NCBI GenBank assembly: GCA_902781745.1
Contig: CACZKM010000003.1
Span: 16,665 to 80,664 of the forward strand
Reading direction: 5' to 3'
Source of the DNA: Oscillospiraceae bacterium
GTDB lineage: Bacteria; Bacillota; Clostridia; Oscillospirales; Oscillospiraceae
DNA length: 64,000 nucleotides
The notes below the pieces were generated by a model. It was not told the DNA's origin. It searched no databases and saw nothing but the letters and a program-made list of their open reading frames with translations. Position numbers and translations under genes: made by a program. Positions 1 to 64,000 of the stretch are shown in pieces (within the stretch, counting starts at the first letter, position 1; every line of letters begins with the position of its first letter).

Positions 1-240
1 CTGGAGCTGGGTGGTGGCGTGGATGTTCACCACCTTGCCGCTGTCGTTGCGGCGGGGCTGCTGGGGCGGCTCCTGGCGGTACTCCCGGCGGCGGGGCTCC
101 TCCCGGGGCGCCGGGGCGGGCTGCTGGGGCTCGTCCTCGTATTCGTCCTCGAATGCTTCCTCTTCCGCCTCAAAGTCCTCGTCGTCCATCCGGTCGTCGT
201 AGGGACGGGTGAGCCGCTTGATCTCGTCAAAAAATCCCAT
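1..240 (-). CDS. sepF: cell division protein SepF (partial, N-terminal part)
   Basis: The reverse strand from the ATG at 240 reads MGFFDEIKRLTRPYDD, then a long acidic and Gln/Pro/Arg-rich linker, then KVVNIHATTQLQ, where the window ends after 80 codons. An N-terminal amphipathic membrane-binding helix, a disordered linker and the start of the globular domain are the SepF pattern. SepF tethers FtsZ to the membrane and helps form the septum in Gram-positive bacteria. It lies directly downstream of yggS in the same direction, as ylmF follows ylmE in Bacillus. The C-terminal globular domain lies outside the window. The identification is confident despite truncation. Confidence 0.9.
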   Translation of the reverse strand, partial: MGFFDEIKRLTRPYDDRMDDEDFEAEEEAFEDEYEDEPQQPAPAPREEPRRREYRQEPPQQPRRNDSGKVVNIHATTQLQ

Positions 241-290
241 GGTGTTGCTAACCCCCTAAAAAATGTAAGTGGCCGGGGTGGAAACAGGTC

Positions 291-1022
291 TCAGCCCTGG
301 GGATGCCATGGGGGCCGGGCGCCGAAGAGCGCCGTTCCCACACGGACCATGGTGGACCCTTCCTCGATGGCCAGCGGATAATCTCCACTCATGCCCATAG
401 AAAGGCAGTCTATATTAGAGCCATTATCCCCTAATTCGTCCTTTATGTCAATAAAAAGCTGCGAAGTTTCCTGAAAAAACCCGCGATTTTCTTCCTCAGA
501 GGCGGTGGCGGGGGGGATGCACATGATGCCCCGCAGCCGCAGGTGGGGGCACTCCAGGGCGTGGCGGGCCAGGGCCAGCACGTCTTCCTTGGCCGCGCCC
601 CCCTTGCTCTCCTCGTCGCCGATGTTGACCTCCAGCATGATATCCTGGACCACGTCCACCTTGGCCGCCTGCTTTTCCACGGCGTCCATGAGATGGACCG
701 AGTCGATGGACTCGATCATATCCACCTTGCCCACCACGAACTTGACCTTGTTGGTCTGGAGGTGGCCGATGAAGTGGACCTTGGCCCCCTCATAGGCGTT
801 GTCCTCCAGGTGGGCCACCAGCTCCTGGACCCGGTTCTCGCCGCAGACGGTGATCCCCGCCTTGATGGCGTTGCGGATGGTGTCCGAGGTCTGGACCTTG
901 GTGGCGGCCACCAGGGTGATCTCCCCGGGGTCCCGTCCGGCCCGCTTCGCTGCTTCCTTCATTTGCTCCCGCACCTTCGCCACATTGGCGGATACGGTCT
1001 CGTAGCTCTTGGTTTCTGGCAT
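291..1022 (-). CDS. yggS: YggS-family pyridoxal phosphate homeostasis protein
   Basis: This 243-residue protein has the YggS/YlmE/PLPBP pattern: VAATKVQ with the PLP lysine at K42, GENRVQEL, HFIGHLQTNK, and SMGMSGDYPLAIEEGSTMVRVG near the C-terminus ahead of LFGAR. It is a single-domain alanine-racemase-fold protein that binds PLP and keeps vitamin B6 and amino/keto-acid pools balanced; no enzymatic activity is established for the family. A ribosome site (AAAGGTGG) precedes the ATG, and only a few bases separate it from the HlyD-like gene upstream. It is followed by sepF, the usual Firmicutes order. Confidence 0.95.
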   Translation of the reverse strand: MPETKSYETVSANVAKVREQMKEAAKRAGRDPGEITLVAATKVQTSDTIRNAIKAGITVCGENRVQELVAHLEDNAYEGAKVHFIGHLQTNKVKFVVGKVDMIESIDSVHLMDAVEKQAAKVDVVQDIMLEVNIGDEESKGGAAKEDVLALARHALECPHLRLRGIMCIPPATASEEENRGFFQETSQLFIDIKDELGDNGSNIDCLSMGMSGDYPLAIEEGSTMVRVGTALFGARPPWHPQG

Positions 1023-1025
1023 GAT

Positions 1026-2246
1026 TTAACGTACCACCTTTCCATCATATAACGTATCCGAGGCCAGGACGATCTCGTCCCCGGCCCGAAGGATCCTCAA
1101 ATCTGTGCTGTCCAGCGGGGCAGCCTCCACCAGATAGCTCACGTCGTCCTCCGCCAGGATGTTCACCGGGCGGAACCGGGCGTTGTGGCCTGAGGCCACG
1201 TAGACGCCGGCCTGGCCGTCCTCATCCACCCGGAGGGCCTCCTTGGGCACCCGGATGCCCTCGTCGCTGGTGAACACCACCCGGCTGGCCTCCCGGCGGA
1301 GCTGGTCGGCCTGCTCTACGTCCTGGTTGGACCGGAAGAGGATGATCACCTGGCCGTCCTGGACCTCGCTGACGCTCCGGACCTTCATGGTCAGGGGGTT
1401 GGAGAGGGCGTTGAAGTGGATGGTCACCTTCTTCCCCACGGTGAACCGGTTGGCGTACTGCCCGTCCAGGGAGGCGCAGTAAAACCACTCGGGGCTGGTG
1501 ATGAGCTTGCCCATGTAGCCGCCGTCGGCCAGGGGCTCGATCTGGGACAGACGCTCCAGGCCCGCGGGGCTCTGGGCCTCCAGCATGGAGGTGGAGAGCA
1601 GGGTCTCGTAGCCGTCCAGGTGGGTGGAGAACACCCCCGCCGCCTCCGCCACAATGGTGGTGGCGCCGGTCTGGACCGCCTGGAGCTCGTTGTATTTCTG
1701 GTTGAGGGCCCACCCCGCCGCGTCCATGGCCTGGGCGGCCTCCTCGGAGACCAGGTACTCCCGGCGCAGCACGGTCTTCTTATAGGTCTCCGTGGCGTCG
1801 GACATCCCGGCGAAGTTCCCCGTGGAGGCGGCGGTCTGGAGGGCGGTCATGGAGGAGAGCATCTGGGACTCCAGCACCGCGCCGGTGGGGGAGAGCTCGT
1901 AGGTGGCGTACTGGAGGGCGGTGAGATCGGTCTGGGTCTGGCGCAGCTCCTCCTGGTGCTCCTCGTACTGCTCGTCCTGGTACACCTCGGCGATGACCTG
2001 GCCCTTGCCCACCTTCTCCTCCTGCTCCCGCTTGAGCTTCACCAGGCCGTTGCCGCCGTTGATGGGCACCTCGTGGCGGACCACCCAGCCCTGGCCCACC
2101 GCGGAGGTCTCCATGGTGTCGGTATAGGCGGTGACGAAGGAGTATGGGTTGCGGATCCCCAGCCAGGCCGACAGGCCCAGGTAGACCAGAATGGCCACGA
2201 TGAGGATGGGGATGACGATTTTGGAAAGGATGGAAGTCGTTTTCAT
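1026..2246 (-). CDS. HlyD-like membrane-anchored adaptor protein
   Basis: The 406-residue product begins with a short cytoplasmic stretch and one membrane helix (about residues 7-29). A biotinyl-lipoyl-like half motif follows (KVGKGQVIAEVYQDEQYEE), then a helical hairpin region (about 85-215) and a C-terminal beta-rich part. This is the layout of HlyD/membrane-fusion adaptor proteins. No ABC or RND partner lies nearby, so its transport role is unproven. HlyD-like genes beside sepF are, to my knowledge, common in clostridia, which may hint at a division or envelope function. The start is supported by AGGAAGG upstream. Confidence 0.75.
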   Translation of the reverse strand: MKTTSILSKIVIPILIVAILVYLGLSAWLGIRNPYSFVTAYTDTMETSAVGQGWVVRHEVPINGGNGLVKLKREQEEKVGKGQVIAEVYQDEQYEEHQEELRQTQTDLTALQYATYELSPTGAVLESQMLSSMTALQTAASTGNFAGMSDATETYKKTVLRREYLVSEEAAQAMDAAGWALNQKYNELQAVQTGATTIVAEAAGVFSTHLDGYETLLSTSMLEAQSPAGLERLSQIEPLADGGYMGKLITSPEWFYCASLDGQYANRFTVGKKVTIHFNALSNPLTMKVRSVSEVQDGQVIILFRSNQDVEQADQLRREASRVVFTSDEGIRVPKEALRVDEDGQAGVYVASGHNARFRPVNILAEDDVSYLVEAAPLDSTDLRILRAGDEIVLASDTLYDGKVVR

Positions 2247-2276
2247 GTCAGGTCCTTCCTGTTTCGCTTAAGGACC

Positions 2277-2555
2277 TCAGCCTTCCTCCTCCTCCCAGCT
2301 CAGGGGCCGCTCGGGGACCACCGTGGAGATGGCGTGCTTGTACACCATCTGCTGCTTGCCCTCGCTGTAGATGACCACCACGAAGGCGTCGAAGCCCCGG
2401 ATCTCGCCCCGGATCTGGAAGCCGTTGACCAGAAAGACCGTGGCTCCCATGCGGGTCCGTCGGAGCTTGGAGAGGAGAAAATCCTGCAGGTTCCGTTTTC
2501 TCGGTTGTGTCTGTGTTCTTGCCTGTACCGGCATCAGGGTCTGTGTCTGCATCAT
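2277..2555 (-). CDS. hfq: RNA chaperone Hfq
   Basis: The protein contains the Sm1 and Sm2 motifs of Hfq: NLQDFLLSKLRRTRM, ATVFLVNGFQIRGEIRGFDAF, then MVYKHAISTVVP. I place the start at the ATG at 2555 because AGGAG lies 10 bases upstream; a longer frame to 2618 has no ribosome site. The resulting 92 residues include an unusual Thr/Gln-rich N-terminal lead of about 22 residues and an acidic WEEEEG tail. The hexamer pairs small RNAs with mRNAs. miaA directly upstream of hfq is the classic miaA-hfq order. Confidence 0.93.
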   Translation of the reverse strand: MMQTQTLMPVQARTQTQPRKRNLQDFLLSKLRRTRMGATVFLVNGFQIRGEIRGFDAFVVVIYSEGKQQMVYKHAISTVVPERPLSWEEEEG

Positions 2556-2632
2556 ATAAAACACACTCCTTTTTTTATCGTGGAAACGGAAGACGGGAGG
2601 ACTCCCATTTTCTTCCAATTCCTGGAATGTGC

Positions 2633-3577
2633 TTATCGTACTCCCCTTTGCCGGAGATATTCTGTCGAATCCCGGAGGACCGCGGAAAAATCCGGGGGAT
2701 CGTCCAGCTCCAGCCAGTGGGCGGACTTGTCCCGGCGGAACCAGGTTAGCTGCCGCTTGGCGTACTGCCGGGAGCGGAGCTTGATCTCCTCCGCCGCGGC
2801 GGTCAGGTCCCCGCCGGACAGGAGGGCGGGGGCCAGCTCCTTGTAGCCGATGGCCTGCATGGCGGTGCAGTCTGGGGGGACCCCCCGGTCCAGAAGGGCC
2901 CTAACCTCCCCGGCCAGGCCCGCCGCCATCATCCGGTCCACCCGGCGGTCGATCCGGGCGTAGAGGGCAGCCCGGTCCCTGTAGGTCAGGGCCAGGGTCA
3001 CCCCGTCATACCGGGGGGGCAGGTCCCGGGTCCGCCGGTCGTGCTCGGAGATGGTCTCCCCGGTCTCGTACCAGACCTCCAGGGCCCGGAGGATGCGTTT
3101 TTCGTCGTTGGGGTGGAGCCGGGCCGCCGCCTCGGGGTCGATGGCCTCCAGCTCCCGGAAGAGCCGGGGGAGCTCCCCGTTCCGGGCCTGTTCCTGAAGC
3201 CTTTCCCGGACCCCGCTCTCGGGGCGGAAGGCGGAAAAGGTCCGCCCCCGGCGCAAAGCGTCGATGTACAGCCCGGTGCCTCCCACGATGAGGGGGACCT
3301 TGCCCCGGGCCAGGATATCGTCCACGATGGGGGTGGCCTCGGCCACATACCGGGCCACGCTGAAGGCCTCCTCGGGCTCGGCCACGGCCATCATGTGGTG
3401 GGGGACTCCCTCCATCTCCTCCGACGTGGGCCGGGCGGTGCCGATGGCCATGTGGCGGTAGACCTGCATGGAGTCGGCGGAGACCACCTCCCCGTCCAGG
3501 GCCTTGGCCAGGGCGACGCCTAATTGGGTTTTTCCCGTGGCGGTGGGGCCGCAGATGATAACGATGCGGGGGGGCAT
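2633..3577 (-). CDS. miaA: tRNA dimethylallyltransferase MiaA
   Basis: MiaA transfers the dimethylallyl group from DMAPP to N6 of A37 in tRNAs reading UNN codons. The 314-residue product opens with a P-loop, GPTATGKTQLG, followed by DGEVVSADSMQVYRH (DSxQxY substrate motif), VGGTGLYIDAL, and a C-terminal RQYAKRQLTWFRRD signature. The start at 3577 is chosen because AAAGGAGG lies just upstream; an in-frame ATG at 3622 has no such site. It sits between mutL and hfq, and MiaB, which acts on its product, starts the same gene cluster. Confidence 0.96.
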   Translation of the reverse strand: MPPRIVIICGPTATGKTQLGVALAKALDGEVVSADSMQVYRHMAIGTARPTSEEMEGVPHHMMAVAEPEEAFSVARYVAEATPIVDDILARGKVPLIVGGTGLYIDALRRGRTFSAFRPESGVRERLQEQARNGELPRLFRELEAIDPEAAARLHPNDEKRILRALEVWYETGETISEHDRRTRDLPPRYDGVTLALTYRDRAALYARIDRRVDRMMAAGLAGEVRALLDRGVPPDCTAMQAIGYKELAPALLSGGDLTAAAEEIKLRSRQYAKRQLTWFRRDKSAHWLELDDPPDFSAVLRDSTEYLRQRGVR

Positions 3578-3639
3578 GGCGGTCCTCCTTTGGGTTGATT
3601 GTACTGTGCCGCAAAGGGGCACTCTGTTGCAGCAGCAAC

Positions 3640-5652
3640 TTAACTCCGCTTAAACTGCTTTTCCAATTCCTTCTTCGTCATAGTGATCGCCACCGGCCGG
3701 CCGTGGGGGCAGTATTTCACCTGCCCGGACACCACCGCCTGGGCCACCACCAGGAGCTCCTCCCGGCTGTTCCGCTGGCCCCCCTTGATGGCCGCCTTGC
3801 AGGCCATGGTGTGGAGCACCGCGTCCCGGGCGCTGTCGGGGTCGGCGGCGGCCCCGGTGAGGAGGGCCGAAGCGATCTCGCTGAGGGCGCCCGCCGCCTG
3901 GCCGGGGTCCAGGTAGTCGGGGACCTCCCGCACCGCCAGGGCCCCGCCGCCGAAGTCCGCGCAGGCGAAGCCGAACTGAGACAGGAGGGGCAGGTTGTCC
4001 AGGAGGACCGCCCCCTCCTCCGGGGCGGGGGTGAAGACCTCGGGGACCAGAAGGGTCTGGACCATGGGGGTGTACCCCGCCTCCTTCATCCGGTCGAAGT
4101 TCAGCCGCTCATGGGCGGCGTGCTTGTCGATGAGGTAGACGTTGTCCCCCTGCTCCACGATGAGGTAAGTATTCAGCACCTCCCCTGCCAGCCGCCAGGG
4201 GCCCTCCGCCGCCGGGGTTTCCAGCACCGGCGGGGCGGGGTCCGGCTCCGCCGGGGAGACCGTAGGCTCCTGGGGCAGAGGGATGGTCTGCTCCCGGTAA
4301 ACGGGGGTTGGAGGGACGATTTTGGCGGGAGATGGTGGAAAACTTGCGGGTTTTCCCGGTTTTTCAACAGTTTCCACCGGGTTTTCCACAGAAATATCCG
4401 ATATATGGGCAGGTTCCGCCGGTTTTTTCCGGGGAAGAGCCTCCCTGCCCTCCTCCTGGGAGAGGATGGACCAGTTGGCCGCCGGGGGCCGCTCCATGGG
4501 CCGCAGGAGGGCCGCCGCGCTGTCCCGGAGGGGGGCGGTCCGGCGGAACTCCTGGGCGGTCATCCGGGCGAAGCCGCCGCCCCGGGCGGGACCCTTTGGG
4601 GGGGCGGGGGCCGCCGGCTCCCTGGCCGGGGCCGGGGAAGCAAAGGTCACAGAGGGGTGGCGCTCCTCCGCTCCCAGGGCGGAGAGGACGGCGTAGTAGA
4701 CCCCGTCGAAGACCTTCCGCTCCGAGAGGAATTTCACCTCGGTCTTGGCGGGGTGGACGTTCACGTCCACCGCGTTGGTTTTGATCGTGACGTTCAGCAC
4801 ACAGCCCGGGAACTTGCCCACCATCTTCTGGTTTTCATAGGCCTTTTCCAGGGCGGTCATCAGCAGCCGGGACTTCACCTGGCGGCCGTTGACAAAAAAG
4901 TGTTGATAGCTCCGGCTGCCCCGGCAGCAGGCGGGGAGGGTGACGAAGCCCGACACGGCCACGTCCTCCCCCTGGCCCTCCACGGGGGTGAAGCCCGGGG
5001 CGATATCCCGGCCGAAGACGGCGTAGAGGACCGAGGCCAGCTTCCCGTCCCCGGGAGTGTGGAGCTCCTGCTTGCCATCCCGGAGGAATTTCACGGCCAC
5101 CTCCGGGTGGGACAGGGCCAGCTTCTGGACCACGGCGAAGACGGCGGCTCCCTCGGCGGCGTCCCGCTTCATGAATTTCAGCCGGGCGGGGGTGTTGAAG
5201 AAGAGGTCCCGGACCACCATGGTGGTGCCCAGGGGACAGCCCGCCTCCTCCTGGCTGAGGACCTCGCCCCCCTCGATGGTGAGGGAGGCGCCCAGGGGAG
5301 AGTCGGCGGTGCGGGTGAAGAGCTCCATGCGGGACACGGCGGAGATGGCGGCCAAAGCCTCCCCCCGGAAGCCCAGGGTGCCGATGGCGGCCAGGTCGTC
5401 GGCGGTGCGGAGCTTGCTGGTGGCGTGGCGGAGGAAGGCGGTGCGGCACTGATCGGCGGGGATGCCGCAGCCGTTGTCGGTGACCCGGATGAGGGCCATG
5501 CCCCCCCGCTGGATCTCGATGGTGACGCTGGTGGCGCCGGCGTCGATGGCGTTCTCGGTGAGCTCCTTGACCACCGAGGCGGGACGCTCCACCACCTCGC
5601 CGGCGGCGATGAGGTCGGCGACATGGGGGTCTAATACCTTGATTTCGGGCAT
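3640..5652 (-). CDS. mutL: DNA mismatch repair protein MutL
   Basis: The 670-residue protein has a GHKL ATPase domain (E33 and N34 in TENAIDAG, DNGCGIP at 59-64, GFRGEAL at 94-100), a proline-rich linker (about 335-440) and a C-terminal endonuclease domain. The metal motif DKHAAHERLNFD starts at residue 509 and matches DQHA(x)2E(x)4E except that the last acid is Asp. ACKAAIKGG and CPHGRP follow at about 617 and 648. It is therefore expected to nick DNA, as in bacteria lacking MutH. A GGAAAGGAGG ribosome site precedes the ATG. It shares the operon with mutS. Confidence 0.97.
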   Translation of the reverse strand: MPEIKVLDPHVADLIAAGEVVERPASVVKELTENAIDAGATSVTIEIQRGGMALIRVTDNGCGIPADQCRTAFLRHATSKLRTADDLAAIGTLGFRGEALAAISAVSRMELFTRTADSPLGASLTIEGGEVLSQEEAGCPLGTTMVVRDLFFNTPARLKFMKRDAAEGAAVFAVVQKLALSHPEVAVKFLRDGKQELHTPGDGKLASVLYAVFGRDIAPGFTPVEGQGEDVAVSGFVTLPACCRGSRSYQHFFVNGRQVKSRLLMTALEKAYENQKMVGKFPGCVLNVTIKTNAVDVNVHPAKTEVKFLSERKVFDGVYYAVLSALGAEERHPSVTFASPAPAREPAAPAPPKGPARGGGFARMTAQEFRRTAPLRDSAAALLRPMERPPAANWSILSQEEGREALPRKKPAEPAHISDISVENPVETVEKPGKPASFPPSPAKIVPPTPVYREQTIPLPQEPTVSPAEPDPAPPVLETPAAEGPWRLAGEVLNTYLIVEQGDNVYLIDKHAAHERLNFDRMKEAGYTPMVQTLLVPEVFTPAPEEGAVLLDNLPLLSQFGFACADFGGGALAVREVPDYLDPGQAAGALSEIASALLTGAAADPDSARDAVLHTMACKAAIKGGQRNSREELLVVAQAVVSGQVKYCPHGRPVAITMTKKELEKQFKRS

Positions 5653-5684
5653 GGGTCTTCCTCCTTTCCAGCGGGATGTTTTCC

Positions 5685-6098
5685 CTAGAATTTTGCTTCA
5701 AAATAGAACCAGTTGGGTTCCAACTGACGGACGAGGCCGTGATCCCCTCTCTGGCCCTGCCAGGTCCACTCGGTGTCCGACACCGCCGTGAGGGTCTCCC
5801 CGCCGTTCTGGAAGGAGGCCGGGAGGTTGTCAGGCGAATAGAAGACGCCGTAATATCGGCAGGAGGAACCGAAGCCCCTTGTGGTGACGAGGTACTCCCT
5901 GATCTCATGGCCGTTGTCTCCGGTCCAGACGTTTACGATCGCTGTATGGGTGGGCGCTGTGTTGTCGGTCATGCTGACGAAATGCCGGTCATACCACCGC
6001 ATCACGGTCCGCTCCGGAGCATTGTAGAGCATTAAAGCAGCCAGCGCTGCGGCCAGCAGCAGGAGCCAAACTATGTTTTTTCTCCACGTTGCTTTCAT
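5685..6098 (-). CDS. small membrane-anchored protein of unknown function
   Basis: This 137-residue protein has a positively charged N-terminus followed by one hydrophobic helix (about residues 9-25), then a soluble domain of about 110 residues on the outer face, rich in Trp, Tyr and Asn. I recognise no family. It has a good GGAGG site and lies between mutS and mutL in the same direction with short gaps, so it is almost certainly cotranscribed. Its place between two repair genes need not mean a repair role. Confidence 0.7.
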   Translation of the reverse strand: MKATWRKNIVWLLLLAAALAALMLYNAPERTVMRWYDRHFVSMTDNTAPTHTAIVNVWTGDNGHEIREYLVTTRGFGSSCRYYGVFYSPDNLPASFQNGGETLTAVSDTEWTWQGQRGDHGLVRQLEPNWFYFEAKF

Positions 6099-6117
6099 TT
6101 CTTATCCCTCCAGGGGC

Positions 6118-8727
6118 TCACAACTTCTCCTTCAGCTCATACAGCAGATTCAACGCCTGAATGGGCGTCAGCGATTCCACCGTAGTATTCCGGAGGGTCT
6201 CCAGAACCTCCTCCTCCCCCATGGCCTCCAGGGACACCTGGTCCTCCTCACGGGCCGAGGGCTTCCGGGGGGCCTGCTCCTGGGACTCCAGTTCCTTCAG
6301 GATCTCCTTCGCCCGGCGGATGACCTTGGGCGGCACCCCCGCCAGCCCGGCCACCTCGATGCCGTAGCTCTGGTCCGCCCCACCGGGGACGATCTTCCGC
6401 AGGAAGATGATCTCGTCCTTCTTCTTCCGGGCGGCGATGTTGTAGTTCTTCACCCCGGGAAGCTGGCCCTCCAGGACGGTGAGCTCGTGGTAGTGGGTGG
6501 CAAAGAGGGTCTTGGCCCCCAGGCGCTTAGGGTCGGCGCACCACTCCAGCACCGCCCGGGCGATGCTCATGCCGTCGTAGGTGGAGGTCCCCCGGCCGAT
6601 CTCGTCTAAAATCAGCAGGCTCTTCCGGGTGGCGTGCTTCAGGAGCTCCGCCACCTCGGTCATCTCCACCATGAAGGTGGACTGGCCCCCCGCCAGGTCG
6701 TCGGAGGCTCCGATCCGGGTGAAAATGCGGTCCACCACCCCGATCCGGGCGGACCGGGCGGGGACGAAGGACCCCATCTGGGCCATGAGGACGATGAGGG
6801 CCACCTGCCGCATATAGGTGGATTTGCCCGCCATGTTGGGGCCGGTGATGATGGCCGCCAGGTTGGCCTTCCCGTCCATCCGGGTGTCGTTGGGAACGAA
6901 GAAGGTGTCGGACCGCATCTTCTCCACCACGGGATGACGGCCCTCGGTGATCTCGATCCGGTCGGACAGGTCCACCACGGGCATACAGTAGTTGTTCTCC
7001 GCCGCTACGGTGGCGAAGGCGGTGAGGACGTCCACCTGGGCGGCGGCGGCGGCGGCAGCCTGGATCTCGGCCCCCCGGGCGGCGGCCTTGTCCCGGACGT
7101 CGCAGAAGAGCTGGTACTCCAGGGCGGTGATCCGCTCCTGGGCGGAGAGGATGGTGTGCTCCATCTCCTTGAGCTCCTGGGTGATGTACCGCTCGCCGTT
7201 GGCCAGGGTCTGCTTTCTGATATAGTGGTCGGGCACCAGGTCGTAGTAGGACTTGGACACCTCGATGTAATAGCCGAATACCTTGTTGAAGCCGATCTTC
7301 AGGGACTTGATCCCCGTCTTCTCCTTCTCCTCGGCCTCCAGCCGGGCCATGACCCCCCGGGTGTCCGTCAGGATGGCCCGGAGGCCGTCCACGTCGGCGT
7401 TGTACCCGTCCCGGATGATCCCGCCCTCCCGGACGGAGAAGGGGGGCTCGTCCACGATGGCGGCGTCGATGAGGGCGCACAGGTCGGGCAGGCCGTCCAG
7501 CTCTCCCCGCAGGTCCGCCAGGAGCCGGGGCTTCTTCTCCGGCAGCAGGGCCTGGAGCTGGGGCAGCCTGGCCAGGCCGGCGGAGAGAGCCGCCAGGTCC
7601 CGGGCCCCGGCGGTGCCGTAGGCGATCCGGGAGATCAGGCGCTCCAGGTCGGTGACGCTCTTTAACAGCTCGGTCACCTCCCCCCGGACCACCAGGTCGT
7701 CCACCAGGAAGCCCACCGCCTCCAGGCGGCGGGAGATGGGCACCGGGTCCAGCAGGGGGCGCTCCAGCCAGCTCCGCAGGAGCCGGCCCCCCATGGCGGT
7801 CTTCGTCTTGTCCAGGACCCACAGCAGGGAGCCCTTCTTCTCCTTGCCCCGGAGGGTCTCGGTGAGCTCCAGGTTCCGCCGGGCCACCGGGTCCAGGGCC
7901 AGAAAGCCCCCGGCGGCGTAATACCGCAGGGTGCGGAGGTAGGACAGGTCGGTCTTCTGGGTCTCATACAGATAGGCCAGCAGGGCCCCGATGGCCCGGA
8001 GCATGGGGTCGGACTGGGCGGGCAGGCTGTCCAGGCTCTCCCCGAACTGCTTCCCCGCCAGGTCCCTTGCCTTGTCCAGGAGGAAGGCCTCCTCGGGGGA
8101 CTGCTCCACCCGGCAGCCGGTCTGGTCGGTGAGCCAGGTCACCACGCCGGGGTCGCAGGCCCCGGGGGAGATCAGGATCTCCCGGGGCTCGAACCGGGAC
8201 AGCTCCCCCGCCACGGGCCCCTGCCAGTCCTCCGCCGGGAAGCCGGTGACGAAGACCTCCCCCGTGGAGATGTCCCCGAAGCACAGGCCCGCCCCCTCGG
8301 CCCCCGCCCACAGGGCGGCCAGGAAGTTGTTCTCCCCCTCCTGGAGCATGGTCTCCTCGATGAGGGTGCCGGGGGTCACCACCCGGATGATCTCCCGGTC
8401 CACCAGGCCCTTGGCAGTGGCGGGGTCCTCGGTCTGCTCGCAGATGGCCACCTTGTACCCCTTGGCGATGAGCCGGGCGATGTAGCCCTCGGCGGAGTGA
8501 TAGGGCACCCCGCACATGGGGGTGCGCTGCTCCGGGGGCTTGTTCCGGTCCCGGGTGGTGAGGGTGAGGTTGAGCTCCGCCGCCGCCGTCTTGGCGTCCT
8601 CGTCGAACATCTCGTAGAAGTCCCCCAGACGGAAGAACAGCAGGCAGTCAGGGTGCTTGGCCTTGGCCTCGTAGTATTGCTTTTTCATGGGCGTGAGTTC
8701 CGCCGTCATCAGGTCGTCTTTTTTCAT
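6118..8727 (-). CDS. mutS: DNA mismatch recognition protein MutS
   Basis: The 869-residue protein has the mismatch-binding domain with the Phe-x-Glu motif (GDFYEMF near residue 36), connector, lever and clamp regions, and an ABC-type ATPase with Walker A GPNMAGKST (about 629), LILDEIGRGTSTYDG and FATHYHEL. This is MutS1, the mismatch sensor that recruits MutL. The ATG at 8727 has only a weak ribosome site (GAGCGAT); MTAELTP, six codons later, is the alternative start. A 178-bp inverted-repeat element separates it from miaB. Confidence 0.96.
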   Translation of the reverse strand: MKKDDLMTAELTPMKKQYYEAKAKHPDCLLFFRLGDFYEMFDEDAKTAAAELNLTLTTRDRNKPPEQRTPMCGVPYHSAEGYIARLIAKGYKVAICEQTEDPATAKGLVDREIIRVVTPGTLIEETMLQEGENNFLAALWAGAEGAGLCFGDISTGEVFVTGFPAEDWQGPVAGELSRFEPREILISPGACDPGVVTWLTDQTGCRVEQSPEEAFLLDKARDLAGKQFGESLDSLPAQSDPMLRAIGALLAYLYETQKTDLSYLRTLRYYAAGGFLALDPVARRNLELTETLRGKEKKGSLLWVLDKTKTAMGGRLLRSWLERPLLDPVPISRRLEAVGFLVDDLVVRGEVTELLKSVTDLERLISRIAYGTAGARDLAALSAGLARLPQLQALLPEKKPRLLADLRGELDGLPDLCALIDAAIVDEPPFSVREGGIIRDGYNADVDGLRAILTDTRGVMARLEAEEKEKTGIKSLKIGFNKVFGYYIEVSKSYYDLVPDHYIRKQTLANGERYITQELKEMEHTILSAQERITALEYQLFCDVRDKAAARGAEIQAAAAAAAQVDVLTAFATVAAENNYCMPVVDLSDRIEITEGRHPVVEKMRSDTFFVPNDTRMDGKANLAAIITGPNMAGKSTYMRQVALIVLMAQMGSFVPARSARIGVVDRIFTRIGASDDLAGGQSTFMVEMTEVAELLKHATRKSLLILDEIGRGTSTYDGMSIARAVLEWCADPKRLGAKTLFATHYHELTVLEGQLPGVKNYNIAARKKKDEIIFLRKIVPGGADQSYGIEVAGLAGVPPKVIRRAKEILKELESQEQAPRKPSAREEDQVSLEAMGEEEVLETLRNTTVESLTPIQALNLLYELKEKL

Positions 8728-8785
8728 ATCGCTCGCTATCGTCAGTAATATGTTTTTCTTTTGTTACGCAGGTGCTGACCGCTGC

Positions 8786-8963
8786 GTTTCCACCTCATCC
8801 GACCTCGCTTCGCTCGGCCACCTATGGTTTATGGTGGATTCGCCTGGATTTAACCGAACAGTCCCCCGGACTGTCCGACCCTCAAGGGGAAGGCTTTGAG
8901 AACGGCACTTTCCGCCTTCCCCTTGAGGGGAAGGTGCCCCGAAGGGGCGGATGAGGTGGAAAC
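8786..8963. repeat. 178-bp intergenic element with 16-bp terminal inverted repeats
   Basis: GTTTCCACCTCATCCG at 8786-8801 is repeated in perfect inversion at 8948-8963. Inside are further palindromes: the 23-base CGAACAGTCC/GGACTGTCCG type at 8855-8877, and CTTCCCC/GGGGAAG arms near 8910-8930. Related pieces recur at 34.88-35.06 kb and 44.5 kb. There is no coding potential, so it looks like a non-autonomous mobile or REP-like element lying between miaB and mutS. Confidence 0.75.
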
Positions 8964-8986
8964 TTTGCGAAATGCAGTGCCTCGCG

Positions 8987-10402
8987 TCAGAAGGTCATTG
9001 ATTCCACCGTCCCAAACAGCGCCCAGGTGGAGGAATCGGTGATCTTCGCCTCCTGCCAGGTCCCCACCAGGGTCTCGTCCCCCTCCAGGTGGATCAGGCG
9101 GTTCCCCGGGGTGCGGGCGGTGAGGCGGCCGTCGGTGCCCACGCCGTCCACCAGGCAGCGGACGGTCCGGCCGACGTAGGCCCGGTGCTTCTCCGCGGAA
9201 ATTTCATTCTGCCTTGCCAGCAGCCGCTGGAAGTTGGCGCTCTTCTGCGCCGGGGGCATGGGGTCGTCGAAGGACTCGGCGGGGGTCCCCCTTCTGGGGG
9301 AGAACTGGAAGGTGAACAGGGCGTCGTACCGCACCTCTTCGATCAGGGACATGGTCTCCTCAAAGTCCGCCTGGGTCTCCCCGGGGAAGCCCACGATGAC
9401 GTCGGAGGTCAGGACGATATCCGGCGCCCGCTCCCGGAGGGCCGCCACCCGGTCCAGGTAGCTCTCCCGGGTGTACTTCCGGTTCATGGCCTTGAGGACC
9501 CGGCTGCTGCCCGACTGGAAGGGCAGGTGGAGGCAGGGAGCCACCTTTTCGCACTGGGCCATCACGTCGAAGAGCCGGTCCGAGGCGTCCTTGGGGTGGC
9601 TGGTCATGAACCGCAGGAGGAAGTCCCCGGGGATGGCCGCCGCCTGCTCCAGGAGCCAGGCAAAGTCGATGTCCAGCCCCAGGTCCTTTCCGTAGGAGTT
9701 CACGTTCTGGCCCAGGAGGGTGATGTCCTTGTACCCCGCCTCGGCCAGCTCTTTGATCTCCGCCAAAATGTCCTCCGGCTTCCGGCTCCGCTCCCGGCCC
9801 CGGACGTAGGGGACGATGCAGTAGGTGCAGAAGTTGTTGCAGCCGTACATGACGGACACCCAGGCCTTGATGGCGTTCTGCCGGACCACGGGGATGCCCT
9901 CGGCCACCGCCCCGGGCACGTCGTCGGTGGCAAAGACCCGCTTGCCGGTGGTGAGCTTCCGCAGGAGGAGTTCGGGGAACTTCCACAGAAGCTGGGGCCC
10001 GAAGACCAGGTCCACATAGGGGAAGGACCTCCGCAGGCGGTCCGCCACATGGTCCTGCCGGGCCATGCAGCCGCAGACGCAGATCACCTGGTCCGGGTGC
10101 CGCCGCTTGGTGTGGGACAGGGCCCCCACGTTGCCGAAGACCCGGTGCTCGGCGTGCTCCCGGACGGCGCAGGTGTTCACCAGCACCAGGTCCGCCCCCT
10201 CGGGGGTGTCGGAAAAGCCGAACCCCATCCGGGCCAGATAGCCCCGGAGGCGCTCGGAGTCGGCCTCGTTCTGCTGGCAGCCGTAGGTGTCCACATAGGC
10301 GCGTTTTTCCCCGGGCCGCCGGTCCAGCAGGGCCCGGACCTGGTCGCACAGGTCCAGCTGCCGGGCGATCTCCGCGGGGGGGATGGTGGGGGTCTGTCTC
10401 AA
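8987..10402 (-). CDS. miaB: tRNA-2-methylthio-N6-dimethylallyladenosine synthase MiaB
   Basis: MiaB is a radical-SAM methylthiotransferase that adds the 2-methylthio group to i6A37 of tRNA. Counting from the TTG at 10402 (471 residues), the auxiliary Fe-S cysteines are C42, C78 and C112. The radical-SAM motif is C188-x3-C192-x2-C195 (GCNNFCTYC), and a TRAM domain follows at the C-terminus. I choose TTG because GGAGG lies 8 bases upstream, whereas the ATG at 10450 overlaps the -10 box of a near-perfect promoter and would lie upstream of the transcript start. It heads the miaB-mutS-mutL-miaA-hfq cluster. Confidence 0.95.
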   Translation of the reverse strand: MRQTPTIPPAEIARQLDLCDQVRALLDRRPGEKRAYVDTYGCQQNEADSERLRGYLARMGFGFSDTPEGADLVLVNTCAVREHAEHRVFGNVGALSHTKRRHPDQVICVCGCMARQDHVADRLRRSFPYVDLVFGPQLLWKFPELLLRKLTTGKRVFATDDVPGAVAEGIPVVRQNAIKAWVSVMYGCNNFCTYCIVPYVRGRERSRKPEDILAEIKELAEAGYKDITLLGQNVNSYGKDLGLDIDFAWLLEQAAAIPGDFLLRFMTSHPKDASDRLFDVMAQCEKVAPCLHLPFQSGSSRVLKAMNRKYTRESYLDRVAALRERAPDIVLTSDVIVGFPGETQADFEETMSLIEEVRYDALFTFQFSPRRGTPAESFDDPMPPAQKSANFQRLLARQNEISAEKHRAYVGRTVRCLVDGVGTDGRLTARTPGNRLIHLEGDETLVGTWQEAKITDSSTWALFGTVESMTF

Positions 10403-10440
10403 GGTCTTCTCCTCCGTTTGGTCGTAATCATACAGAGTGC

Positions 10441-10469
10441 AGTATAGCATGGAATTGTGAACTTTTCAA
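10441..10469 (-). promoter_or_regulatory. sigma-A type promoter of the miaB operon
   Basis: On the reverse strand TTGAAA (10464-10469) and TATACT (10441-10446) are separated by exactly 17 bases. Transcription should start near 10434, about 32 bases before the TTG codon of miaB. Confidence 0.85.
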
Positions 10470-10483
10470 GGCTGGGGGACGGG

Positions 10484-10514
10484 AAAAACCCGGCGGCGCT
10501 GACGCGCCGCCGGG
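10484..10514 (-). terminator. intrinsic terminator of the SLH/YD-repeat gene
   Basis: An 11-bp GC stem, CCCGGCGGCGC paired with GCGCCGCCGGG, is followed on the reverse strand by TTTTT (10484-10488). It lies 22 bases after the stop of the surface-protein gene and just upstream of the miaB promoter. Confidence 0.85.
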
Positions 10515-10536
10515 CATGAGGGATGCCGCCAGATTA

Positions 10537-13500
10537 TTATTCCTTAGGAATCTTCGGATAAATCGAAATGTGACCATCCTTGCCATATTCTATATGATGC
10601 GTTAAGGCGGTCTCACCGTTCTCTGTCCAGTGAATATCGGTCAAGTTGCCATTTTTATTATAGGTGTAGCTGGAATATCCAAGAGAACTGCCCATAGAAG
10701 TAGCTGATTGTTCCTTGATCTTTGAAAGAGAACCGTCTTTATTATAGACATACTCATGATGCATTTCTTCTGATGTCCACTTACTCACGGAGGTGTATGT
10801 ATCAGAAATCAATTGACCGGAAGCATTATAATGATACTGACGTATCTGCTCATATTCATCATTTTCTGGTGAAAAATCCTCTGTCAAAATATTGCCATGT
10901 CCATCATAGTCTACTCGCTTTTCACAGTAACCATCATTGTACCAAAGAACAGTTTTTATATCGCTGTAGTTAATTGCATATGCGGGAATAGTTCCATTAA
11001 TTATCATTGTAGTCCCGGACTTATCATAGGAAATTGTGCTCAAATCTGTATTTTGACCTTGGATGTATTTCCCAGTTCCGCCATCATCAAGATAATAGTC
11101 GTGGGTTTCACATTGAACCAGCTTTCCGGCTTTATCATACGTCAGTGTAGCAATTTCATAACCGATGTAAGTGTAATCCCACCAATCACCAAACTGGTCT
11201 TCAGTTCCCCTATATGTCTTTATTTGCGTCAGCATTCCCTGAGAATTATATGTAAACTCAGATACGAGGAACGCATATGGATTTCCCCAGTAACCAGAGT
11301 ACACCCTTCGGAATGGCTTTCCAGAGGAATCATATTCAATGTAAGCATTATCTCCTGCAACAGGGAGCACCCGTCCTGCTTTTGCGCTGTCCCCAGATGC
11401 TGCGGGCGTTGTCGTTTGCTCCGTCTTTTCAGGTGCCGGCTCCTCCGCTTTTTTGATCGTCAGATTGAGAATGCTGGCTTTTCCTGTCACCGTAAACTCC
11501 ACGGGTTCCGCCCGCAGGCCGCTTCCGCCCTGCTCGACGGCGGTTACCACATAGGAGCCGTTGTCACAATAGGCTGTAAATTGGCCGGAGCCGTTGACGT
11601 TCCCCGCCGCCGGGACTTGGTTTGTGCCCTTTGCCGTGATCTCCACCAGAGCTCCGGTGATAGGAGTATTGTTCTGGTCCTTTACGTTTACAGTCACAAG
11701 ATACTGCTTATGGGGGCACTTGCCCCAGCCAAATTCCACCTCGCTCCGGTCATTGGCAAAAGAGATATAGAACTCTCTCAGCTTGAGCTTTGCGCTGGCG
11801 GGCGTTATCTCGAAGATGGTCCAGGAGTAATCATCGGAAATGCCGATCTCACAGAGAACACTCAGCTTGAAATAGGCGGAGAGATCCCCGTCGATGCATA
11901 CTGCGCAAAGATGTTTAACTTCTTTGTCGGTGCTGATTCCAATGCTATCACCGGTGCCGCCGCTGATTTCGATGCCGCCCTCTCCCTCCAGGGTAAGAGT
12001 CAGCACCTTGAGAACTCGGACGGTAGCATCTACGCCTAAGCCGGCCTTTCCAGAGAACGCCCCACCCAAGGTTGCGGACAACTCTGCATTAGTTTCCTTG
12101 ATTTGCTGCGTTTTTCCACCGCTCCAGATTGTCCCGTTTTCACTGGTGATTGTGGCAGTAAGTTTGCCTTGCACATCTGCTTTGAATTCGCAGATGAAGT
12201 ATGCGTTGAACTCTGCGTTTATTCCGGTGGCAATGGGGACGGGGATTTTGGGAGTATCCTTCCGATAGGAAAGTGCGTCACCCGTGATCTTCTTTTTTAC
12301 GGACGCTTCAAAAGTGGTCTCAGTTTTGACACTGGCTTTGATCTCATTAATATCAAAAATCGTCTGGTCATACTGGATTTTAATGGAAAGGGTAACTTTT
12401 GCTTCTGCACTGTAACCGAAGGAACCACCGTTGTATTCCGTCTTCAAGGTCTGGCTTGCCGACCCTTCCTTGGCTTTCATAACCGAGGACGTGACGGCAG
12501 GCAGATCGACCGCGTCGGTAATCATGCCGGAAGAGGCATATACCGGGATGTCAGGTGCTACTTCAATCTCAGAAACAGGGGAATACATTGCTGCCACATC
12601 CCCACTGCTCTCAGAGAGAGGCACCTCCATATCAATGTCTATATATTTGAAGAAGTCAGAAAGCTCTGCTTTACCCTCGGTGATGGTCGCGGTGGAGTCA
12701 TCTATTGTAATAGAGCCGACCTTTAGCAGGATATAATCATCCGGCTTTGTGCCGTAGACATGGTAAAACACATCCCCGTTTTGCAGTTCTGAAATCTCCT
12801 TGTCAATATTATTAAACACATATATGCCATTTTCTTCATCTTTGCTTACCAGGTGGTTCTTTCCCGCGGAGGACTCGGTGGAAACAGTGTCATCCTTCAA
12901 TACAGCAAAGTTTGTTTCCTTCGATTTGTCAAAATTGATGATCTCGTCTCCCTTGAAATCGTCCACATCTTTTTCCTTAAAGGCGAGATATGCTTCCGCG
13001 TTTTTGTTAAAGCGCATCAGGATGGTGGCAACCTGAGCCCGAGTGGCAGTCCCGGCAGGGGAGAGTTCCGTAGCCGAAACACCAGAAATTATTTGCGATC
13101 CCACGGCCCATTTGACCGCTGGCTCTGCCCAACTGCTGATTTGGGCAGCATCACTATACCCGGTCAGAGAGACCAGATCATCCGTATCATACTGCTTATA
13201 AGCGGCATATCGATAAAGGATCGTAGCCATCTGCTCTCTGGTTATATTACTGTCGGGAGCAAAGGTTGTGGCCGAGGTCCCGGATACAATCTGGTTGGTA
13301 GCTGCCCAGGTGATGGCCTTTTCATAGTAGCTTCCAGCCTCCACATCGGTGAATGGACAGGCAGTGGAGACGGAGGGTGTGTTCTCCAGCCGATACAGGA
13401 TCGTAACAATCATACCTCGAGTCGTTTTTCCATTCGGACTAAAGGTGCCCTTCCCTGTGCCGTTCATGAAACCGTTGGTATGTGCGTATTGAACCGCGCT

Positions 13501-13623
13501 GTAGTACCAAGCGTCCGGGCTTACGTCAGAAAAGGGCTCCGCCGCCAATACAGACATTGGAAGAAGCCCTAGTGCAAGGCACAAGACCAATGCCACACTC
13601 ACTAATCGTTTTCTCATTCTCAA
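10537..13623 (-). CDS. secreted SLH-domain protein with YD-like repeats
   Basis: The 1028-residue product has a signal peptide (cleavage after SVLA-AEP, about residue 28). Three SLH repeats follow (FSDVSPDAWYYSAVQY, FTDVEAGSYYEKAITW, YSDAAQISSWAEPAVKW; about 30-210), which should anchor it to cell-wall polysaccharide. Then come a long beta-rich region, a carboxypeptidase-regulatory-like domain (VNVKDQNNTPITGALVEI, about 665-740) and C-terminal YD/RHS-like repeats (LTYDKAGKL, YDGHGNI, YHYNASGQL, YTYNKNGNL; about 800-1015). Much of the gene is richer in A+T than its neighbours. It lies behind the conserved attenuator leader also found before two other YD-repeat genes here. Function unknown; adhesion or surface interaction is inference. 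Confidence 0.85.
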   Translation of the reverse strand: MRMRKRLVSVALVLCLALGLLPMSVLAAEPFSDVSPDAWYYSAVQYAHTNGFMNGTGKGTFSPNGKTTRGMIVTILYRLENTPSVSTACPFTDVEAGSYYEKAITWAATNQIVSGTSATTFAPDSNITREQMATILYRYAAYKQYDTDDLVSLTGYSDAAQISSWAEPAVKWAVGSQIISGVSATELSPAGTATRAQVATILMRFNKNAEAYLAFKEKDVDDFKGDEIINFDKSKETNFAVLKDDTVSTESSAGKNHLVSKDEENGIYVFNNIDKEISELQNGDVFYHVYGTKPDDYILLKVGSITIDDSTATITEGKAELSDFFKYIDIDMEVPLSESSGDVAAMYSPVSEIEVAPDIPVYASSGMITDAVDLPAVTSSVMKAKEGSASQTLKTEYNGGSFGYSAEAKVTLSIKIQYDQTIFDINEIKASVKTETTFEASVKKKITGDALSYRKDTPKIPVPIATGINAEFNAYFICEFKADVQGKLTATITSENGTIWSGGKTQQIKETNAELSATLGGAFSGKAGLGVDATVRVLKVLTLTLEGEGGIEISGGTGDSIGISTDKEVKHLCAVCIDGDLSAYFKLSVLCEIGISDDYSWTIFEITPASAKLKLREFYISFANDRSEVEFGWGKCPHKQYLVTVNVKDQNNTPITGALVEITAKGTNQVPAAGNVNGSGQFTAYCDNGSYVVTAVEQGGSGLRAEPVEFTVTGKASILNLTIKKAEEPAPEKTEQTTTPAASGDSAKAGRVLPVAGDNAYIEYDSSGKPFRRVYSGYWGNPYAFLVSEFTYNSQGMLTQIKTYRGTEDQFGDWWDYTYIGYEIATLTYDKAGKLVQCETHDYYLDDGGTGKYIQGQNTDLSTISYDKSGTTMIINGTIPAYAINYSDIKTVLWYNDGYCEKRVDYDGHGNILTEDFSPENDEYEQIRQYHYNASGQLISDTYTSVSKWTSEEMHHEYVYNKDGSLSKIKEQSATSMGSSLGYSSYTYNKNGNLTDIHWTENGETALTHHIEYGKDGHISIYPKIPKE

Positions 13624-13702
13624 AATCCTCCTTCTGATCTTTTGTCTTCCCCCAGCATCCCGCGAGGGACCCCCGCCTCGCTTCGAGCCGGAAGGGAAAA
13701 AA

Positions 13703-13968
13703 CAAAAAATGCCGTGTGGGTATGACCCTACACAGCATCAGAAGGAAAATTCTGTATGCATCACCCGGCCCTGCCGCGCATAGCCTTTCGGATACGACAA
13801 TTAGCCCGTCCGCCACAAGCCTCCCCAAAGGGAAATGCTTGCAAAGGGGCCGGGTAAACGGTATAATCGTCCTATGCGGTGCGGCGTAAGCCGTTGTGTA
13901 GGTGGTTGGACACCCATGCAGGCGCTCGGGGGGCCTAATCCCCGCGCGCTGCCGCATATTTTGTTTTC
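13703..13968 (-). promoter_or_regulatory. conserved structured leader with attenuator (copy A)
   Basis: The RNA read from the promoter at 13975-14003 first folds a multibranched domain. Its closing stem ATGCGG/CCGCAT joins about 13952-13957 to 13874-13879, and an inner stem GCGC-x-CGGGG with an 8-base loop is enclosed. A hairpin GCATACAG...CTGATGC (13735-13759) comes later and overlaps by four bases the 5' arm of an intrinsic terminator (13703-13738, U-run at 13703-13708). The terminator lies about 80 bases before the gene start. Copies B (23.9 kb) and C (18.1 kb) keep the same order with compensatory base changes. I cannot match it to a known riboswitch class. Confidence 0.75.
13839..13867 (+). 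promoter_or_regulatory. antisense promoter-like sequence within leader A
   Basis: TTGCAA (13839-13844), 17 bases, TATAAT (13862-13867) on the forward strand, opposite to the gene. Reading from here would give an RNA of about 90 bases over the structured domain, ending at ATTTTGTTTTC near 13957-13967. It recurs in copies B and C, but could be a by-product of conserved leader sequence. Confidence 0.45.
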
Positions 13969-13974
13969 TTCATT

Positions 13975-14003
13975 ATTTTACCAAAGGTTGACCCAGGATG
14001 CAA
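13975..14003 (-). promoter_or_regulatory. promoter of the SLH/YD-repeat gene (copy A)
   Basis: On the reverse strand TTGCAT (13998-14003), 17 bases, TAAAAT (13975-13980). Copies B and C have TTGCAT-17-TATGAT and TTGCGC-17-TAAAAT at the same place, with unrelated spacers ending in TGG. Conservation of the boxes but not of the spacers is good evidence that they are used. Confidence 0.8.
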
Positions 14004-14096
14004 GAAGAAAATACAGCGCTCGTCTTCCCACGCAGAAACCCGCCCCGGGCCGCGTGCGGTCCGGGGCGTATCTGTCGGGGCTGTCGGCCCCGGCGC

Positions 14097-14369
14097 TCAT
14101 ACAAATTCGATTTTCAGCTTTTTTCCCAGCCCGGCGGCCAGCCGCGCCAGGGTGGTGACGGTGGGGCTGGTGACGCCGCTCTCGATGCGGCTGATGTTGG
14201 ACTGCCGGATGCCGGTCCGCTCTGCCAGCTCCTTCTGGGTCATGTTCTGCTCGATCCGCCCGCCGATGATGGCCCGGATGGCCTCATACTCCGGGCGGAG
14301 CCGTTCGTATTCCGCGGCAAATTCGGGGTCTTGGAGCCAACGGTCCAGGTGTTCGGTGAAATCACTCAT
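14097..14369 (-). CDS. HigA-type antitoxin / XRE helix-turn-helix protein
   Basis: This 90-residue protein has a C-terminal XRE HTH, MTQKELAERTGIRQSNISRIESG, and ends TTLARLAAGLGKKLKIEF, the usual HigA-type finish. The ATG at 14369 is preceded by GAAAGGAGG. In complete loci this antitoxin follows a RelE/HigB toxin and represses the operon through its HTH. Here the toxin frame in front is only 48 codons long, so the antitoxin is orphaned from a working partner at this site. Confidence 0.85.
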   Translation of the reverse strand: MSDFTEHLDRWLQDPEFAAEYERLRPEYEAIRAIIGGRIEQNMTQKELAERTGIRQSNISRIESGVTSPTVTTLARLAAGLGKKLKIEFV

Positions 14370-14508
14370 CTTGCGCCCTCCTTTCATAGTCCGCCAAAAC
14401 TGCCAGACTGTAGAACGCTTTTCCTCTCATTTTATCCGAGAGTCCATCAATAAACTCTTCAACAGGCCGCCTCCCGTTTGGCAGGCGATAATACTCTAAT
14501 TCAAACAT
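14362..14508 (-). pseudogene. truncated HigB/RelE-type toxin remnant
   Basis: From the ATG at 14508 (AAAGGGGA upstream) the frame reads MFELEYYRLPNGRRPVEEF, then DGLSDKMRGKAFYSLAVLADY, then ERRAQDE and a stop at 14362-14364. This is the first third of a phage-derived Gp49/HigB toxin, whose usual length is about 100-120 residues; the strands carrying the RNase residues are absent. The frame runs straight into the antitoxin ribosome site and overlaps its start by 8 bases, as if an internal deletion joined the toxin N-terminus to the antitoxin leader. Confidence 0.75.
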
Positions 14509-14611
14509 GACGATATCCCCTTTGCCTGCATTATATTCCTTAAAAGCTATATTGTCAATCCTGATACTGATCTTTCAAATCCTCTGGTTCAACTATCGCC
14601 GAACACGAAGG

Positions 14612-14827
14612 TCATTTTTTCTCCGGATTATCACACAAGCCCAGAATATAATCGGCGGAGACCTGATACAAAGCTGTCAGCGCCACCAGATGGCGGAGGG
14701 GCATTTCACTGGCCCCCCGTTCGTACCGGGAATACATGGTCTGCGAGGTCCCCAGCGCATCTGCCACCTGCTTCTGTGTCAGGTCGTGATCCTCCCGCAG
14801 GTCCCTCATCCGTCGTACATAGTCCAT
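14612..14827 (-). CDS. XRE-family transcriptional regulator
   Basis: This 71-residue protein is almost entirely one HTH domain: LREDHDLTQKQVADALGTSQTMYSRYERG, then LVALTALYQVSADYILGL, the common C-terminal part of small Cro/CI-like repressors. AAAAGGAGG precedes the ATG. Two 16-base dyads lie in the shared region between it and the divergent gene at 14930. I infer that it represses both genes. Confidence 0.88.
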   Translation of the reverse strand: MDYVRRMRDLREDHDLTQKQVADALGTSQTMYSRYERGASEMPLRHLVALTALYQVSADYILGLCDNPEKK

Positions 14828-14857
14828 GGCGGCCCCTCCTTTTCCGCCATTCTATCC

Positions 14858-14898
14858 AGTACATATCTTTACTATTGATTTCAGTAAATATTTTTACT
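14858..14898. promoter_or_regulatory. two tandem 16-bp dyad operators
   Basis: AGTACATATCTTTACT (14858-14873) and AGTAAATATTTTTACT (14883-14898) are versions of one AGTA-N8-TACT dyad with centres 25 bases apart. They flank and overlap the -35 and -10 of the forward promoter. They are the likely binding sites of the XRE protein encoded next to them. Confidence 0.7.
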
Positions 14899-14903
14899 AG
14901 AAT
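14875..14903 (+). promoter_or_regulatory. promoter of the small gene at 14930
   Basis: TTGATT (14875-14880), 17 bases, TAGAAT (14898-14903). The second dyad operator fills most of the spacer, so a bound repressor would exclude RNA polymerase. Confidence 0.75.
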
Positions 14904-14929
14904 AGACCGGACGGGAAAGGAGGGACCGT

Positions 14930-15238
14930 ATGCAAGACCGAGCTTATTTTGTCCACCAACCCAGACGGATCGAGGACCTGTACGGCCCCCGGCCTCTGGA
15001 GGCCTATACGCCTTACCGGGTGATCGGGACAGTCGAATTGTCGCAGATGGCCTACGAAAACTTCATCACAGACCTGCTGGCGGACCGGGCCTTTTTGGAG
15101 AATGCCGCCGCCCTGTGCCGGGCGGGACCGCCGGTCTGGGACTGCGTGCTGGTGCGTCAGCGGAGAGGCTCCGGCGGCGTGCTGGTGGTCCCCGACGGCC
15201 CCTTTGTAGAGTGGGCCGCCCTGTGGGTCCCACTCTGA
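14930..15238 (+). CDS. small conserved-looking protein of unknown function
   Basis: This 102-residue soluble protein begins MQDRAYFVHQPRRIEDLYG, is rich in aromatic and acidic residues, and has no membrane segment or catalytic motif I can name. I recall similar short proteins in gut clostridia but cannot give a function. AAAGGAGG precedes the ATG. It is divergent from the XRE gene, with operator dyads in its promoter, and a terminator hairpin follows at once. It therefore looks like a single-gene unit controlled by that repressor. Confidence 0.7.
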   Translation: MQDRAYFVHQPRRIEDLYGPRPLEAYTPYRVIGTVELSQMAYENFITDLLADRAFLENAAALCRAGPPVWDCVLVRQRRGSGGVLVVPDGPFVEWAALWVPL

Positions 15239-15244
15239 AAATGG

Positions 15245-15282
15245 AAAGACCGCCCCCGGCAAACCCGGAGACGGTCTTTTCC
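15245..15282. terminator. bidirectional intrinsic terminator
   Basis: AAAGACCG (15245-15252) pairs with CGGTCTTT (15272-15279), with CCCGG/CCGGG arms inside. A and T runs on the outer sides let it serve both the forward gene at 14930 and the reverse degV gene. Confidence 0.75.
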
Positions 15283-15317
15283 GTCCTATATTCCAAGATT
15301 ACTCCGAATATGGCAAG

Positions 15318-16175
15318 TTAATCCAGGGCCTGATACCCCGCGATCCCCACCGCGCTGGGGCCGCCGTGGGTGGTGATGACCCCCCCGGAGGGGATGAAGT
15401 TCACGGTCCGGAAGCCCAGCTCCCCGGCGGTCTTCTCCACCAGGGCCTTCAGGTCGTCGGTGAAGCCGGGGGTGATCACCGCCCAGAGCTCCTCCCGCTC
15501 CAGGCGGTTTTCTTCCACATACTCCCGGATAAACTGGGGGATGACCTTCTCCAGCCTGCCCCGGTACTTCTTGGTCACGATGAGCCGGCCGTCCACGATG
15601 TCCACGCAGGGGATGAGCCGCATGAGGTTGCCCACCAGGGCCGCCACGTTGCTCACCCGGCCCCCGGCCTTGGGGAAGTCCAGGTTCCGGGGGATGAAGG
15701 CCATACGGGTCTTTTTGGCGATCTTCGCCGCCATGTCCCGGGCCTCCTCCACGGACCACTCCGGGTGCTCCTCCAGGAGGCGGGCCACCCGGACGGTGAC
15801 GGCGCACTGGCCGGCGGAGACCTGCTGGGTGTCCAGGAGGGTGACGTAGTCCCGCCCCTCGGCGGCCACCCGGGCGGAGTCGAAGGAGCAGGTGGTGACG
15901 GCGGAGTAGGCCAGGTAGAGGATCTGGGCCTCGGGGTGTTCGGCGTGGAGCCGGTCCAGCACCTTGACGAAGTCCTCGGGGTTGCAGCCGCTGGTCTGGG
16001 GGATCTTCCCGGTGGTCCGGAAGTAGGTGACGATCTCCTCCGTGGAGAAATCCCCGTCGTCCTTGGTCACGTCCCCGAAGCTGACGTGCATGGGGACCAC
16101 GGCGATGCCGTACCGCCGGGCAAGCTCCGGGGTCACGTCCGAGCCGGACTCCACCAGCAAGATGATCTTTTTCAT
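15318..16175 (-). CDS. DegV family fatty-acid-binding protein
   Basis: The 285 residues show the DegV fold pattern: LVESGSDVTPELA at the N-terminus, FSTEEIVTYFRTTGKIPQTSGCNPEDF, then AVITPGFTDDLKALVE and PSGGVITTHGGPSAVG at the C-terminus. DegV/FakB proteins hold a fatty acid and, with FakA, present it for phosphorylation. No fakA is nearby and organisms often have several DegV genes, so the exact lipid role is open. Confidence 0.88.
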   Translation of the reverse strand: MKKIILLVESGSDVTPELARRYGIAVVPMHVSFGDVTKDDGDFSTEEIVTYFRTTGKIPQTSGCNPEDFVKVLDRLHAEHPEAQILYLAYSAVTTCSFDSARVAAEGRDYVTLLDTQQVSAGQCAVTVRVARLLEEHPEWSVEEARDMAAKIAKKTRMAFIPRNLDFPKAGGRVSNVAALVGNLMRLIPCVDIVDGRLIVTKKYRGRLEKVIPQFIREYVEENRLEREELWAVITPGFTDDLKALVEKTAGELGFRTVNFIPSGGVITTHGGPSAVGIAGYQALD

Positions 16176-16291
16176 AGCCGCATACGCTCCTGTTCCTTGG
16201 TATCATGGTCGTTTGTCCTATCATACCACAGGAAAATTCAGAAGTCTACAACATCTAATATTTTATATCAAGAAATCCTGTACACTGATAT

Positions 16292-16331
16292 AAAAACCGC
16301 CTCGCACCGGAAAGCCGATGAGAGGCGGTTT
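16292..16331 (-). terminator. terminator of the CoA-transferase gene
   Basis: A 10-bp stem AAACCGCCTC/GAGGCGGTTT (16294-16303 with 16322-16331), with a further internal stem. On the reverse strand it runs into TTTTTATAT. It lies about 30 bases after the stop codon. Confidence 0.85.
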
Positions 16332-16363
16332 CTTTCTATGATGCTGTGAGGCAGAGCCGTAGC

Positions 16364-17704
16364 TTACCGCTTGTTGGACCGTCTCCAGATGTGCATCTTC
16401 TCGGCTTCCTTGATGAGGTCGTCCCGGAAGTCGGGGTGGGCGATGGAGATGATCTTGTCGGCACGCTCCCAGGTGTTCAGGCCCTTGAGGTTGATCATGC
16501 CGTACTCGGTGACCAGGTACTGCACAGTGGACCGGGGGTCGGTGCAGATGGAGCCGTTGGTCAGGGTGGGCACGATGCGGGACTTCAGGGAGCCGTCCTT
16601 GGCCTTCATGGTGGAGGACAGGCAGATGAAGGACTTGCCGCCGTTGGACAGGTAAGCGCCCATGACGAAGTCAAGCTGGCCGCCGGTGCCGGAGATGTGC
16701 TTGATGCCGGCGGACTCGGCGTTCACCTGGCCGAAGAGGTCCAGGTCCACGATGTTGTTGATGGAGATGAACTTGTCAAGCTGGGCGATGATGCGCACGT
16801 CGTTGGTGTAGTCCACGGGGGCGCCCATGACGTTGGGGTTGCGGTTGACGTAGTCATAGAGCTTCTTGGTGCCGGCGGCGAAGGCAAAGACCTCCCGGCC
16901 ATAGTCCACGGCCTTGTTCTTGCCGTTGATCTTGCCGGCCTTGGCGATGTCCACGAAGGCGTCCACGTACATCTCGGTGTGCACGCCCAGGTCCTTCAGG
17001 TCAGACTCGGCGATGAGGGCGCCCACGGTGTTGGGCATGCCGCCGATGCCAAGCTGCAGGCAGGCGCCGTTGGGGATCTCGGGGACGATGAGGTTGGCCA
17101 CGGTGCGGTCCACGTCGGTGGGGGGCACGGAGCCCAGCTCGGGGATCTGGGGGTTGGAGCCCTCGACCACCATAGCCACGTCCTGGATGTTCACCTCGGT
17201 CTTATGCAGGCCGTAGACATAGGGCATATTCTCGTTGACCTCCACGATGATGCACTTGGCCCGGGCCATCATGTCATAGCCGTGGGAGGGAGCCAGGGAG
17301 AGGTTGAAGTTGCCGTGCTCGTCCATGGGGGGCGCCTGGAACATGACCACGTCCACAGGGTCCAGGTTCTCGCGGTAGAACCGGGGCAGCTCGGAGTAGC
17401 GCATGGGGGAGAACCAGCCCATGCCCTTGCCGATGATCTTCCGGTCGATGCCGGAGCAGTGCCAGGAGTGCCAGGCGAAGTGGTCGCCGGCGTCGTCGGC
17501 CTTGGCGATCTCGGGCATCCACATGGTCACGCCGCCGCGGACCTTCACGTCCTCCAGCTCATTCTGGCGGGCGGCCAGGGCGATGTCCAGGTCATAGGGG
17601 TGGTTGGTGCACCAGGTGTAGTCCACCCAGTCGCCGGACTTGACCACCTTCACGGCCTCGGCGGCGGTGGTCAGCTTGCTCTTGTACAGTGCCTGAAAAT
17701 CCAT
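16364..17704 (-). CDS. butyryl-CoA:acetate CoA-transferase-like enzyme
   Basis: The 446-residue protein belongs to the 4-hydroxybutyrate/butyryl-CoA transferase branch of class I CoA-transferases. Visible segments are [13 protein letters not shown], the glycine motif [15 protein letters not shown] (about 217-231), [12 protein letters not shown] with the expected catalytic glutamate E244, and GQVNAESAG (about 325-333). Such enzymes exchange CoA between butyryl-CoA and acetate in the last step of butyrate formation, but related ones use 4-hydroxybutyrate or propionate, so substrate choice is inference. It has its own strong promoter and terminator. A thiolase for the first step lies 9 kb away. 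Confidence 0.85.
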
Positions 17705-17788
17705 AGTTCGTTTCTCCTTTGCAGTCAGAGGTTGGGATAGGCCTCCGCCGCCGTTTCGGGAGCGGACGGGGCCGAAACAATCGGGCTC

Positions 17789-17817
17789 ATTTTACCGGGC
17801 AAGCGGTGAAAAGTCAA
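17789..17817 (-). promoter_or_regulatory. promoter of the CoA-transferase gene
   Basis: On the reverse strand TTGACT (17812-17817), 17 bases, TAAAAT (17789-17794), about 85 bases before the start codon. A near-consensus promoter fits high constitutive expression of a fermentation enzyme. Confidence 0.85.
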
Positions 17818-17986
17818 GGAAAATCATGGTTTTTCCCAAATTTTCTCGGCGGGGTTTCTCCCGCCGGGACGGGGGCTGTCGGATGTGTCAAAAAGGGTGG
17901 CCGGAGGGGCGGGATTTTCCGTTGTTTTGCGGGTGGAGGCGGGGGATCGTCTCTTCGGCCTTCCTCCTGGCCTTCGCAAATAACAC

Positions 17987-18015
17987 TTGCGCTTTTCGGC
18001 AGGCTCTGGTAAAAT
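17987..18015 (+). promoter_or_regulatory. promoter of the YD-repeat gene (copy C)
   Basis: TTGCGC (17987-17992), 17 bases, TAAAAT (18010-18015), in the position of the promoters of copies A and B. The stretch 17820-17985 before it shows a GC-rich palindrome near 17846-17865 but no gene. Confidence 0.75.
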
Positions 18016-18021
18016 ATGTAC

Positions 18022-18290
18022 GAAAACAAAATATGCGGCAGCGCCCGGGCTCGCACACCCGGACGCCTGCACAGGTACTTACACTACCTACACAACGGCC
18101 ATACAGCCGCACCGCATGTGAGATATTATACAGTTTCCGGGCCCTATTGCAAGCGTTTTGGCGGGCAAGCCGACCGGCGGCTGTGTTTTATTGTTGTCCC
18201 CTGAGGGAAGCATGCGGGCTGCATGGTCCAGTGTGCATACAGTTGCCCAACTTCTGATGCCGTGTAGGACAGACCTGCATGGCATTTTTT
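18022..18290 (+). promoter_or_regulatory. conserved structured leader with attenuator (copy C)
   Basis: It shares AAAACAAAATATGCGGCAGCGC with copies A and B at its 5' end and the ACCTACACAACGGC and GCCGCACCGCAT blocks. The inner stem is CCGGG/CCCGG here, against CGGGG/CCCCG in A and CAGGG/CCCTG in B. The GGTA/TACC stem replaces GGTG/CACC. Both are paired changes that keep the fold. The terminator at 18257-18290 has a 12-bp stem (ATGCCGTGTAGG with CCTGCATGGCAT) and TTTTTT. The gene starts 80 bases later. Confidence 0.75.
18125..18152 (-). promoter_or_regulatory. antisense promoter-like sequence within leader C
   Basis: On the reverse strand TTGCAA (18147-18152), 16 bases, TATAAT (18125-18130). 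It matches the antisense boxes in copies A and B although the spacer sequence differs. Confidence 0.45.
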
Positions 18291-18370
18291 GTTTTCCTCT
18301 CGGGTCTGAGGAAAGCGGTCGGGCCTTTCTTCGGGTGCCTGGGGGAGACAAACAGAAGGAGGGAACTTTT

Positions 18371-19633
18371 ATGGGAAGAATGGGGAAAAGGCTGCTGGCG
18401 GTTTCACTGTCGCTGGTGATGGCGGCGGGGGTACTGCCGGGGACGGCGGGGGCGGTTCCGATCCATAGCACGATTCCGCCTGATAATGGCATACCAGAAG
18501 AAGCAACCACCGCCTTTAATTACCGAACAAAACCAGATAAAAATGGAACCATATGGCTACTAACGGAGAAAGTTGTTGAAAGGGGAGATCTTGACGTTTT
18601 TGTTCAAGATGGTACTTTTCAAATAGAAAACTTTACGCATGATGTCTTTCTCAGTTTCTTCGATCCCTCTGGAGAATACGTATATACATATGACAATAGC
18701 GGAAATCTGTTGACAGAATCATATCCTACTACATATGACGGATTCATGACACAATATGTATATACTCCAAACAACAGCGGAACACTAGCAAAAATGACAG
18801 GAACGCTACGTCAGTACGGCTCTGATGTTTCCACGGAGGATACTTATTCTTATGACAACAATAATAGTTTAATAAAAGTACAGCATGACGAAAGCTCTTC
18901 GGGTTATACATTTAGTGCCATCACAACATTTACTTACGACGGAAATGGAAGGCTTTCATCTGTATCAGGATATACGGAAAACAGCAGTACACCTGAGTAC
19001 ACTATTACATATTTCTACAACGAAGACGGGTCATATTCCTCAAAGTTTGTTTCTTCCTCCACGACCTCAGAAAGCAGTTACGATAAATACGGAAACATCA
19101 TTAACCCGACTTACAGCTACTCTTATGACTCTGAAGGGCATTTATTACAAGTAATAAGGAATGGAAGCTTGTATGCTTCGTTTGCCTATGACAAAGCAGG
19201 AAACAAGTCAACCGAATATATCGATTATTCTGATAGCTGGGATTGCACTTTTACATATAGCTATGATAAATACAATAATCCCACAAAAATCGATGTTGTT
19301 GGTAAGGACAAATCCGATAAATCGGAATCCAAAATCAGTATCTCCTTAAAATATGTTCCTTACTCCCCTCCGCAAACCGGCACCCTCGGACAATCCGACG
19401 AAATCAGCTGGACTTTCGCTCCTGACACTAACACCCTGACCCTCACCGGCGACAGCGTCAGCGACACCGCCCCCGTGATCGCCGCTGGCTATAAAGCCTC
19501 CGGCCAGATGCTCTTCGCCACCCGCATCACCGCCCCCGGTATAACAAAACTTCCAAAGGACGCCGACCACATCAAACTCTTCTGGCTGGACCAGAACGGC
19601 AGACCGAAATGTGACTGCGCGACGATCAAGTGA
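18371..19633 (+). CDS. secreted YD-repeat protein
   Basis: The 420-residue product starts at ATG 18371 behind AGAAGGAGGG. A signal peptide (LLAVSLSLVMAAGVLPGTAGA, cut near residue 28) leads into repeated Tyr-Asp motifs such as YTYDNSGNLL, YSYDNNNSL, FTYDGNGRL, YSYDSEGHLL and FAYDKAGNK. The C-terminal segment WTFAPDTNTLTLTG resembles the start of bacterial beta-sandwich repeats. There is no SLH or LPXTG anchor, so it may be released. The middle is AT-rich, while the last 80 codons return to local GC-rich usage, suggesting a mosaic origin. It shares the attenuator leader with the two SLH/YD genes. Function unknown. Confidence 0.8.
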   Translation: MGRMGKRLLAVSLSLVMAAGVLPGTAGAVPIHSTIPPDNGIPEEATTAFNYRTKPDKNGTIWLLTEKVVERGDLDVFVQDGTFQIENFTHDVFLSFFDPSGEYVYTYDNSGNLLTESYPTTYDGFMTQYVYTPNNSGTLAKMTGTLRQYGSDVSTEDTYSYDNNNSLIKVQHDESSSGYTFSAITTFTYDGNGRLSSVSGYTENSSTPEYTITYFYNEDGSYSSKFVSSSTTSESSYDKYGNIINPTYSYSYDSEGHLLQVIRNGSLYASFAYDKAGNKSTEYIDYSDSWDCTFTYSYDKYNNPTKIDVVGKDKSDKSESKISISLKYVPYSPPQTGTLGQSDEISWTFAPDTNTLTLTGDSVSDTAPVIAAGYKASGQMLFATRITAPGITKLPKDADHIKLFWLDQNGRPKCDCATIK

Positions 19634-19640
19634 CTGAAAG

Positions 19641-19679
19641 CCCCAGCGACGTTTTTCCTGCGTCGCCGGGGTTTTTGTT
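19641..19679 (+). terminator. terminator of the YD-repeat gene
   Basis: CCCCAGCGACG (19641-19651) pairs with CGTCGCCGGGG (19661-19671) apart from one A/C mismatch and is followed by TTTTT. Confidence 0.85.
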
Positions 19680-19689
19680 GCCATCCCCC

Positions 19690-19718
19690 TTGCAACCCCC
19701 GGCATATTCTAGTATACT
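19690..19718 (+). promoter_or_regulatory. promoter of xpt
   Basis: TTGCAA (19690-19695), 17 bases, TATACT (19713-19718). The remaining leader of about 55 bases is too short for a purine riboswitch and shows none of its conserved blocks. Confidence 0.85.
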
Positions 19719-19781
19719 ATTGTTATCTTTTTCCCAAAAACCGGGAAGTTCAACAAAAGTTGCGAGAAAGGAGCGCGCGTC

Positions 19782-20366
19782 ATGGAGAAGCTGAAGCAGC
19801 GGATCAGAGAAGAGGGTAAGATCAGAGGGACCAACGAGCTGTTGAAGGTGGACAGCTTCCTCAATCACCAGATGGACACCGCCTTCCTGGCGGAGCTGGG
19901 TCAGGCCTTCCGGGAGAAGTTCGACGGCTGCCAGGTGGACAAGATCCTCACCATCGAGACCTCGGGCATCGGCATCGCCGTGGCCGCCGCCCCCGCCTTC
20001 GGCAACGTCCCCGTCCTCTTCGCCAAGAAGAACAAGACCAAGAACATCGCCGGGGACGTGTTCATCAGCCAGGCGGAGTCCTTCACCCAGGACCGCCGGC
20101 CCTACAACATCTTCGTGTCCAAGGAGTTCCTCAAGGCCGGGGAAAAGGTCCTGCTCATGGACGACTTCCTGGCCAACGGCTCCGCCCTGGCCGCTCTGCT
20201 GGACATCGCCCAGCAGGCCGGGGCCCAGGTGGTGGGCGCCGCCATCGTGATCGAGAAGACCTTCCAGCCCGGCGGCCGGCTCCTGCGGGACAAGGGCATC
20301 CGGGTGGAGTCCCTGGCCCGGATCGCCTCCATGAGCGAGGAGACCGGCGTGGTCTTCGCGGATTAA
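19782..20366 (+). CDS. xpt: xanthine phosphoribosyltransferase
   Basis: The 194-residue enzyme converts xanthine and PRPP to XMP in purine salvage. Xpt features are KVDSFLNHQMD near the N-terminus, TIETSGIGIA, and the PRPP loop VLLMDDFLANGSAL (about 124-137). Its length is that of Bacillus Xpt. AGAAAGGAG precedes the ATG. A BMP-family lipoprotein, often a nucleoside binder, follows 135 bases downstream in the same direction, which fits a purine-uptake theme. Confidence 0.93.
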   Translation: MEKLKQRIREEGKIRGTNELLKVDSFLNHQMDTAFLAELGQAFREKFDGCQVDKILTIETSGIGIAVAAAPAFGNVPVLFAKKNKTKNIAGDVFISQAESFTQDRRPYNIFVSKEFLKAGEKVLLMDDFLANGSALAALLDIAQQAGAQVVGAAIVIEKTFQPGGRLLRDKGIRVESLARIASMSEETGVVFAD

Positions 20367-20501
20367 GCCGCTTTGCTCGCTGCTTCGCAGCAACCGCAAA
20401 GCATGGCACGGATTACTCCGGCAGTACAAGGGTTGTTCAGCTCTGTGGATAGTTCATTGCGGAGTGATCAGCCCTTCACCGCCACGGAAGGAGGCAGCAC
20501 G

Positions 20502-21674
20502 ATGAAACAGCGCATCCTGGCCCTTCTTCTGGCGGGGCTTATGGCCCTGTGCCTGGCCGCCTGCGGCGCCGCCGCCGACCCCCAGCCCCAGGAGGAGACC
20601 GAACCCGCCGGGGAGACCGCCGAAATCACACCCATCCCCGCCGGGGAGGTGAAGATCGGCCTGCTCCTTGACGGCAGCGAGGCCTATCCCTACGACGATA
20701 ACCACATCCAGGGCCTCCGGGCCGCCTGCGAGGCTCTGGGCATCGACTACGATACCCAGGTGGAGGTCCGGGCGGACCTGGCGGACGGCAATGCCTGCGC
20801 CGGGGCGGTCAGCGACCTGCTGGACGACGGGTGCCAGATCCTCTTTGCCGCCGCCGGCGACTTCGAGCCCGCCCTGGCCCAGGCCGCCGGGGACCGCCCC
20901 GACGTGTGGTTCTGCACCGCCATCGGGTCCCAAAGCGGGACGGACGGCCTGGACAACACCTGCGCCTACTACGCCCGGGTCTCCCAGGCCCGGTATCTGG
21001 CGGGGATGGCCGCAGGGCTCCAGAGCAAGACCGGCAAGCTGGGCTATGTGGCGGCCCTGCCCTTCCCGGAGGTCATCTCCGGGTACACCGCCTACTACCT
21101 GGGGGCTCGGAGCGTGAACCCCAACGTGACCATGCTGGTGCGCTATACCAACCAGTGGGCGGACGAGACCGCCGAGACCGCCGCCGCCCAGGCTCTCATC
21201 GACCAGGGGTGCGACGTGATCTCCCACCACACCGACACCGCCGCCCCGGTGGACACCGCCCAGCGCAACGGCGTCTTCGCCGTGGGCTATAACCGGGACC
21301 TGCGGGAGGAAGCCCCCGACGCGGCCCTGACCTCCGTGCAGATCGACTGGGGCGTATATTATCAGTACGCCCTGGAGTGCCTTGTAAACGGCGAGGCCAT
21401 CGACCAGGTCTGGCTGGGCGACTGGGCCCAGGGGGCCTGCCGCCTCACCGATTGGAACGAGGCCATCCTGGCCGACGGGGTAAAGGAGGCCGTGGAGGCC
21501 GCCGCCGGGGAGCTGTCCGACGGCTCCCGCCAGGTCTTCACCGGGCCCCTTCACGGGACGGACGCCGACGGCAACGAGCTGACCCTGGCTCCCGGGGAGG
21601 TCTTCTCTGAGGAGGAGGACACCGCCGCCCCCACTTTTGACTATTTGGTGGATGGGATCATTGTTCTGTCCTGA
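20502..21674 (+). CDS. BMP-family substrate-binding lipoprotein
   Basis: The 390-residue product starts at ATG 20502 (GGAAGGAGG upstream). A lipoprotein signal with lipobox LAAC (Cys about 21) is followed by a Med/BMP periplasmic-binding domain: VKIGLLLDGSEAYPYDDNHIQG, GCQILFAAAGDFEPAL, SQARYLAGMAAGL, KLGYVAALPFPEVISGY and GCDVISHHTD. BMP proteins bind purine nucleosides or related ligands for ABC importers. No permease or ATPase gene is adjacent, so it must work with a distant transporter or as a sensor. A hairpin with GCTTTGC/GCAAAGC arms lies in the gap after xpt. Confidence 0.88.
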   Translation: MKQRILALLLAGLMALCLAACGAAADPQPQEETEPAGETAEITPIPAGEVKIGLLLDGSEAYPYDDNHIQGLRAACEALGIDYDTQVEVRADLADGNACAGAVSDLLDDGCQILFAAAGDFEPALAQAAGDRPDVWFCTAIGSQSGTDGLDNTCAYYARVSQARYLAGMAAGLQSKTGKLGYVAALPFPEVISGYTAYYLGARSVNPNVTMLVRYTNQWADETAETAAAQALIDQGCDVISHHTDTAAPVDTAQRNGVFAVGYNRDLREEAPDAALTSVQIDWGVYYQYALECLVNGEAIDQVWLGDWAQGACRLTDWNEAILADGVKEAVEAAAGELSDGSRQVFTGPLHGTDADGNELTLAPGEVFSEEEDTAAPTFDYLVDGIIVLS

Positions 21675-21742
21675 CAGGGGCCGGTCCTGCGCTTCTGCCC
21701 CTGGAACCATGCAGGAACCTGCCGATACATGATCTATGGATG

Positions 21743-21780
21743 AAAAAGGCCCCGACAGCCGTTCAACGCTGTCGGGGCCT
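21743..21780 (-). terminator. terminator of the YD/InlB/SLH gene
   Basis: A 13-bp perfect stem AGGCCCCGACAGC/GCTGTCGGGGCCT (21747-21759 with 21768-21780), followed on the reverse strand by TTTTT (21743-21747). Confidence 0.85.
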
Positions 21781-21808
21781 GGTCGGTTATATAGGGTTTT
21801 TGGAGAGG

Positions 21809-23767
21809 TTACTTCTGTTCACGATACAGGAAGGTCACCACCGCGCCGCGGGGGCAGTTGACCTTGGGGTTGGCTGTGAGGCCGGTGTCCTTGAGCAGCC
21901 CATCCTTTTCCGCCCAGGCTCCGGCATCCTCGTACCAGCCGTCGGCGCCGACTCCCATGGTGCGGTACAGGAAGGTAAGGATGTGGGCCGTGGAGCAGGT
22001 CTGCTTGGGGGCGAAGGCGTCCGCCTTGACGCCCACGGTGATCCCGTTTTCCACCGCCCAGAGGACTGCCTTGTAGAAGTAGTCGCTCTCCTTCACATCC
22101 TTGAAGGGGTTCGTCGTTGTGGTGGGTTCGGGCTCGCCCTTGGCCCGCCAGAGGAAGGTCACGGCTTCGCTGCGGGTGCAGGTGCCGTTGGGGACAAAGT
22201 GGGTGTCATCCACGCCTTGGGTGATCCCGTTGTCCGCAGCCCAGTAGACCGCGTCGTGATACCAGGCGTCCTTGGGCACATCCGTGAATCGCTCGTTGTC
22301 CGCCGGTGCCGGCTCGTTCTTGACGAATGCGGCCGTCACATTCACTTTGGAGCCGGGCATGGTGAAGCTGTAGGTGCCGTCGCCGTTGTCCTTGACCTCC
22401 ACGGGGCTGCCGTTCTTGTCGGTGACAGTCACCTTGTCCACCTTGCAGCCCTCGTCCGGCTTGGGGGTGATGGTGACGGTCTTGCCCTGGGCGGCGTTTT
22501 TAGGGCTGACGGTCACGGAGCCGTTGTCCGTCTTGCTGGGGGTGCTCACCGCATAGCTGGTCGCGCCGCCGCCGCTGCCACTGCTACCGGAGGACTGGGT
22601 CTCGGTCCATTGGGCGTAGAGAGTGGTGTCGCCGGTGACCACGTAGGTGTCGAAGGAGACCTTGTAGGCATCGTTCAACTCGTCCTTCCAGTACCAGCCG
22701 ACAAAGTCGTAGCCGCGCTTGCTGGGGGCAGTGGGCTCCTTGGCGTAACCGTTCTCGGCAACGGTCTGGGCCTCGGGCTCAGGGGATCCGCCGTTGGGGT
22801 CGAAGGTGACATTGTAAGTGGGAGTTTCAGGATTGGAACCGGTTTTAAGCGGTTCATATTTCATGGTAAGAACAGTGGTACCTTGGTTCTCGCCGTCATT
22901 ATAATTAATTGCACATTTTGAGACATTTCCATTCTCGTCATATGTGTAGGAATACACTGTTGTACTTTTGTAGGAGTTCTCTGAATCATTACGGTTGTAT
23001 TCCATAGAAAGCAAATTGTTGTTAGCATCATATGTATAGTTATATGTTTCGTTGAATATCTGTGTTTCCCGTGTCGTTTCCTGGGTCCATGATGTAATAT
23101 TCCCGTTTGAATCATATGTTAGGGTACTGTCTGCCGATACGCTTGCTGTTCCATCTTTATTATCAGTATAGGAGAGCGTATACACATTCCCCAAATCATG
23201 GCCAGTTCCTGTGGCTGAAATACCCAAAAGAAGACCATTGCTATATGTGAAAGTATATGTTGCTTCATTTGAATAAAGCGGACTCTCTTGGTTGTATTTT
23301 GCAGATTCAATCTTTCCATCAGTATTCCAGACAACCGAGGTGCTCGAACTGCCAGTCTCATAAACTTCAGATATGGCTATAGGATTTCCATTCTGGTCGT
23401 AAGTAAAAGTTAGTGTACTATCTGACAGTTCATCGTCACCTTTGACTTCTACGGACAACAGGTTTCCATTATCATCATAGGTATACCGCGAAACCGCACC
23501 GTTGTAGCCATAAATTGGTCTTCCGTTTACCAAAAAACGTGAGGCGACAGGCATATCAGGATACAGCGGTATCATATTGTAGAAGAAATCTGTGTTTCCT
23601 TGGATTGATACTTCTGTCATCAGCCAAATTGTTCCGCCTTCATTCGCCTCTGCTTTGCAATGATTTAGTTCACCACCTGGTTCAATCTTTACCGCCCCCG
23701 CCGTCCCCGGCAGCAGCGACAGAGCCAGCATCACTGCCAGCAAACACGCCAATACTTTTTTCGTCAT
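21809..23767 (-). CDS. secreted protein with YD repeats, InlB repeats and SLH domains
   Basis: The 652-residue product has a signal peptide (cut after AGA, about 25). Four or more YD-type repeats follow (YTYDDNGNLLS, FTYDQNGNPI, LTYDSNGNI, YTYDANNNLLS, YTYDENGNV; about 90-305). Then come an InlB-type B-repeat (VTFDPNGGSPEPEA to LYAQW, about 320-390), a divergent InlB repeat (about 405-480) and three C-terminal SLH repeats (FTDVPKDAWYHDAVYW, FKDVKESDYFYKAVLW, DAGAWAEKDGLL; about 490-650). It should be wall-anchored through SLH. The YD part is AT-rich, the SLH part GC-rich. It shares the attenuator leader. Function unknown. Confidence 0.85.
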   Translation of the reverse strand: MTKKVLACLLAVMLALSLLPGTAGAVKIEPGGELNHCKAEANEGGTIWLMTEVSIQGNTDFFYNMIPLYPDMPVASRFLVNGRPIYGYNGAVSRYTYDDNGNLLSVEVKGDDELSDSTLTFTYDQNGNPIAISEVYETGSSSTSVVWNTDGKIESAKYNQESPLYSNEATYTFTYSNGLLLGISATGTGHDLGNVYTLSYTDNKDGTASVSADSTLTYDSNGNITSWTQETTRETQIFNETYNYTYDANNNLLSMEYNRNDSENSYKSTTVYSYTYDENGNVSKCAINYNDGENQGTTVLTMKYEPLKTGSNPETPTYNVTFDPNGGSPEPEAQTVAENGYAKEPTAPSKRGYDFVGWYWKDELNDAYKVSFDTYVVTGDTTLYAQWTETQSSGSSGSGGGATSYAVSTPSKTDNGSVTVSPKNAAQGKTVTITPKPDEGCKVDKVTVTDKNGSPVEVKDNGDGTYSFTMPGSKVNVTAAFVKNEPAPADNERFTDVPKDAWYHDAVYWAADNGITQGVDDTHFVPNGTCTRSEAVTFLWRAKGEPEPTTTTNPFKDVKESDYFYKAVLWAVENGITVGVKADAFAPKQTCSTAHILTFLYRTMGVGADGWYEDAGAWAEKDGLLKDTGLTANPKVNCPRGAVVTFLYREQK

Positions 23768-23857
23768 TTTTAAGATTCCTCCTTCTGAAATATTTTGTTC
23801 TCCCCCAGCAATCCCGCGAGGGACCCCCGCCTCGCTTCGAGCCGGATGGGAAAAAAC

Positions 23858-24122
23858 AAAAAATGCCGTGTGGGTATGACCCTACACAGCATCAGAAGGA
23901 AAATTCTGTATGCGTCACCCGGCCCTGCCGCGCATAGCCTGACGGATACGACAAATACGCCGTCCACCGCAAACATCCCAAATGAGAAATGCTTGCAAAG
24001 GGGCCGGGTAAACGGTATAATCGTCCTATGCGGTGCGGCGGAAGCCGTTGTGTAGGTGCGGTGTCACCCATGCAGGCGCTCAGGGGGTCGGAGCCCTGGG
24101 CGCTGCCGCATATTTTGTTTTC
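23858..24122 (-). promoter_or_regulatory. conserved structured leader with attenuator (copy B)
   Basis: It is nearly identical to copy A over about 265 bases. The closing stem lies at 24105-24111 with 24028-24034. The inner stem is CAGGG/CCCTG and the tetraloop hairpin GGC-GGAA-GCC. The terminator at 23858-23892 (U-run at 23858-23863) matches copy A exactly. The gene starts about 90 bases after the terminator. The 420-bp gap holds nothing else but the ribosome site of the forward dipeptidase gene. Confidence 0.75.
23993..24021 (+). promoter_or_regulatory. antisense promoter-like sequence within leader B
   Basis: TTGCAA (23993-23998), 17 bases, TATAAT (24016-24021). In this copy the forward dipeptidase gene lies 165 bases downstream, so this promoter could also drive that gene. 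Confidence 0.5.
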
Positions 24123-24128
24123 AGGAAC

Positions 24129-24157
24129 ATCATACCAAAACCCGACATAGAATGCAA
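24129..24157 (-). promoter_or_regulatory. promoter of the YD/InlB/SLH gene (copy B)
   Basis: On the reverse strand TTGCAT (24152-24157), 17 bases, TATGAT (24129-24134), at the same distance from the structured domain as in copies A and C. Confidence 0.8.
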
Positions 24158-24186
24158 GGGAAAAATCAAAAGGAGGCACCCGCTCC

Positions 24187-25125
24187 ATGCCCTTCATCGA
24201 CCTCCACTGCGACACCCTCTCCCGCCTGCTGGCGGACCGCCGGGCGGGCGGGCACGACACCCTCCGGGCCGGACCCGGGGGGCATCTTTCCCTGGAAAAG
24301 CTGCAAAACAGCGGCTATCTTCTCCAGGCCTTCGCCCTCTTTGTGGACAAAGAGAGGACGGCGGACCCCCTGGCGGAGGCTTTGGCCCAGGCGGATCTCT
24401 TCCGGCAGGAAGCAGAGGCCAACAGGGACCTCCTCCGCCCGGTCCTCTCCTTCTCCGACCTGGAGGAGGCCAGGGCCCGGGGACAGATCGGGGCCCTTCT
24501 CACCGTGGAGGAGGGGGCGGTGTTCCGGGGAGACCCGGACCTGCTGCGGCGCTTCCACTCCCTGGGGGTCCGGCTGGTGACCCTCACCTGGAACTACCCC
24601 AACGAGCTGGGCTTTCCCAACGGCCAGCGGGGCGGGCTCACGGACCGGGGCTTTGAATTTCTGGCGGAGATGGAGCGGCTCCATATCCTCCCCGACGTGT
24701 CCCATCTGGGGGATGACGGCTTCTGGGACCTCTGCCGGGCCGCCAAGCGGCCCTTCCTGGCCAGCCACTCCTGCTGCCGGGCCCTCCGGGACCACCCCAG
24801 GAACCTCACCGACGAGATGATCCGGGCCCTGACGGACCGGGGCGGGATCGTGGGGGTGAACTTCTATGCCCATTTCCTGGGAAATGACCCGGTGAGCCGG
24901 ACGGCGGACATCGCCCGCCATCTGCGGCACATCATCGACGTGGGCGGCCTGGCCGCGGCGGCCCTGGGGTCGGACTTCGACGGCATCGACTGCCCCCTGG
25001 CGTTCGGGGACGCGGGGACTATGGACGCCCTGGTCCGGGCCTTGGAGGGCCACGGCTTTACGGCCCGGGAGATCGAGGCCGTTACCTGGAAGAACGCCTG
25101 GGCCTTCTTGAAGGAGACTCTGTGA
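24187..25125 (+). CDS. membrane dipeptidase family (peptidase M19) protein
   Basis: The 312-residue protein begins MPFIDLHCDTL, whose H7 and D9 are the first metal ligands of M19 dipeptidases. LLTVEEG follows (acidic ligand about 108), then LPDVSHLGDDGFWD, ASHSCCRAL and LGSDFDGID near the C-terminus. These are zinc enzymes that cleave dipeptides and related amide bonds. There is no signal peptide, so a cytoplasmic role is likely. AAAGGAGG lies 10 bases upstream of the ATG. Confidence 0.92.
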   Translation: MPFIDLHCDTLSRLLADRRAGGHDTLRAGPGGHLSLEKLQNSGYLLQAFALFVDKERTADPLAEALAQADLFRQEAEANRDLLRPVLSFSDLEEARARGQIGALLTVEEGAVFRGDPDLLRRFHSLGVRLVTLTWNYPNELGFPNGQRGGLTDRGFEFLAEMERLHILPDVSHLGDDGFWDLCRAAKRPFLASHSCCRALRDHPRNLTDEMIRALTDRGGIVGVNFYAHFLGNDPVSRTADIARHLRHIIDVGGLAAAALGSDFDGIDCPLAFGDAGTMDALVRALEGHGFTAREIEAVTWKNAWAFLKETL

Positions 25126-25130
25126 AACAA

Positions 25131-25179
25131 AGAAACCCCACGCGCCGGACGGGAATCCCGTTCCGCGCGTGGGGTTTCT
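25131..25179. terminator. bidirectional intrinsic terminator
   Basis: A 14-bp perfect stem AGAAACCCCACGCG/CGCGTGGGGTTTCT encloses an inner CGGGA/TCCCG hairpin. It separates the convergent dipeptidase and hydrolase genes. Confidence 0.85.
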
Positions 25180-25189
25180 GTATCCTTCT

Positions 25190-25993
25190 TCACCCCCGGA
25201 AGAACCGGAGAATTCTCTCCCGGTAGTCCGGGGCGGTGTCGAAGGCGGCGTGGCCGTAGCCCACGTAGAGGTACAGCCGGAAGTCCGGCCGGTGGTCCAG
25301 CTTTTCCGCGATCTCCAGGGTGGCGTCGTCGTCCACCACCTCGTCCTCATATACGCCGATGGCCAGGACGGGGCAGGCGATTTGGTCCAGCCGATCGGAC
25401 ACGTCGAAGCCCTCCATCCCCCGGGCCAGGATGATGAACCGGGCCAGCTCCTCCTTCGTTACGGTCTCCCCGGCGGAGACCAGCAGGTCCCGGGAGGCCT
25501 CGAAGACCGCCGGGGGGTAGATCTCCCGGCCGAAGTCCAGGTAGAGGGCCACCCCGTCCCCCGCCTCCGCCAGGCGGATCCACTGCTCCGCCACCCGGTA
25601 CTGCTCCGGGCGCATGTGGGGGGAGGTGGAGCCCAAGACCATCTTCCCCACCAGCTCAGGGTGCTCGATGGCAATGACCTGGGCCATCATCCCCCCCTGG
25701 GAGGCCCCGAAGAGACAGACCGACCGGAGGCCCAGGGCCTCCATGGCCGCCGCCGTGTCCCGGGCCATGTCCTCCACAGAGTAGACCGGGGGGAGCTGGG
25801 CCCGCCGGTCAAAGACGTAGATGGTAAATTCCTCCGCCAGGCCGGCATAGGCCGCCGCCACCGCCTCCGCCGCGTTCATGACGCTCTGGACGCTCAGGCC
25901 GGGGAGGATGACCAGCTTCCGGTCCCCTTCCCCGAAGCGGAAATACTCCATGGCGAAGCCCCCGGTCTCCACCCGGTCCCGTATTACATCCAT
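25190..25993 (-). CDS. alpha/beta hydrolase
   Basis: The 267 residues form an alpha/beta-hydrolase fold: the oxyanion segment LVILPGLSVQ, nucleophile elbow GASQGG (Ser about 97), a late Asp in PVLAIGVYEDEVVDDDA, and the catalytic His in VGYGHAAFD. The substrate cannot be told from sequence. It follows the thiolase gene in the same direction, but a strong terminator stands between them, so its expression may depend on read-through or a local promoter I cannot see. Confidence 0.85.
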   Translation of the reverse strand: MDVIRDRVETGGFAMEYFRFGEGDRKLVILPGLSVQSVMNAAEAVAAAYAGLAEEFTIYVFDRRAQLPPVYSVEDMARDTAAAMEALGLRSVCLFGASQGGMMAQVIAIEHPELVGKMVLGSTSPHMRPEQYRVAEQWIRLAEAGDGVALYLDFGREIYPPAVFEASRDLLVSAGETVTKEELARFIILARGMEGFDVSDRLDQIACPVLAIGVYEDEVVDDDATLEIAEKLDHRPDFRLYLYVGYGHAAFDTAPDYRERILRFFRG

Positions 25994-26012
25994 GATGGAT
26001 CCCCCTTTCCTG

Positions 26013-26046
26013 AAAAAACCGGAGAGGCCGCGGGGGCCTCTCCGGT
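26013..26046 (-). terminator. terminator of the thiolase gene
   Basis: A 12-bp stem ACCGGAGAGGCC/GGCCTCTCCGGT (26018-26029 with 26035-26046), then TTTTTT on the reverse strand. It lies 23 bases after the thiolase stop. Confidence 0.9.
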
Positions 26047-26068
26047 CAAACGCTTTCAGGTTGGATGA

Positions 26069-27325
<1,257 letters not shown>

Positions 27326-27403
27326 GATAGATCGTACCTCCAAAAAAATAGTTTCATTGCGTAGATTTTCCATAGAAAATCCTAATGACACAGTTACTTT
27401 TGC

Positions 27404-27432
27404 ATTATACCGACCGGCCGGGAAAAAATCAA
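27404..27432 (-). promoter_or_regulatory. promoter of the thiolase gene
   Basis: On the reverse strand TTGATT (27427-27432), 17 bases, TATAAT (27404-27409). It gives a 5' leader of roughly 70 bases. Confidence 0.85.
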
Positions 27433-27481
27433 CTGTCGCGCTTTGATTTTCTCCCCCCGCAGGCAAAATTCTGCGATTTTA

Positions 27482-28006
27482 TCAACTGGCAGGGGTCACC
27501 TGGTCCTCATATTGGGTGAAAAGAGCATCCAGGGCGTCCAAAACCGTGTTGTCGTTGGTCAGGCGGTAGCTGCGGGACTGGATGATGAGCTCCTGGGCGG
27601 TGTTGCAGCCGTAGGCGTAGGTGGCGGTCTCCCCGCCGGCGGCGGCGGCGTCGTAGAGGCTGACCTCGTAGTAATAGCCCCCCGCAGGCACCGAGGCGGC
27701 GCTGAGATAGCTCACGTACCGCACCTTGCTGGTCTCCATGGCCTGCCACAGGGCGGAGACGGCCGCCTGGTCCTCCAGGTCCAGCTCGGTCTTGTTCTGG
27801 TCGAAGTCATACCGGACGATCCTCGCCTGGACCGGCTGGGTGTCCGCCTCGAACCGGGAGAGCAGGTCCACCGGCCGCATCTGGGTGTTGAAATAGATGA
27901 CGGCGAAGATGACGATCGCCGCCAGGGCGATGCCGCCGTACAGCTTGACGCCCCGCTTGGTGAAGGCCCCCGCGTAAAGCGTCGTGATCAGATTTTTCCG
28001 TGCCAT
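27482..28006 (-). CDS. membrane-anchored protein of unknown function
   Basis: This 174-residue protein has one N-terminal membrane helix (about residues 22-39, GGIALAAIVIFAVIYF) preceded by a basic segment, then an outside domain of about 130 residues. No family motif is recognised. It is the last gene of the gyrA-rnhA run, 21 bases after rnhA, with AAAGGAGA upstream of its ATG. Confidence 0.7.
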   Translation of the reverse strand: MARKNLITTLYAGAFTKRGVKLYGGIALAAIVIFAVIYFNTQMRPVDLLSRFEADTQPVQARIVRYDFDQNKTELDLEDQAAVSALWQAMETSKVRYVSYLSAASVPAGGYYYEVSLYDAAAAGGETATYAYGCNTAQELIIQSRSYRLTNDNTVLDALDALFTQYEDQVTPAS

Positions 28007-28027
28007 GGTCCTGTCTCCTTTTATCGC

Positions 28028-28465
28028 TTATTGAAATTTCCGGCTTTCCGCCACGGCCAGTTCGTCGCAGCGGTTGTTGTAGGGGTTTTCCGCGTGGCCC
28101 TTCACCCAGTGATAGGTCAGCCTGTGGGTCTGGGTCAGGGCCAGCAGCTCCTCCCACAGGTCGGGATTCAGGGCGGGCTTTTTGTCGCTCTTCACCCAGC
28201 CCCTCTTTTTCCAGCCCTGGGCCCAGCCCTTCTCCAGAGCGTCGATGACGTACTTGGAGTCGGACCACAGGTCCACGGCGCAGGGCTCCTTGAGGATGGA
28301 CAGGGCCCGGATGACGGCGGTGAGTTCCATGCGGTTGTTGGTGGTCTGGGCCTCGCCGCCGCTGATCTCCTTCTTGTGCTGCCCATACAGCAGCACCGCC
28401 CCCCAGCCTCCGGGACCGGGGTTGCCGGAGCAGGCGCCGTCGGTGTAGATGGTTACTCGCTTCAT
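28028..28465 (-). CDS. rnhA: ribonuclease HI
   Basis: This 145-residue type 1 RNase H degrades the RNA strand of RNA-DNA hybrids. All four carboxylates are present: D9 ([14 protein letters not shown]), E47 (NNRMELTA), D69 (WSDSKYV) and D134 (NRCDELA). H124 lies in the VKGHAEN loop, and the basic protrusion [17 protein letters not shown] is intact. Its start overlaps the end of the upstream membrane-protein gene by four bases, suggesting translational coupling. Confidence 0.97.
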
Positions 28466-28740
28466 TGATCCTGCTCGGTCGGTTTAGCCTGCCCGTCCTG
28501 GGCCGCCTGCTCCGCCCGCATTTTCTCCCACTTTTTCACCTGCCGATGGGCATAAACCAGAAAGCCAATACCCACGGCGGTGATGGCGCAGCCGATGAGG
28601 GTGAAGGTCAGCCCCGGGCGGAAGCCCGCGTAGGGCATGAGGCGGAAGATGCCCCGCCAGATGGAGAGGATGCCCAGCACAAGGAGCACCACCCCTGAGA
28701 TTTTGAATATCTTGTTAAAATCCTGATCGTCTTTTGTCAT
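28462..28740 (-). CDS. small two-helix membrane protein
   Basis: This 92-residue protein has two hydrophobic helices (about 15-33 and 43-63), then a charged cytoplasmic tail [13 protein letters not shown]. No known family is recognised. Its ATG overlaps the gyrA stop codon by four bases and its stop overlaps the rnhA start, so all three are translationally coupled. Confidence 0.75.
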
Positions 28741-31286
28741 GCTTCGGTCCCTCCATTGTCAGGTGTCGTTTCATCCATCTCTTCGTCCTCAGGGCCGCTG
28801 GCCTCCTCCTCGACCTTCTCCACCCGGGCCAGGGCGATGACCTTGCTGCCCTCGGCCACCCGCATGACCTTCACGCCCTGGGCGGTGCGGCTGTAGAGGT
28901 TCACGTCGGCGGCGGCCATGCGGATCATGGTGCCGTCGTCGGAGATGAGGAGGATATCGTCGGTGTCGTCCACGGCCTTGACCCCGGCGGCCTTGCCGGT
29001 CTTGTCCGTGATCTGGTAGCCCTTCAGGCCCAGGCCGCCCCGGTGCTGGGGCTCGCCTCCGGCCCGGACGTATTCCTCGATGGCCGTCCGCTTGCCGAAG
29101 CCGTTCTCCGTGATGATGAGCAGGGTCTTGTCCGGCAGGGCCCGGACCGCGCCGATGACGTAGTCCCCCTTCCGGAGCTTGATGCCCCGGACGCCCACGG
29201 CGGTGCGGCCCATGGGGCGCACGTCGGTCTCCCGGAAGCAGATGGCCATGCCGTCGTGGGTGAGCAGGAGGATATTCATATCCCCGTCGGTCTCCCGGAC
29301 GCTGATGAGCTCGTCGTCCTCATCCAGGGTGATGGCCCGGAGGCCGGAGGCCCGGATGTTCCGCATGGCGGCCTTCTCCACCCGCTTGACGGTGCCGTTC
29401 CGCGTCACCATGAAGAGGTAGCCGTTCTCGTCATAGTCCCGGCCGTGGAGCATGGCGGTGACCCGCTCTCCCGGCTCGAACTGGAAGACGTTGTTGAGAT
29501 GGGTCCCCTTGGCGGTGCGGCTGGCCTCGGGGATCTGGTAGCCCTTCTTCCTGTACACCCGGCCGGAGCTGGTGAAGAAGAGGATGTTGTCGTGGCTGGA
29601 GGCGGTGAACAGGGTTTCCACATAGTCCTCCTCCCGGAGACTCTGGGCGGAGATGCCCTTGCCCCCCCGCTTCTGGGCCCGGTAGGTGGAGGCGGGCATC
29701 CGCTTGATGTACCCCGCGGCGGTGAGGGTGAAGACGCACTCCTCCTCCTCGATGAGGTCCTCGATGTCGATCTCGTTCTCTACGTCCTGGATCTCGGTGA
29801 GCCGGTCGTCGCCGTACTTGTCCCGGATCTGCAGGAGCTCGTCCTTCATGACCCCCAGGAGCATTTCCCGGTTGGACAGGAGCGCGGCGTAGTAGGCGAT
29901 GCGCTCCTCCAGCTCGTCGTACTCCTTCTGGAGCTTTTCCCGGTTCAGGCCCTGGAGGGCGATGAGCCGCATATCGCAGATGGCCTGGGCCTGGACCTCG
30001 TCCAGGTCGAAGCGCTCCATGAGCCGCTCTCGGGCGTTGTCGTAGCTGGACCGGATGATCCGGATGACCTCGTCGATGTTGTTCTGGGCGATGAGGAGGC
30101 CTTCCAGCAGGTGGGCCCGCTCCTCGGCCTTGCGCTTGTCGAAGATGGTCCGCCGGGTGATGACCTCCTCCTGGAAGGCCAGATACTCGTCCAGGATATG
30201 CCGCAGGGACAAAATTCTCGGCTGAGACTGGTCGTTGACCAGGGCCAGCATATTCACCGCGAAGGTGGTCTGGAGCTGGGTCTGGTTCAGCAGGCGGTTG
30301 AGGACGATCTGGGGGTTGGCGTCGTGCTTGAGCTCGATGACCACCCGCATGCCGTTGCGGTCGGACTCGTCCCGGATATCGCTGATGCCATCCAGCCGCT
30401 TGTCCTTCACCTGCTCGGCCATGGCGGCGATGAGCATTCGCTTGTTCACCTGGTAGGGCAGCTCCGTGACGATGATCCTCGTGCGGTCGTGGTTCTTCCC
30501 GTACTCCTCGAATTCCGTCCTCGCCCGGATGGTCACCCTCCCCCGGCCGGTGGCGTAGGCCGCCCGGATGCCGGAGCGCCCCATGATGATGCCCTTGGTG
30601 GGAAAGTCGGGGCCCTTGACGTACTGCATGAGGTCGGCCAGGGTGGCCTCGGGGTTTTCCAGCACGCAGACGGCGGCGTCGATGACCTCCCGCAGGTTGT
30701 GGGGCGGAATATTCGTCGCCATACCCACGGCGATGCCGCTGGACCCGTTGACCAGCAGGTTGGGGAACCGGGCGGGGAGGACCCTCGGTTCCTTCCGGCT
30801 CTCGTCGAAGTTGGGGTCCCAGTTCACGGTCTCCTTTTCGATGTCCCCCAGCATTTCCCCGGCCATTTTGGCCATGCGGGCCTCGGTGTACCGGTAGGCG
30901 GCCGGGGGGTCGCCGTCCACGGAGCCGAAGTTGCCGTGGCCGTCGATGAGGGGGTAACGCATGGAGAAGTCCTGGGCCATGCGGACCAGGGCGTCGTAGA
31001 CCGAGGCGTCCCCGTGGGGGTGGTACCGGCCCAGCACGTCGCCCACGCAGGTGGCGGACTTCTTAAAGGGCTTGTCGGAGGTCAGGCCGTCCTCGTACAT
31101 GGCGTAGAGGATGCGCCGGTGGACGGGCTTCAGGCCGTCCCGGACGTCGGGAAGGGCCCGGCCCACGATGACGGACATGGCATAGTCGATGTAGCTGTCC
31201 TTCATCTCCTTGACCAGCTCGGATTCCACGATGGTCTGGTCGGGAAAGGCGATGTCCTCCGGTCTGTAGTCTTTGTTTTTGCTCAT
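28737..31286 (-). CDS. gyrA: DNA gyrase subunit A
   Basis: The 849-residue subunit breaks and rejoins DNA in the gyrase heterotetramer. The winged-helix region has [19 protein letters not shown], the active tyrosine is Y133 ([10 protein letters not shown]), and the gyrase-specific GyrA-box appears as QKRGGKG followed by six beta-pinwheel repeats and an acidic tail. Position 94, equivalent to E. coli Ser83, is Ala; the Asp87 equivalent (D98) is kept. A PrsW-like gene lies between gyrB and gyrA. An AAAAGGAG site precedes the ATG. Confidence 0.98.
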
Positions 31287-31335
31287 AGTATCTTAAACTC
31301 CTTTTGAAAAGGTGTCTGCAAAAGGGATGGGGCCG

Positions 31336-32049
31336 TCACAGGCCGTAAAAGGTCCCGCCGCCGAGGGGGGTGTCTTCCCCCGCGGACTTTTTCAGCAGCC
31401 GGATCACATAGATCACCAGGCCCGCGAAGTAGACGTAGAAGACAGCGCCGAAGCCCACCAGCAGGAAGTCATAGAACCCGTGGAGGACGGCTGCTGTGAT
31501 CCAGGCCCGGTTTTTGGCGCTTTCGGCGGCAGTGAAATCACCCTGGACCTCCAGCCCTTTGGCTCTGGCCAGGCCCGCCCCCATGACCACGCCGAACATG
31601 GCGTGGCCGGGGATGGAGAAGATGGCCCGGACCACCGCCGTGGAAAAGCCGGTGGTGACCACGTACATGATGTTTTCCACCGCGGCGAAGCCCAGGGAGA
31701 CGAAGACGGCGTAGACCACCGCGTCGAAGGTGTAGTTGAAGTTGGGGTCGTTCCAAGCCCGCCGCATGACCACCAGGTACTTGACTCCCTCCTCCACAAA
31801 GCCGGGGATGACGAAGTAGGCAAAGAAGAGGTAGAGCATCTGGCTCCAGGAGAAAATGCCGATGATCCTGTCCCCGATGAGCTCCAGGATCAGGATGGGC
31901 ACCATGGCGATGGCCCCCTGGAGAAAGAGGGAGAGGAGGAGGTGCACCGGCTCCCGCTCGATCTTGTCCATCCGGTAGATGATAAACAGGAGGATCAGAG
32001 GGGGGATCAGGGCCGCCGCCACCAGAAAGAATATGGAACCTAACAGCAT
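31336..32049 (-). CDS. PrsW-family intramembrane metalloprotease-like protein
   Basis: This 237-residue protein has about seven hydrophobic segments and the PrsW motifs: FVEEGVKYLVV (E86/E87), GFAAVENIMYVV, IPGHAMFGVVMG, and VLHGFYDFLL near the C-terminus. In Bacillus, PrsW makes the first cut in the anti-sigma factor RsiW. Here the gene sits between gyrB and gyrA with its ribosome site overlapping the gyrB end, so it is expressed with gyrase. No anti-sigma gene is near and the target is unknown. Confidence 0.85.
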   Translation of the reverse strand: MLLGSIFFLVAAALIPPLILLFIIYRMDKIEREPVHLLLSLFLQGAIAMVPILILELIGDRIIGIFSWSQMLYLFFAYFVIPGFVEEGVKYLVVMRRAWNDPNFNYTFDAVVYAVFVSLGFAAVENIMYVVTTGFSTAVVRAIFSIPGHAMFGVVMGAGLARAKGLEVQGDFTAAESAKNRAWITAAVLHGFYDFLLVGFGAVFYVYFAGLVIYVIRLLKKSAGEDTPLGGGTFYGL

Positions 32050-32061
32050 AGCCTTGTCCTC

Positions 32062-34008
32062 TTAAATATCGAGATTGACCACGTACTTGGCGTTCTCCTC
32101 GATAAACTCCTTCCGGGGCTCCACCTTCTCCCCCATGAGGATGGTGAAGATCTCGTCGGCCTTCACCGCGTCCTCCAGAGTGATCCGGCGGAGGGTCCGG
32201 GTCTCGGGATTCATGGTGGTCTCCCACAGCTCGTGGGGGTCCATCTCGCCCAGGCCCTTGTACCGGTTGATCTCCACCTTGGCGTTGGGGTTGTCCCCCC
32301 GCATTTCCGTGGAGACCCGGTCCCGCTCGTCGTCGGAGTAGGCCACCCGCTGGGTCTTGCCGCGGGTCAGTTTATACAGAGGGGGCACCGCGGAGTAGAC
32401 ATAGCCCTGCTCGATGAGGGGCCGCATGAACCGGAAGAAGAAGGTCAGCAGCAGGGTGCGGATGTGGGCTCCGTCCACGTCGGCGTCGGCCATGATGATG
32501 ATTTTATGGTAGCGGAGCTTATCGGGGTTGAACTCCTCCCCGATGCCCGCCCCCAGGGCGGTGATGACGGGGCTGAGCTTGTCGTTGCCATAGACCCGGT
32601 CCGCCCTGGCCTTCTCCACGTTGAGCATCTTGCCCCACAGGGGAAGGATGGCCTGGAACCGGGAGTCCCGGCCCTGGGTGGCGGAGCCGCCGGCGGAGTC
32701 GCCCTCGACGATGTAGATCTCCGTGAGGGACGGGTCCCGCTCGTTGCAGTCCCGGAGCTTGTCGGGCATCTGGCCGGACTCCAGGCCGGTCTTCCGCCGG
32801 ACGGACTCCCGGGCCTTTCTGGCCGCTTCCCTGGCCCGGGCGGCGGTGAGGGCCTTTTCCAGGATGGCCCGGCCCACGGAGGGGTTCTCCTCGAAGAACT
32901 CCTCCAGCTTGTCGCTGACGATGCCGTTGACCAGGGTGCGGATCTCGGAGTTGCCCAGCTTGGCCTTGGTCTGGCCCTCGAACTGGGCCTCGGTGAGCTT
33001 CACGGAAATGACGCAGGTAAGGCCTTCCCGGCAGTCCTCGCCGGTGATCTTCTCGTCGTCCTTTAAGATCTTGGCCTTCCGCCCGTAGGCGTTCAGGGAG
33101 TTGGTCAGGGCCCGCTTGAAGCCCTCCTCGTGCATGCCCCCCTCGGGGGTGTGGACGTTGTTGGCAAAGGAGACGATGATCTCGTTGTAGGTGTCGGAGT
33201 ACTGCAGGGCCACCTCGGCCATGGCGTCCTCCTTGGACCCGGCCATGTAGATGACCCCGTCGTGGATGGGGTTCTTGTTGCGGTTGATATAGTCCACGAA
33301 CTCCCGGATGCCCCCGGCGTAGCACATGGTCTCGGAGACGGGCTCCTCCCCCCGGTGATCGGAAATGGTGATGGTGAGGCCGGCGTTGAGGAAGGCCTCC
33401 TCCCGCATCCGGGTGTGGAGGGTGTCGAAGTCGTACTCCGTGGTCTCGGTGAACATCTCCGGGTCGGGCTTGAAGGTGACGATGGTGCCGGACCTGTCGG
33501 TGTCCCCCACCACGGTCATCTTCTGTGTGACCAGGCCCCGGGCAAACTTCATCTCGTAGATCTTGCCCTCCTTGTGGACCTGGACGGTAAGCCATTCGCT
33601 CAGGGCGTTGACCACGGAGGCGCCCACGCCGTGGAGGCCGCCGGAGACCTTATAGCCCCCGCCGCCGAACTTGCCGCCGGCGTGGAGGATGGTGAAGACC
33701 ACCTCCAGGGCGGGCTTGCCGGTCTGCTGCTGGATATCCACGGGGATGCCCCGGCCGTTGTCGGAGACGGTGATGATGTTGTCCCTGCCGATCTCCACGG
33801 TGATCTCGGAGCAGTAGCCCGCCAGGGCCTCGTCGATGGAGTTATCCACGATCTCGTAGACCAGGTGGTGCAGGCCGCTGGCGGAGGTGGAGCCGATGTA
33901 CATGCCCGGCCGCTTCCGCACGGCCTCCAGGCCCTCCAGCACCTGGATCTCCGAGGCGCCGTAGGCGTGTTCCACTGCCGTGGGGTTGTTGTGTTCCAGT
34001 TGATCCAT
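32062..34008 (-). CDS. gyrB: DNA gyrase subunit B
   Basis: The 648-residue ATPase subunit has a GHKL domain ([34 protein letters not shown]), a transducer domain, and a TOPRIM domain with EGDSAGGSA and the [13 protein letters not shown] acid cluster. It ends with the tail [20 protein letters not shown] precedes the ATG. It follows remB, as in Bacillus, and leads into the PrsW-like gene and gyrA. Confidence 0.98.
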
Positions 34009-34063
34009 AGGGATACCTCCAATCGCGCGTCATTCAATCAGTCACTATATTCACTCTATTCAA

Positions 34064-34333
34064 TCAGGCCAGCTCGAAGCGGTCGCTCTCCAGACGCTTG
34101 AGGAGGGTCGCTGTGGCGAGCTGGGACAAGTATACGGTCACATCTCCCTGCCGGTCCCGGCAGAGGAGGAAGGATTTGGGGAGATCGTCCCCGGCGCTGA
34201 CCACCCGGCCCTCCTTTTCCGCCCGGCTCAGGAAGTCCCGGGTGATGGCGGAGGAGGTGGTGTTGTCCAGGTCGAAGATGGCCAGGACGTCGTCGCGGTG
34301 GATGATGACGGAGGCGCCGAGATGTAAGTACAT
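34064..34333 (-). CDS. remB: RemB/YaaB-like extracellular matrix regulator
   Basis: This 89-residue protein begins MYLHLGASVIIHRDDVLAIFDLDNTT, the start typical of the DUF370/RemB family, and is in the usual place between recF and gyrB. RemA/RemB proteins are DNA-binding regulators of biofilm-matrix genes in Bacillus; the role in clostridia is not established. AAGGAGG precedes the ATG. A 1.1-kb repeat region separates it from recF, breaking the classic yaaA-recF-yaaB spacing. Confidence 0.85.
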   Translation of the reverse strand: MYLHLGASVIIHRDDVLAIFDLDNTTSSAITRDFLSRAEKEGRVVSAGDDLPKSFLLCRDRQGDVTVYLSQLATATLLKRLESDRFELA

Positions 34334-34475
34334 AATGGGTCCTCCTTCTTCTATGCGCCAGCATAGGGCTGGCAGCCTGTGAGGTGTTGAGAAATACCGG
34401 CAAGGGTACTTTACACGTTGGGTGCGTGTCGTTATAGTCTGTACAATGGTACAGGAGGGCGGCGCTGCGGCCAGC

Positions 34476-35432
34476 AGTACCTACAGAGATACCGTTGGGT
34501 ACTCAGCAATCGTTGCTGGGTGGGTGGGGACGTACTATCCTTACCGTCTGTACGCCTACTGTTACGCGCCAGGTGTAGGGCTGCCACCCTACCGGGGTCG
34601 AACTGTCCGGGGGACAGTTCGATTCAATCCAAGGCGAAGCCACCTTGATTTCTGCGCTGCCCGCGCAGGGCCCGGCTTTTCTGGAAAAGCCGGGGGAAAA
34701 GCACCAGAGGGCTGCGGCCCTCTGGACTCCGGGGACTCGTGGAGTATCCGCCGGTCGTCGCTCGACACACGCCATGTGGTCGCTGGATGTTGCCGCCTGC
34801 AACTGTTTTTGTGTTTGGTTGTTGAGATTTGGATTATGTGGGGATAGTAGCCCTTTGTGTCTGGAAAGGACCACACAAGAGCCTTCCCCCTGGGGGGAAG
34901 GTGCCCCGAAGGGGCGGATGAGGGGGAGGTTGAAGGTCAGAGCGCGGTTTCGGTGGAAGAACGAGCGCAGGTCGTTTTTTCGGTGCGTGGCTACTGCCCT
35001 TGACGTTTCCACCTCATCCGACCTCGCTTCGCTCGGCCACCTTCTCCTCAAGGGGAAGGCTCTTTACACGCTTCTTCATTGCAACAAACAGCAACTATCC
35101 CCACAAAATCCAGTATTCATCAACCTAACTTCGATGCGTCGGAGACCCAAAGAACCCGCACCACATCAGTACGGGTGCAGCGCCCCCCGAAAGCAGAATA
35201 TCCAATCGACGCGAGCGCCCATAAACAGGGGGTCCAGGGGGAACCCCCTGGCGTTTTCCCCCGGCTTTTTCGGAAAAAGCCGGGCCCCGCCCGGGAGGGC
35301 GCCCGTCCGGCGAGGACACCGGCAGGGCGTTGCCCTAACAGACTACAAACCTGTAGGAGCACAGACGGTCAGGATAGAGCGCACCCGCCTAGCAACGATT
35401 GCTGAATGCTCAACGGTATCTCTGTAGGTACT
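34476..35432. mobile_element. 0.96-kb element with 49-bp imperfect terminal inverted repeats, no ORF
   Basis: AGTACCTACAGAGATACCGTTG and the following 27 bases (34476-34524) are matched in inversion at 35384-35432, 44 of 49 positions agreeing. The interior is a mosaic of palindromes: TCGAACTGTCC/GGACAGTTCGA at 34598-34622, GGCTTTT/AAAAGCC arms near 34675, CTTCCCC/GGGGAAG near 34882, and CACCTCATCCG near 35010. No reading frame has gene-like composition. It fills most of the remB-recF gap (34334-35497); the rest shows no gene. Confidence 0.75.
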
Positions 35433-35497
35433 ACTTGTCCCCACGTCACCCGAACCGACCATGGTTCTGATCAGACTACCGACAGTCAGGTGTGCCC

Positions 35498-36598
35498 TCA
35501 CACCAACGCCCCGCCATGGATATGCAGCACTTTCCCCTCCGGAAAGTCCCCCTCCGGCACCTCACACCCGGTGATAAACACCTGCCCCCCGGTGATCCGC
35601 CGGAGCACAAAATCCTGCCGCCGGGCGTCCAGCTCCGAGAGCACATCGTCCAAAAGGAGGACCGGCCACTGGCCGGTATCATCCCGGAAGAGCTCCCGCT
35701 CCGCCAGCTTCAGGGACAGAGCCGCCGTCCGGGTCTGGCCCTGGGAGGCGTATTGCCGGGCGGGCTGACCGTTGATCTCCGCCAGCAGATCGTCCTTGTG
35801 AGGCCCGGACAGACAGGACCGGGCCTCCAGCTCCGCCCGGCCGTGACTCTCCTGATGGGCCCGGATGGCCTCGTACAGGCTTACCGTGGGCCCCAGGGGG
35901 TCCTCCACGGTGCTGACGGTGCGGTAGGTGAGAGCCAGATCCTCCCGGCCCCCGGAGAATTCCTCCTGAATGGCCGCGGCGCGCTCCGCCAGCTTGCGGA
36001 TGAAGTGGGCCCGGTAGTGGATCACCAGGGCCCCCGCCCGGGCCATGGCCTCGTTGAAGTCCTCCAGCACGTCCAGGAGGCCGGGGTTGGTCTCCCAGTC
36101 CCGGAGGATCCGGGTCTTGTGGTCCAGCAGACGGTTGTACTGAGACAGGGCCTCGGCGTACCGGGGCCGAAGCTGGCTGATGGCGTGGTCCAGGAAGGCC
36201 CGCCGCTCCGCCGCCCCGGACTTGATGAGGGCCAGGTCCTCCGGGCAGAAGAGGACGGTCTGGACGATGCCGTCCAGCTCCCCGGCGGTCTTGCATTTGA
36301 CATGGTTGACAAAAAGCTTCCGCCGGCTTCCCCGGAAAAGCTGGGCTTCGATGAGAAAGTCCCGCTCCCGGCTCTCGGCCCGGGCGGTGATGGTCCCCCG
36401 GTCCCGGTCAAAGGAGATGAGCTCCTTGTCCCCCCGTGCCCGGTGGGACCGGGCGCCGGAGAGGAAGCCGATGGCCTCCAGCAGGTTGGTCTTGCCCTGG
36501 GCGTTCTCCCCGCAGATCACGTTGACCCCGGGGTGGAAGTCCGCGGCGAACTCGGTGTAGTTGCGAAAGCCGTCCAGCTCGATGCGGTCCACTCTCAT
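35498..36598 (-). CDS. recF: DNA replication and repair protein RecF
   Basis: The 366-residue SMC-like ATPase loads RecA at gaps with RecO and RecR. Walker A is GENAQGKTN (30-38). The signature region [14 protein letters not shown] is present, Walker B is [12 protein letters not shown] and FITGCE follows. The start overlaps the yaaA stop by four bases (ATGA). It is third in the dnaN-yaaA-recF run, as in Bacillus. Confidence 0.97.
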
Positions 36599-36810
36599 TG
36601 GACGGTGATCTCCAGCCGGCCGCTCAGGACGGCCACGTCCCCGGGCCGGAGCTTCTTCCCCCGCTGGGTGCAGGTCTCGCCGTTGACGGCGACCTCCCCC
36701 TCCTGGATGAGGATCTTGGCCTCCCCGCCGCTGGAGACCGCGTCGGCCAGCTTCAGCAGGGCGTCCAGCTTGATGTATTCCGTGGTGATGGATACCGAGG
36801 CTTTTTCCAT
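36595..36810 (-). CDS. yaaA: S4-domain RNA-binding protein YaaA
   Basis: This 71-residue protein is a single S4 domain: [22 protein letters not shown], then [19 protein letters not shown]. It sits between dnaN and recF, its standard place in Firmicutes. Its stop codon overlaps the recF start. The family is thought to act on ribosomes or RNA, but the cellular role is not well defined. Confidence 0.92.
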
Positions 36811-36826
36811 GGCGTCACCTCATATC

Positions 36827-37939
36827 TCAGGTAAAATCGGACTTAAGCCGCACCGGCAGGACCATGAAGAGGAAGTTCTCCTCCCCCTCCGCCGGCACGA
36901 TGACGCAGGGAGTGATGGGGCTGGAGAGCTCCAGGACCACCTGGTCGCAGGAGGCCGCCCGGAGGGCGTCCATCATATATTTATTGTTGAAGCCGATCTC
37001 CATGCCCCCGCCGTCGCCGGCCGCCGGGCAGCAGTCGTGGGCGTTGCCCACGGCGGTGCGGGTGGTGATGTCGATGGAGTCCTCCCCCATGACGCACCGC
37101 AGAGGGCTCTTGAGCTTTTCGCTGACGATGAGGGAGACCCGCTCGATGCAGGAGAGGAGCTGCCGCCGGTCCACGTTGATCTTCACGGGGTTGTTCCGGG
37201 GGATGGCCTGGCGCCAGGCCAGGAACTCGCCCTCCAGCCGCCGGGTGATGAGGATGGTGTCGTCGATGTGGAAGAGGATGTGCCGGGAGCCCTGGTGGAC
37301 CCGGACGGGGTCGGACACGTCCTTGCAGATCCGCTCCACCTCCGTCAGGGAGGCCCCGGGGACCACGAACTGGAACTGCCCGATCTCCTCCACGGGCTCC
37401 TTCCGCAGGGCCAGCCGGAAGCCGTCCACCGCCACGATGGTGAGGGTCTCCTCCTCCACCACAAAGAGGGATCCGGTGTGGATGGGCCGGCTCTCGTCCT
37501 GGCTGACGGCGAAAAGGGTCTGGCCGATCATGGACTTCAGGGTCTGCTGGGGAAGGGTCAGGGAGTTCTGGTATTCCACGGTGGGCAGCTCCGGGAAGTC
37601 GTCGGGGTCGATGCCCATGAGGTCGAACTCGCTCATGCCGCAGGCCAGGTGGACCTTCAGCTTCTCCTCCTGGAAGAGGACCACGTCATCTGGCATCTTC
37701 CGGATGATCTCCCCCAGGAGCCGGGCGGGAAGGACCAGGGAGCCGGCCTCGTCCACCTCGGCGGAGAAGGAGGAGCGGATCCCCGTCTCCTGGTTGTAGC
37801 CGGTGACGTTGACCGTCCCCATAATGTCCGCCTCCAGCAGAAGGCCCTCCAGGGCGGGAATGGTGCTTTTCATCGACACCGCCCGGGCCGCTGTGGAGAC
37901 GGCGCTCTGGATCAATGCTTTTTCACAATGGAATTTCAT
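36827..37939 (-). CDS. dnaN: DNA polymerase III beta subunit (sliding clamp)
   Basis: The 370-residue ring subunit tethers the replicative polymerase. The three clamp domains are seen in MKFHCEKALIQSAVSTAARAV, IRKMPDDVVLFQEEKLKV and the C-terminal ENFLFMVLPVRL, which ends with the conserved PVRL-type motif. CGGAGG precedes the ATG. oriC lies immediately upstream, between it and dnaA. Confidence 0.98.
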   Translation of the reverse strand: MKFHCEKALIQSAVSTAARAVSMKSTIPALEGLLLEADIMGTVNVTGYNQETGIRSSFSAEVDEAGSLVLPARLLGEIIRKMPDDVVLFQEEKLKVHLACGMSEFDLMGIDPDDFPELPTVEYQNSLTLPQQTLKSMIGQTLFAVSQDESRPIHTGSLFVVEEETLTIVAVDGFRLALRKEPVEEIGQFQFVVPGASLTEVERICKDVSDPVRVHQGSRHILFHIDDTILITRRLEGEFLAWRQAIPRNNPVKINVDRRQLLSCIERVSLIVSEKLKSPLRCVMGEDSIDITTRTAVGNAHDCCPAAGDGGGMEIGFNNKYMMDALRAASCDQVVLELSSPITPCVIVPAEGEENFLFMVLPVRLKSDFT

Positions 37940-37989
37940 GGTAAGCCTCCGTTTTTAAGGTTCCCGCCCCCGGATAGAGAGAACAGGAG

Positions 37990-38160
37990 AAAAAAATCGT
38001 AATAGCAGTAGGGGTGTGGGAACTGTGGAAAACCGGGATTTTTCCCGGGAAACCTGGATTTTTTTGTCCACAGGCCCCCGCCGGACAGTGGACAGGCCTG
38101 TGGGGAAGGCCGGGACCTGCCCCGACAGTTTTCCACAATGCACAGGTCTTGTGGAAAGGG
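37990..38160. other. replication origin (oriC) in the dnaA-dnaN gap
   Basis: DnaA-box-like 9-mers cluster here: TGTGGGAAC (38015-38023), TGTGGAAAA (38024-38032, a perfect box on the reverse strand), TTGTCCACA (38064-38072), TGTGGGGAA (38099-38107), TTTTCCACA (38129-38137, perfect) and TGTGGAAAG (38150-38158). Reading away from the first two boxes there is a GGGG cluster and then TAATAGCAGTAG (38000-38011), which read 3' to 5' is GAT-GAC-GAT-AAT, a DnaA-trio pattern, followed by a run of seven A. This order matches the basal unwinding element known from Bacillus and puts the melting site on the dnaN side. Confidence 0.82.
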
Positions 38161-38171
38161 GAAGGGCCGGA

Positions 38172-39491
38172 TCACCCGTACCGGGCGTTGATGTTGGCCT
38201 TGATGTCCTTGACGATCTCCTCGGTCTCCGGGTCCTCCTTGCACAGCTTTTCGATCCGGCTGATGGAGTGGAGGATGGTGGAGTGGTCCCGGTCCCCGAA
38301 CTCCTTGCCGATCTCCGCCAGGGAGAGCTTGGTGAGCTGCCGGGTGAGGAAGATGGCGATCTGCCGGGCCTTGTTGGTCTCCTTGGTGCGGCCGTGGCCC
38401 CGAAGGGCGCTCTCCTCGATGTCGTAGAACTTCCCCACCTCCTCGATGATGACCTCGGCGGTGGGAAGGATATCCGAGGTGTCCTTTAGAATGTCCCGGA
38501 CCACCCGGATCACCGTGGAGATGTTGATGTCGCTGTTCATCAGGTCCCGGTAGGCCAGCATCTTATTGACGGTCCCCTCGATCTGCCGGACGTTGGAGGT
38601 GATGTTCTCCGCCACATAGGTCAAAACCTCCTCGGGGAGCTCGATGCCCATGCGGATGGCCTTGTTCTTGATGATGGCCACTCTGGTCTCATAGTCCGGG
38701 GGCACGATGTCCGCCAGCAGACCCCATTCGAACCGGGTCTTCAGCCGGTCCTCCAGCCGGAGCATCTCCTTGGGGGGGCGGTCGGAGGTGAAGACGATCT
38801 GCTTCTTCTCCTCGTAGAGGGCATTGAAGGTGTGGAACATCTCCTCCTGGGTGGAGTCCCGCCCGGCGATGAACTGCACGTCGTCCATAAGAAAGACGTC
38901 CGCCGAGCGGTACTTGGCCCGGAACGCCTCGTTCTCCCGCTTCTGGATGGAGGTGATGAGCTCGTTGGTGAAGGCGTCTCCCCGGACATAGATGATCTTC
39001 CAGTCGGGGTGGGTGTTGTGGATCTCCCGGGCGATGGCGTAGAGCAGATGGGTCTTTCCCAGGCCGGACTCTCCGTAGATGAAGAGGGGATTGTAGGTCT
39101 GGCCGGGCATGGTGGCCACCGCCTGAGCCGCCGCGTGGGCGAACTTGTTGGAGTTGCCCACCACGAAGCGCTCGAAGGTGTAGTTCTCCGTGCCGGGGAA
39201 GAACCGCTGGGCCTCGGACTGCTGCCGGGCGTACCGCTCCTTCTCCTCCCGGCTGATGATCACCGCCTCCAGGTCAGCGGAGAAGAGGTCGTAGAGGGCC
39301 TTTTTGATATCCGGCAGATACCGGTCCTTGACCACGTCCCGCTTGAAGGGGACGGGGATGCACAAAATGAAGCGGTCCTCGGCCAGAGCCACGGGCTCGG
39401 CTTCCTCGAACCAGGTGGACAGGGTGGTGGGGGTCATGGTCTCTCCCAGGATGGCCAGCACCCGGTCCCAGATCTCTTGGGCGGAGTTCAT
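38172..39491 (-). CDS. dnaA: chromosomal replication initiator DnaA
   Basis: The 439-residue AAA+ protein has an N-terminal DnaB/oligomer domain, a short linker (about 85-105), Walker A GESGLGKTH at 140-148, Walker B VFLMDDVQFIAG, and a C-terminal HTH with the DnaA signature GDRDHSTILHSISRIE. AAAAGGAG precedes the ATG. It binds the boxes downstream of its own gene and transcribes toward dnaN. Confidence 0.98.
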   Translation of the reverse strand: MNSAQEIWDRVLAILGETMTPTTLSTWFEEAEPVALAEDRFILCIPVPFKRDVVKDRYLPDIKKALYDLFSADLEAVIISREEKERYARQQSEAQRFFPGTENYTFERFVVGNSNKFAHAAAQAVATMPGQTYNPLFIYGESGLGKTHLLYAIAREIHNTHPDWKIIYVRGDAFTNELITSIQKRENEAFRAKYRSADVFLMDDVQFIAGRDSTQEEMFHTFNALYEEKKQIVFTSDRPPKEMLRLEDRLKTRFEWGLLADIVPPDYETRVAIIKNKAIRMGIELPEEVLTYVAENITSNVRQIEGTVNKMLAYRDLMNSDINISTVIRVVRDILKDTSDILPTAEVIIEEVGKFYDIEESALRGHGRTKETNKARQIAIFLTRQLTKLSLAEIGKEFGDRDHSTILHSISRIEKLCKEDPETEEIVKDIKANINARYG

Positions 39492-39598
39492 GGATCGTCT
39501 CCTTTTCTCTGTCTGAAAGGCGGCGCGATACGCCGGAAAAGAGGGCCTCTCTGTTGGCGGAAAAACGGAAAAAAACAGAGGGGCACATTAACTGATTT

Positions 39599-39627
39599 AT
39601 TATATCAGAAGATTGCCCTGTTCGCAA
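39599..39627 (-). promoter_or_regulatory. promoter of dnaA
   Basis: On the reverse strand TTGCGA (39622-39627), 17 bases, TATAAT (39599-39604), about 108 bases before the dnaA start. The whole 39492-39953 gap is AT-rich in its middle (39590-39660) but holds no clear DnaA box and no gene. A second TATAAT near 39651-39656 lacks a convincing -35. Confidence 0.82.
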
Positions 39628-39797
39628 GGAAAAATGGGATTATATTTATATTATAAGGTAAGTTTTTCGCCCGAAATCGGGTCTTCGGTGCAAAAAATTT
39701 TTCCCGGAACTTGTGACCTCTCCCCAAAAGGGGCACAATATCTTGCGGAGGAAGGCAAAATGACGGGAACGGGCGGAGGCGGCGCGAAAAATTTGGG

Positions 39798-39827
39798 TTG
39801 ACACGGGGATTTCTTTTCCGCTATAAT
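39798..39827 (+). promoter_or_regulatory. promoter of the rpmH operon
   Basis: TTGACA (39798-39803), 18 bases, TATAAT (39822-39827): consensus boxes, as expected for a ribosomal protein operon. The leader of about 120 bases contains a GGCGGGAG/CTCCCGCC hairpin (39908-39925) just before the rpmH ribosome site. Confidence 0.88.
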
Positions 39828-39953
39828 ATCCTTTGCGTAACCGCGGGGATACCCGTGAAAGCGCCTGTTATTGTCGACCGCGGCCGGGGCGATCCGGCCG
39901 TTGTGGTGGGCGGGAGTTCTCCCGCCGGAAAAAGATACAGGAGGTGTATCAGT

Positions 39954-40088
39954 ATGGTTCGTACCTATCAGCCCAAGAAGCGTCAGCGCTCCAAGGAGCA
40001 CGGGTTCCGCAAGCGTATGGCGACCCGTAACGGCCGCAAGGTCCTGGCCCGTCGCCGCGCCAGAGGCCGTGCCCGCCTGACCCACTGA
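39954..40088 (+). CDS. rpmH: 50S ribosomal protein L34
   Basis: This 44-residue basic protein, [18 protein letters not shown] then [21 protein letters not shown], is a full-length L34. CAGGAGG lies upstream of the ATG at 39954. A longer open frame upstream is leader sequence. It is divergent from dnaA across the usual dnaA-rpmH gap and heads the rnpA-yidD-yidC-jag operon. Confidence 0.98.
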
Positions 40089-40117
40089 TGCCAGGGGCAA
40101 TCGCATAAAGGAGACAA

Positions 40118-40147
40118 GGGCGGGGAAGGAACTTCCACCGCCCTTAT
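40118..40147 (+). promoter_or_regulatory. hairpin between rpmH and rnpA
   Basis: AAGGGCGG and CCGCCCTT form a stem around a GGAAGGAACTTCC inner palindrome. No T-run follows, so it is not a full terminator. It may process or stabilise the rpmH message and lower the expression of rnpA, which is needed in much smaller amounts. Confidence 0.5.
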
Positions 40148-40216
40148 CCAGGTTACAGAGCTTTTTCGGCTGTCGGGCCTTTATGCGGCTGTCTGTGATG
40201 TAAGGAGTACCGTTCC

Positions 40217-40570
40217 GTGAACTATACCGTTTCCCTGAAGGAAAACCGCGTCTTCCGCCGGCTCTACGCCAAGGGGAAGAGCGCGGTGGGCCCCGCCATG
40301 GTCCTCTACTGCCGGAAAAACGGCAGGAAGGAGAACCGCTTGGGCTTCACGGTGGGGACCAAGCTGGGTCACGCCGTGGTCCGCAACCGGGTCCGCCGCC
40401 GCCTGCGGGAGATCTACCGGCTCAACGAGGAGAAGCTCTCCCCCGGCTATGATATCGTCGTCGTGGCCCGGGTGAAGGCGGTCCACAGCCGGTATGATCA
40501 GTTGGAGCGGCAGTTCCTTTCCCTGGCAAACAAGCTGGGCCTTCTCACCCCGGAGGGACCTGTCTTATGA
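40217..40570 (+). CDS. rnpA: ribonuclease P protein component
   Basis: The 117-residue protein partner of RNase P, which matures tRNA 5' ends, shows the family signature [29 protein letters not shown] (the RNR motif). It follows rpmH in the standard order. Its end overlaps the yidD start by four bases. Confidence 0.96.
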
Positions 40571-40785
40571 AAGCCATCCTGCTCTGGATGATCCGATTCT
40601 ATCGGAAGCACATATCCCCTGCCTTTCCCCCCTGCTGCCGCTTCATCCCCACCTGCTCGGCCTACGCCCTGGAGGCGGTGGAAAAATACGGCGCCTGGAA
40701 GGGGGGCTGGCTGGCTGTGCGCAGGATCCTGCGCTGCAACCCCTTCCACAAGCAGGACGGCATCGAATACGACCCGGTGCCCTGA
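40567..40785 (+). CDS. yidD: membrane protein insertion efficiency factor YidD
   Basis: This 72-residue protein has the YidD pattern: [37 protein letters not shown] and [20 protein letters not shown], with the conserved cysteines. It binds the membrane peripherally and aids YidC-dependent insertion. Its ATG overlaps the rnpA stop (ATGA), indicating coupled translation. A short untranslated gap of 116 bases then leads to yidC. Confidence 0.95.
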
Positions 40786-40901
40786 TCACGGGCGGACCCG
40801 TCTTCCCGGCCATGGACCGGGAGAGGGACCTGCCAGCGGTGAGACCGACCGGCGATCCGGCCTAGTGCGCCGGGACCCCATCAACACCTGGAGGCGCTGC
40901 C

Positions 40902-42221
40902 ATGAGCATCATCTTAACACCCTTTGCCAAGCTGCTTTTGCTGTTCTACGACATCACCGGCAGCTATGGTATGTCGCTGCTCCTCTTCTGTCTTGTGATC
41001 CGTCTGATCCTCTTCCCCTTCTTCCTGAAGGGCCGGAAGAGCATGCTCTCCATGAGCGGTCTGACGGAAAAGCAGAAGGTGCTGCAGCAGAAGTACGCCC
41101 GGGACCGGCAGAAATACAGCGAGGAGCTCCAGAAGCTCTACGACGAGGAGGGCATCAAGCCCTCCAGCGGCTGTCTGTGGTCCTTCCTCCCCCTGCCCTT
41201 CCTGATGGCCATTTACGGCATCATCCGCCGGCCTCTGACCTACCTCATGAGCATGACCTCGGACAACATCGAGTCCGTGTACTACCTGCTCTATAACGAG
41301 ACCCTCAGCGGACGGAGCGCCAACGCGGAGCTGTCCATGGCCCAGGACGTGTTCATCAACTACGACAAGATCGTCTCGGCCATCCCCGACCTGGCCAACA
41401 TGCCCAAGATCGACTTCTCCTTCCTGGGCCTGAACCTCACCGAGACCCCCCACTTCATGTTCTGGAACCAGGAGAACGTGGGCTATGCCTTCGGCCTGTG
41501 GCTCATCCCCGTGGTCTCCGCCGTGCTCAGCGTGGTGTCCATGATCGTCACCAACCGCATCAACGCCAGCATCCTGGGCACCGAGAAGGTCATCGACCAG
41601 AGCCAGCGGACCACCATGATCATCATGCCCCTGTTCTCCCTGTGGATCTGCTTCACCCTCCCCGCCGCCCTGGGCGTGTACTGGATCGGCAACAGCATCG
41701 TGGCCATTCTCCAGGAGATCGCCAACATCCCCTTCCTGAAAAAGCACCTGGTCAAGCTGGAGGCGGACAAGGTCAAGCGGAAGGAGGAGGCCAAGGAGCG
41801 GGTCAAGCAGGAAAAGAAGGCCCAGGCCGAGGCCAAGAAAAAGGCCCAGGAGGAAATGCGCCGCATCCAGATGGAGCGGAAGCTGAACAAGAGCGTCGCC
41901 GGCGCCAGCCGGGAGGGCCTGCGGGCCTACGCCCGGGGCCGGATGTACGACCCCGACCGCTATCCCTCCTTCCCCTACCAGGACCCCAACGAGCTCATCC
42001 TTGCCAAGCTGGCCCAGATAGAGGAGGCCAAGGCCTCCAAGGGCAAGAAAAAGACCCAGGCCGCCGCGCCCGCGGAGCCCGAGGCCCAGCAGCCCGCCGC
42101 CCAGGAGGTCCCGGAGACCGTCCAGGCCGTGGAGGCCCCCGCCCCCGAGGCCGAGGTCGCCGAGGAGGCCTTTGTGGAGGAATCCTTCCTGGAGGAGCCG
42201 GAAGGCACGGAAGAAGAGTAA
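40902..42221 (+). CDS. yidC: YidC/Oxa1-family membrane protein insertase
   Basis: The 439-residue insertase has the Oxa1/YidC core: a first membrane helix (SYGMSLLLFCLVIRLILFPF, with the groove Arg), the charged cytoplasmic loop LTEKQKVLQQKYARDRQKY, then further helices ending with ALGVYWIGNSIVAILQEIANI. The last 130 residues are a Lys-rich, then Ala/Pro/Glu-rich cytoplasmic tail, longer than in Bacillus SpoIIIJ and likely to contact ribosomes or Jag. There is no lipobox signal. It is followed by jag. Confidence 0.95.
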   Translation: MSIILTPFAKLLLLFYDITGSYGMSLLLFCLVIRLILFPFFLKGRKSMLSMSGLTEKQKVLQQKYARDRQKYSEELQKLYDEEGIKPSSGCLWSFLPLPFLMAIYGIIRRPLTYLMSMTSDNIESVYYLLYNETLSGRSANAELSMAQDVFINYDKIVSAIPDLANMPKIDFSFLGLNLTETPHFMFWNQENVGYAFGLWLIPVVSAVLSVVSMIVTNRINASILGTEKVIDQSQRTTMIIMPLFSLWICFTLPAALGVYWIGNSIVAILQEIANIPFLKKHLVKLEADKVKRKEEAKERVKQEKKAQAEAKKKAQEEMRRIQMERKLNKSVAGASREGLRAYARGRMYDPDRYPSFPYQDPNELILAKLAQIEEAKASKGKKKTQAAAPAEPEAQQPAAQEVPETVQAVEAPAPEAEVAEEAFVEESFLEEPEGTEEE

Positions 42222-42262
42222 GTCGCCCACACTACGCAAACCACTAAGGAGACGAACACCTT

Positions 42263-43108
42263 ATGATCAAAACATTGGAAACCACCGGCAGGACCGAAGA
42301 GGCTGCCGTTCAGAGCGCCCTGGACCAGTTGGGTCTGGACCGGGACAGCGTCTCTGTGGAGATCCTGGAGCGGGCCAAGAAGGGCTTTCTCGGCATCGGC
42401 GGCACCCTGGCCAAGGTGAAGGTGACCTATGAGGTCCCCGACCCCGTGGAGCCTGTGAAGGCCGCCCCCGCCGCTCCCCCGGTCGTCGAGACCCCCGCTC
42501 CCGCTGTGAAGGAGGCCCCTGCTGCCCCTGTGGAGAAAGCCCCCGTTGTGGAGGCCGCCCCGGAACCCGCCCCCCCGGCCCCCGTGGAAGAGGGACCCGC
42601 TGTGGAAGCCCCCCCTGAGGAGGAGATCCCGGAGGCCCCCGCCGACCTGGAGGGCCGCATCCGCGCCTTCCTGTCCGGTCTGCTGGAGCACATGGGCATC
42701 GAGGCGGAGATCAACGTGGGTCCCAAGACCGAGAACGGCATCCTGGTGACTCTGGAGGGCCCCAAGCTGGGGGCGCTTATCGGCCACCGGGGGGAGACCC
42801 TGGACGCGGTGCAGCAGCTGACCAACTACTCGGTCAACCGGGGCCGCACCCACCGGACCCGCATTCACATCGACGCGGAGAACTACCGGGCCAAGCGGGA
42901 GGAATCCCTGAAGCGGCTGGCCAACAAGGTGGCCGGGAAGGTGGTCAAGTACCGCCGGAACATCACCCTGGAGCCCATGAACGCCTACGAGCGCCATGTG
43001 ATCCACGAGGCCCTGCAGGATTACCCCGACGTGATCACCTATTCCACCGGGACCGAGCCCAACCGCCGCACGGTGGTGGCCTTCTCCCGTGGAAAACACG
43101 CATACTAA
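42263..43108 (+). CDS. jag: Jag/KhpB RNA-binding protein
   Basis: The 281-residue protein has an N-terminal Jag_N domain (ETTGRTEEAAVQSALDQLGL, KKGFLGIGG; 1-52), an Ala/Pro/Glu-rich linker (about 58-125), a KH-II domain (LGALIGHRGETLDAVQ, about 168-185) and an R3H domain (NAYERHVIHEAL, about 240-251). KhpB pairs with KhpA to bind RNA and influences cell division and elongation. It is the last gene of the rpmH operon. Confidence 0.95.
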   Translation: MIKTLETTGRTEEAAVQSALDQLGLDRDSVSVEILERAKKGFLGIGGTLAKVKVTYEVPDPVEPVKAAPAAPPVVETPAPAVKEAPAAPVEKAPVVEAAPEPAPPAPVEEGPAVEAPPEEEIPEAPADLEGRIRAFLSGLLEHMGIEAEINVGPKTENGILVTLEGPKLGALIGHRGETLDAVQQLTNYSVNRGRTHRTRIHIDAENYRAKREESLKRLANKVAGKVVKYRRNITLEPMNAYERHVIHEALQDYPDVITYSTGTEPNRRTVVAFSRGKHAY

Positions 43109-43128
43109 TAAGTTTGACACAGAAAAAG

Positions 43129-43162
43129 AACGGCGGGGGGCTTGTACTTCCGCCGTTTTTTC
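43129..43162 (+). terminator. terminator of the rpmH-jag operon
   Basis: AACGGCGG (43129-43136) pairs with CCGCCGTT (43150-43157), followed by TTTTT. Confidence 0.9.
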
Positions 43163-43199
43163 TGTATGATGGGGTATAGTGTAAAAGGAGGGATGCGCC

Positions 43200-44165
43200 A
43201 TGACGTTCCGAGACCGTATCCACCCCCAGCTTCGCGGCTGGTACGACGCCTCCGGCGGCTTTGACTTCGACCACCTGGAGGAATTCGTTGCCAAGTGCAA
43301 CGCCGCCGAGCTGGCCAACCTGAAGGAAGACCCCCTGGTCTCGGTCCGGGACCGGATGATCCCCGGCCCCGACGGCGCGCCGGAGGTGAAGGTCCGGATC
43401 TATCAGCCTGCCAAGGGGGCTGGCCGGCCCCTCCCCTGCCTCTTCTTCTACCACGGCGGCGGGTTCCTCTTCGGCACGGTATACCGCCAGGAGAACCTGT
43501 GCCAGCGGTATGTGAAAAACGTGGGCTGTATGGTGGTCTCCGTGGAGTACCGCCTGGCCCCCCAGTGGAAGGCCCCAGCCCAGTTGGAGGACTGCTACGC
43601 CGCCCTCACCTGGGTCTATGACAACGCCGCCGAGCTGGGGGTGGACCGGGACCGTCTGGCGGTCTCCGGCCTGTCCGCCGGCGGGAACCTGGCGGCGGCC
43701 ATGGCCCTGTATGTCCGGGAGAAGAAGGGCCCGAAGCTCTGCCTGCAGATGCCTCTGTACGCCGAGCTGGACTACACCCTGGACACCCCCTCGGCCCGGG
43801 AGATCACGGACACCAAGGTCTGGTGCCGGGACAACTGCGAAAAGTCCTGGGACAAGGTCCTCAGCCCCGGCAAGCTTCCCTCTCCCTTTGAGTCCCCGGC
43901 CCTGGCCAAGGACCTGACGGGGCTGCCGCCTCTCTTCTCCTACATCGGGCAGTTGGACCCCGGGCGGGATGAGAATATCGCCTATTGGACCCGGCTGATG
44001 GACGCGGGGGTGGCGTGTGAATACCACGTGTTCCCGGGGTGTTATCACTGCTTTGAGCTCAGCGTGCCGGATGCCGATTTCAGTAAAGTCGCTTATGAGC
44101 TGACCTATGCCGCTTTGAAGCGGGCGTTTGGGGTTGAGGATGGATCGACCGATCCTGCGGAGTGA
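43200..44165 (+). CDS. alpha/beta hydrolase of the acetyl esterase/HSL family
   Basis: The 321-residue protein has the HSL-family oxyanion motif YHGGGFLFG (about 86-94), SVEYRLAPQWKAPA, the nucleophile motif GLSAGGNLAAA (Ser about 160), acid residues in QLDPGRDENI and the catalytic His in GCYHCFEL. The family cleaves short acyl esters. It has its own AAAGGAGG site and stands alone between jag and the repeat block. The usual mnmE gene of this region is not here. Confidence 0.9.
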   Translation: MTFRDRIHPQLRGWYDASGGFDFDHLEEFVAKCNAAELANLKEDPLVSVRDRMIPGPDGAPEVKVRIYQPAKGAGRPLPCLFFYHGGGFLFGTVYRQENLCQRYVKNVGCMVVSVEYRLAPQWKAPAQLEDCYAALTWVYDNAAELGVDRDRLAVSGLSAGGNLAAAMALYVREKKGPKLCLQMPLYAELDYTLDTPSAREITDTKVWCRDNCEKSWDKVLSPGKLPSPFESPALAKDLTGLPPLFSYIGQLDPGRDENIAYWTRLMDAGVACEYHVFPGCYHCFELSVPDADFSKVAYELTYAALKRAFGVEDGSTDPAE

Positions 44166-44204
44166 GGGGGCGTTGTGCCTCGTTGTCTGTGGTTCTGCAG
44201 TTAT

Positions 44205-45150
44205 GTAGTCTGTTAGGGCGACGCCCTGCGAGTGTCCTCGCCGGACGGGCGCCCTCCCGGGCGGGTCGAACAGTCCGGGGGACTGTTCGATCAAATCCAA
44301 AGCGAAGCAACCTTGATTCTTCCCGGCTTTGGGGGAAAACGCCAGGGGGTTCCCCCCTGGACCCCCTTGTTTATGAGCGCTCGCGTCGGTGGGGTGTTCT
44401 GCTTTCGAAAACTTCTGCACCCGTTCTATTGTGGTGCAGGTGCTTTCAGTTTCCGACGCATCGAAGTTAGGTTGATGAATACTGGATTTTGTGGGGATAG
44501 TTGCTGTTGGCTGCATGGAAGAAGCCCGTAAAAAGCCTTCCCCCTGGGGGCCGAGAGGCTGGTGCGGCCTAAAAAACATAGTACAGCCTTACAAGAAACG
44601 TAGCGCCTCTTGCCTCCCCTTACTAAGGGGAGGGGGACCGCCGAAGGCGGTGGAAGGGTGGCTACGTTGCAGGGAGCGATATCGTTGCGATAGAAGACAG
44701 GACGTATTGCCTCTTATACGCAGCGATACTGCGTCCCTTAACGTCTCCACCCCCCAGTCGCCTACGGCGACAGCCCCCCTTGGCAAGGGGGGCCGAGAGG
44801 TTTGAGCAACCCCGCAAACAAAGCAAAAGCTGCCCACAAATCAGCAAAGGGCTACTATCCCCACATAATCCAAATCTCAACAACCAAACACAAAAACAGT
44901 TGCAGGCGGCAACAGCAAGCGACCACATGGCGCGTGCCAAGCAACGACCGGCGGGATCTCCACGAGTCCCCGGGGTCCAGGGGGGCGCACCCCCCTGGTG
45001 CTTTTCCCCCGGCTTTTCCAGAAAAGCCGGAAAGAATCAAGGTAGCTTCGCTTTGGATTTGATCGAACAGTCCCCCGGACTGTTCGACCAGGCCGGGCAG
45101 GCCACTCCCGGTAGGGCCGCAACCCTACACCGGTGCGTAACAGCAGGAGT
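44205..45150. repeat. repeat block, inverted relative to the 34.5-35.4 kb element
   Basis: Two parts match the element between remB and recF in opposite orientation: 44210-44525 with 35075-35345, and 44855-45145 with 34560-34860. Shared runs include TAGGTTGATGAATACTGG, GGATTTTGTGGGGATAGTTG and TTGTTGAGATTTGGATTATG. The middle (44540-44840) differs and carries other inverted-repeat modules. The palindromes at 44265-44290 and 45063-45087 are the TCGAACAGTCC/GGACTGTTCGA type. No credible gene lies in 44166-45201. Confidence 0.8.
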
Positions 45151-45201
45151 AACCCTCACATTATTTGGAACTATATGAGTATGAGAAGGAGGCCCGGCGC
45201 C

Positions 45202-45939
45202 ATGCAACTGGATCAAACCCTCCAGGCGCGTATGAACCACCGCCGCCTGGCCCACGCCTACCTCCTCACCGGCCGGGACCGCCGGGAGCTGGCCGACACC
45301 CTGGCCGCCGCTCTGGTCTGCACCGGGGACGCCCCCCCCTGCATGGCCTGCACCGCCTGCCGGAAGGCCACTCAGAACATCCACCCCGACGTGGTCCGCC
45401 TGGACCCCGACGGGGAGGGGCTGAAGGCCGAGGCCGTCCGGGACCTCCGGGCCGACGCCTACATCCGCCCCAACGAGGCCCAGCGGAAGGTCTACATCCT
45501 CTGCCACAGCGAGCTGCTCAACCCCACGGGGCAGAACATCCTGCTGAAACTCATCGAGGAGGGCCCGGCCTACGCCGCCTTCCTCTTCCTCACCCCCAAC
45601 CCCGAGCTCCTGCTCCCCACCATCCGCTCCCGGTGCGAGACCCTCCGGGCCCCCGGCGAGGAGGAGCAGGCCGCCACCGAGGACGGGAAGATTTTGGCGG
45701 ATTATATCCTCAACAGGGCCTCCCCGGCGGAGACTCTGCCCTTCCTGGTGGCCTTGGAGAAGCGGGACCGGGGAGAGATCGCCGCCCTCCTGGCGGAGAC
45801 CGCCGCCCGGCTCACCGAAGCCGCGAAGGAAAATCCCTCGGTGCTGGCGGTGCTGGACCGTCTGGATCCCATCCGGGCGGCCTGTGAATTCAACATCAGC
45901 GCCGGCCACCTGGCCGGCTGGATCGCCTCCGTCCTGTAA
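45202..45939 (+). CDS. holB: DNA polymerase III delta-prime subunit (HolB-like)
   Basis: The 245-residue protein is a short clamp-loader AAA+ subunit: RLAHAYLLTGRDRRELADTLA in the position of a degenerate P-loop, a zinc-type cluster C-x5-C-x2-C-x2-C (about 33-46), LKAEAVRDLRADAYIRPNEAQRKVYIL, NILLKLIEEGP and the SRC motif in TIRSRCETLR. Loss of Walker A is normal for delta-prime. The start at 45202 is fixed by AAGGAGG. holB followed by ricT is the standard order, though tmk is not in front. Confidence 0.9.
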   Translation: MQLDQTLQARMNHRRLAHAYLLTGRDRRELADTLAAALVCTGDAPPCMACTACRKATQNIHPDVVRLDPDGEGLKAEAVRDLRADAYIRPNEAQRKVYILCHSELLNPTGQNILLKLIEEGPAYAAFLFLTPNPELLLPTIRSRCETLRAPGEEEQAATEDGKILADYILNRASPAETLPFLVALEKRDRGEIAALLAETAARLTEAAKENPSVLAVLDRLDPIRAACEFNISAGHLAGWIASVL

Positions 45940-45975
45940 GGGACCGGAGGGGCAATCAAGAAGGAGAAACCCAAT

Positions 45976-47280
45976 ATGGAAGAACGGATCAGCGTTCGCT
46001 TCCGCAGCGAAGGCAAGCAATATGATTTCGACCCCCGGGGCCTGCGGTGTATGCCCGGGGACGGTCTCATCGTGGAGACCGCCAACGGACTGGAGTACGG
46101 CGTGTGCAGCCGGGCCAACTTCTCCCAGGAGGAGGGCCGGGCCCGGGGGGGCACCCTCCGCCCCGTGATCCGCAAGGCCACCGCGGACGACCTGGTCACG
46201 GTGGCGCGCAACCGGGAGAAGGAGAAATACGCCTTTAAGGTCTGCCAGGAGAAGATCGCCGAGCACGGCCTGGACATGAAGCTGGTCAGCGTGGAGTGCA
46301 GCTTTGAGGGGAACAAGATCCTCTTTTTCTTCACCTCCGAGGGCCGGGTGGATTTCCGCAACCTGGTGAAGAGCCTGGCGGGGGTCTTCCACACCCGCAT
46401 CGAGCTCCGGCAGATCGGCATCCGGGACGAGGCCAAGCTCCTGGGGGGCCTGGGCATCTGCGGGCGGCCCTTCTGCTGCTCCTCCTTCCTGCGGGAGTTC
46501 CAGCCGGTGTCCATCAAGATGGCCAAGACCCAGAATCTGTCCTTGAACCCAACGAAAATCTCCGGCACCTGCGGGCGGCTCATGTGCTGCCTGAAATACG
46601 AGCAGGCCGCCTATGAGGACCTGATGAAGGACGCCCCCCGGATGGACTCCTTTGTGGAGACCCCCGACGGGGCGGGGACCATCATCAGCGTCAACACCCT
46701 CCGGGAAAAGGTCCGGGTCCGCCTGGACAGCGAGCCCGACACCCTCCGGACCTACTACAACAGCGAGATCCGGGTGATCCGCAGCGGCAAGGGCAAGCGG
46801 CCCGAGGGCTATGTGGAGCCCCCCAAGGAGGAGCTGGCCCTGCTGCGGCGGGGCAGCGAGTCCCCCGAGGACCAGCTTCGCCGGGAACAGGCCGCCCTGG
46901 CCGCCGCCCTGGACAGCTTCATGGCCGAGCAGACCGGAGACGCCGCCCGGGAGCAGGCCGACCGGGTCTCCTCCCGCCGGTCCCGGTCCCGCCGGGGAAG
47001 CGGCAAGCCCGCCGAGGCCAAGCAGCAGCCCCCCAAGGCTGCCGTTCCCGACGGGGCAGATCAGCCCGCCCAGAAGAAGGAGGGCGGCGGTCACCGCCAC
47101 CGCCACCGGGGCCACCGGGGCGGCGGCAGCAAGTCCGCCCAGCACGGGGAGGCCAGGAGCCCGGCGCCCCAGCCCAAGCCCAGTGAGGGCGGGGAAAAGA
47201 AATCCTCCGGCCGCAGGTGGCATCACCACCGGGGACGGAGGAAGTCCGGCGGGGGAAAGCCCGCCGGCGGGAGTGAATAA
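45976..47280 (+). CDS. ricT: PSP1-domain protein RicT (YaaT)
   Basis: The 434-residue protein has a PSP1 domain (about 1-270) with the RicT cysteines (GGLGICGRPFCCSSFL and ISGTCGRLMCCLKYE). In Bacillus, RicT with RicA and RicF forms an Fe-S complex that helps RNase Y mature mRNAs and promotes sporulation and competence phosphorelays. The last 120 residues are an Arg/Lys/Gly/His-rich disordered tail (HRHRHRGHRGGG, RWHHHRGRR) beyond the usual length, possibly an RNA- or metal-binding extension. Confidence 0.93.
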   Translation: MEERISVRFRSEGKQYDFDPRGLRCMPGDGLIVETANGLEYGVCSRANFSQEEGRARGGTLRPVIRKATADDLVTVARNREKEKYAFKVCQEKIAEHGLDMKLVSVECSFEGNKILFFFTSEGRVDFRNLVKSLAGVFHTRIELRQIGIRDEAKLLGGLGICGRPFCCSSFLREFQPVSIKMAKTQNLSLNPTKISGTCGRLMCCLKYEQAAYEDLMKDAPRMDSFVETPDGAGTIISVNTLREKVRVRLDSEPDTLRTYYNSEIRVIRSGKGKRPEGYVEPPKEELALLRRGSESPEDQLRREQAALAAALDSFMAEQTGDAAREQADRVSSRRSRSRRGSGKPAEAKQQPPKAAVPDGADQPAQKKEGGGHRHRHRGHRGGGSKSAQHGEARSPAPQPKPSEGGEKKSSGRRWHHHRGRRKSGGGKPAGGSE

Positions 47281-47291
47281 AGGATCATAAG

Positions 47292-47620
47292 GGGCCTGTT
47301 GCAAAACAGCATAAGTTCAACCAAATTGCTCGGATGGCCCCTGTAAACGCGAGATGGACGCAACGTAGCCCTCTCCGTCACGGCTTCGCCGTGCCACATT
47401 TTCTGTGGTTGCTTCGCTTTATCTTATCAAACTGTCCCCCGGACAGTTTGACTCCCGGAGGGAGAGGCAAGTGTTAGTACAGCTTTGCGAAGTTGCACTA
47501 ATCTTGGCTCCCCCTCCGGGGGAGCTGGCATTTGCGAAGCAAATGACTGAGAGGGCTACGTTGTGTCCTAATCGCGTTTCCAGAGGATATCTCACGTTGG
47601 TCGTGTTTTGCAGCAGGCCC
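47292..47620. mobile_element. two nested inverted-repeat elements, no ORF
   Basis: The outer ends GGGCCTGTTGCAAAACA (47292-47308) and TGTTTTGCAGCAGGCCC (47604-47620) match in 16 of 17 positions. Inside, CAACGTAGCCCTCTC (47361-47375) and GAGAGGGCTACGTTG (47549-47563) are a perfect inverted pair. A TCAAACTGTCC/GGACAGTTTGA palindrome sits at 47427-47451. It looks like one MITE-like unit inserted in another, and fills the ricT-alsD gap. Confidence 0.7.
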
Positions 47621-47652
47621 GTTTCATTTTTTCTGTGAAGGGGCGCGGGCGA

Positions 47653-48381
47653 TCACCGGCTGCCCTGCTCCACCTCCTTGATCTCGTCCCCGGAGGCCTC
47701 CTTCAGGGCGTAGGTGTCAAAGGCGGGCTCCCGGGGGAGCTGGATCTCGATCCGGCTGATCTTGTCCAGCCGGGCGGTGCCCTCGGTCATGGAGAGGGCG
47801 AAGACGTGGCCGCCACGGGTCCGGTCCTTTGACAGGAAGTGAAAGTGCCACCCCGGGGCGTTGATCCCGTCCATATAGTCCGGGAAGTAGACGCACACCA
47901 GGGTCCCTTCGATCTGAGAGAAGGAGAAGTCCCGCTGGGTCTGGGACAGGACGTCCTTCAGGGTGATGTGCTGGGACTGATAGGCCGACTCGGACCGGGC
48001 GTGGACCTCCTCAAAAAAGCCGTCGATGCGGACGATGTGCATGCTGTTCAGGCCGAAATCCTCCTCGATCTTCAGATCCAGGGCGGTTTTCAGGGCCTCG
48101 ATGCTGGCCATTTTCTCAAGGGGAAAGACCCGGGCGCTCCGCAGCCGGGACACCGCGGCGAAGGGCACCCCCTCCTCCGGGGGGACCTCGGTGACGGCGC
48201 CGGTCTCGTCCGCCCGGCAGCAGCGGCCGTCCACGACGATCATTTCGCCGTTGACGTGGGCGAAGGTGCCAAGGCCCGTGTCTCCGTGGCGGAGCAGCTC
48301 CTCCACCGTGATCACGGCGCGGGAGTAGCCCAGGGCCAGGGCCTGAAGGGTTGATACCTGATACATTGTCTGTTCTTCCAT
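47653..48381 (-). CDS. alsD: alpha-acetolactate decarboxylase
   Basis: The 242-residue enzyme converts acetolactate to acetoin. It has GDTGLGTFAHVNGEMIVVDG at 33-52 and the zinc site GWHFHFLSKDRTRGGH with H179, H181 and H192. GGGAGG precedes the ATG at 48381. No acetolactate synthase or butanediol dehydrogenase gene is adjacent, so it would draw on acetolactate from the valine/leucine pathway or a synthase elsewhere. It lies downstream of mfd in the same direction. Confidence 0.94.
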   Translation of the reverse strand: MEEQTMYQVSTLQALALGYSRAVITVEELLRHGDTGLGTFAHVNGEMIVVDGRCCRADETGAVTEVPPEEGVPFAAVSRLRSARVFPLEKMASIEALKTALDLKIEEDFGLNSMHIVRIDGFFEEVHARSESAYQSQHITLKDVLSQTQRDFSFSQIEGTLVCVYFPDYMDGINAPGWHFHFLSKDRTRGGHVFALSMTEGTARLDKISRIEIQLPREPAFDTYALKEASGDEIKEVEQGSR

Positions 48382-48447
48382 AATGAACCTCCCGTTTGGT
48401 CCTCTGTGTGGATGGATGCGTGGTTTTTCTATCGTGAGGCGGGGCGG

Positions 48448-51400
48448 TCAGCCTTGGGGGGCCTCCTTCTGGGCGGCCAGGTCGGCCACCACCGTTTCCG
48501 CCAGCTTCAGCAGGTCGGTATCTGTCTTCTTCAGCCGCAGGGCCAGGTGGGGCTTCTCCCCGGCGGAGAACAGCAGCCGGCCCTGGTACTTGGGCAGGGA
48601 GCAGACCATGGCCACCGTCTGGAGATCCAGCTCCGCCAGGGCGAAAAGGAGGGTCTCCTTTTTGCTGATCTCCGTGATCCCGCACCGGGAGGCCCGGGTT
48701 CGCAGCAGGGCGATGCGCACCAGGTTCACCGCCCCCTGGGGCGGGTCCCCGTAGCGGTCGATGAGCTCGTCGAGTATGTCGTCGGCCTCCTCCTGGTCCC
48801 GCACCCGGGCCATGCGGCGGTAGAGATCCATCCGCTGCTCCGGGGCGGGGATGTATTTCTCCGGGATGGCGGCGGTGACGGGCAGGTCCACCAGGCACTC
48901 CGTGGGCCGGGGGACGGGCTTCCCCTGCTCCTCCAGCACCGCCTCCTCCAAAAGACGGAGGTAGAGGTCGTAGCCCACGCTCATGAGAAAGCCCGACTGC
49001 TCCGGCCCCAGGAGGTTCCCCGCCCCCCGGATCTCCAGGTCCCGCATGGCGATCTTGAACCCGGAGCCGAAGGCGGCGTACTCCCGGATGGCGGCCAGGC
49101 GCTTGGCCTGGTCCTCGGTGAGGACCTTGTTCCGCCGGTAGGTCATATAGGCGCTGGCCCGCCGGGCGGACCGGCCCACCCGGCCCCGGAGCTGGTGGAG
49201 CTGGGCCAGGCCCAGGCGCTCGGCGTCCTCGATGATGAGGGTGTTGACGTTGGGCAGGTCGATGCCTGTCTCGATGATGGTGGTGCACACCAGGATGTCC
49301 AGCTCCCCGTCGGTCATCCGGCTCATGATATCCCCCAGCTCGTCCTGGTCCATCTGTCCGTGGGCCACGGCGATCCGGACCTCTTCCCCAAGCAGTTCCT
49401 TGAGCCGGGCGGCGCACCGGTGGATGGTCTCCGTGCGGTTGTGGAGGTAGTAGACCTGGCCCCCCCGGTCCAGCTCCCGGCGGATGGCGTCGGCCAGGAG
49501 GGACCAGTCGTGCTCGGTGACGTAGGTCTGCACCGGCTGGCGGTTGGTGGGGGGCTCCTCCAGGGTGGACATATCCCGCAGCCCCGACAGGGCCATGTTC
49601 AGGGTCCGGGGGATGGGGGTGGCGGAGAGGGTGAGCACGTCTACCTGGTGGGCCAGCTTTTTCAGCTTCTCCTTGTGGGTCACCCCGAAGCGCTGCTCCT
49701 CGTCCACCACCAGCAGGCCCAGGTCCTTGAACTCGATGCCCTTCCCCAGGAGCTTGTGGGTGCCGATGAGGAGATCCACCTCCCCGGCGGCGGTGCGCCG
49801 GAGGATGTCCCGGGTCTCCTTGGGGGTGCGGAACCGGGAGATCATCTCCACGGTGACGGGGAAGTGGGAAAACCGCTGGATGGCGGTGAGGTAATGCTGC
49901 CGGGCCAGCACCGTGGTGGGCACCAGCATGGCGGCCTGCTTGCCGTCCAATACGCACTTCATGATGGCCCGGAAGGCCACCTCGGTCTTGCCGTAGCCCA
50001 CGTCTCCGCAGAGGAGGCGGTCCATGGGCACGGGCTTTTCCATGTCGGCCTTGATCTCCCGGACGCAGCGGAGCTGGTCCTCGGTCTCGGGATAGGGGAA
50101 GAGGGCCTCAAAGTCCTGCTGCCAGGGGGAGTCCGGGGCGAAGGCGTGGCCTGCCAGCCGCTGCCGCTGGGCGTAGAGCTGGATGAGGCCCTTGGCCAGG
50201 TCTTTGGCGGCGGCCTTGGCCCTGGCCTTGGTCTTTTCCCACCGGCCGGTGCCCAGCTTGGAGAGCCGGTCCACCGAGGTGTTCTCCCCGCCGCCGATGT
50301 ATTTGCTCACCAGGTCCAGTTGAAGGGCGGGGACGTAGAGGGTGTCCGACCCAGCGAACTGGAGCTTGATGTAGTCCTTTTTCACCCCGTCCACGGTCAT
50401 CTCCACCATGCCGGTGAACCGGCCGATGCCGTGGTGCTCGTGGACCACCAGGTCCCCGGGGGCCAGGTCGGTGAAGGACTCCAGCTTCTGCCGGTTGGTC
50501 CGCTGGGCCTTGGAGGTCCGGCGCTTCCGGGGGGCGGCCGGAGCGCTCCCCTCCGCCAGGACGGCGAACTTCCCGTCGGGGAAGTCGAAGCCCCCGGAGA
50601 GCCCGCCCACCGACAGGAGGATGCGGCCGGGCTCCGGCAGGGCGTGGAGGGTCTCGTCCACGGCGGCGTAGAGCTTTTCCTCCCGGAGCATGGACTGGAG
50701 GGCGTCGGCCTTCCGCCGGCTCCCTGTCAGGACCACCACGGCGTAGTCCTCTCGAAGGTACTGCCGCAGGTCCTCGGTCACCGCCTGGAAGCTGACCCCG
50801 TAGCCGGTGAGCTGCCGGGCGGTGAAGGGGAGCACGGCTTTGGGGGCCGCGGGGAGGGCCCCGGTGAGGAAGGCGTCCAGGTACAGCAGGGTCCCGTCCT
50901 TTGTCCGGGCGCAGAAGTCCTCCAGGCTCCGGGCAAAGATGCCGGCCTTGCCGCCGGGGAGGTCCCCCGCCTCCTGGAGGGCCAGCAGGTCCTGGCTGAG
51001 CTCCCACAGCCAGCCCTTGGACCGCTCCTGGAGCCGGGGCAGGTCGCACAGGCCCACCAGGGCGTTTTTCGGGAGATAGTCCGCGGCGGTGACCACCTCC
51101 CGGCCGTAGACCGTGCCCAGGAACCGGTCCCGGGGCTCGTCCATGGCCTTTCCGTCGGGGGAGAGGACCTCCCCGGCGGGGAGAAGGGTGACGGACTCCC
51201 GCTGGGCGGTCCGCCGCTGGGTCACCGGGTCGAAGAGGCCCATGGAGTCGATCTCGTCCCCCCAGAACTCCAGCCGGACGGGGAGGTCCAGGCCGGGGGT
51301 GAACACGTCCAGGATGCCCCCCCGCAGGGCGAACTGCCCCGCCCCCTCCACCTGGTCGCACCGGCTGTAGCCGGCGGCGGTGAGGGTGTCGGTGAGGGCG

Positions 51401-51858
51401 GCCAGGTCCAGGGTCTGGCCCACGGATACTTGCCGGGTGAAAGCAGAGAGGACCGCCGGGGGCATGGTCCGCAGCAGCAGCCCCTCTAAGGTGGCCGCCA
51501 GGACGGGGACCTCCCCCCGGGCCAGGGCGGAGAGGAGCTCCACCCGCCGGTGCTCCCACTGCCGGGAGGCCGCCCCGGGGTGGAACTGCAGGTCCCGGCC
51601 GGGGAGGACGGGGACCTCCCGGTCCAGGAAGGCCCCCAGGTCTCCGGCCAGCCTTCCCGCCTCTCCCTCGTCGGCGCACACCAGCACCAGGGGGCGGCCG
51701 GTGTCCTGCCGGAGGGCGGCGGCCACGCAGGCCCGATGGACTGCGGACAAGCCGGAAAGGGCCAAGGGAGACTTCCCCTGACCCAGCGCTTCCGTTAAAC
51801 GGGTATAGTCCTCCGTCCGGGCCAGCAGCCCGGGGAGGATGGATGTGGAGCTTGCCAT
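48448..51858 (-). CDS. mfd: transcription-repair coupling factor Mfd
   Basis: The 1136-residue translocase removes stalled RNA polymerase and recruits UvrA. Features in order are a UvrB-like N-terminal module (LQFHPGAASRQWEHRRVELLSAL), an RNA-polymerase-interacting domain (FTDLAPGDLVVHEHHGIGRF), RecG-like helicase motifs (LLCGDVGYGKTEVAFRA, VDEEQRFGV, SATPIPRTLNMAL, ATAIETGID-like TTIIETGIDLP, QLRGRVGRS), and the C-terminal D7 domain. The start at 51858 has AGGAGG. A longer frame to 52059 would run over the small-ORF locus and is rejected. Confidence 0.96.
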   Translation of the reverse strand: MASSTSILPGLLARTEDYTRLTEALGQGKSPLALSGLSAVHRACVAAALRQDTGRPLVLVCADEGEAGRLAGDLGAFLDREVPVLPGRDLQFHPGAASRQWEHRRVELLSALARGEVPVLAATLEGLLLRTMPPAVLSAFTRQVSVGQTLDLAALTDTLTAAGYSRCDQVEGAGQFALRGGILDVFTPGLDLPVRLEFWGDEIDSMGLFDPVTQRRTAQRESVTLLPAGEVLSPDGKAMDEPRDRFLGTVYGREVVTAADYLPKNALVGLCDLPRLQERSKGWLWELSQDLLALQEAGDLPGGKAGIFARSLEDFCARTKDGTLLYLDAFLTGALPAAPKAVLPFTARQLTGYGVSFQAVTEDLRQYLREDYAVVVLTGSRRKADALQSMLREEKLYAAVDETLHALPEPGRILLSVGGLSGGFDFPDGKFAVLAEGSAPAAPRKRRTSKAQRTNRQKLESFTDLAPGDLVVHEHHGIGRFTGMVEMTVDGVKKDYIKLQFAGSDTLYVPALQLDLVSKYIGGGENTSVDRLSKLGTGRWEKTKARAKAAAKDLAKGLIQLYAQRQRLAGHAFAPDSPWQQDFEALFPYPETEDQLRCVREIKADMEKPVPMDRLLCGDVGYGKTEVAFRAIMKCVLDGKQAAMLVPTTVLARQHYLTAIQRFSHFPVTVEMISRFRTPKETRDILRRTAAGEVDLLIGTHKLLGKGIEFKDLGLLVVDEEQRFGVTHKEKLKKLAHQVDVLTLSATPIPRTLNMALSGLRDMSTLEEPPTNRQPVQTYVTEHDWSLLADAIRRELDRGGQVYYLHNRTETIHRCAARLKELLGEEVRIAVAHGQMDQDELGDIMSRMTDGELDILVCTTIIETGIDLPNVNTLIIEDAERLGLAQLHQLRGRVGRSARRASAYMTYRRNKVLTEDQAKRLAAIREYAAFGSGFKIAMRDLEIRGAGNLLGPEQSGFLMSVGYDLYLRLLEEAVLEEQGKPVPRPTECLVDLPVTAAIPEKYIPAPEQRMDLYRRMARVRDQEEADDILDELIDRYGDPPQGAVNLVRIALLRTRASRCGITEISKKETLLFALAELDLQTVAMVCSLPKYQGRLLFSAGEKPHLALRLKKTDTDLLKLAETVVADLAAQKEAPQG

Positions 51859-51898
51859 AGGACCTCCTGGTGAAAGCGCGGTCCGCGCCGCGCCGAGG

Positions 51899-51927
51899 TT
51901 GTATGATTTGGTCGAACCTGGTACAAT
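51899..51927 (+). promoter_or_regulatory. promoter of the small toxin-like ORF
   Basis: TTGTAT (51899-51904), 17 bases, TACAAT (51922-51927), giving a transcript start near 51934 and a leader of about 36 bases. Confidence 0.8.
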
Positions 51928-51969
51928 CGATTTGCTGTCGATCCTTTCCAGCAGGAAGGGGGGATCAGC

Positions 51970-52056
51970 GTGCAGTACGTTATCGCATTTGTTCTTTCTG
52001 TTGCGGCAGGTGTAGTCGCTACCTACATCTACCAATGGCTGAACAGAAAGAAGTAA
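51970..52056 (+). CDS. 28-residue hydrophobic peptide, probable type I toxin
   Basis: GTG at 51970, preceded by AGGAAGGGGGG, opens a 28-codon frame. The peptide has a hydrophobic helix (QYVIAFVLSVAAGVVATYIY) and then WLNRKK, that is one membrane segment with a short basic tail. This is the shape of type I toxins of Firmicutes (Fst, TxpA and small clostridial toxins), although I see no clear sequence kinship with a named one. The gene has its own promoter and terminator, and a convergent antisense RNA whose sequence pairs with its start region. It lies divergent from mfd. Confidence 0.75.
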   Translation: MQYVIAFVLSVAAGVVATYIYQWLNRKK

Positions 52057-52104
52057 CAACGACAGTCAGCCTGCGGTTTGGTCAGCCGCCGGGAGACCGG
52101 AAAT

Positions 52105-52183
52105 GACAAGAATCCCCCGGAAGCGCTACCTTCCGGGGGATTCCGTTTATCAGCTACAGTACATTATCGCATGGCTGTTTGCC
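52105..52183 (-). ncRNA. probable antisense antitoxin RNA
   Basis: A promoter on the reverse strand at 52190-52218 would give an RNA from about 52183 to the terminator at 52110-52143. It crosses 52149-52172, where ATCAGCTACAGTACATTATC is a near-copy of the toxin start region ATCAGCGTGCAGTACGTTAT at 51964-51988 (22 of 25 positions over the full repeat). The antisense RNA can therefore pair with the toxin start codon in trans, and also with the toxin 3' end across the shared terminator. This convergent design with direct repeats is that of the par (Fst/RNAII) type I system. Confidence 0.7.
52110..52143. terminator. shared terminator of the toxin and antitoxin RNAs
   Basis: A 14-bp perfect stem GAATCCCCCGGAAG/CTTCCGGGGGATTC with loop CGCTAC. 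Only weak T-rich stretches flank it, so its strength rests on the stem. Confidence 0.75.
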
Positions 52184-52189
52184 AAGCAT

Positions 52190-52218
52190 AGTGTACCATA
52201 CCCCCTTCAGGATTGCAA
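52190..52218 (-). promoter_or_regulatory. promoter of the antisense RNA
   Basis: On the reverse strand TTGCAA (52213-52218), 17 bases, TACACT (52190-52195), in the gap between the stop of pth and the toxin locus. Confidence 0.75.
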
Positions 52219-52235
52219 GTCTTTTTTGTGTCCCC

Positions 52236-52832
52236 TCACCCGTTATAGGACGACATAGCCTGGTCGATGCCGTGCTGGAGGAGGACGGTCACCGCGTCGG
52301 CGGCCCGGCTGATGGCCTCCTCCATGACCTTTCGGTCCTGTCCGGTGAAGGTCCCCAGGACCCAGCCCACCATATCGGCGTCGGGATGGGGCTTCTGGCC
52401 CACCCCCACCTTCACCCGGGGGAACTGGTCGGACCCCAGGTGACTGATGATGTTTTTCAGGCCGTTGTGCCCCCCGGCGGAGCCCGACCGCCGGACCCGG
52501 AGCTTCCCCTGGGGAAGGGCCACGTCGTCGGAGATCACCAGCACCCGCTCCGGGGGGATCTTGTAAAACCGGGCGGCCTGGCCCACCGACTCCCCGGAGA
52601 GGTTCATATAGGTGGTGGGCTTCATGAGCAGGACCGAATGGCCCCCCAGGACGGCGGTGTTGGTCAGGGCCTTGTACTTGAGCTTCTTCACCGGGATGCT
52701 CAGCCGCTCCGCCAGCTCGTCGATGACCAGATAGCCCATATTGTGCCGGGTCCACGCATACTTGTCGCCGGGATTGCCCAGCCCCACCACCAGCCACTCC
52801 ACCGGGCCGGCCTTTTTGGAGGAAAAAAACAT
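52236..52832 (-). CDS. pth: peptidyl-tRNA hydrolase
   Basis: The 198-residue enzyme recycles peptidyl-tRNA. VVGLGNPGDKYAWTRHNMG contains the catalytic His (H30), with LMKPTTYMNLSGESV, VISDDVALPQGKLRVRRSGSAGGHNGL (Asp of the dyad) and FPRVKVGVG following. A short N-terminal stretch (MFFSSKKAGP) precedes the core. The gene follows prs in the same direction, with an AACAAGAGGCG/CGCCTCTTGTT hairpin in the gap (52870-52905) that may act as a weak terminator. pth beside mfd and prs is usual in Firmicutes. Confidence 0.96.
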   Translation of the reverse strand: MFFSSKKAGPVEWLVVGLGNPGDKYAWTRHNMGYLVIDELAERLSIPVKKLKYKALTNTAVLGGHSVLLMKPTTYMNLSGESVGQAARFYKIPPERVLVISDDVALPQGKLRVRRSGSAGGHNGLKNIISHLGSDQFPRVKVGVGQKPHPDADMVGWVLGTFTGQDRKVMEEAISRAADAVTVLLQHGIDQAMSSYNG

Positions 52833-52932
52833 AAAAAACCTCGATTGCTGTCAAGAAAAGGATACAGGAACAAGAGGCGAAGACGAGCTCCGCCTCTTGT
52901 TTTCAGGTACGTTTGGAATCACGGGGTCAGGC

Positions 52933-53892
<960 letters not shown>

Positions 53893-54326
53893 AATACTAT
53901 CCCTTTCTTTATTCCGTGCGCCGTTAAACGTATGCGTAAGAAAAATGATGTGTGAGAATCTCTTCTCTGGGCGGTCGAATATTCCGCGGCCCTATTATAT
54001 CATCGTTGTCAAGGGTTTGCATCTGTTTTGACAAAAAACTTTGCCGGAGAAGGGGGTATTTTCCGACAAAAAACGGGGTGCTTTTTGGAGGTTTTTCAAG
54101 CTTGTGGGCAGGAAAACAAAGTTTGTGCCAAACAGGGACCGGCGGCGCCGGATCAGGCGGCGGCGGGGAAAATGTCAACAAGGTGTGAACTGCCGGTGAA
54201 CCAGCCGTGAATCTTTGGAAAAAGAGTTGTCACGAAAGGGAAATCGTGGTAAAATGCTCCCCTGTGAAGGGAGAGTCTTCCTCCCCGGAAACCCATTTCG
54301 ATTGGAACACAAGGAGTATCATTGCG
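53893..54326. other. divergent promoter region between prs and the foldase gene
   Basis: On the reverse strand an extended -10 TGATATAAT (53994-54002) serves prs; the -35 is poor. On the forward strand TTGTCA (54227-54232), 17 bases, TAAAAT (54250-54255) serves the foldase gene. Between them (54010-54220) are stretches of A and T and a GCCGGCGGC-rich patch, but I see no gene or structured RNA. Confidence 0.7.
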
Positions 54327-55604
54327 ATGAACAGATTCATAAAGAAAGCCCTGGCCGCCGCCCTTTCCCTGACCGTGGCGGTGGGCGTGCTCAGCGGCTG
54401 CGTCGGCGGCTCCGCCGCGAAGGACCCCATCAAGGAGATGATGGGCGAAGAGAGCGGGATCACCAGCGAGACCGTGATGCTCACCGTCAACGGCGGCGAG
54501 ATCACCGCCGGGGACCTCTTCTTCTGGCTGGGCCAGAGCGCCTCGGAGGCCGCCTCCTACAACCAGGCCCTGGGCGGGGCCGAGCTGGACTGGTCCTCCG
54601 AGGCCGGCGACGGCATGACCATGGCCGACTACGTCAAGGACAGCGCCAAGCAGCAGGCGGTGCTGTACAACGTGGTGGCCGCCAAGGCCCTGGAGAACGG
54701 CTATGAGTTCACCAAGGAGGACAAGGCCGCCTACGAAGAAGAGCTGGCCCAGGCCAAGGAGGACCTGGGGGGCGAAGAGGTCTATGCCAACTGGCTCAGC
54801 TCCAACTGCATCACCGACGAGGGCATGGAAAAGCTCAGCCAGGTGGGGGGCCTCTTCAACCACATGCTGGACGGGATGTTCCAGGACGGCAGCGAGTACG
54901 CCCCCACGGCGGAGGACCTGCTCACCTTCGCCACGGAGAACGACTTCCTCTGCGCCAAGCACATCCTTCTCATGACCCAGGACCCCACCACCGGCCAGCC
55001 TCTCTCTGAGGAGGAGGCCGCCGCCAAGCGGGACGCCGCCCAGGCCCTGTTGGACCAGCTCAAGGCCATCCAGGACCCGGCGGAGCTGGAGAAGACCTTC
55101 GACACCCTCATGAACGAGAACAGCGAGGACACCGGCCTTGCCGCCAACCCCGACGGCTACACCTTCACCGCCGGCCAGATGGTCCCCGAGTTTGAGGAGG
55201 CCACCCGGGCTTTGGACTTCGGCCAGGTCAGCGACCTGGTGGAGAGCGATTACGGCTACCACATCATCCTCCGGCTGGACCCCGGCAAGTCCGACAGCCT
55301 CCGGTCCCAGTGGGCCACCCAGAAGCTCAATGCGATGGTGGACCAGTGGGTGGACGAGGCCGAGGTGGAGGAGACCGAGGCCTTCACCAACCTGGACATC
55401 GGCGAGTTCTACGACAAGCTCACCGCCTATCAGGAGCAGCTCAACGCCGCCCAGGAGGAGGCCGCCGCCCCCGCCGACACCGACCCTGCGGAGACAGCTC
55501 CCGAAGAGGGCGCTGCCCCGGAGGCCGACGCCGAAGGGACCGACGCCGCTCAGACCGAGGAGGCCGCCACTGAGCCGGCAGAGACCGAAGAGCCCGCCGC
55601 GTAA
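54327..55604 (+). CDS. PrsA-like peptidylprolyl isomerase lipoprotein
   Basis: The 425-residue product starts at ATG 54327 with AAGGAG upstream. A lipoprotein signal ends in LSGC (Cys about 24). The N-terminal chaperone region (about 45-210) precedes a parvulin-type PPIase domain (about 212-325: AKHILLMTQDP, FDTLMNENSEDTGLAANPDG, GQMVPEFEEATRALDFGQVSDLVES, YGYHIILRL). The last 65 residues are an acidic Ala/Glu/Pro/Thr tail. PrsA proteins fold exported proteins at the outer membrane face, plausibly including the large YD/SLH proteins. The gene has its own promoter and terminator. Confidence 0.9.
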   Translation: MNRFIKKALAAALSLTVAVGVLSGCVGGSAAKDPIKEMMGEESGITSETVMLTVNGGEITAGDLFFWLGQSASEAASYNQALGGAELDWSSEAGDGMTMADYVKDSAKQQAVLYNVVAAKALENGYEFTKEDKAAYEEELAQAKEDLGGEEVYANWLSSNCITDEGMEKLSQVGGLFNHMLDGMFQDGSEYAPTAEDLLTFATENDFLCAKHILLMTQDPTTGQPLSEEEAAAKRDAAQALLDQLKAIQDPAELEKTFDTLMNENSEDTGLAANPDGYTFTAGQMVPEFEEATRALDFGQVSDLVESDYGYHIILRLDPGKSDSLRSQWATQKLNAMVDQWVDEAEVEETEAFTNLDIGEFYDKLTAYQEQLNAAQEEAAAPADTDPAETAPEEGAAPEADAEGTDAAQTEEAATEPAETEEPAA

Positions 55605-55631
55605 GGACTTCTGCAAAAACCGAACCAATTG

Positions 55632-55668
55632 ACAGACCCGTCGGGACATGTGCCCGGCGGGTCTTTTC
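55632..55668 (+). terminator. terminator of the foldase gene
   Basis: AGACCCGTCGGGACA pairs with TGTGCCCGGCGGGTCT with one mismatch and is followed by TTTTCT. Confidence 0.85.
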
Positions 55669-55758
55669 TGTCTCCCGATGGAGGGCGACAGCTTTCGTGG
55701 GACAAGCCGTGGCTGGAATGGTAAAATCTGGGTATCAAACAGAGAGGAGGGGTCGTCC

Positions 55759-56583
55759 ATGCCGGTGGTCTACAAAAAGGGTCTGCTGGAGGGCACCCGG
55801 GTGACCATGGTGCCCCGGGAGGCCATCTCCCCCAATCCCGACCAGCCCCGCCGGTACTTCGACCCCCAGGCCCTGGGAGAGCTGGCGGACAGCATCCGGG
55901 TCCACGGGATCCTTCAGCCCCTGTCCGTCCGGCGGAAGGGGGCCGGGCGGTATGAGCTCATCGCCGGGGAGCGGCGCCTGCGCGCGGCGGCGCTGTGCGG
56001 ACTCCAAGAGGTGCCCTGCCTGGTGTTGGAGGCCGACCGCCGGGATTCCTGCCTGCTGTCCCTGGTGGAGAACCTCCAGCGGCAGGACCTGGACTTCTGG
56101 GAGGAGGCCAGGGCGTTGGAGCGTCTGATCCAGGGCTTCGGGCTGTCCCAGGAGGCCGTGGCCGCCATGGTGGGCAGGTCCCAGCCGGCGGTGGCCAACA
56201 AGCTCCGTCTGCTGAAGCTCCCCCCGGAGGCCCTGGAGCTGCTGCGGAAAAGCGGGGCCACGGAACGGCATGCACGGGCCCTGTTGCGTCTGCCCGACCC
56301 CCAGGCCCAGCTCCAGGGGGCGGCTGTGGCGGCCCGGGAGGGTTGGACGGTGGCCCGGACGGAGCAGTATGTGGCTTCGGTGCTGAAAGACCGGGGGGAC
56401 AAGCCCCGGTCCCGCCGGCCGGTGCTCCTTCGGGATGTGCGGTTCTTTCTCAACTCCGTTGACCACGGCCTGTCCGTCATGCGGTCCGCCGGGGTGGAGG
56501 CCCAGTATCGCCGGGAGGAGGTGGAGGACGCGATCCTGCTGACCATTCGGATCCCCAAGGACACGGCAAAGGAGCGTACATAG
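55759..56583 (+). CDS. noc: ParB/Noc-like nucleoid-associated protein
   Basis: The 274-residue protein has a ParB N-terminal CTP-binding domain (ISPNPDQPRRYFD, LIAGERRLRAAAL), NLQRQDLDFWEEA, an HTH in GLSQEAVAAMVGRSQPAVANKLRLLKLP, then GATERHARALLRL and a C-terminal dimer domain. It is one of two ParB paralogues here. Its position before parA-parB is that of Noc, which coordinates division with the nucleoid, but the N-terminal membrane-targeting helix of Bacillus Noc is not obvious. A second partition protein is the alternative. The start at 55759 has GAGGAGGGG. Confidence 0.85.
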   Translation: MPVVYKKGLLEGTRVTMVPREAISPNPDQPRRYFDPQALGELADSIRVHGILQPLSVRRKGAGRYELIAGERRLRAAALCGLQEVPCLVLEADRRDSCLLSLVENLQRQDLDFWEEARALERLIQGFGLSQEAVAAMVGRSQPAVANKLRLLKLPPEALELLRKSGATERHARALLRLPDPQAQLQGAAVAAREGWTVARTEQYVASVLKDRGDKPRSRRPVLLRDVRFFLNSVDHGLSVMRSAGVEAQYRREEVEDAILLTIRIPKDTAKERT

Positions 56584-56601
56584 GGGTTCTTATGTGTTTT
56601 T

Positions 56602-56635
56602 CGCGGATGTTTCACGTGAAACATCCGCATTTTTC
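56602..56635. promoter_or_regulatory. parS: parS site inside the terminator hairpin of noc
   Basis: TGTTTCACGTGAAACA (56608-56623) is a perfect 16-bp parS, the ParB loading site. It is the centre of a longer palindrome GCGGATGT...ACATCCGC followed by ATTTTTC, so the same sequence can also end the noc transcript. Confidence 0.92.
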
Positions 56636-56657
56636 TATTTGTCCACAAATCCTGTAT

Positions 56658-56686
56658 TGCAAAATAGCCGTGAGAATAGTATAATA
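56658..56686 (+). promoter_or_regulatory. ancestral promoter of parA (upstream half)
   Basis: TTGCAA (56658-56663), 17 bases, TATAAT (56681-56686 within GAGAATAGTATAATA). The same 15-mer recurs at 56994-57008 next to parA, 322 bases later, with an inserted element between, so the -35 and the parA leader have been pulled apart. Confidence 0.75.
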
Positions 56687-56690
56687 CTAG

Positions 56691-56826
56691 GGCCTGTTTG
56701 AAAAACGTCAATATGCCCACTGGCGGGTCTATTTCCGCCATATTTCGCCAAATTTTCTTGAAATCCATACAGGATTCCTGAATATCCTTCGCCATTGGTC
56801 ATACTGCCTATTTTTCAAACAAGGCC
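56691..56826. mobile_element. 136-bp MITE-like element
   Basis: GGCCTGTTTGAAAAA (56691-56705) and TTTTTCAAACAAGGCC (56811-56826) are terminal inverted repeats differing by one inserted base. There is no ORF. It forms the left half of the insertion in the parA promoter. Confidence 0.7.
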
Positions 56827-56833
56827 TAATCTC

Positions 56834-56993
56834 CGATTAAAAACAGAGTTTTTAATCGACCACGGCAGAATGCCGTGGTCTGCAAACCAAAGGTTTGCAG
56901 GATTCGGTATTGCACGGCTTCTCTGGCCGCACAAATTGTGCGGCCGCCATGGGCAGAGCCCATGGCAATAAAAACAATGGATTGTTTTTATTG
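56834..56993. repeat. array of consecutive perfect hairpins
   Basis: Almost end to end: CGATTAAAAAC-AGA-stem (834-858), GACCACGGCA-GAA-stem (858-880), CTGCAAACC-AAA-stem (880-900), GGCCGCACAA stem (925-945), GCCATGGGC-AGA-stem (946-966) and CAATAAAAACAAT-GG-stem (966-993); coordinates are the last three digits after 56. Each stem is perfect and most loops are three purines. The stems have unrelated sequences, so this is not a simple repeat. Confidence 0.85.
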
Positions 56994-57057
56994 GAGAATA
57001 GTATAATATTGTGTCACACGCAAACTCTATGATCATACAGGGAAGAAGGGGTCGGAC

Positions 57058-57849
57058 ATGGCAAAAACCATCGCCTTTGTCAACCAAAAGGGGGGCGTGG
57101 GCAAGACCACCAGCTGTGTCAATCTGGCGGCCTGCCTGGTCCGACAGGGCGCCCGGGTGCTGGTGGTGGACTTCGACCCCCAGGGCAACGCCACGTCTGG
57201 CTTCGGTGTGGACAAGGTGGCGGCCTTCCCCACCATCTATGACGTGCTCATCCGGGGCGCGTCGGTGGAGAACGCGGTGGTGAAGACCCCCTACTGCGAC
57301 GTCATCCCCGCCAACAAGACTCTGGCGGGGGCCTCGGTGGAGCTCATCGGGCTGGAGCGGCGGGAGTATCTGCTGAAGGAGACCCTGGCCCGGGTGGCGG
57401 GGAACTATGACTTCATCCTCATCGACTGCCCTCCCTCCCTGGAGCTGCTCACCCTCAACTGCCTGTGCGCCGCCGACACGGTGATGGTCCCCGTCCAGTG
57501 CGAGTATTACGCCCTGGAGGGCCTCAGCGACCTGCTGTCCACCATCCGGCTGGTGAAGGGACGGCTGAATCCCGCCATCGACATCGAAGGGCTGATCCTC
57601 ACCATGTACGACGGGCGGACCAATCTGTCCCTGCAGGTGGCCGAGCAGGTGAAGCGGCACTTCCCCGGCAAGGTCTTCGCTACGGCCATTCCCCGGAACG
57701 TCCGGCTGTCCGAGGCCCCCAGCCACGGCAAGCCGGTGATCGCCTACGACGGCGGCTCCCGGGGAGCCAAGGCCTATACCCTGCTGGCGGAGGAGTTTTT
57801 GGCCCGGAATCCCATCCCCGGACGAACAGAAGAAGGGGAGACACTATGA
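57058..57849 (+). CDS. parA: chromosome partitioning ATPase ParA (Soj)
   Basis: The 263-residue ATPase has the deviant Walker A KGGVGKTT (11-18), VVDFDPQGNATSG, IDCPPSLELLTLN and a C-terminal DNA-binding region. It drives ParB-parS separation and regulates DnaA. Its stop overlaps the ATG of the next gene (ATGA). The promoter has been split by an insertion of about 320 bases; AAGAAGGGG precedes the ATG. Confidence 0.97.
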   Translation: MAKTIAFVNQKGGVGKTTSCVNLAACLVRQGARVLVVDFDPQGNATSGFGVDKVAAFPTIYDVLIRGASVENAVVKTPYCDVIPANKTLAGASVELIGLERREYLLKETLARVAGNYDFILIDCPPSLELLTLNCLCAADTVMVPVQCEYYALEGLSDLLSTIRLVKGRLNPAIDIEGLILTMYDGRTNLSLQVAEQVKRHFPGKVFATAIPRNVRLSEAPSHGKPVIAYDGGSRGAKAYTLLAEEFLARNPIPGRTEEGETL

Positions 57850-58328
57850 AGGAGCGAGTGTTTCAGATCCTCGGGATTGCCGTCGGGTTGACCATGGCTC
57901 TTTATGTGGCCCAGGCGGCTGTGGGTGCGGCGCTGGATTCCTCCGAGAACGCCCGGGCTTTGCGGGCTGATCTGGCGGCCTGTCAGCCCTACCTTCCCGG
58001 CGGTGAGGGAATGCAGGGGGAGGTCGATACGGCCTATTTCACGGACCGAAGCGAAGCCTTTGCCATTGCCGCCAATCAATACGGATATGCGGTGTTTCAG
58101 GACCCTGCCGCCGCGCTCGACCAACTGAAATCAGAGTATCACCAGGGGATCCATCTGATCCAACGGAACATCTTTCCTCCGGTTCCCTTGACCCGGCACA
58201 CCTACACTCTCTATGAAAACCGGGGCTGGCAGCTCACCGACGGCTATGGGGATGCCTTGGAGCAGGCGGCCTTTGTGGACCGCTTCCTGGACATCTACGA
58301 GAACAGCTTTGAGCCCCACGGGGGATAA
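57846..58328 (+). CDS. membrane-anchored protein between parA and parB
   Basis: This 160-residue protein has one N-terminal membrane helix (about 7-28, ILGIAVGLTMALYVAQAAVGAAL), then an extracellular-side domain of about 130 residues (FTDRSEAFAIAANQYGYAVF, LYENRGWQLTDGYGDAL). No family is recognised. Its ATG overlaps the parA stop and parB follows after 27 bases, so it is made with the partition proteins. It lies in a spot where parA and parB are normally adjacent. Confidence 0.78.
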   Translation: MKERVFQILGIAVGLTMALYVAQAAVGAALDSSENARALRADLAACQPYLPGGEGMQGEVDTAYFTDRSEAFAIAANQYGYAVFQDPAAALDQLKSEYHQGIHLIQRNIFPPVPLTRHTYTLYENRGWQLTDGYGDALEQAAFVDRFLDIYENSFEPHGG

Positions 58329-58355
58329 TGAAGCGAAGAGAAAGGAGGCCAACCT

Positions 58356-59249
58356 ATGGCCTTAGGAAAAGGGCTGGATGCCCTCCTGGGGGACACCACC
58401 CTCCAGGCCCAGAGCGGCGGGTCGGTGACCCTCCCAATCTCCCAGGTGGAGCCGGGGCTGAACCAGCCGAGAAAGCATTTTGACGAGGAGGCCCTGGCGG
58501 ATCTGTCGGAATCCATCCGGCAGCACGGCATTTTGCAGCCCCTGACCGTCCGCCGCCTGGCCTCGGGATATTATCAGATCATCGCCGGGGAGCGCCGGTG
58601 GCGGGCCGCTCGGATGGCAGGGCTCACCGAGATCCCCGCCATGATCGTGGAGGCCGACGACCGAAAGGTCATGGAGCTGGGCCTCATCGAAAACCTCCAA
58701 CGGGAGGACCTGAACCCCATGGAAGAGGCCATGGGCTACCGCTCCCTGATGAAGGACTACGGCCTGACCCAGGATGAGGTCTCCCAGCGGGTGAGCAAGT
58801 CCCGGCCCACCGTGGCCAACGCCATGCGGCTGCTCCAGCTCCCCCAGGAGGTCCAGTGGCTCATCGAACAGGGCAACCTCTCCGCCGGCCACGGCCGGGC
58901 CATGCTCCCCCTGGGCGACCCCGATGTGGAGATCGACCTGGCCGAGGAGATCATGCGGAAAAACCTCTCCGTCCGGGAGGTGGAGGAACGGGTGCGGCGG
59001 ATGCGCAGCGAGAACGAGGCCGACGGCCCCGCACGGAAGGCCTCCGGCAAGCAGGAGCGGCCCCAGGAGATCTACTACCGGGACGTGGAGCGCCAGCTTA
59101 CCCAGGACCTGGGCCGGAAGGTGACCATCACCCCGGGCAGGAAGAAGGGAAAGCTCACCCTGGAATACTATGACAGCGAAGACCTGAACGCCCTCCTGTC
59201 AGCCCTGACCACCATACACATTCGCGGAGGGGAGGGGACGCGGTCATGA
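58356..59249 (+). CDS. parB: chromosome partitioning protein ParB (Spo0J)
   Basis: The 297-residue protein begins MALGKGLDALLGDTTL, the ParA-stimulating N-terminal motif of Spo0J. PISQVEPGLNQPRKHFDEEALADLSESIRQHG and the CTP-binding IIAGERRWRAARMAGL follow, then NLQREDLNPMEEAMGYRSLM, the parS-reading HTH LTQDEVSQRVSKSRPTVANAMRLLQLP, and a C-terminal dimer domain. It loads on the parS sites at 56608 and 59900 and spreads. AAAGGAGG precedes the ATG. Confidence 0.97.
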   Translation: MALGKGLDALLGDTTLQAQSGGSVTLPISQVEPGLNQPRKHFDEEALADLSESIRQHGILQPLTVRRLASGYYQIIAGERRWRAARMAGLTEIPAMIVEADDRKVMELGLIENLQREDLNPMEEAMGYRSLMKDYGLTQDEVSQRVSKSRPTVANAMRLLQLPQEVQWLIEQGNLSAGHGRAMLPLGDPDVEIDLAEEIMRKNLSVREVEERVRRMRSENEADGPARKASGKQERPQEIYYRDVERQLTQDLGRKVTITPGRKKGKLTLEYYDSEDLNALLSALTTIHIRGGEGTRS

Positions 59250-59737
59250 ACGAGGAAAAGCCCAAGGAGCCGGAAAAGAAGCCGACCCGGTCGGTGACTA
59301 CCTACCTTATCATCCTCTTCCTGGCAGCCCTGCTGCTCCTGCTGCTCTCCTTCTTTATGCAGCAGCGGCAGGCCCTCATGGACCTCAGCAATACCGTGGC
59401 CACCAGCCAGAACGTGTCGGAGCTCCAGCTCACCAACCAGCAGCTCACCTACCGGCTGGAGGAGCTTCAGCGGCAGAGCAAGGAGGAAAAGGAGGCTCTC
59501 ACCCAGGACGTGAAAGAGGCCGAGTCAAAGGCGGAGGATGCCCAGAAGCAGGCCGACGCCCTGGAATGGCTCCGGCAGATCGAGGCCGCCACCCGGACCT
59601 CCTACCCCAAGTCCCGGGACCTGGTGGAGGCCTTTGAGAAGACCGGACTGAAGGAATATCTCCCCGACGCCTCCGTGGTGGAGGATGGGGACTCGCCTGC
59701 GGAGACCTATCAGCATTTGTACGCCATGCTCTTTTAA
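59246..59737 (+). CDS. single-pass membrane protein with coiled coil
   Basis: The 163-residue protein has a charged cytoplasmic N-terminus, a membrane helix (about 20-38, LIILFLAALLLLLLSFFM), then a coiled coil (about 55-110: LQLTNQQLTYRLEELQRQ, EEKEALTQDVKEAESKAEDAQ) and a small C-terminal domain. The ATG overlaps the parB stop (ATGA). The layout recalls FtsL/DivIC-like or tethering proteins, but no family is recognised. Confidence 0.78.
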   Translation: MNEEKPKEPEKKPTRSVTTYLIILFLAALLLLLLSFFMQQRQALMDLSNTVATSQNVSELQLTNQQLTYRLEELQRQSKEEKEALTQDVKEAESKAEDAQKQADALEWLRQIEAATRTSYPKSRDLVEAFEKTGLKEYLPDASVVEDGDSPAETYQHLYAMLF

Positions 59738-59741
59738 TACT

Positions 59742-59878
59742 ATTCCCAAATGAAAAGCTTTCATTTGGGAATCCGCGTGCTGCGCACGCGCATGCCGCGC
59801 AAGCGCGTCATGCCGTCTCATGCAGTCTCAAACGCGCCTTGCGCTAGAAAAAGCTTTTCAAGCTTTTTCATTGAGACT
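59742..59878. repeat. second hairpin array, upstream of serS
   Basis: Stems in order: ATTCCCAAATGAAA with TTTCATTTGGGAAT (59742-59772, perfect 14 bp), CGCGTGC-TGC-GCACGCG (59774-59790), CATGCCGCGC with one mismatch (59791-59812), GCGC-CTT-GCGC (about 59834-59844), and GAAAAAGCTT-TTC-AAGCTTTTTC (59847-59869). The last two are enclosed by AGTCTCAA/TTGAGACT (59824-59831 with 59871-59878). As in the first array, one end abuts TAG-TATAA (59878-59885), a -10-like box. Confidence 0.8.
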
Positions 59879-59899
59879 AGTATAACAAGTGAACGCGGA

Positions 59900-59915
59900 T
59901 GTTCCACGTGAAACA
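59900..59915. promoter_or_regulatory. parS: second parS site
   Basis: TGTTCCACGTGAAACA differs from the perfect parS at one base. The flanks (GCGGA...TCC) match those of the first site. It lies 48 bases before serS. Confidence 0.85.
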
Positions 59916-59962
59916 TCCATAACCAACCCATATACGAATCTATCCGAGAGGGGAAACGAACC

Positions 59963-61249
59963 ATGCTAGACATCAAGAGAATCAAAGAAGATCCCGACAA
60001 GGTCAAGGCCGGTCTGAAGGCCAAGGAAGTGGACTGCGACAAGGAAGTGGACCGCATCCTGGAGCTGGACAAGGAGCGCCGGGAGATCATCTTCGCTACC
60101 GAACAGGGGAAGGCGGAGCAGAACAAGGTCTCCAAGACCATCCCCCAGTTGAAAAAGGCCGGGGAGGACACCGCCCCCGTCTTTGCCCGGATGAGCCAGC
60201 TCAAGGCGGAGATCGCCGCCAACGACGAGAAGCTCCGGGCGGTGGAGGCGGAGTACCGCACCCTGATGCTCTCCCTGCCCAACCTGCCTGACGACGACCT
60301 GAAGCCCGGCGGCAAGGAGAACAACGAGCCCCTGCGCTACTTCGGGGAGCCCCACCAGTTCGACTTTGAGCCCAAGCACCATGTGGACCTGTGCACCGAC
60401 CTGGGCCTCATCGACTACACCCGGGGGGTGAAGCTGGCGGGCTCCGGCTTTTGGATGTACACCGGCATGGGCTCCCGGCTGGAGTGGGCTCTGCTGAACT
60501 ATTTCATCGACTGCCACCTGGCCGACGGCTATGAGTTCATCCTGCCCCCCCACATGCTGGAGTATCAGTGCGGCGAGACCGCGGGCCAGTTCCCCAAGTT
60601 TGCCGACGAGGTCTACAAGATCCAGAACCCCACCGACGACCGGGTCCACTATATGCTCCCCACCGCCGAGGCCGCCCTGGCCAGTGTGTACCGGGACGAG
60701 ATCCTCTCCGAGGCCGACCTGCCCAAGAAGTTCTTCGCCTATACCCCCTGCTTCCGCCGGGAGGCCGGGTCCGCCCGGGCCGAGGAACGGGGCATGGTCC
60801 GGGGCCATCAGTTCAATAAGGTAGAGATGTTCCAGTTCACCCGCCCCGAGGACTCCGACGCCGCCTTCGACGAGCTGGTCACCAAGGCGGAGAACCTGGT
60901 GAAGGGCCTGGGCTTCCACTTCCGCACCGTGAAGCTGGCCGCCGGGGACTGCTCGGCCTCCATGGCCCGGACCTACGACATCGAGATCCAGATCCCCTCC
61001 ATGCAGGGGTACAAGGAGGTCTCCTCGGTGTCCAACGCCCGGGACTACCAGGCCCGCCGGGGCAACATCCGCTTCCGCCGGGAGGGCGGCAAGCCGGAGT
61101 TCGTCCACACCCTCAACGGCTCCGGCCTGGCCACCAGCCGAATCTTCCCCGCCATGGTGGAGCAGAACCAGCTCAAGGACGGCTCCGTGAAGGTCCCCGA
61201 GGTGCTGCAGAAGTACCTGGGCGGCTTGGAAGTCATTACCAAGAAATAA
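59963..61249 (+). CDS. serS: seryl-tRNA synthetase
   Basis: The 428-residue class II synthetase has the N-terminal coiled-coil tRNA-binding arm (about 28-100) and class II motifs: the motif 2 loop FRREAGSARAEERGMVRGHQF (about 258-278) and motif 3 LNGSGLATSRIFPAMVE (about 385-401). GAGAGGGGAA precedes the ATG. No T-box leader is present in the 225-base gap, which is instead filled by the hairpin array and parS. Confidence 0.97.
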   Translation: MLDIKRIKEDPDKVKAGLKAKEVDCDKEVDRILELDKERREIIFATEQGKAEQNKVSKTIPQLKKAGEDTAPVFARMSQLKAEIAANDEKLRAVEAEYRTLMLSLPNLPDDDLKPGGKENNEPLRYFGEPHQFDFEPKHHVDLCTDLGLIDYTRGVKLAGSGFWMYTGMGSRLEWALLNYFIDCHLADGYEFILPPHMLEYQCGETAGQFPKFADEVYKIQNPTDDRVHYMLPTAEAALASVYRDEILSEADLPKKFFAYTPCFRREAGSARAEERGMVRGHQFNKVEMFQFTRPEDSDAAFDELVTKAENLVKGLGFHFRTVKLAAGDCSASMARTYDIEIQIPSMQGYKEVSSVSNARDYQARRGNIRFRREGGKPEFVHTLNGSGLATSRIFPAMVEQNQLKDGSVKVPEVLQKYLGGLEVITKK

Positions 61250-61252
61250 GAG

Positions 61253-61456
61253 ATGGACCAGGAAAACAAAACGAATCAGGGGGAGACCAAGCAGGAGATC
61301 ACCCCTGCCTCCGCCCCGGAGGACGCCGTGCCCCCGGAGAAGAAGCCCTACAGCAAAAAGGCCCGGGCCTGGGCCTGGGTGGGCATCGCCTTTATGGTCT
61401 TCCTGACCATCATGTACTTTTACTACTTTTATTCCGGCCTGATCTTGCACTGGTAA
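61253..61456 (+). CDS. small single-pass membrane protein
   Basis: This 67-residue protein has an acidic Gln/Glu/Pro-rich N-terminus, a basic KKPYSKKARAWAW segment and one C-terminal helix (AWVGIAFMVFLTIMYFYYFY, about 44-63). No family is recognised. It lies between serS and rsmG with gaps of 3 and 13 bases, so it is probably cotranscribed. Its own ribosome site is weak, suggesting coupling to serS. Confidence 0.7.
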   Translation: MDQENKTNQGETKQEITPASAPEDAVPPEKKPYSKKARAWAWVGIAFMVFLTIMYFYYFYSGLILHW

Positions 61457-61469
61457 GGGGGGTCCGCCT

Positions 61470-62213
61470 GTGACCGAAGAATTGAAACGCACCCTGGCGG
61501 AAGGTCTGGCCGCCCTGGGTCTGACCCCGCCGGAAGGGGCGGTGGACAAGCTGGCCCTGTACTGCGACCTGCTGCTGGAGAAGAACCAGGTGATGAACCT
61601 CACCGCCATCACCGACCCGGCGGAGGTGGTGCGCCTCCACTTTCTGGACAGCGCCGCCCTCCTGCCCGCCCGGGTCCTCCAGGGGAAGAAGATCATCGAC
61701 GTGGGCACCGGCGGGGGCTTCCCCGGTCTGGTGCTGAAGCTCCTGGACCCCACCATGGAGGTTACCCTCCTGGACAGCCTGGGCAAACGGGTGGACTGGC
61801 TCCAAGGGGTCTGCCGGACCCTGGACCTGCCCGACGTGGTCTGCCGGAAGGGCCGGGCCGAGGAGCTGGGCCGGGACCCCGCGTTTCGGGAACAATATGA
61901 CGGGGCGGTCTCCCGGGCCCTGGCCTCCATGCCGGTGCTGGCGGAGCTCTGCCTGCCCTTTGTGAAGCCCGGGGGCCTCTTCCTGGCCATGAAGAGCAAC
62001 AAAACCGACGAGGAGATCGACGCCGCCCGGCCGGTCATCGGCACCCTGGGAGGGGAGCCCCCCTTCGTCATGGACTATCGTCTCCCCGGGGAGGACGGCT
62101 ACCGCCGCATCGTCACGGTCTACAAGAAGGGACCCACGCCGAAGGCCTATCCCCGGAAGTGGTCCAAGATCAAGGAGGCCAAATTCGTCCCGCCGACGGA
62201 GGGAACAAATTGA
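61470..62213 (+). CDS. rsmG: 16S rRNA (guanine527-N7)-methyltransferase RsmG
   Basis: The 247-residue SAM-dependent enzyme starts at a GTG (61470) with AAGGGGGG upstream. It has NLTAITDPAEVVRLHFLDSA, the SAM motif IDVGTGGGFPGLVLKL (about 74-89), TLLDSLGKRVDWLQ and VSRALASMPVLAELCLPF. It methylates G527 of 16S rRNA; loss of it gives low-level streptomycin resistance in other bacteria. Association with par genes near oriC is common in Firmicutes. Confidence 0.96.
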   Translation: MTEELKRTLAEGLAALGLTPPEGAVDKLALYCDLLLEKNQVMNLTAITDPAEVVRLHFLDSAALLPARVLQGKKIIDVGTGGGFPGLVLKLLDPTMEVTLLDSLGKRVDWLQGVCRTLDLPDVVCRKGRAEELGRDPAFREQYDGAVSRALASMPVLAELCLPFVKPGGLFLAMKSNKTDEEIDAARPVIGTLGGEPPFVMDYRLPGEDGYRRIVTVYKKGPTPKAYPRKWSKIKEAKFVPPTEGTN

Positions 62214-62307
62214 CCTCACAAGAGGCATAATCAACTTTCGACCAAGGGATTTATCGGAATAATTCACAGAATCGTGAGAAAATATTAGTATTCTTGCACA
62301 AAAATAG

Positions 62308-62336
62308 TTGCATCATTGAACGATTTATGATACAAT
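62308..62336 (+). promoter_or_regulatory. promoter of the MinD-like gene
   Basis: TTGCAT (62308-62313), 17 bases, TACAAT (62331-62336), with start near 62343 and a very short leader. The preceding gap (62214-62300) is AT-rich with no other feature. Confidence 0.8.
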
Positions 62337-62362
62337 GATGCAGAACAAACGGGAGGAACGGC

Positions 62363-63100
62363 ATGGGCAGCGTCATCGTCATCACATCCGGAAAAGGCGG
62401 AACGGGAAAGACCTCTTTGGCCGGGGGGATCGGCGCGGCGCTGGCCAGCCGGGGCCGGCGGGTCCTCTGTCTGGACGCCGACGTGGGTCTGCGGAACCTG
62501 GACATCGCCCTGGGCATGGCGGACGCCGCCCTCATGGACTTTTCCGACGTGATGGCCGGCCGGTGCGAGCTGGACCGGGCGGTGGCGCCCCACCCGGGGA
62601 TCGACGGCCTGTACCTGCTCACGGCCCCCCTGACCCTGCCGGCGGACTTCGCCGGAGAGGAGGGCTTCCGGGCCCTGCTGGACCGGGCCCGGGCGGCCTA
62701 CGACTGGGTGCTCATCGACGCCCCCGCCGGCATCGGCGACGGATTCCGCCTGGCGGTCTCCGGCGCGGACCGGGCCATCGTGGTGGCCGTCAGCGACCCC
62801 GCGTCCCTTCGGGACGCCCAGCGGGTGGTGGAGGCCATGCAGGGCGTCTCCCCGGTCCACCTGGTGGTCAACCGGGTGCGCGGCCGGGTCCTCCGGCGGC
62901 TGGGCGCCACCATCGACGACGCCATGGACGCTGTGGGCCTGCCTCTGCTGGGGCTGGTGCCCGAGGACGTCCAGGTGGTCCTGGCGGCGGGCAGCGGCCA
63001 GCCGGTGTGCCAGGTGACCCGAAAGGGCGCCGCCCAGGCCTATGCCAACATCGCCCGGCGGATCGAGGGGGACGCGGTTCCCCTCATGCGCATCTGGTGA
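62363..63100 (+). CDS. MinD/ParA-family P-loop ATPase
   Basis: The 245-residue protein has a deviant Walker A, GKGGTGKTSLA (10-20), LCLDADVGLRNLDIALG (a MinD-type switch segment), VLIDAPAGIGDGF and VVAVSDPASLRDAQRV, and ends with AYANIARRIEG. The sequence reads closest to MinD, the membrane ATPase that places the division site through MinC. The usual C-terminal amphipathic helix is weak or missing (ends PLMRIW) and no minC or minE lies beside it. A MinD-like protein of another function remains possible. Confidence 0.82.
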   Translation: MGSVIVITSGKGGTGKTSLAGGIGAALASRGRRVLCLDADVGLRNLDIALGMADAALMDFSDVMAGRCELDRAVAPHPGIDGLYLLTAPLTLPADFAGEEGFRALLDRARAAYDWVLIDAPAGIGDGFRLAVSGADRAIVVAVSDPASLRDAQRVVEAMQGVSPVHLVVNRVRGRVLRRLGATIDDAMDAVGLPLLGLVPEDVQVVLAAGSGQPVCQVTRKGAAQAYANIARRIEGDAVPLMRIW

Positions 63101-63170
63101 GAAAGCCTCCCAAAGACCCCATACCCCGCGGCAACAAGATCGCGAGGCCAAAGTGAAAGGATGACCGAAT

Positions 63171-63587
63171 ATGAATATCGCGATCATGAGTCACGACCAC
63201 AAGAAAGAGCTGATGGTGCAGTTCTGCATCGCCTACTGCGGCGTGCTCTCCAAGCACACCGTCTGCGCCACCAACACCACGGGACGGCTGGTGGCCGAGG
63301 CCACGGGGCTGCCGGTGCGCCTCTTCCTGTCCCACGCCCATGGCGGCAGCCAGCAGATCGGCGCCCGGATCGCCTACAACGAGATCGACATGGTGCTGTT
63401 CTTCTCGGACCCCCAGTCCAGCGACCTGGACCCGGACCTGAAGTACATCAACCAGATGTGCGACCAGTACAACATCCCCTTTGCCACCAACGCCGCCACC
63501 GCGGAGATCCTGATCCACGGCCTGGAGCGGGGCGACCTGGACTGGCGGGAGATCATCAATCCCTCCCTCAAGCCGGTCACGGTGTAA
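63171..63587 (+). CDS. mgsA: methylglyoxal synthase
   Basis: The 138-residue enzyme turns dihydroxyacetone phosphate into methylglyoxal, a bypass used when phosphate is short or sugar phosphates build up. Motifs are IAIMSHDHKKELM, TNTTGRLVAEATGL, SHAHGGSQQIGARIAYNEIDMVLFFSDP (catalytic Asp and phosphate loop) and FATNAATAEILI. AAAGGATGA precedes the ATG. It follows the MinD-like gene after 70 bases, an association also seen in other clostridia to my knowledge. Confidence 0.96.
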   Translation: MNIAIMSHDHKKELMVQFCIAYCGVLSKHTVCATNTTGRLVAEATGLPVRLFLSHAHGGSQQIGARIAYNEIDMVLFFSDPQSSDLDPDLKYINQMCDQYNIPFATNAATAEILIHGLERGDLDWREIINPSLKPVTV

Positions 63588-63615
63588 GGAATCGGAACCG
63601 AATAGCGAAAAAGAG

Positions 63616-63655
63616 GACCCCCTGGCCTCTCCGCACGGAGAAGTCAGGGGGTCGT
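63616..63655 (+). terminator. terminator of mgsA
   Basis: GACCCCCTG pairs with CAGGGGGTC around an inner CTCCG/CGGAG stem. A short T-rich stretch follows. Confidence 0.7.
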
Positions 63656-63715
63656 TGTGTTTATCGAACAAACTGGAATCTTTCGAACATCAATCCATAT
63701 TTTTTCAAAAGGGTA

Positions 63716-63746
63716 TTGACTCTTACGCTCCGTCATAGTGTATGCT
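63716..63746 (+). promoter_or_regulatory. MerR-type promoter with 19-bp spacer and dyad
   Basis: TTGACT (63716-63721), 19 bases, TATGCT (63741-63746). The spacer contains the imperfect dyad ACTCTTACG-CTC-CGTCATAGT (7 of 9 pairs). A long spacer with a central dyad is the hallmark of promoters remodelled by MerR activators, so the gene probably controls itself. Confidence 0.7.
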
Positions 63747-63766
63747 CTTGTTGTGAGGTGATAAAA

Positions 63767-64000
63767 TTGAAAATGCAGATTAAAGAATTTGCCGATTTTA
63801 CGGGTGTAAGTGTGCGCACACTGCATTATTACGATGAAATAGGATTGTTGATGCCAGCCTTTGTTGACAAAATCACAGGCTATCGTTTTTACGACGAAAA
63901 TTCTTTTCTTCGTATGCAAGAGATTCTCTTTTACCGTGAACTTGACTTTTCCTTAAAGCGCATTGAAGAGATTTTGTCATCCCCGAATTATGACAAAAGC
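63767..64000 (+). CDS. MerR-family transcriptional regulator (partial)
   Basis: From TTG at 63767 (GAGGTGA just upstream) the frame gives 78 codons to the window edge: MKMQIKEFADFTGVSVRTLH, then YYDEIGLLMP, GYRFYDENSFLRMQEILFYRELDFSLKRIEEIL. This is the winged-HTH of MerR/TipA-like drug-responsive regulators, and the effector-binding domain lies outside. An ATG two codons later is the alternative start. The gene is clearly AT-richer than everything to its left, suggesting recent transfer. Confidence 0.88.
   Translation, partial: MKMQIKEFADFTGVSVRTLHYYDEIGLLMPAFVDKITGYRFYDENSFLRMQEILFYRELDFSLKRIEEILSSPNYDKS

Follow-up and report, generated by a model that had tools for sequence, protein, structure and literature searches.

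A leader family with probable countertranscript-driven transcriptional attenuation ahead of surface-protein and mobile-element genes of Oscillospiraceae and other Bacillota

It has been described for a few plasmids that transcriptional attenuation can be controlled by an antisense RNA (available excerpts of PMC5703833 and PMC6540685). In pT181, when RNAI is on the leader a terminator-like stem forms, while without RNAI the 5' arm of this stem pairs with a pre-emptor (excerpts of PMC5703833). The antisense RNAIII of pIP501 likewise targets a leader, that of repR; its mode of action resembles that of pT181, and transcription is convergent (PMC5703833). An example outside replication control is Anti-Q of pCF10: this antisense RNA, whose promoter converges with that of its target prgQ, makes a termination structure form in the target transcript (PMC6540685).

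Here we analyse a window of 64,000 nucleotides from an Oscillospiraceae draft genome (contig CACZKM010000003.1, positions 16,665 to 80,664), holding three leaders that appear to work by the logic of the pT181, pIP501 and pCF10 Anti-Q attenuators, yet match no Rfam family. The likeness to RNAI/repC lies in the predicted antisense-induced leader terminator and in the pre-emptor as its alternative (PMC5703833, in part); pT181, however, uses them for plasmid replication control, whereas the leaders described here precede surface and mobile-element genes, and differ further by a single antisense RNA predicted to fold as a four-way junction and by a co-varying helix between the 5' end and the terminator. 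As in pIP501, the antisense RNA would act on the leader from convergent promoters, but pIP501 works with the Cop repressor on plasmid replication; pCF10 concerns the conjugation control of a pheromone plasmid, in contrast to the many unrelated genes found here. An earlier, sequence-only reading of the window could assign no known class and had proposed a comparison with Rfam, in which the window gave no hits at the gathering score on either strand, to plasmid ctRNAs or any other Rfam family, and just two chance-level hits at E up to 5; the same search on 20 other loci returned two tRNA hits and nothing else. Our literature search, with most subscription papers and preprints outside its coverage, showed, among the titles listed, none describing the leader family.

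What is established below from the sequences is the anatomy of the leaders, its conservation, the covariation and the strand asymmetry. We consider it very probable that each copy is a countertranscript-driven transcriptional attenuator, in which an antisense RNA sets early termination, and the likely signal is this RNA rather than a metabolite. Antisense attenuation of the plasmid type would then be found as a large genomic family acting on surface proteins of gut bacteria and on recombinases and transposases, from which genes set by the RNA/antisense ratio could be predicted locus by locus.

Anatomy of the three leaders in the window

In the whole host genome (2.05 Mb, 89% complete) the covariance model matches three copies, A (13697-14003, minus strand), B (about 23750-24166, minus) and C (about 18004-18352, plus). 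All three are built alike: a sigma-70-like promoter is followed by a 5' domain, a spacer and an intrinsic terminator, beyond which lies an RHS/YD-repeat gene whose start resembles a signal peptide. The features are as follows:

Copy A, 13975..14003, minus: sense promoter TTGCAT-17-TAAAAT, start predicted at about 13968-13970
Copy A, about 13875..13956, minus: multibranched 5' domain (helices P1-P4), complementary to the antisense RNA
Copy A, 13891..13904, minus: segment X (CACCUACACAACGG), candidate anti-terminator (pre-emptor) strand
Copy A, 13839..13867, plus: antisense promoter TTGCAA-17-TATAAT
Copy A, 13874..13970, plus: predicted antisense RNA, four-way junction and U-tract (AUAUUUUGUUUU)
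Copy A, 13697..13739, minus: intrinsic terminator, whose 5' arm (13727-13739) includes UGUGUAGG, complementary to X
Copy A, 10537..13617, minus: downstream gene with signal-peptide-like start, SLH and RHS/YD repeat
Copy B, 24129..24157, minus: sense promoter TTGCAT-17-TATGAT
Copy B, 23993..24021, plus: antisense promoter TTGCAA-17-TATAAT
Copy B, 24028..24124, plus: predicted antisense RNA
Copy B, 24045..24058, minus: segment X
Copy B, 23851..23893, minus: terminator
Copy B, 21809..23767, minus: downstream gene with RHS repeat, Flg_new and SLH
Copy C, 17987..18015, plus: sense promoter TTGCGC-17-TAAAAT
Copy C, 18125..18152, minus: antisense promoter TTGCAA-16-TATAAT
Copy C, 18022..18118, minus: predicted antisense RNA
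Copy C, 18085..18098, plus: segment X
Copy C, 18256..18295, plus: terminator
Copy C, 18371..19633, plus: downstream gene with RHS repeat and signal-peptide-like start

The promoter, the multibranched 5' domain, the hairpin and the intrinsic terminator of copy A, as described in the sequence-only reading, were all confirmed, and its claim of three such layouts in the window agrees with B and C and with the count for the whole genome. The paired changes that it quoted, CGGGG/CCCCG, CAGGG/CCCTG and CCGGG/CCCGG with 8-base loops, as well as GGTG/CACC against GGTA/TACC, are correct. The antisense promoter inside leaders A, B and C had escaped it. The statement that the layout occurs only before YD-repeat genes holds within the window, where Pfam identified RHS_repeat downstream of A, B and C (and SLH downstream of A and B), but not in the relatives, in which other downstream families are present. 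The 277-nt leader of copy A folds at -123.3 kcal/mol (z -6.1), a value reached by 0 of 200 shuffles, and its terminator folded alone has a z of -5.3.

Some further elements were noted in the window. An additional small hairpin (GCAUACAGAA...UUCUGAUGC) overlaps the terminator 5' arm in A (13734-13758) and in B (23888-23913, both on the minus strand), and inspection by eye shows comparable hairpins in some of the relatives but not in others. A HigA/XRE-like helix-turn-helix gene, identified by eye, ends a short distance upstream of copy A (14120-14300, minus). Dispersed repeats join 8756-8823 with 34975-35042 (81% alike) and 8914-8960 with 34881-34927 (94% alike).

Segment X, the terminator and the predicted antisense RNA

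For the comparative analysis a covariance model, R1, was built on 15 copies and searched against genomes sampled at the family, order, class and phylum level; 166 model hits were collected, of which 158 distinct copies, from 115 genomes, were kept. The consensus of segment X is CACCUACACAACG, which matches by complementarity the terminator 5' arm located downstream. In 134 of the 158 copies there is a U-tract and, before it, an arm that fits X with -8 kcal/mol or better; since shuffled 320-nt regions average -9.2, this cut is lenient, and the case for X therefore rests on the U-tract context and on tests of own against foreign segments. Duplexes formed with the copy's own X reached -10 for 129 of the 151 copies, compared with 44 of 151 with shuffled DNA, and they were better than the mean of foreign X segments, again, in 129 of 151. 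Moreover, in the 95 copies whose X departs from the consensus, the own X was the better partner of the arm in 74, the consensus X was so in 16, and the two were equal in 5, with X and the arm changing together as CUCAUAC/GUAUGAG in L070 and CUCAGCAC/GUGCUGGG in L072. A fitting terminator was missing in 24 of the 158 copies, in 5 of which this is explained by the less than 80 nt of sequence that follow. As in pT181, the target of the putative antisense RNA thus contains a pre-emptor able to pair with the terminator 5' arm.

A further helix, P0, joins the two ends of the leader, the first bases of which match the terminator U-tract and the bases beyond it, as GGAUAACAAAA/UUUUGUUAUCC in L060; the own match exceeded the foreign mean in 115 of 134 copies.

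Immediately beyond the 3' side of the 5' domain, the opposite strand carries a near-consensus promoter. Its best score was at least 8 of 12 in 156 of 157 copies; it occupied the same place in 153 of 157, and 126 copies had a spacing of 17. As sense, this stretch scored 6-7 in 127 of 157 copies, and shuffles averaged 7.1. The presence and place of the antisense -10 are partly built in, because it overlaps the last positions of the covariance model, while the -35 is outside it. A convergent antisense promoter within the leader, as in the attenuators of the pT181, pIP501 and pCF10 kind, is thus predicted. The transcript would be of about 97 nt, crossing the domain and ending at the complement of the A-rich first bases of the leader, which is a U-tract. 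For A, B and C the predicted structure of the antisense RNA is a closed four-way junction, with a folding energy of about -48 kcal/mol, compared with -38.7 for the sense counterpart in A; taken singly, these RNAs exceed shuffles to a moderate degree only (z -2.9, -2.6 and -3.9, respectively).

We infer, from the arrangement of these elements, that both RNAs are produced and that the antisense RNA triggers termination. The sense promoter would give rise to the leader of the surface-protein gene, and the convergent promoter inside it to the structured RNA, complementary to the first ~100 nt. In the absence of the antisense RNA, the nascent X (CCUACACA) would pair with the terminator 5' arm (UGUGUAGG) before the 3' arm exists, allowing read-through; with the antisense RNA on the 5' domain, X would be occupied, the terminator would fold and the gene would be off. 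Perhaps P0, pairing the 5' end with the U-tract and the following bases, stabilises the read-through state. When the nascent prefix up to the terminator 5' arm was folded, X pairing had a mean probability of about 0.76 and reached 0.5 or more in 107 of 133 copies; folding without the first 105 nt, which mimics masking by the antisense RNA, gave a mean of 0.86 for the terminator, which formed in 127 of 133. For the full leader at equilibrium, without antisense RNA, the means were 0.76 for the terminator and 0.13 for X pairing; since equilibrium favours the terminator, read-through must be kinetic. Copy C is weaker, with an X pairing of 0.27 in the prefix.

The antisense RNA could act, instead, mainly in trans as a small RNA, or convergent transcription could interfere, with the leader terminator being constitutive. 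The predicted RNA is compact, has its own promoter and a U-tract, and the converging promoters have predicted starts about 100 bp apart, as either mode of action would have it. Neither of them, however, requires the covariation between X and the terminator arm that is seen from copy to copy, nor that between the leader 5' end and the terminator tail, and we regard both as improbable.

Strand of the conserved fold

The sequence-only reading had proposed a riboswitch or a protein-binding attenuator: the sense 5' domain would be an aptamer that on binding either exposes or hides X, and in this way decides on termination. The promoter, the conserved multibranch domain, the anti-terminator and the terminator are all present, and so is strong covariation, which that reading had named as a test in a wider alignment. 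In alignment A3, which was fitted to the model and has 83 distinct rows, 25 of the 26 pairs of P1-P4 change on both sides, and the covariation score is 0.533, compared with 0.139 for shuffled alignments. In an unfitted alignment of 15 copies 12 of the 26 pairs change on both sides, and one of five measures, that of further pair types, was not above shuffles (383 of 500 as high).

The two strands of the core differ in stability. In every one of the 158 copies the antisense form of the core was the more stable one, and so it was in all 107 left after thinning; over the 158, the mean z was -4.0 for the sense and -6.0 for the antisense strand. The terminator showed the reverse, the sense strand being favoured in 123 of 134. 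Base composition accounts for about half of the raw energy difference of the core (mean 12.1 for real, 6.3 for shuffled sequences); the strand difference exceeded that of dinucleotide shuffles in 148 of 158 cores and 118 of 134 terminators.

The same asymmetry is seen in the single pairs. Among the non-Watson-Crick cells of the model helices, 199 are A·C, which become G·U as antisense, 63 are G·U in the sense strand and 60 are of other kinds; 29 of the 199 stem from one pair in alignment A4, and the excess is observed although the covariance model was built on the sense strand. In the P3 extension, defined as the six pairs outward from GGUG/CACC, only the first of which is within the model, 116 of the 158 copies could form 5 or more of the 6 pairs when read as antisense, compared with 7 of 158 when read as sense, and the G·U cells summed from the table were antisense-only in 261 cases and sense-only in 6. 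Since the extension is kept as antisense and not as sense, the X-containing stretch should be largely unpaired in the sense RNA; a long P3 closed by G·U in the antisense RNA, and broken by A·C in the sense RNA, would leave the CCUACACA-like X free.

Judged in this way, the strand on which the fold is conserved in the 158 copies is the antisense one, and a structured antisense RNA is predicted, complementary to the 5' leader, whose fold is conserved and strand-specific. A conserved aptamer fold on the sense strand, as a riboswitch would have, was not found. Of the earlier proposal, attenuation by a premature terminator stands, on the anatomy and the covariation, and the aptamer does not. Against an aptamer speak, besides the conserved pairs retained on the antisense strand, the antisense promoter at a fixed place, the lack of an Rfam class and the lack of a metabolic theme common to the listed downstream families; we give this explanation very little probability. 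Two strands of one DNA stretch would thus have different folds in a clear case of G·U wobble, and the same strand test could reveal the functional RNA strand in other 'orphan' structured leaders.

Copies A and B differ in the 5' domain only in the P2, P3 and P4 loops and in the upper P2 stem. Diversification of the loops within genomes was considered as a sign of specificity and dropped, as over all compared pairs the loops diverge no more within genomes than between them. P2 loops occur in both orientations among the copies (e.g., L008/L005 and L013/L017), as exact or near reverse complements, as though the loop flips while the stem is constant.

Distribution and downstream genes

Among genomes drawn from the window's family, R1 at E up to 1e-3 found the leader in 125 of 400, in 43 of 106 genera and with a maximum of 9 copies per genome, and among those drawn from the order in 50 of 394, of which 30 belong to other families. 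At E up to 1e-4 it was found in 14 of 391 genomes drawn from the class (12 outside the family) and in 9 of 398 drawn from the phylum, the window's own genome included; other classes of the phylum also carry the leader family. In 16 remote loci from the class and phylum searches the antisense promoter scored 8 or more of 12 in all 16, two of them outside the usual register, and the duplex of X with the terminator arm was at -10 or better in 13, a count to be read without a shuffle control. When named genomes were scanned for the exact pattern, 64 stretches came up, by title mostly from Oscillospiraceae, Oscillibacter, Flavonifractor and other Clostridia, Evtepia gabavorous KLE1738 and Oscillibacter valericigenes among them; a single Acidobacteriia contig looks like chance. 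No viral contig matched the exact pattern. With copies from other genomes as queries, the plasmid collection gave no match to L052, L242 or L247, and the phage collection one partial match, at 72%, to L052 and none to L242.

Among the 117 downstream proteins compared with Pfam, the 25 families listed of 75 include SLH (26), Cu_amine_oxidN1 (11), LRR_5 (9), phage integrase (7), resolvase (4), RHS_repeat (4) and RCC1 (3), and no Rep family is among these listed matches. The mixture of families suggests a module used both by secreted or surface genes and by genes of mobile elements. A signal-peptide-like start was found in 64 of 137 downstream ORFs by a crude rule biased in its favour. Single Pfam checks left 4 of 9 downstream proteins without any match. 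Directly downstream of its copy, L054 has a TnpB-type OrfB_IS605/Cas12f1-like protein (248-1354); the gene directly downstream in L052 (1767-2423) has no Pfam match and, by eye, an N-terminus like that of the L054 protein. In L102 a short protein with weak helix-turn-helix matches follows.

The SymE family is under antisense-RNA control in E. coli, and in the type I system SymR/SymE the antisense RNA lies opposite the 5' part of the mRNA, acting on translation and mRNA stability; it is not known to work via a leader terminator. The predicted antisense RNA described here likewise faces an mRNA 5' part, and the remote copy in L247 precedes a SymE_toxin-family gene (1862-2119).

Tentatively, and with more doubt than confidence, the leaders could be seen as portable antisense-RNA attenuators of one old family, a plug-in that does not depend on the gene behind it and that has spread across the phylum by moving between mobile elements and surface genes. 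Strand-specific wobble coding would let one DNA stretch yield an antisense RNA that is closed and a sense target that is open, and the sense/antisense ratio, by which each copy would set its gene, would lead to cell-to-cell ON/OFF differences of the surface coat. That the module is, instead, a mobile inverted-repeat (MITE-like) element, with ends resembling an RNA stem by chance, is hardly credible, as the several copies per genome, the inward reading AAAACAAAA-TGC of both ends and three copies of one relative at contig ends are to be weighed against ends that vary between copies yet match within each copy, and against promoters, P1-P4 and terminator arm that are conserved too.

The three copies of that relative, G029, are within tens of bases of the contig termini (L009 and L017 at contig ends, L019 at a contig start), which is what would be expected if the module sits in a mobile element present in several copies, at which the assembly breaks off.
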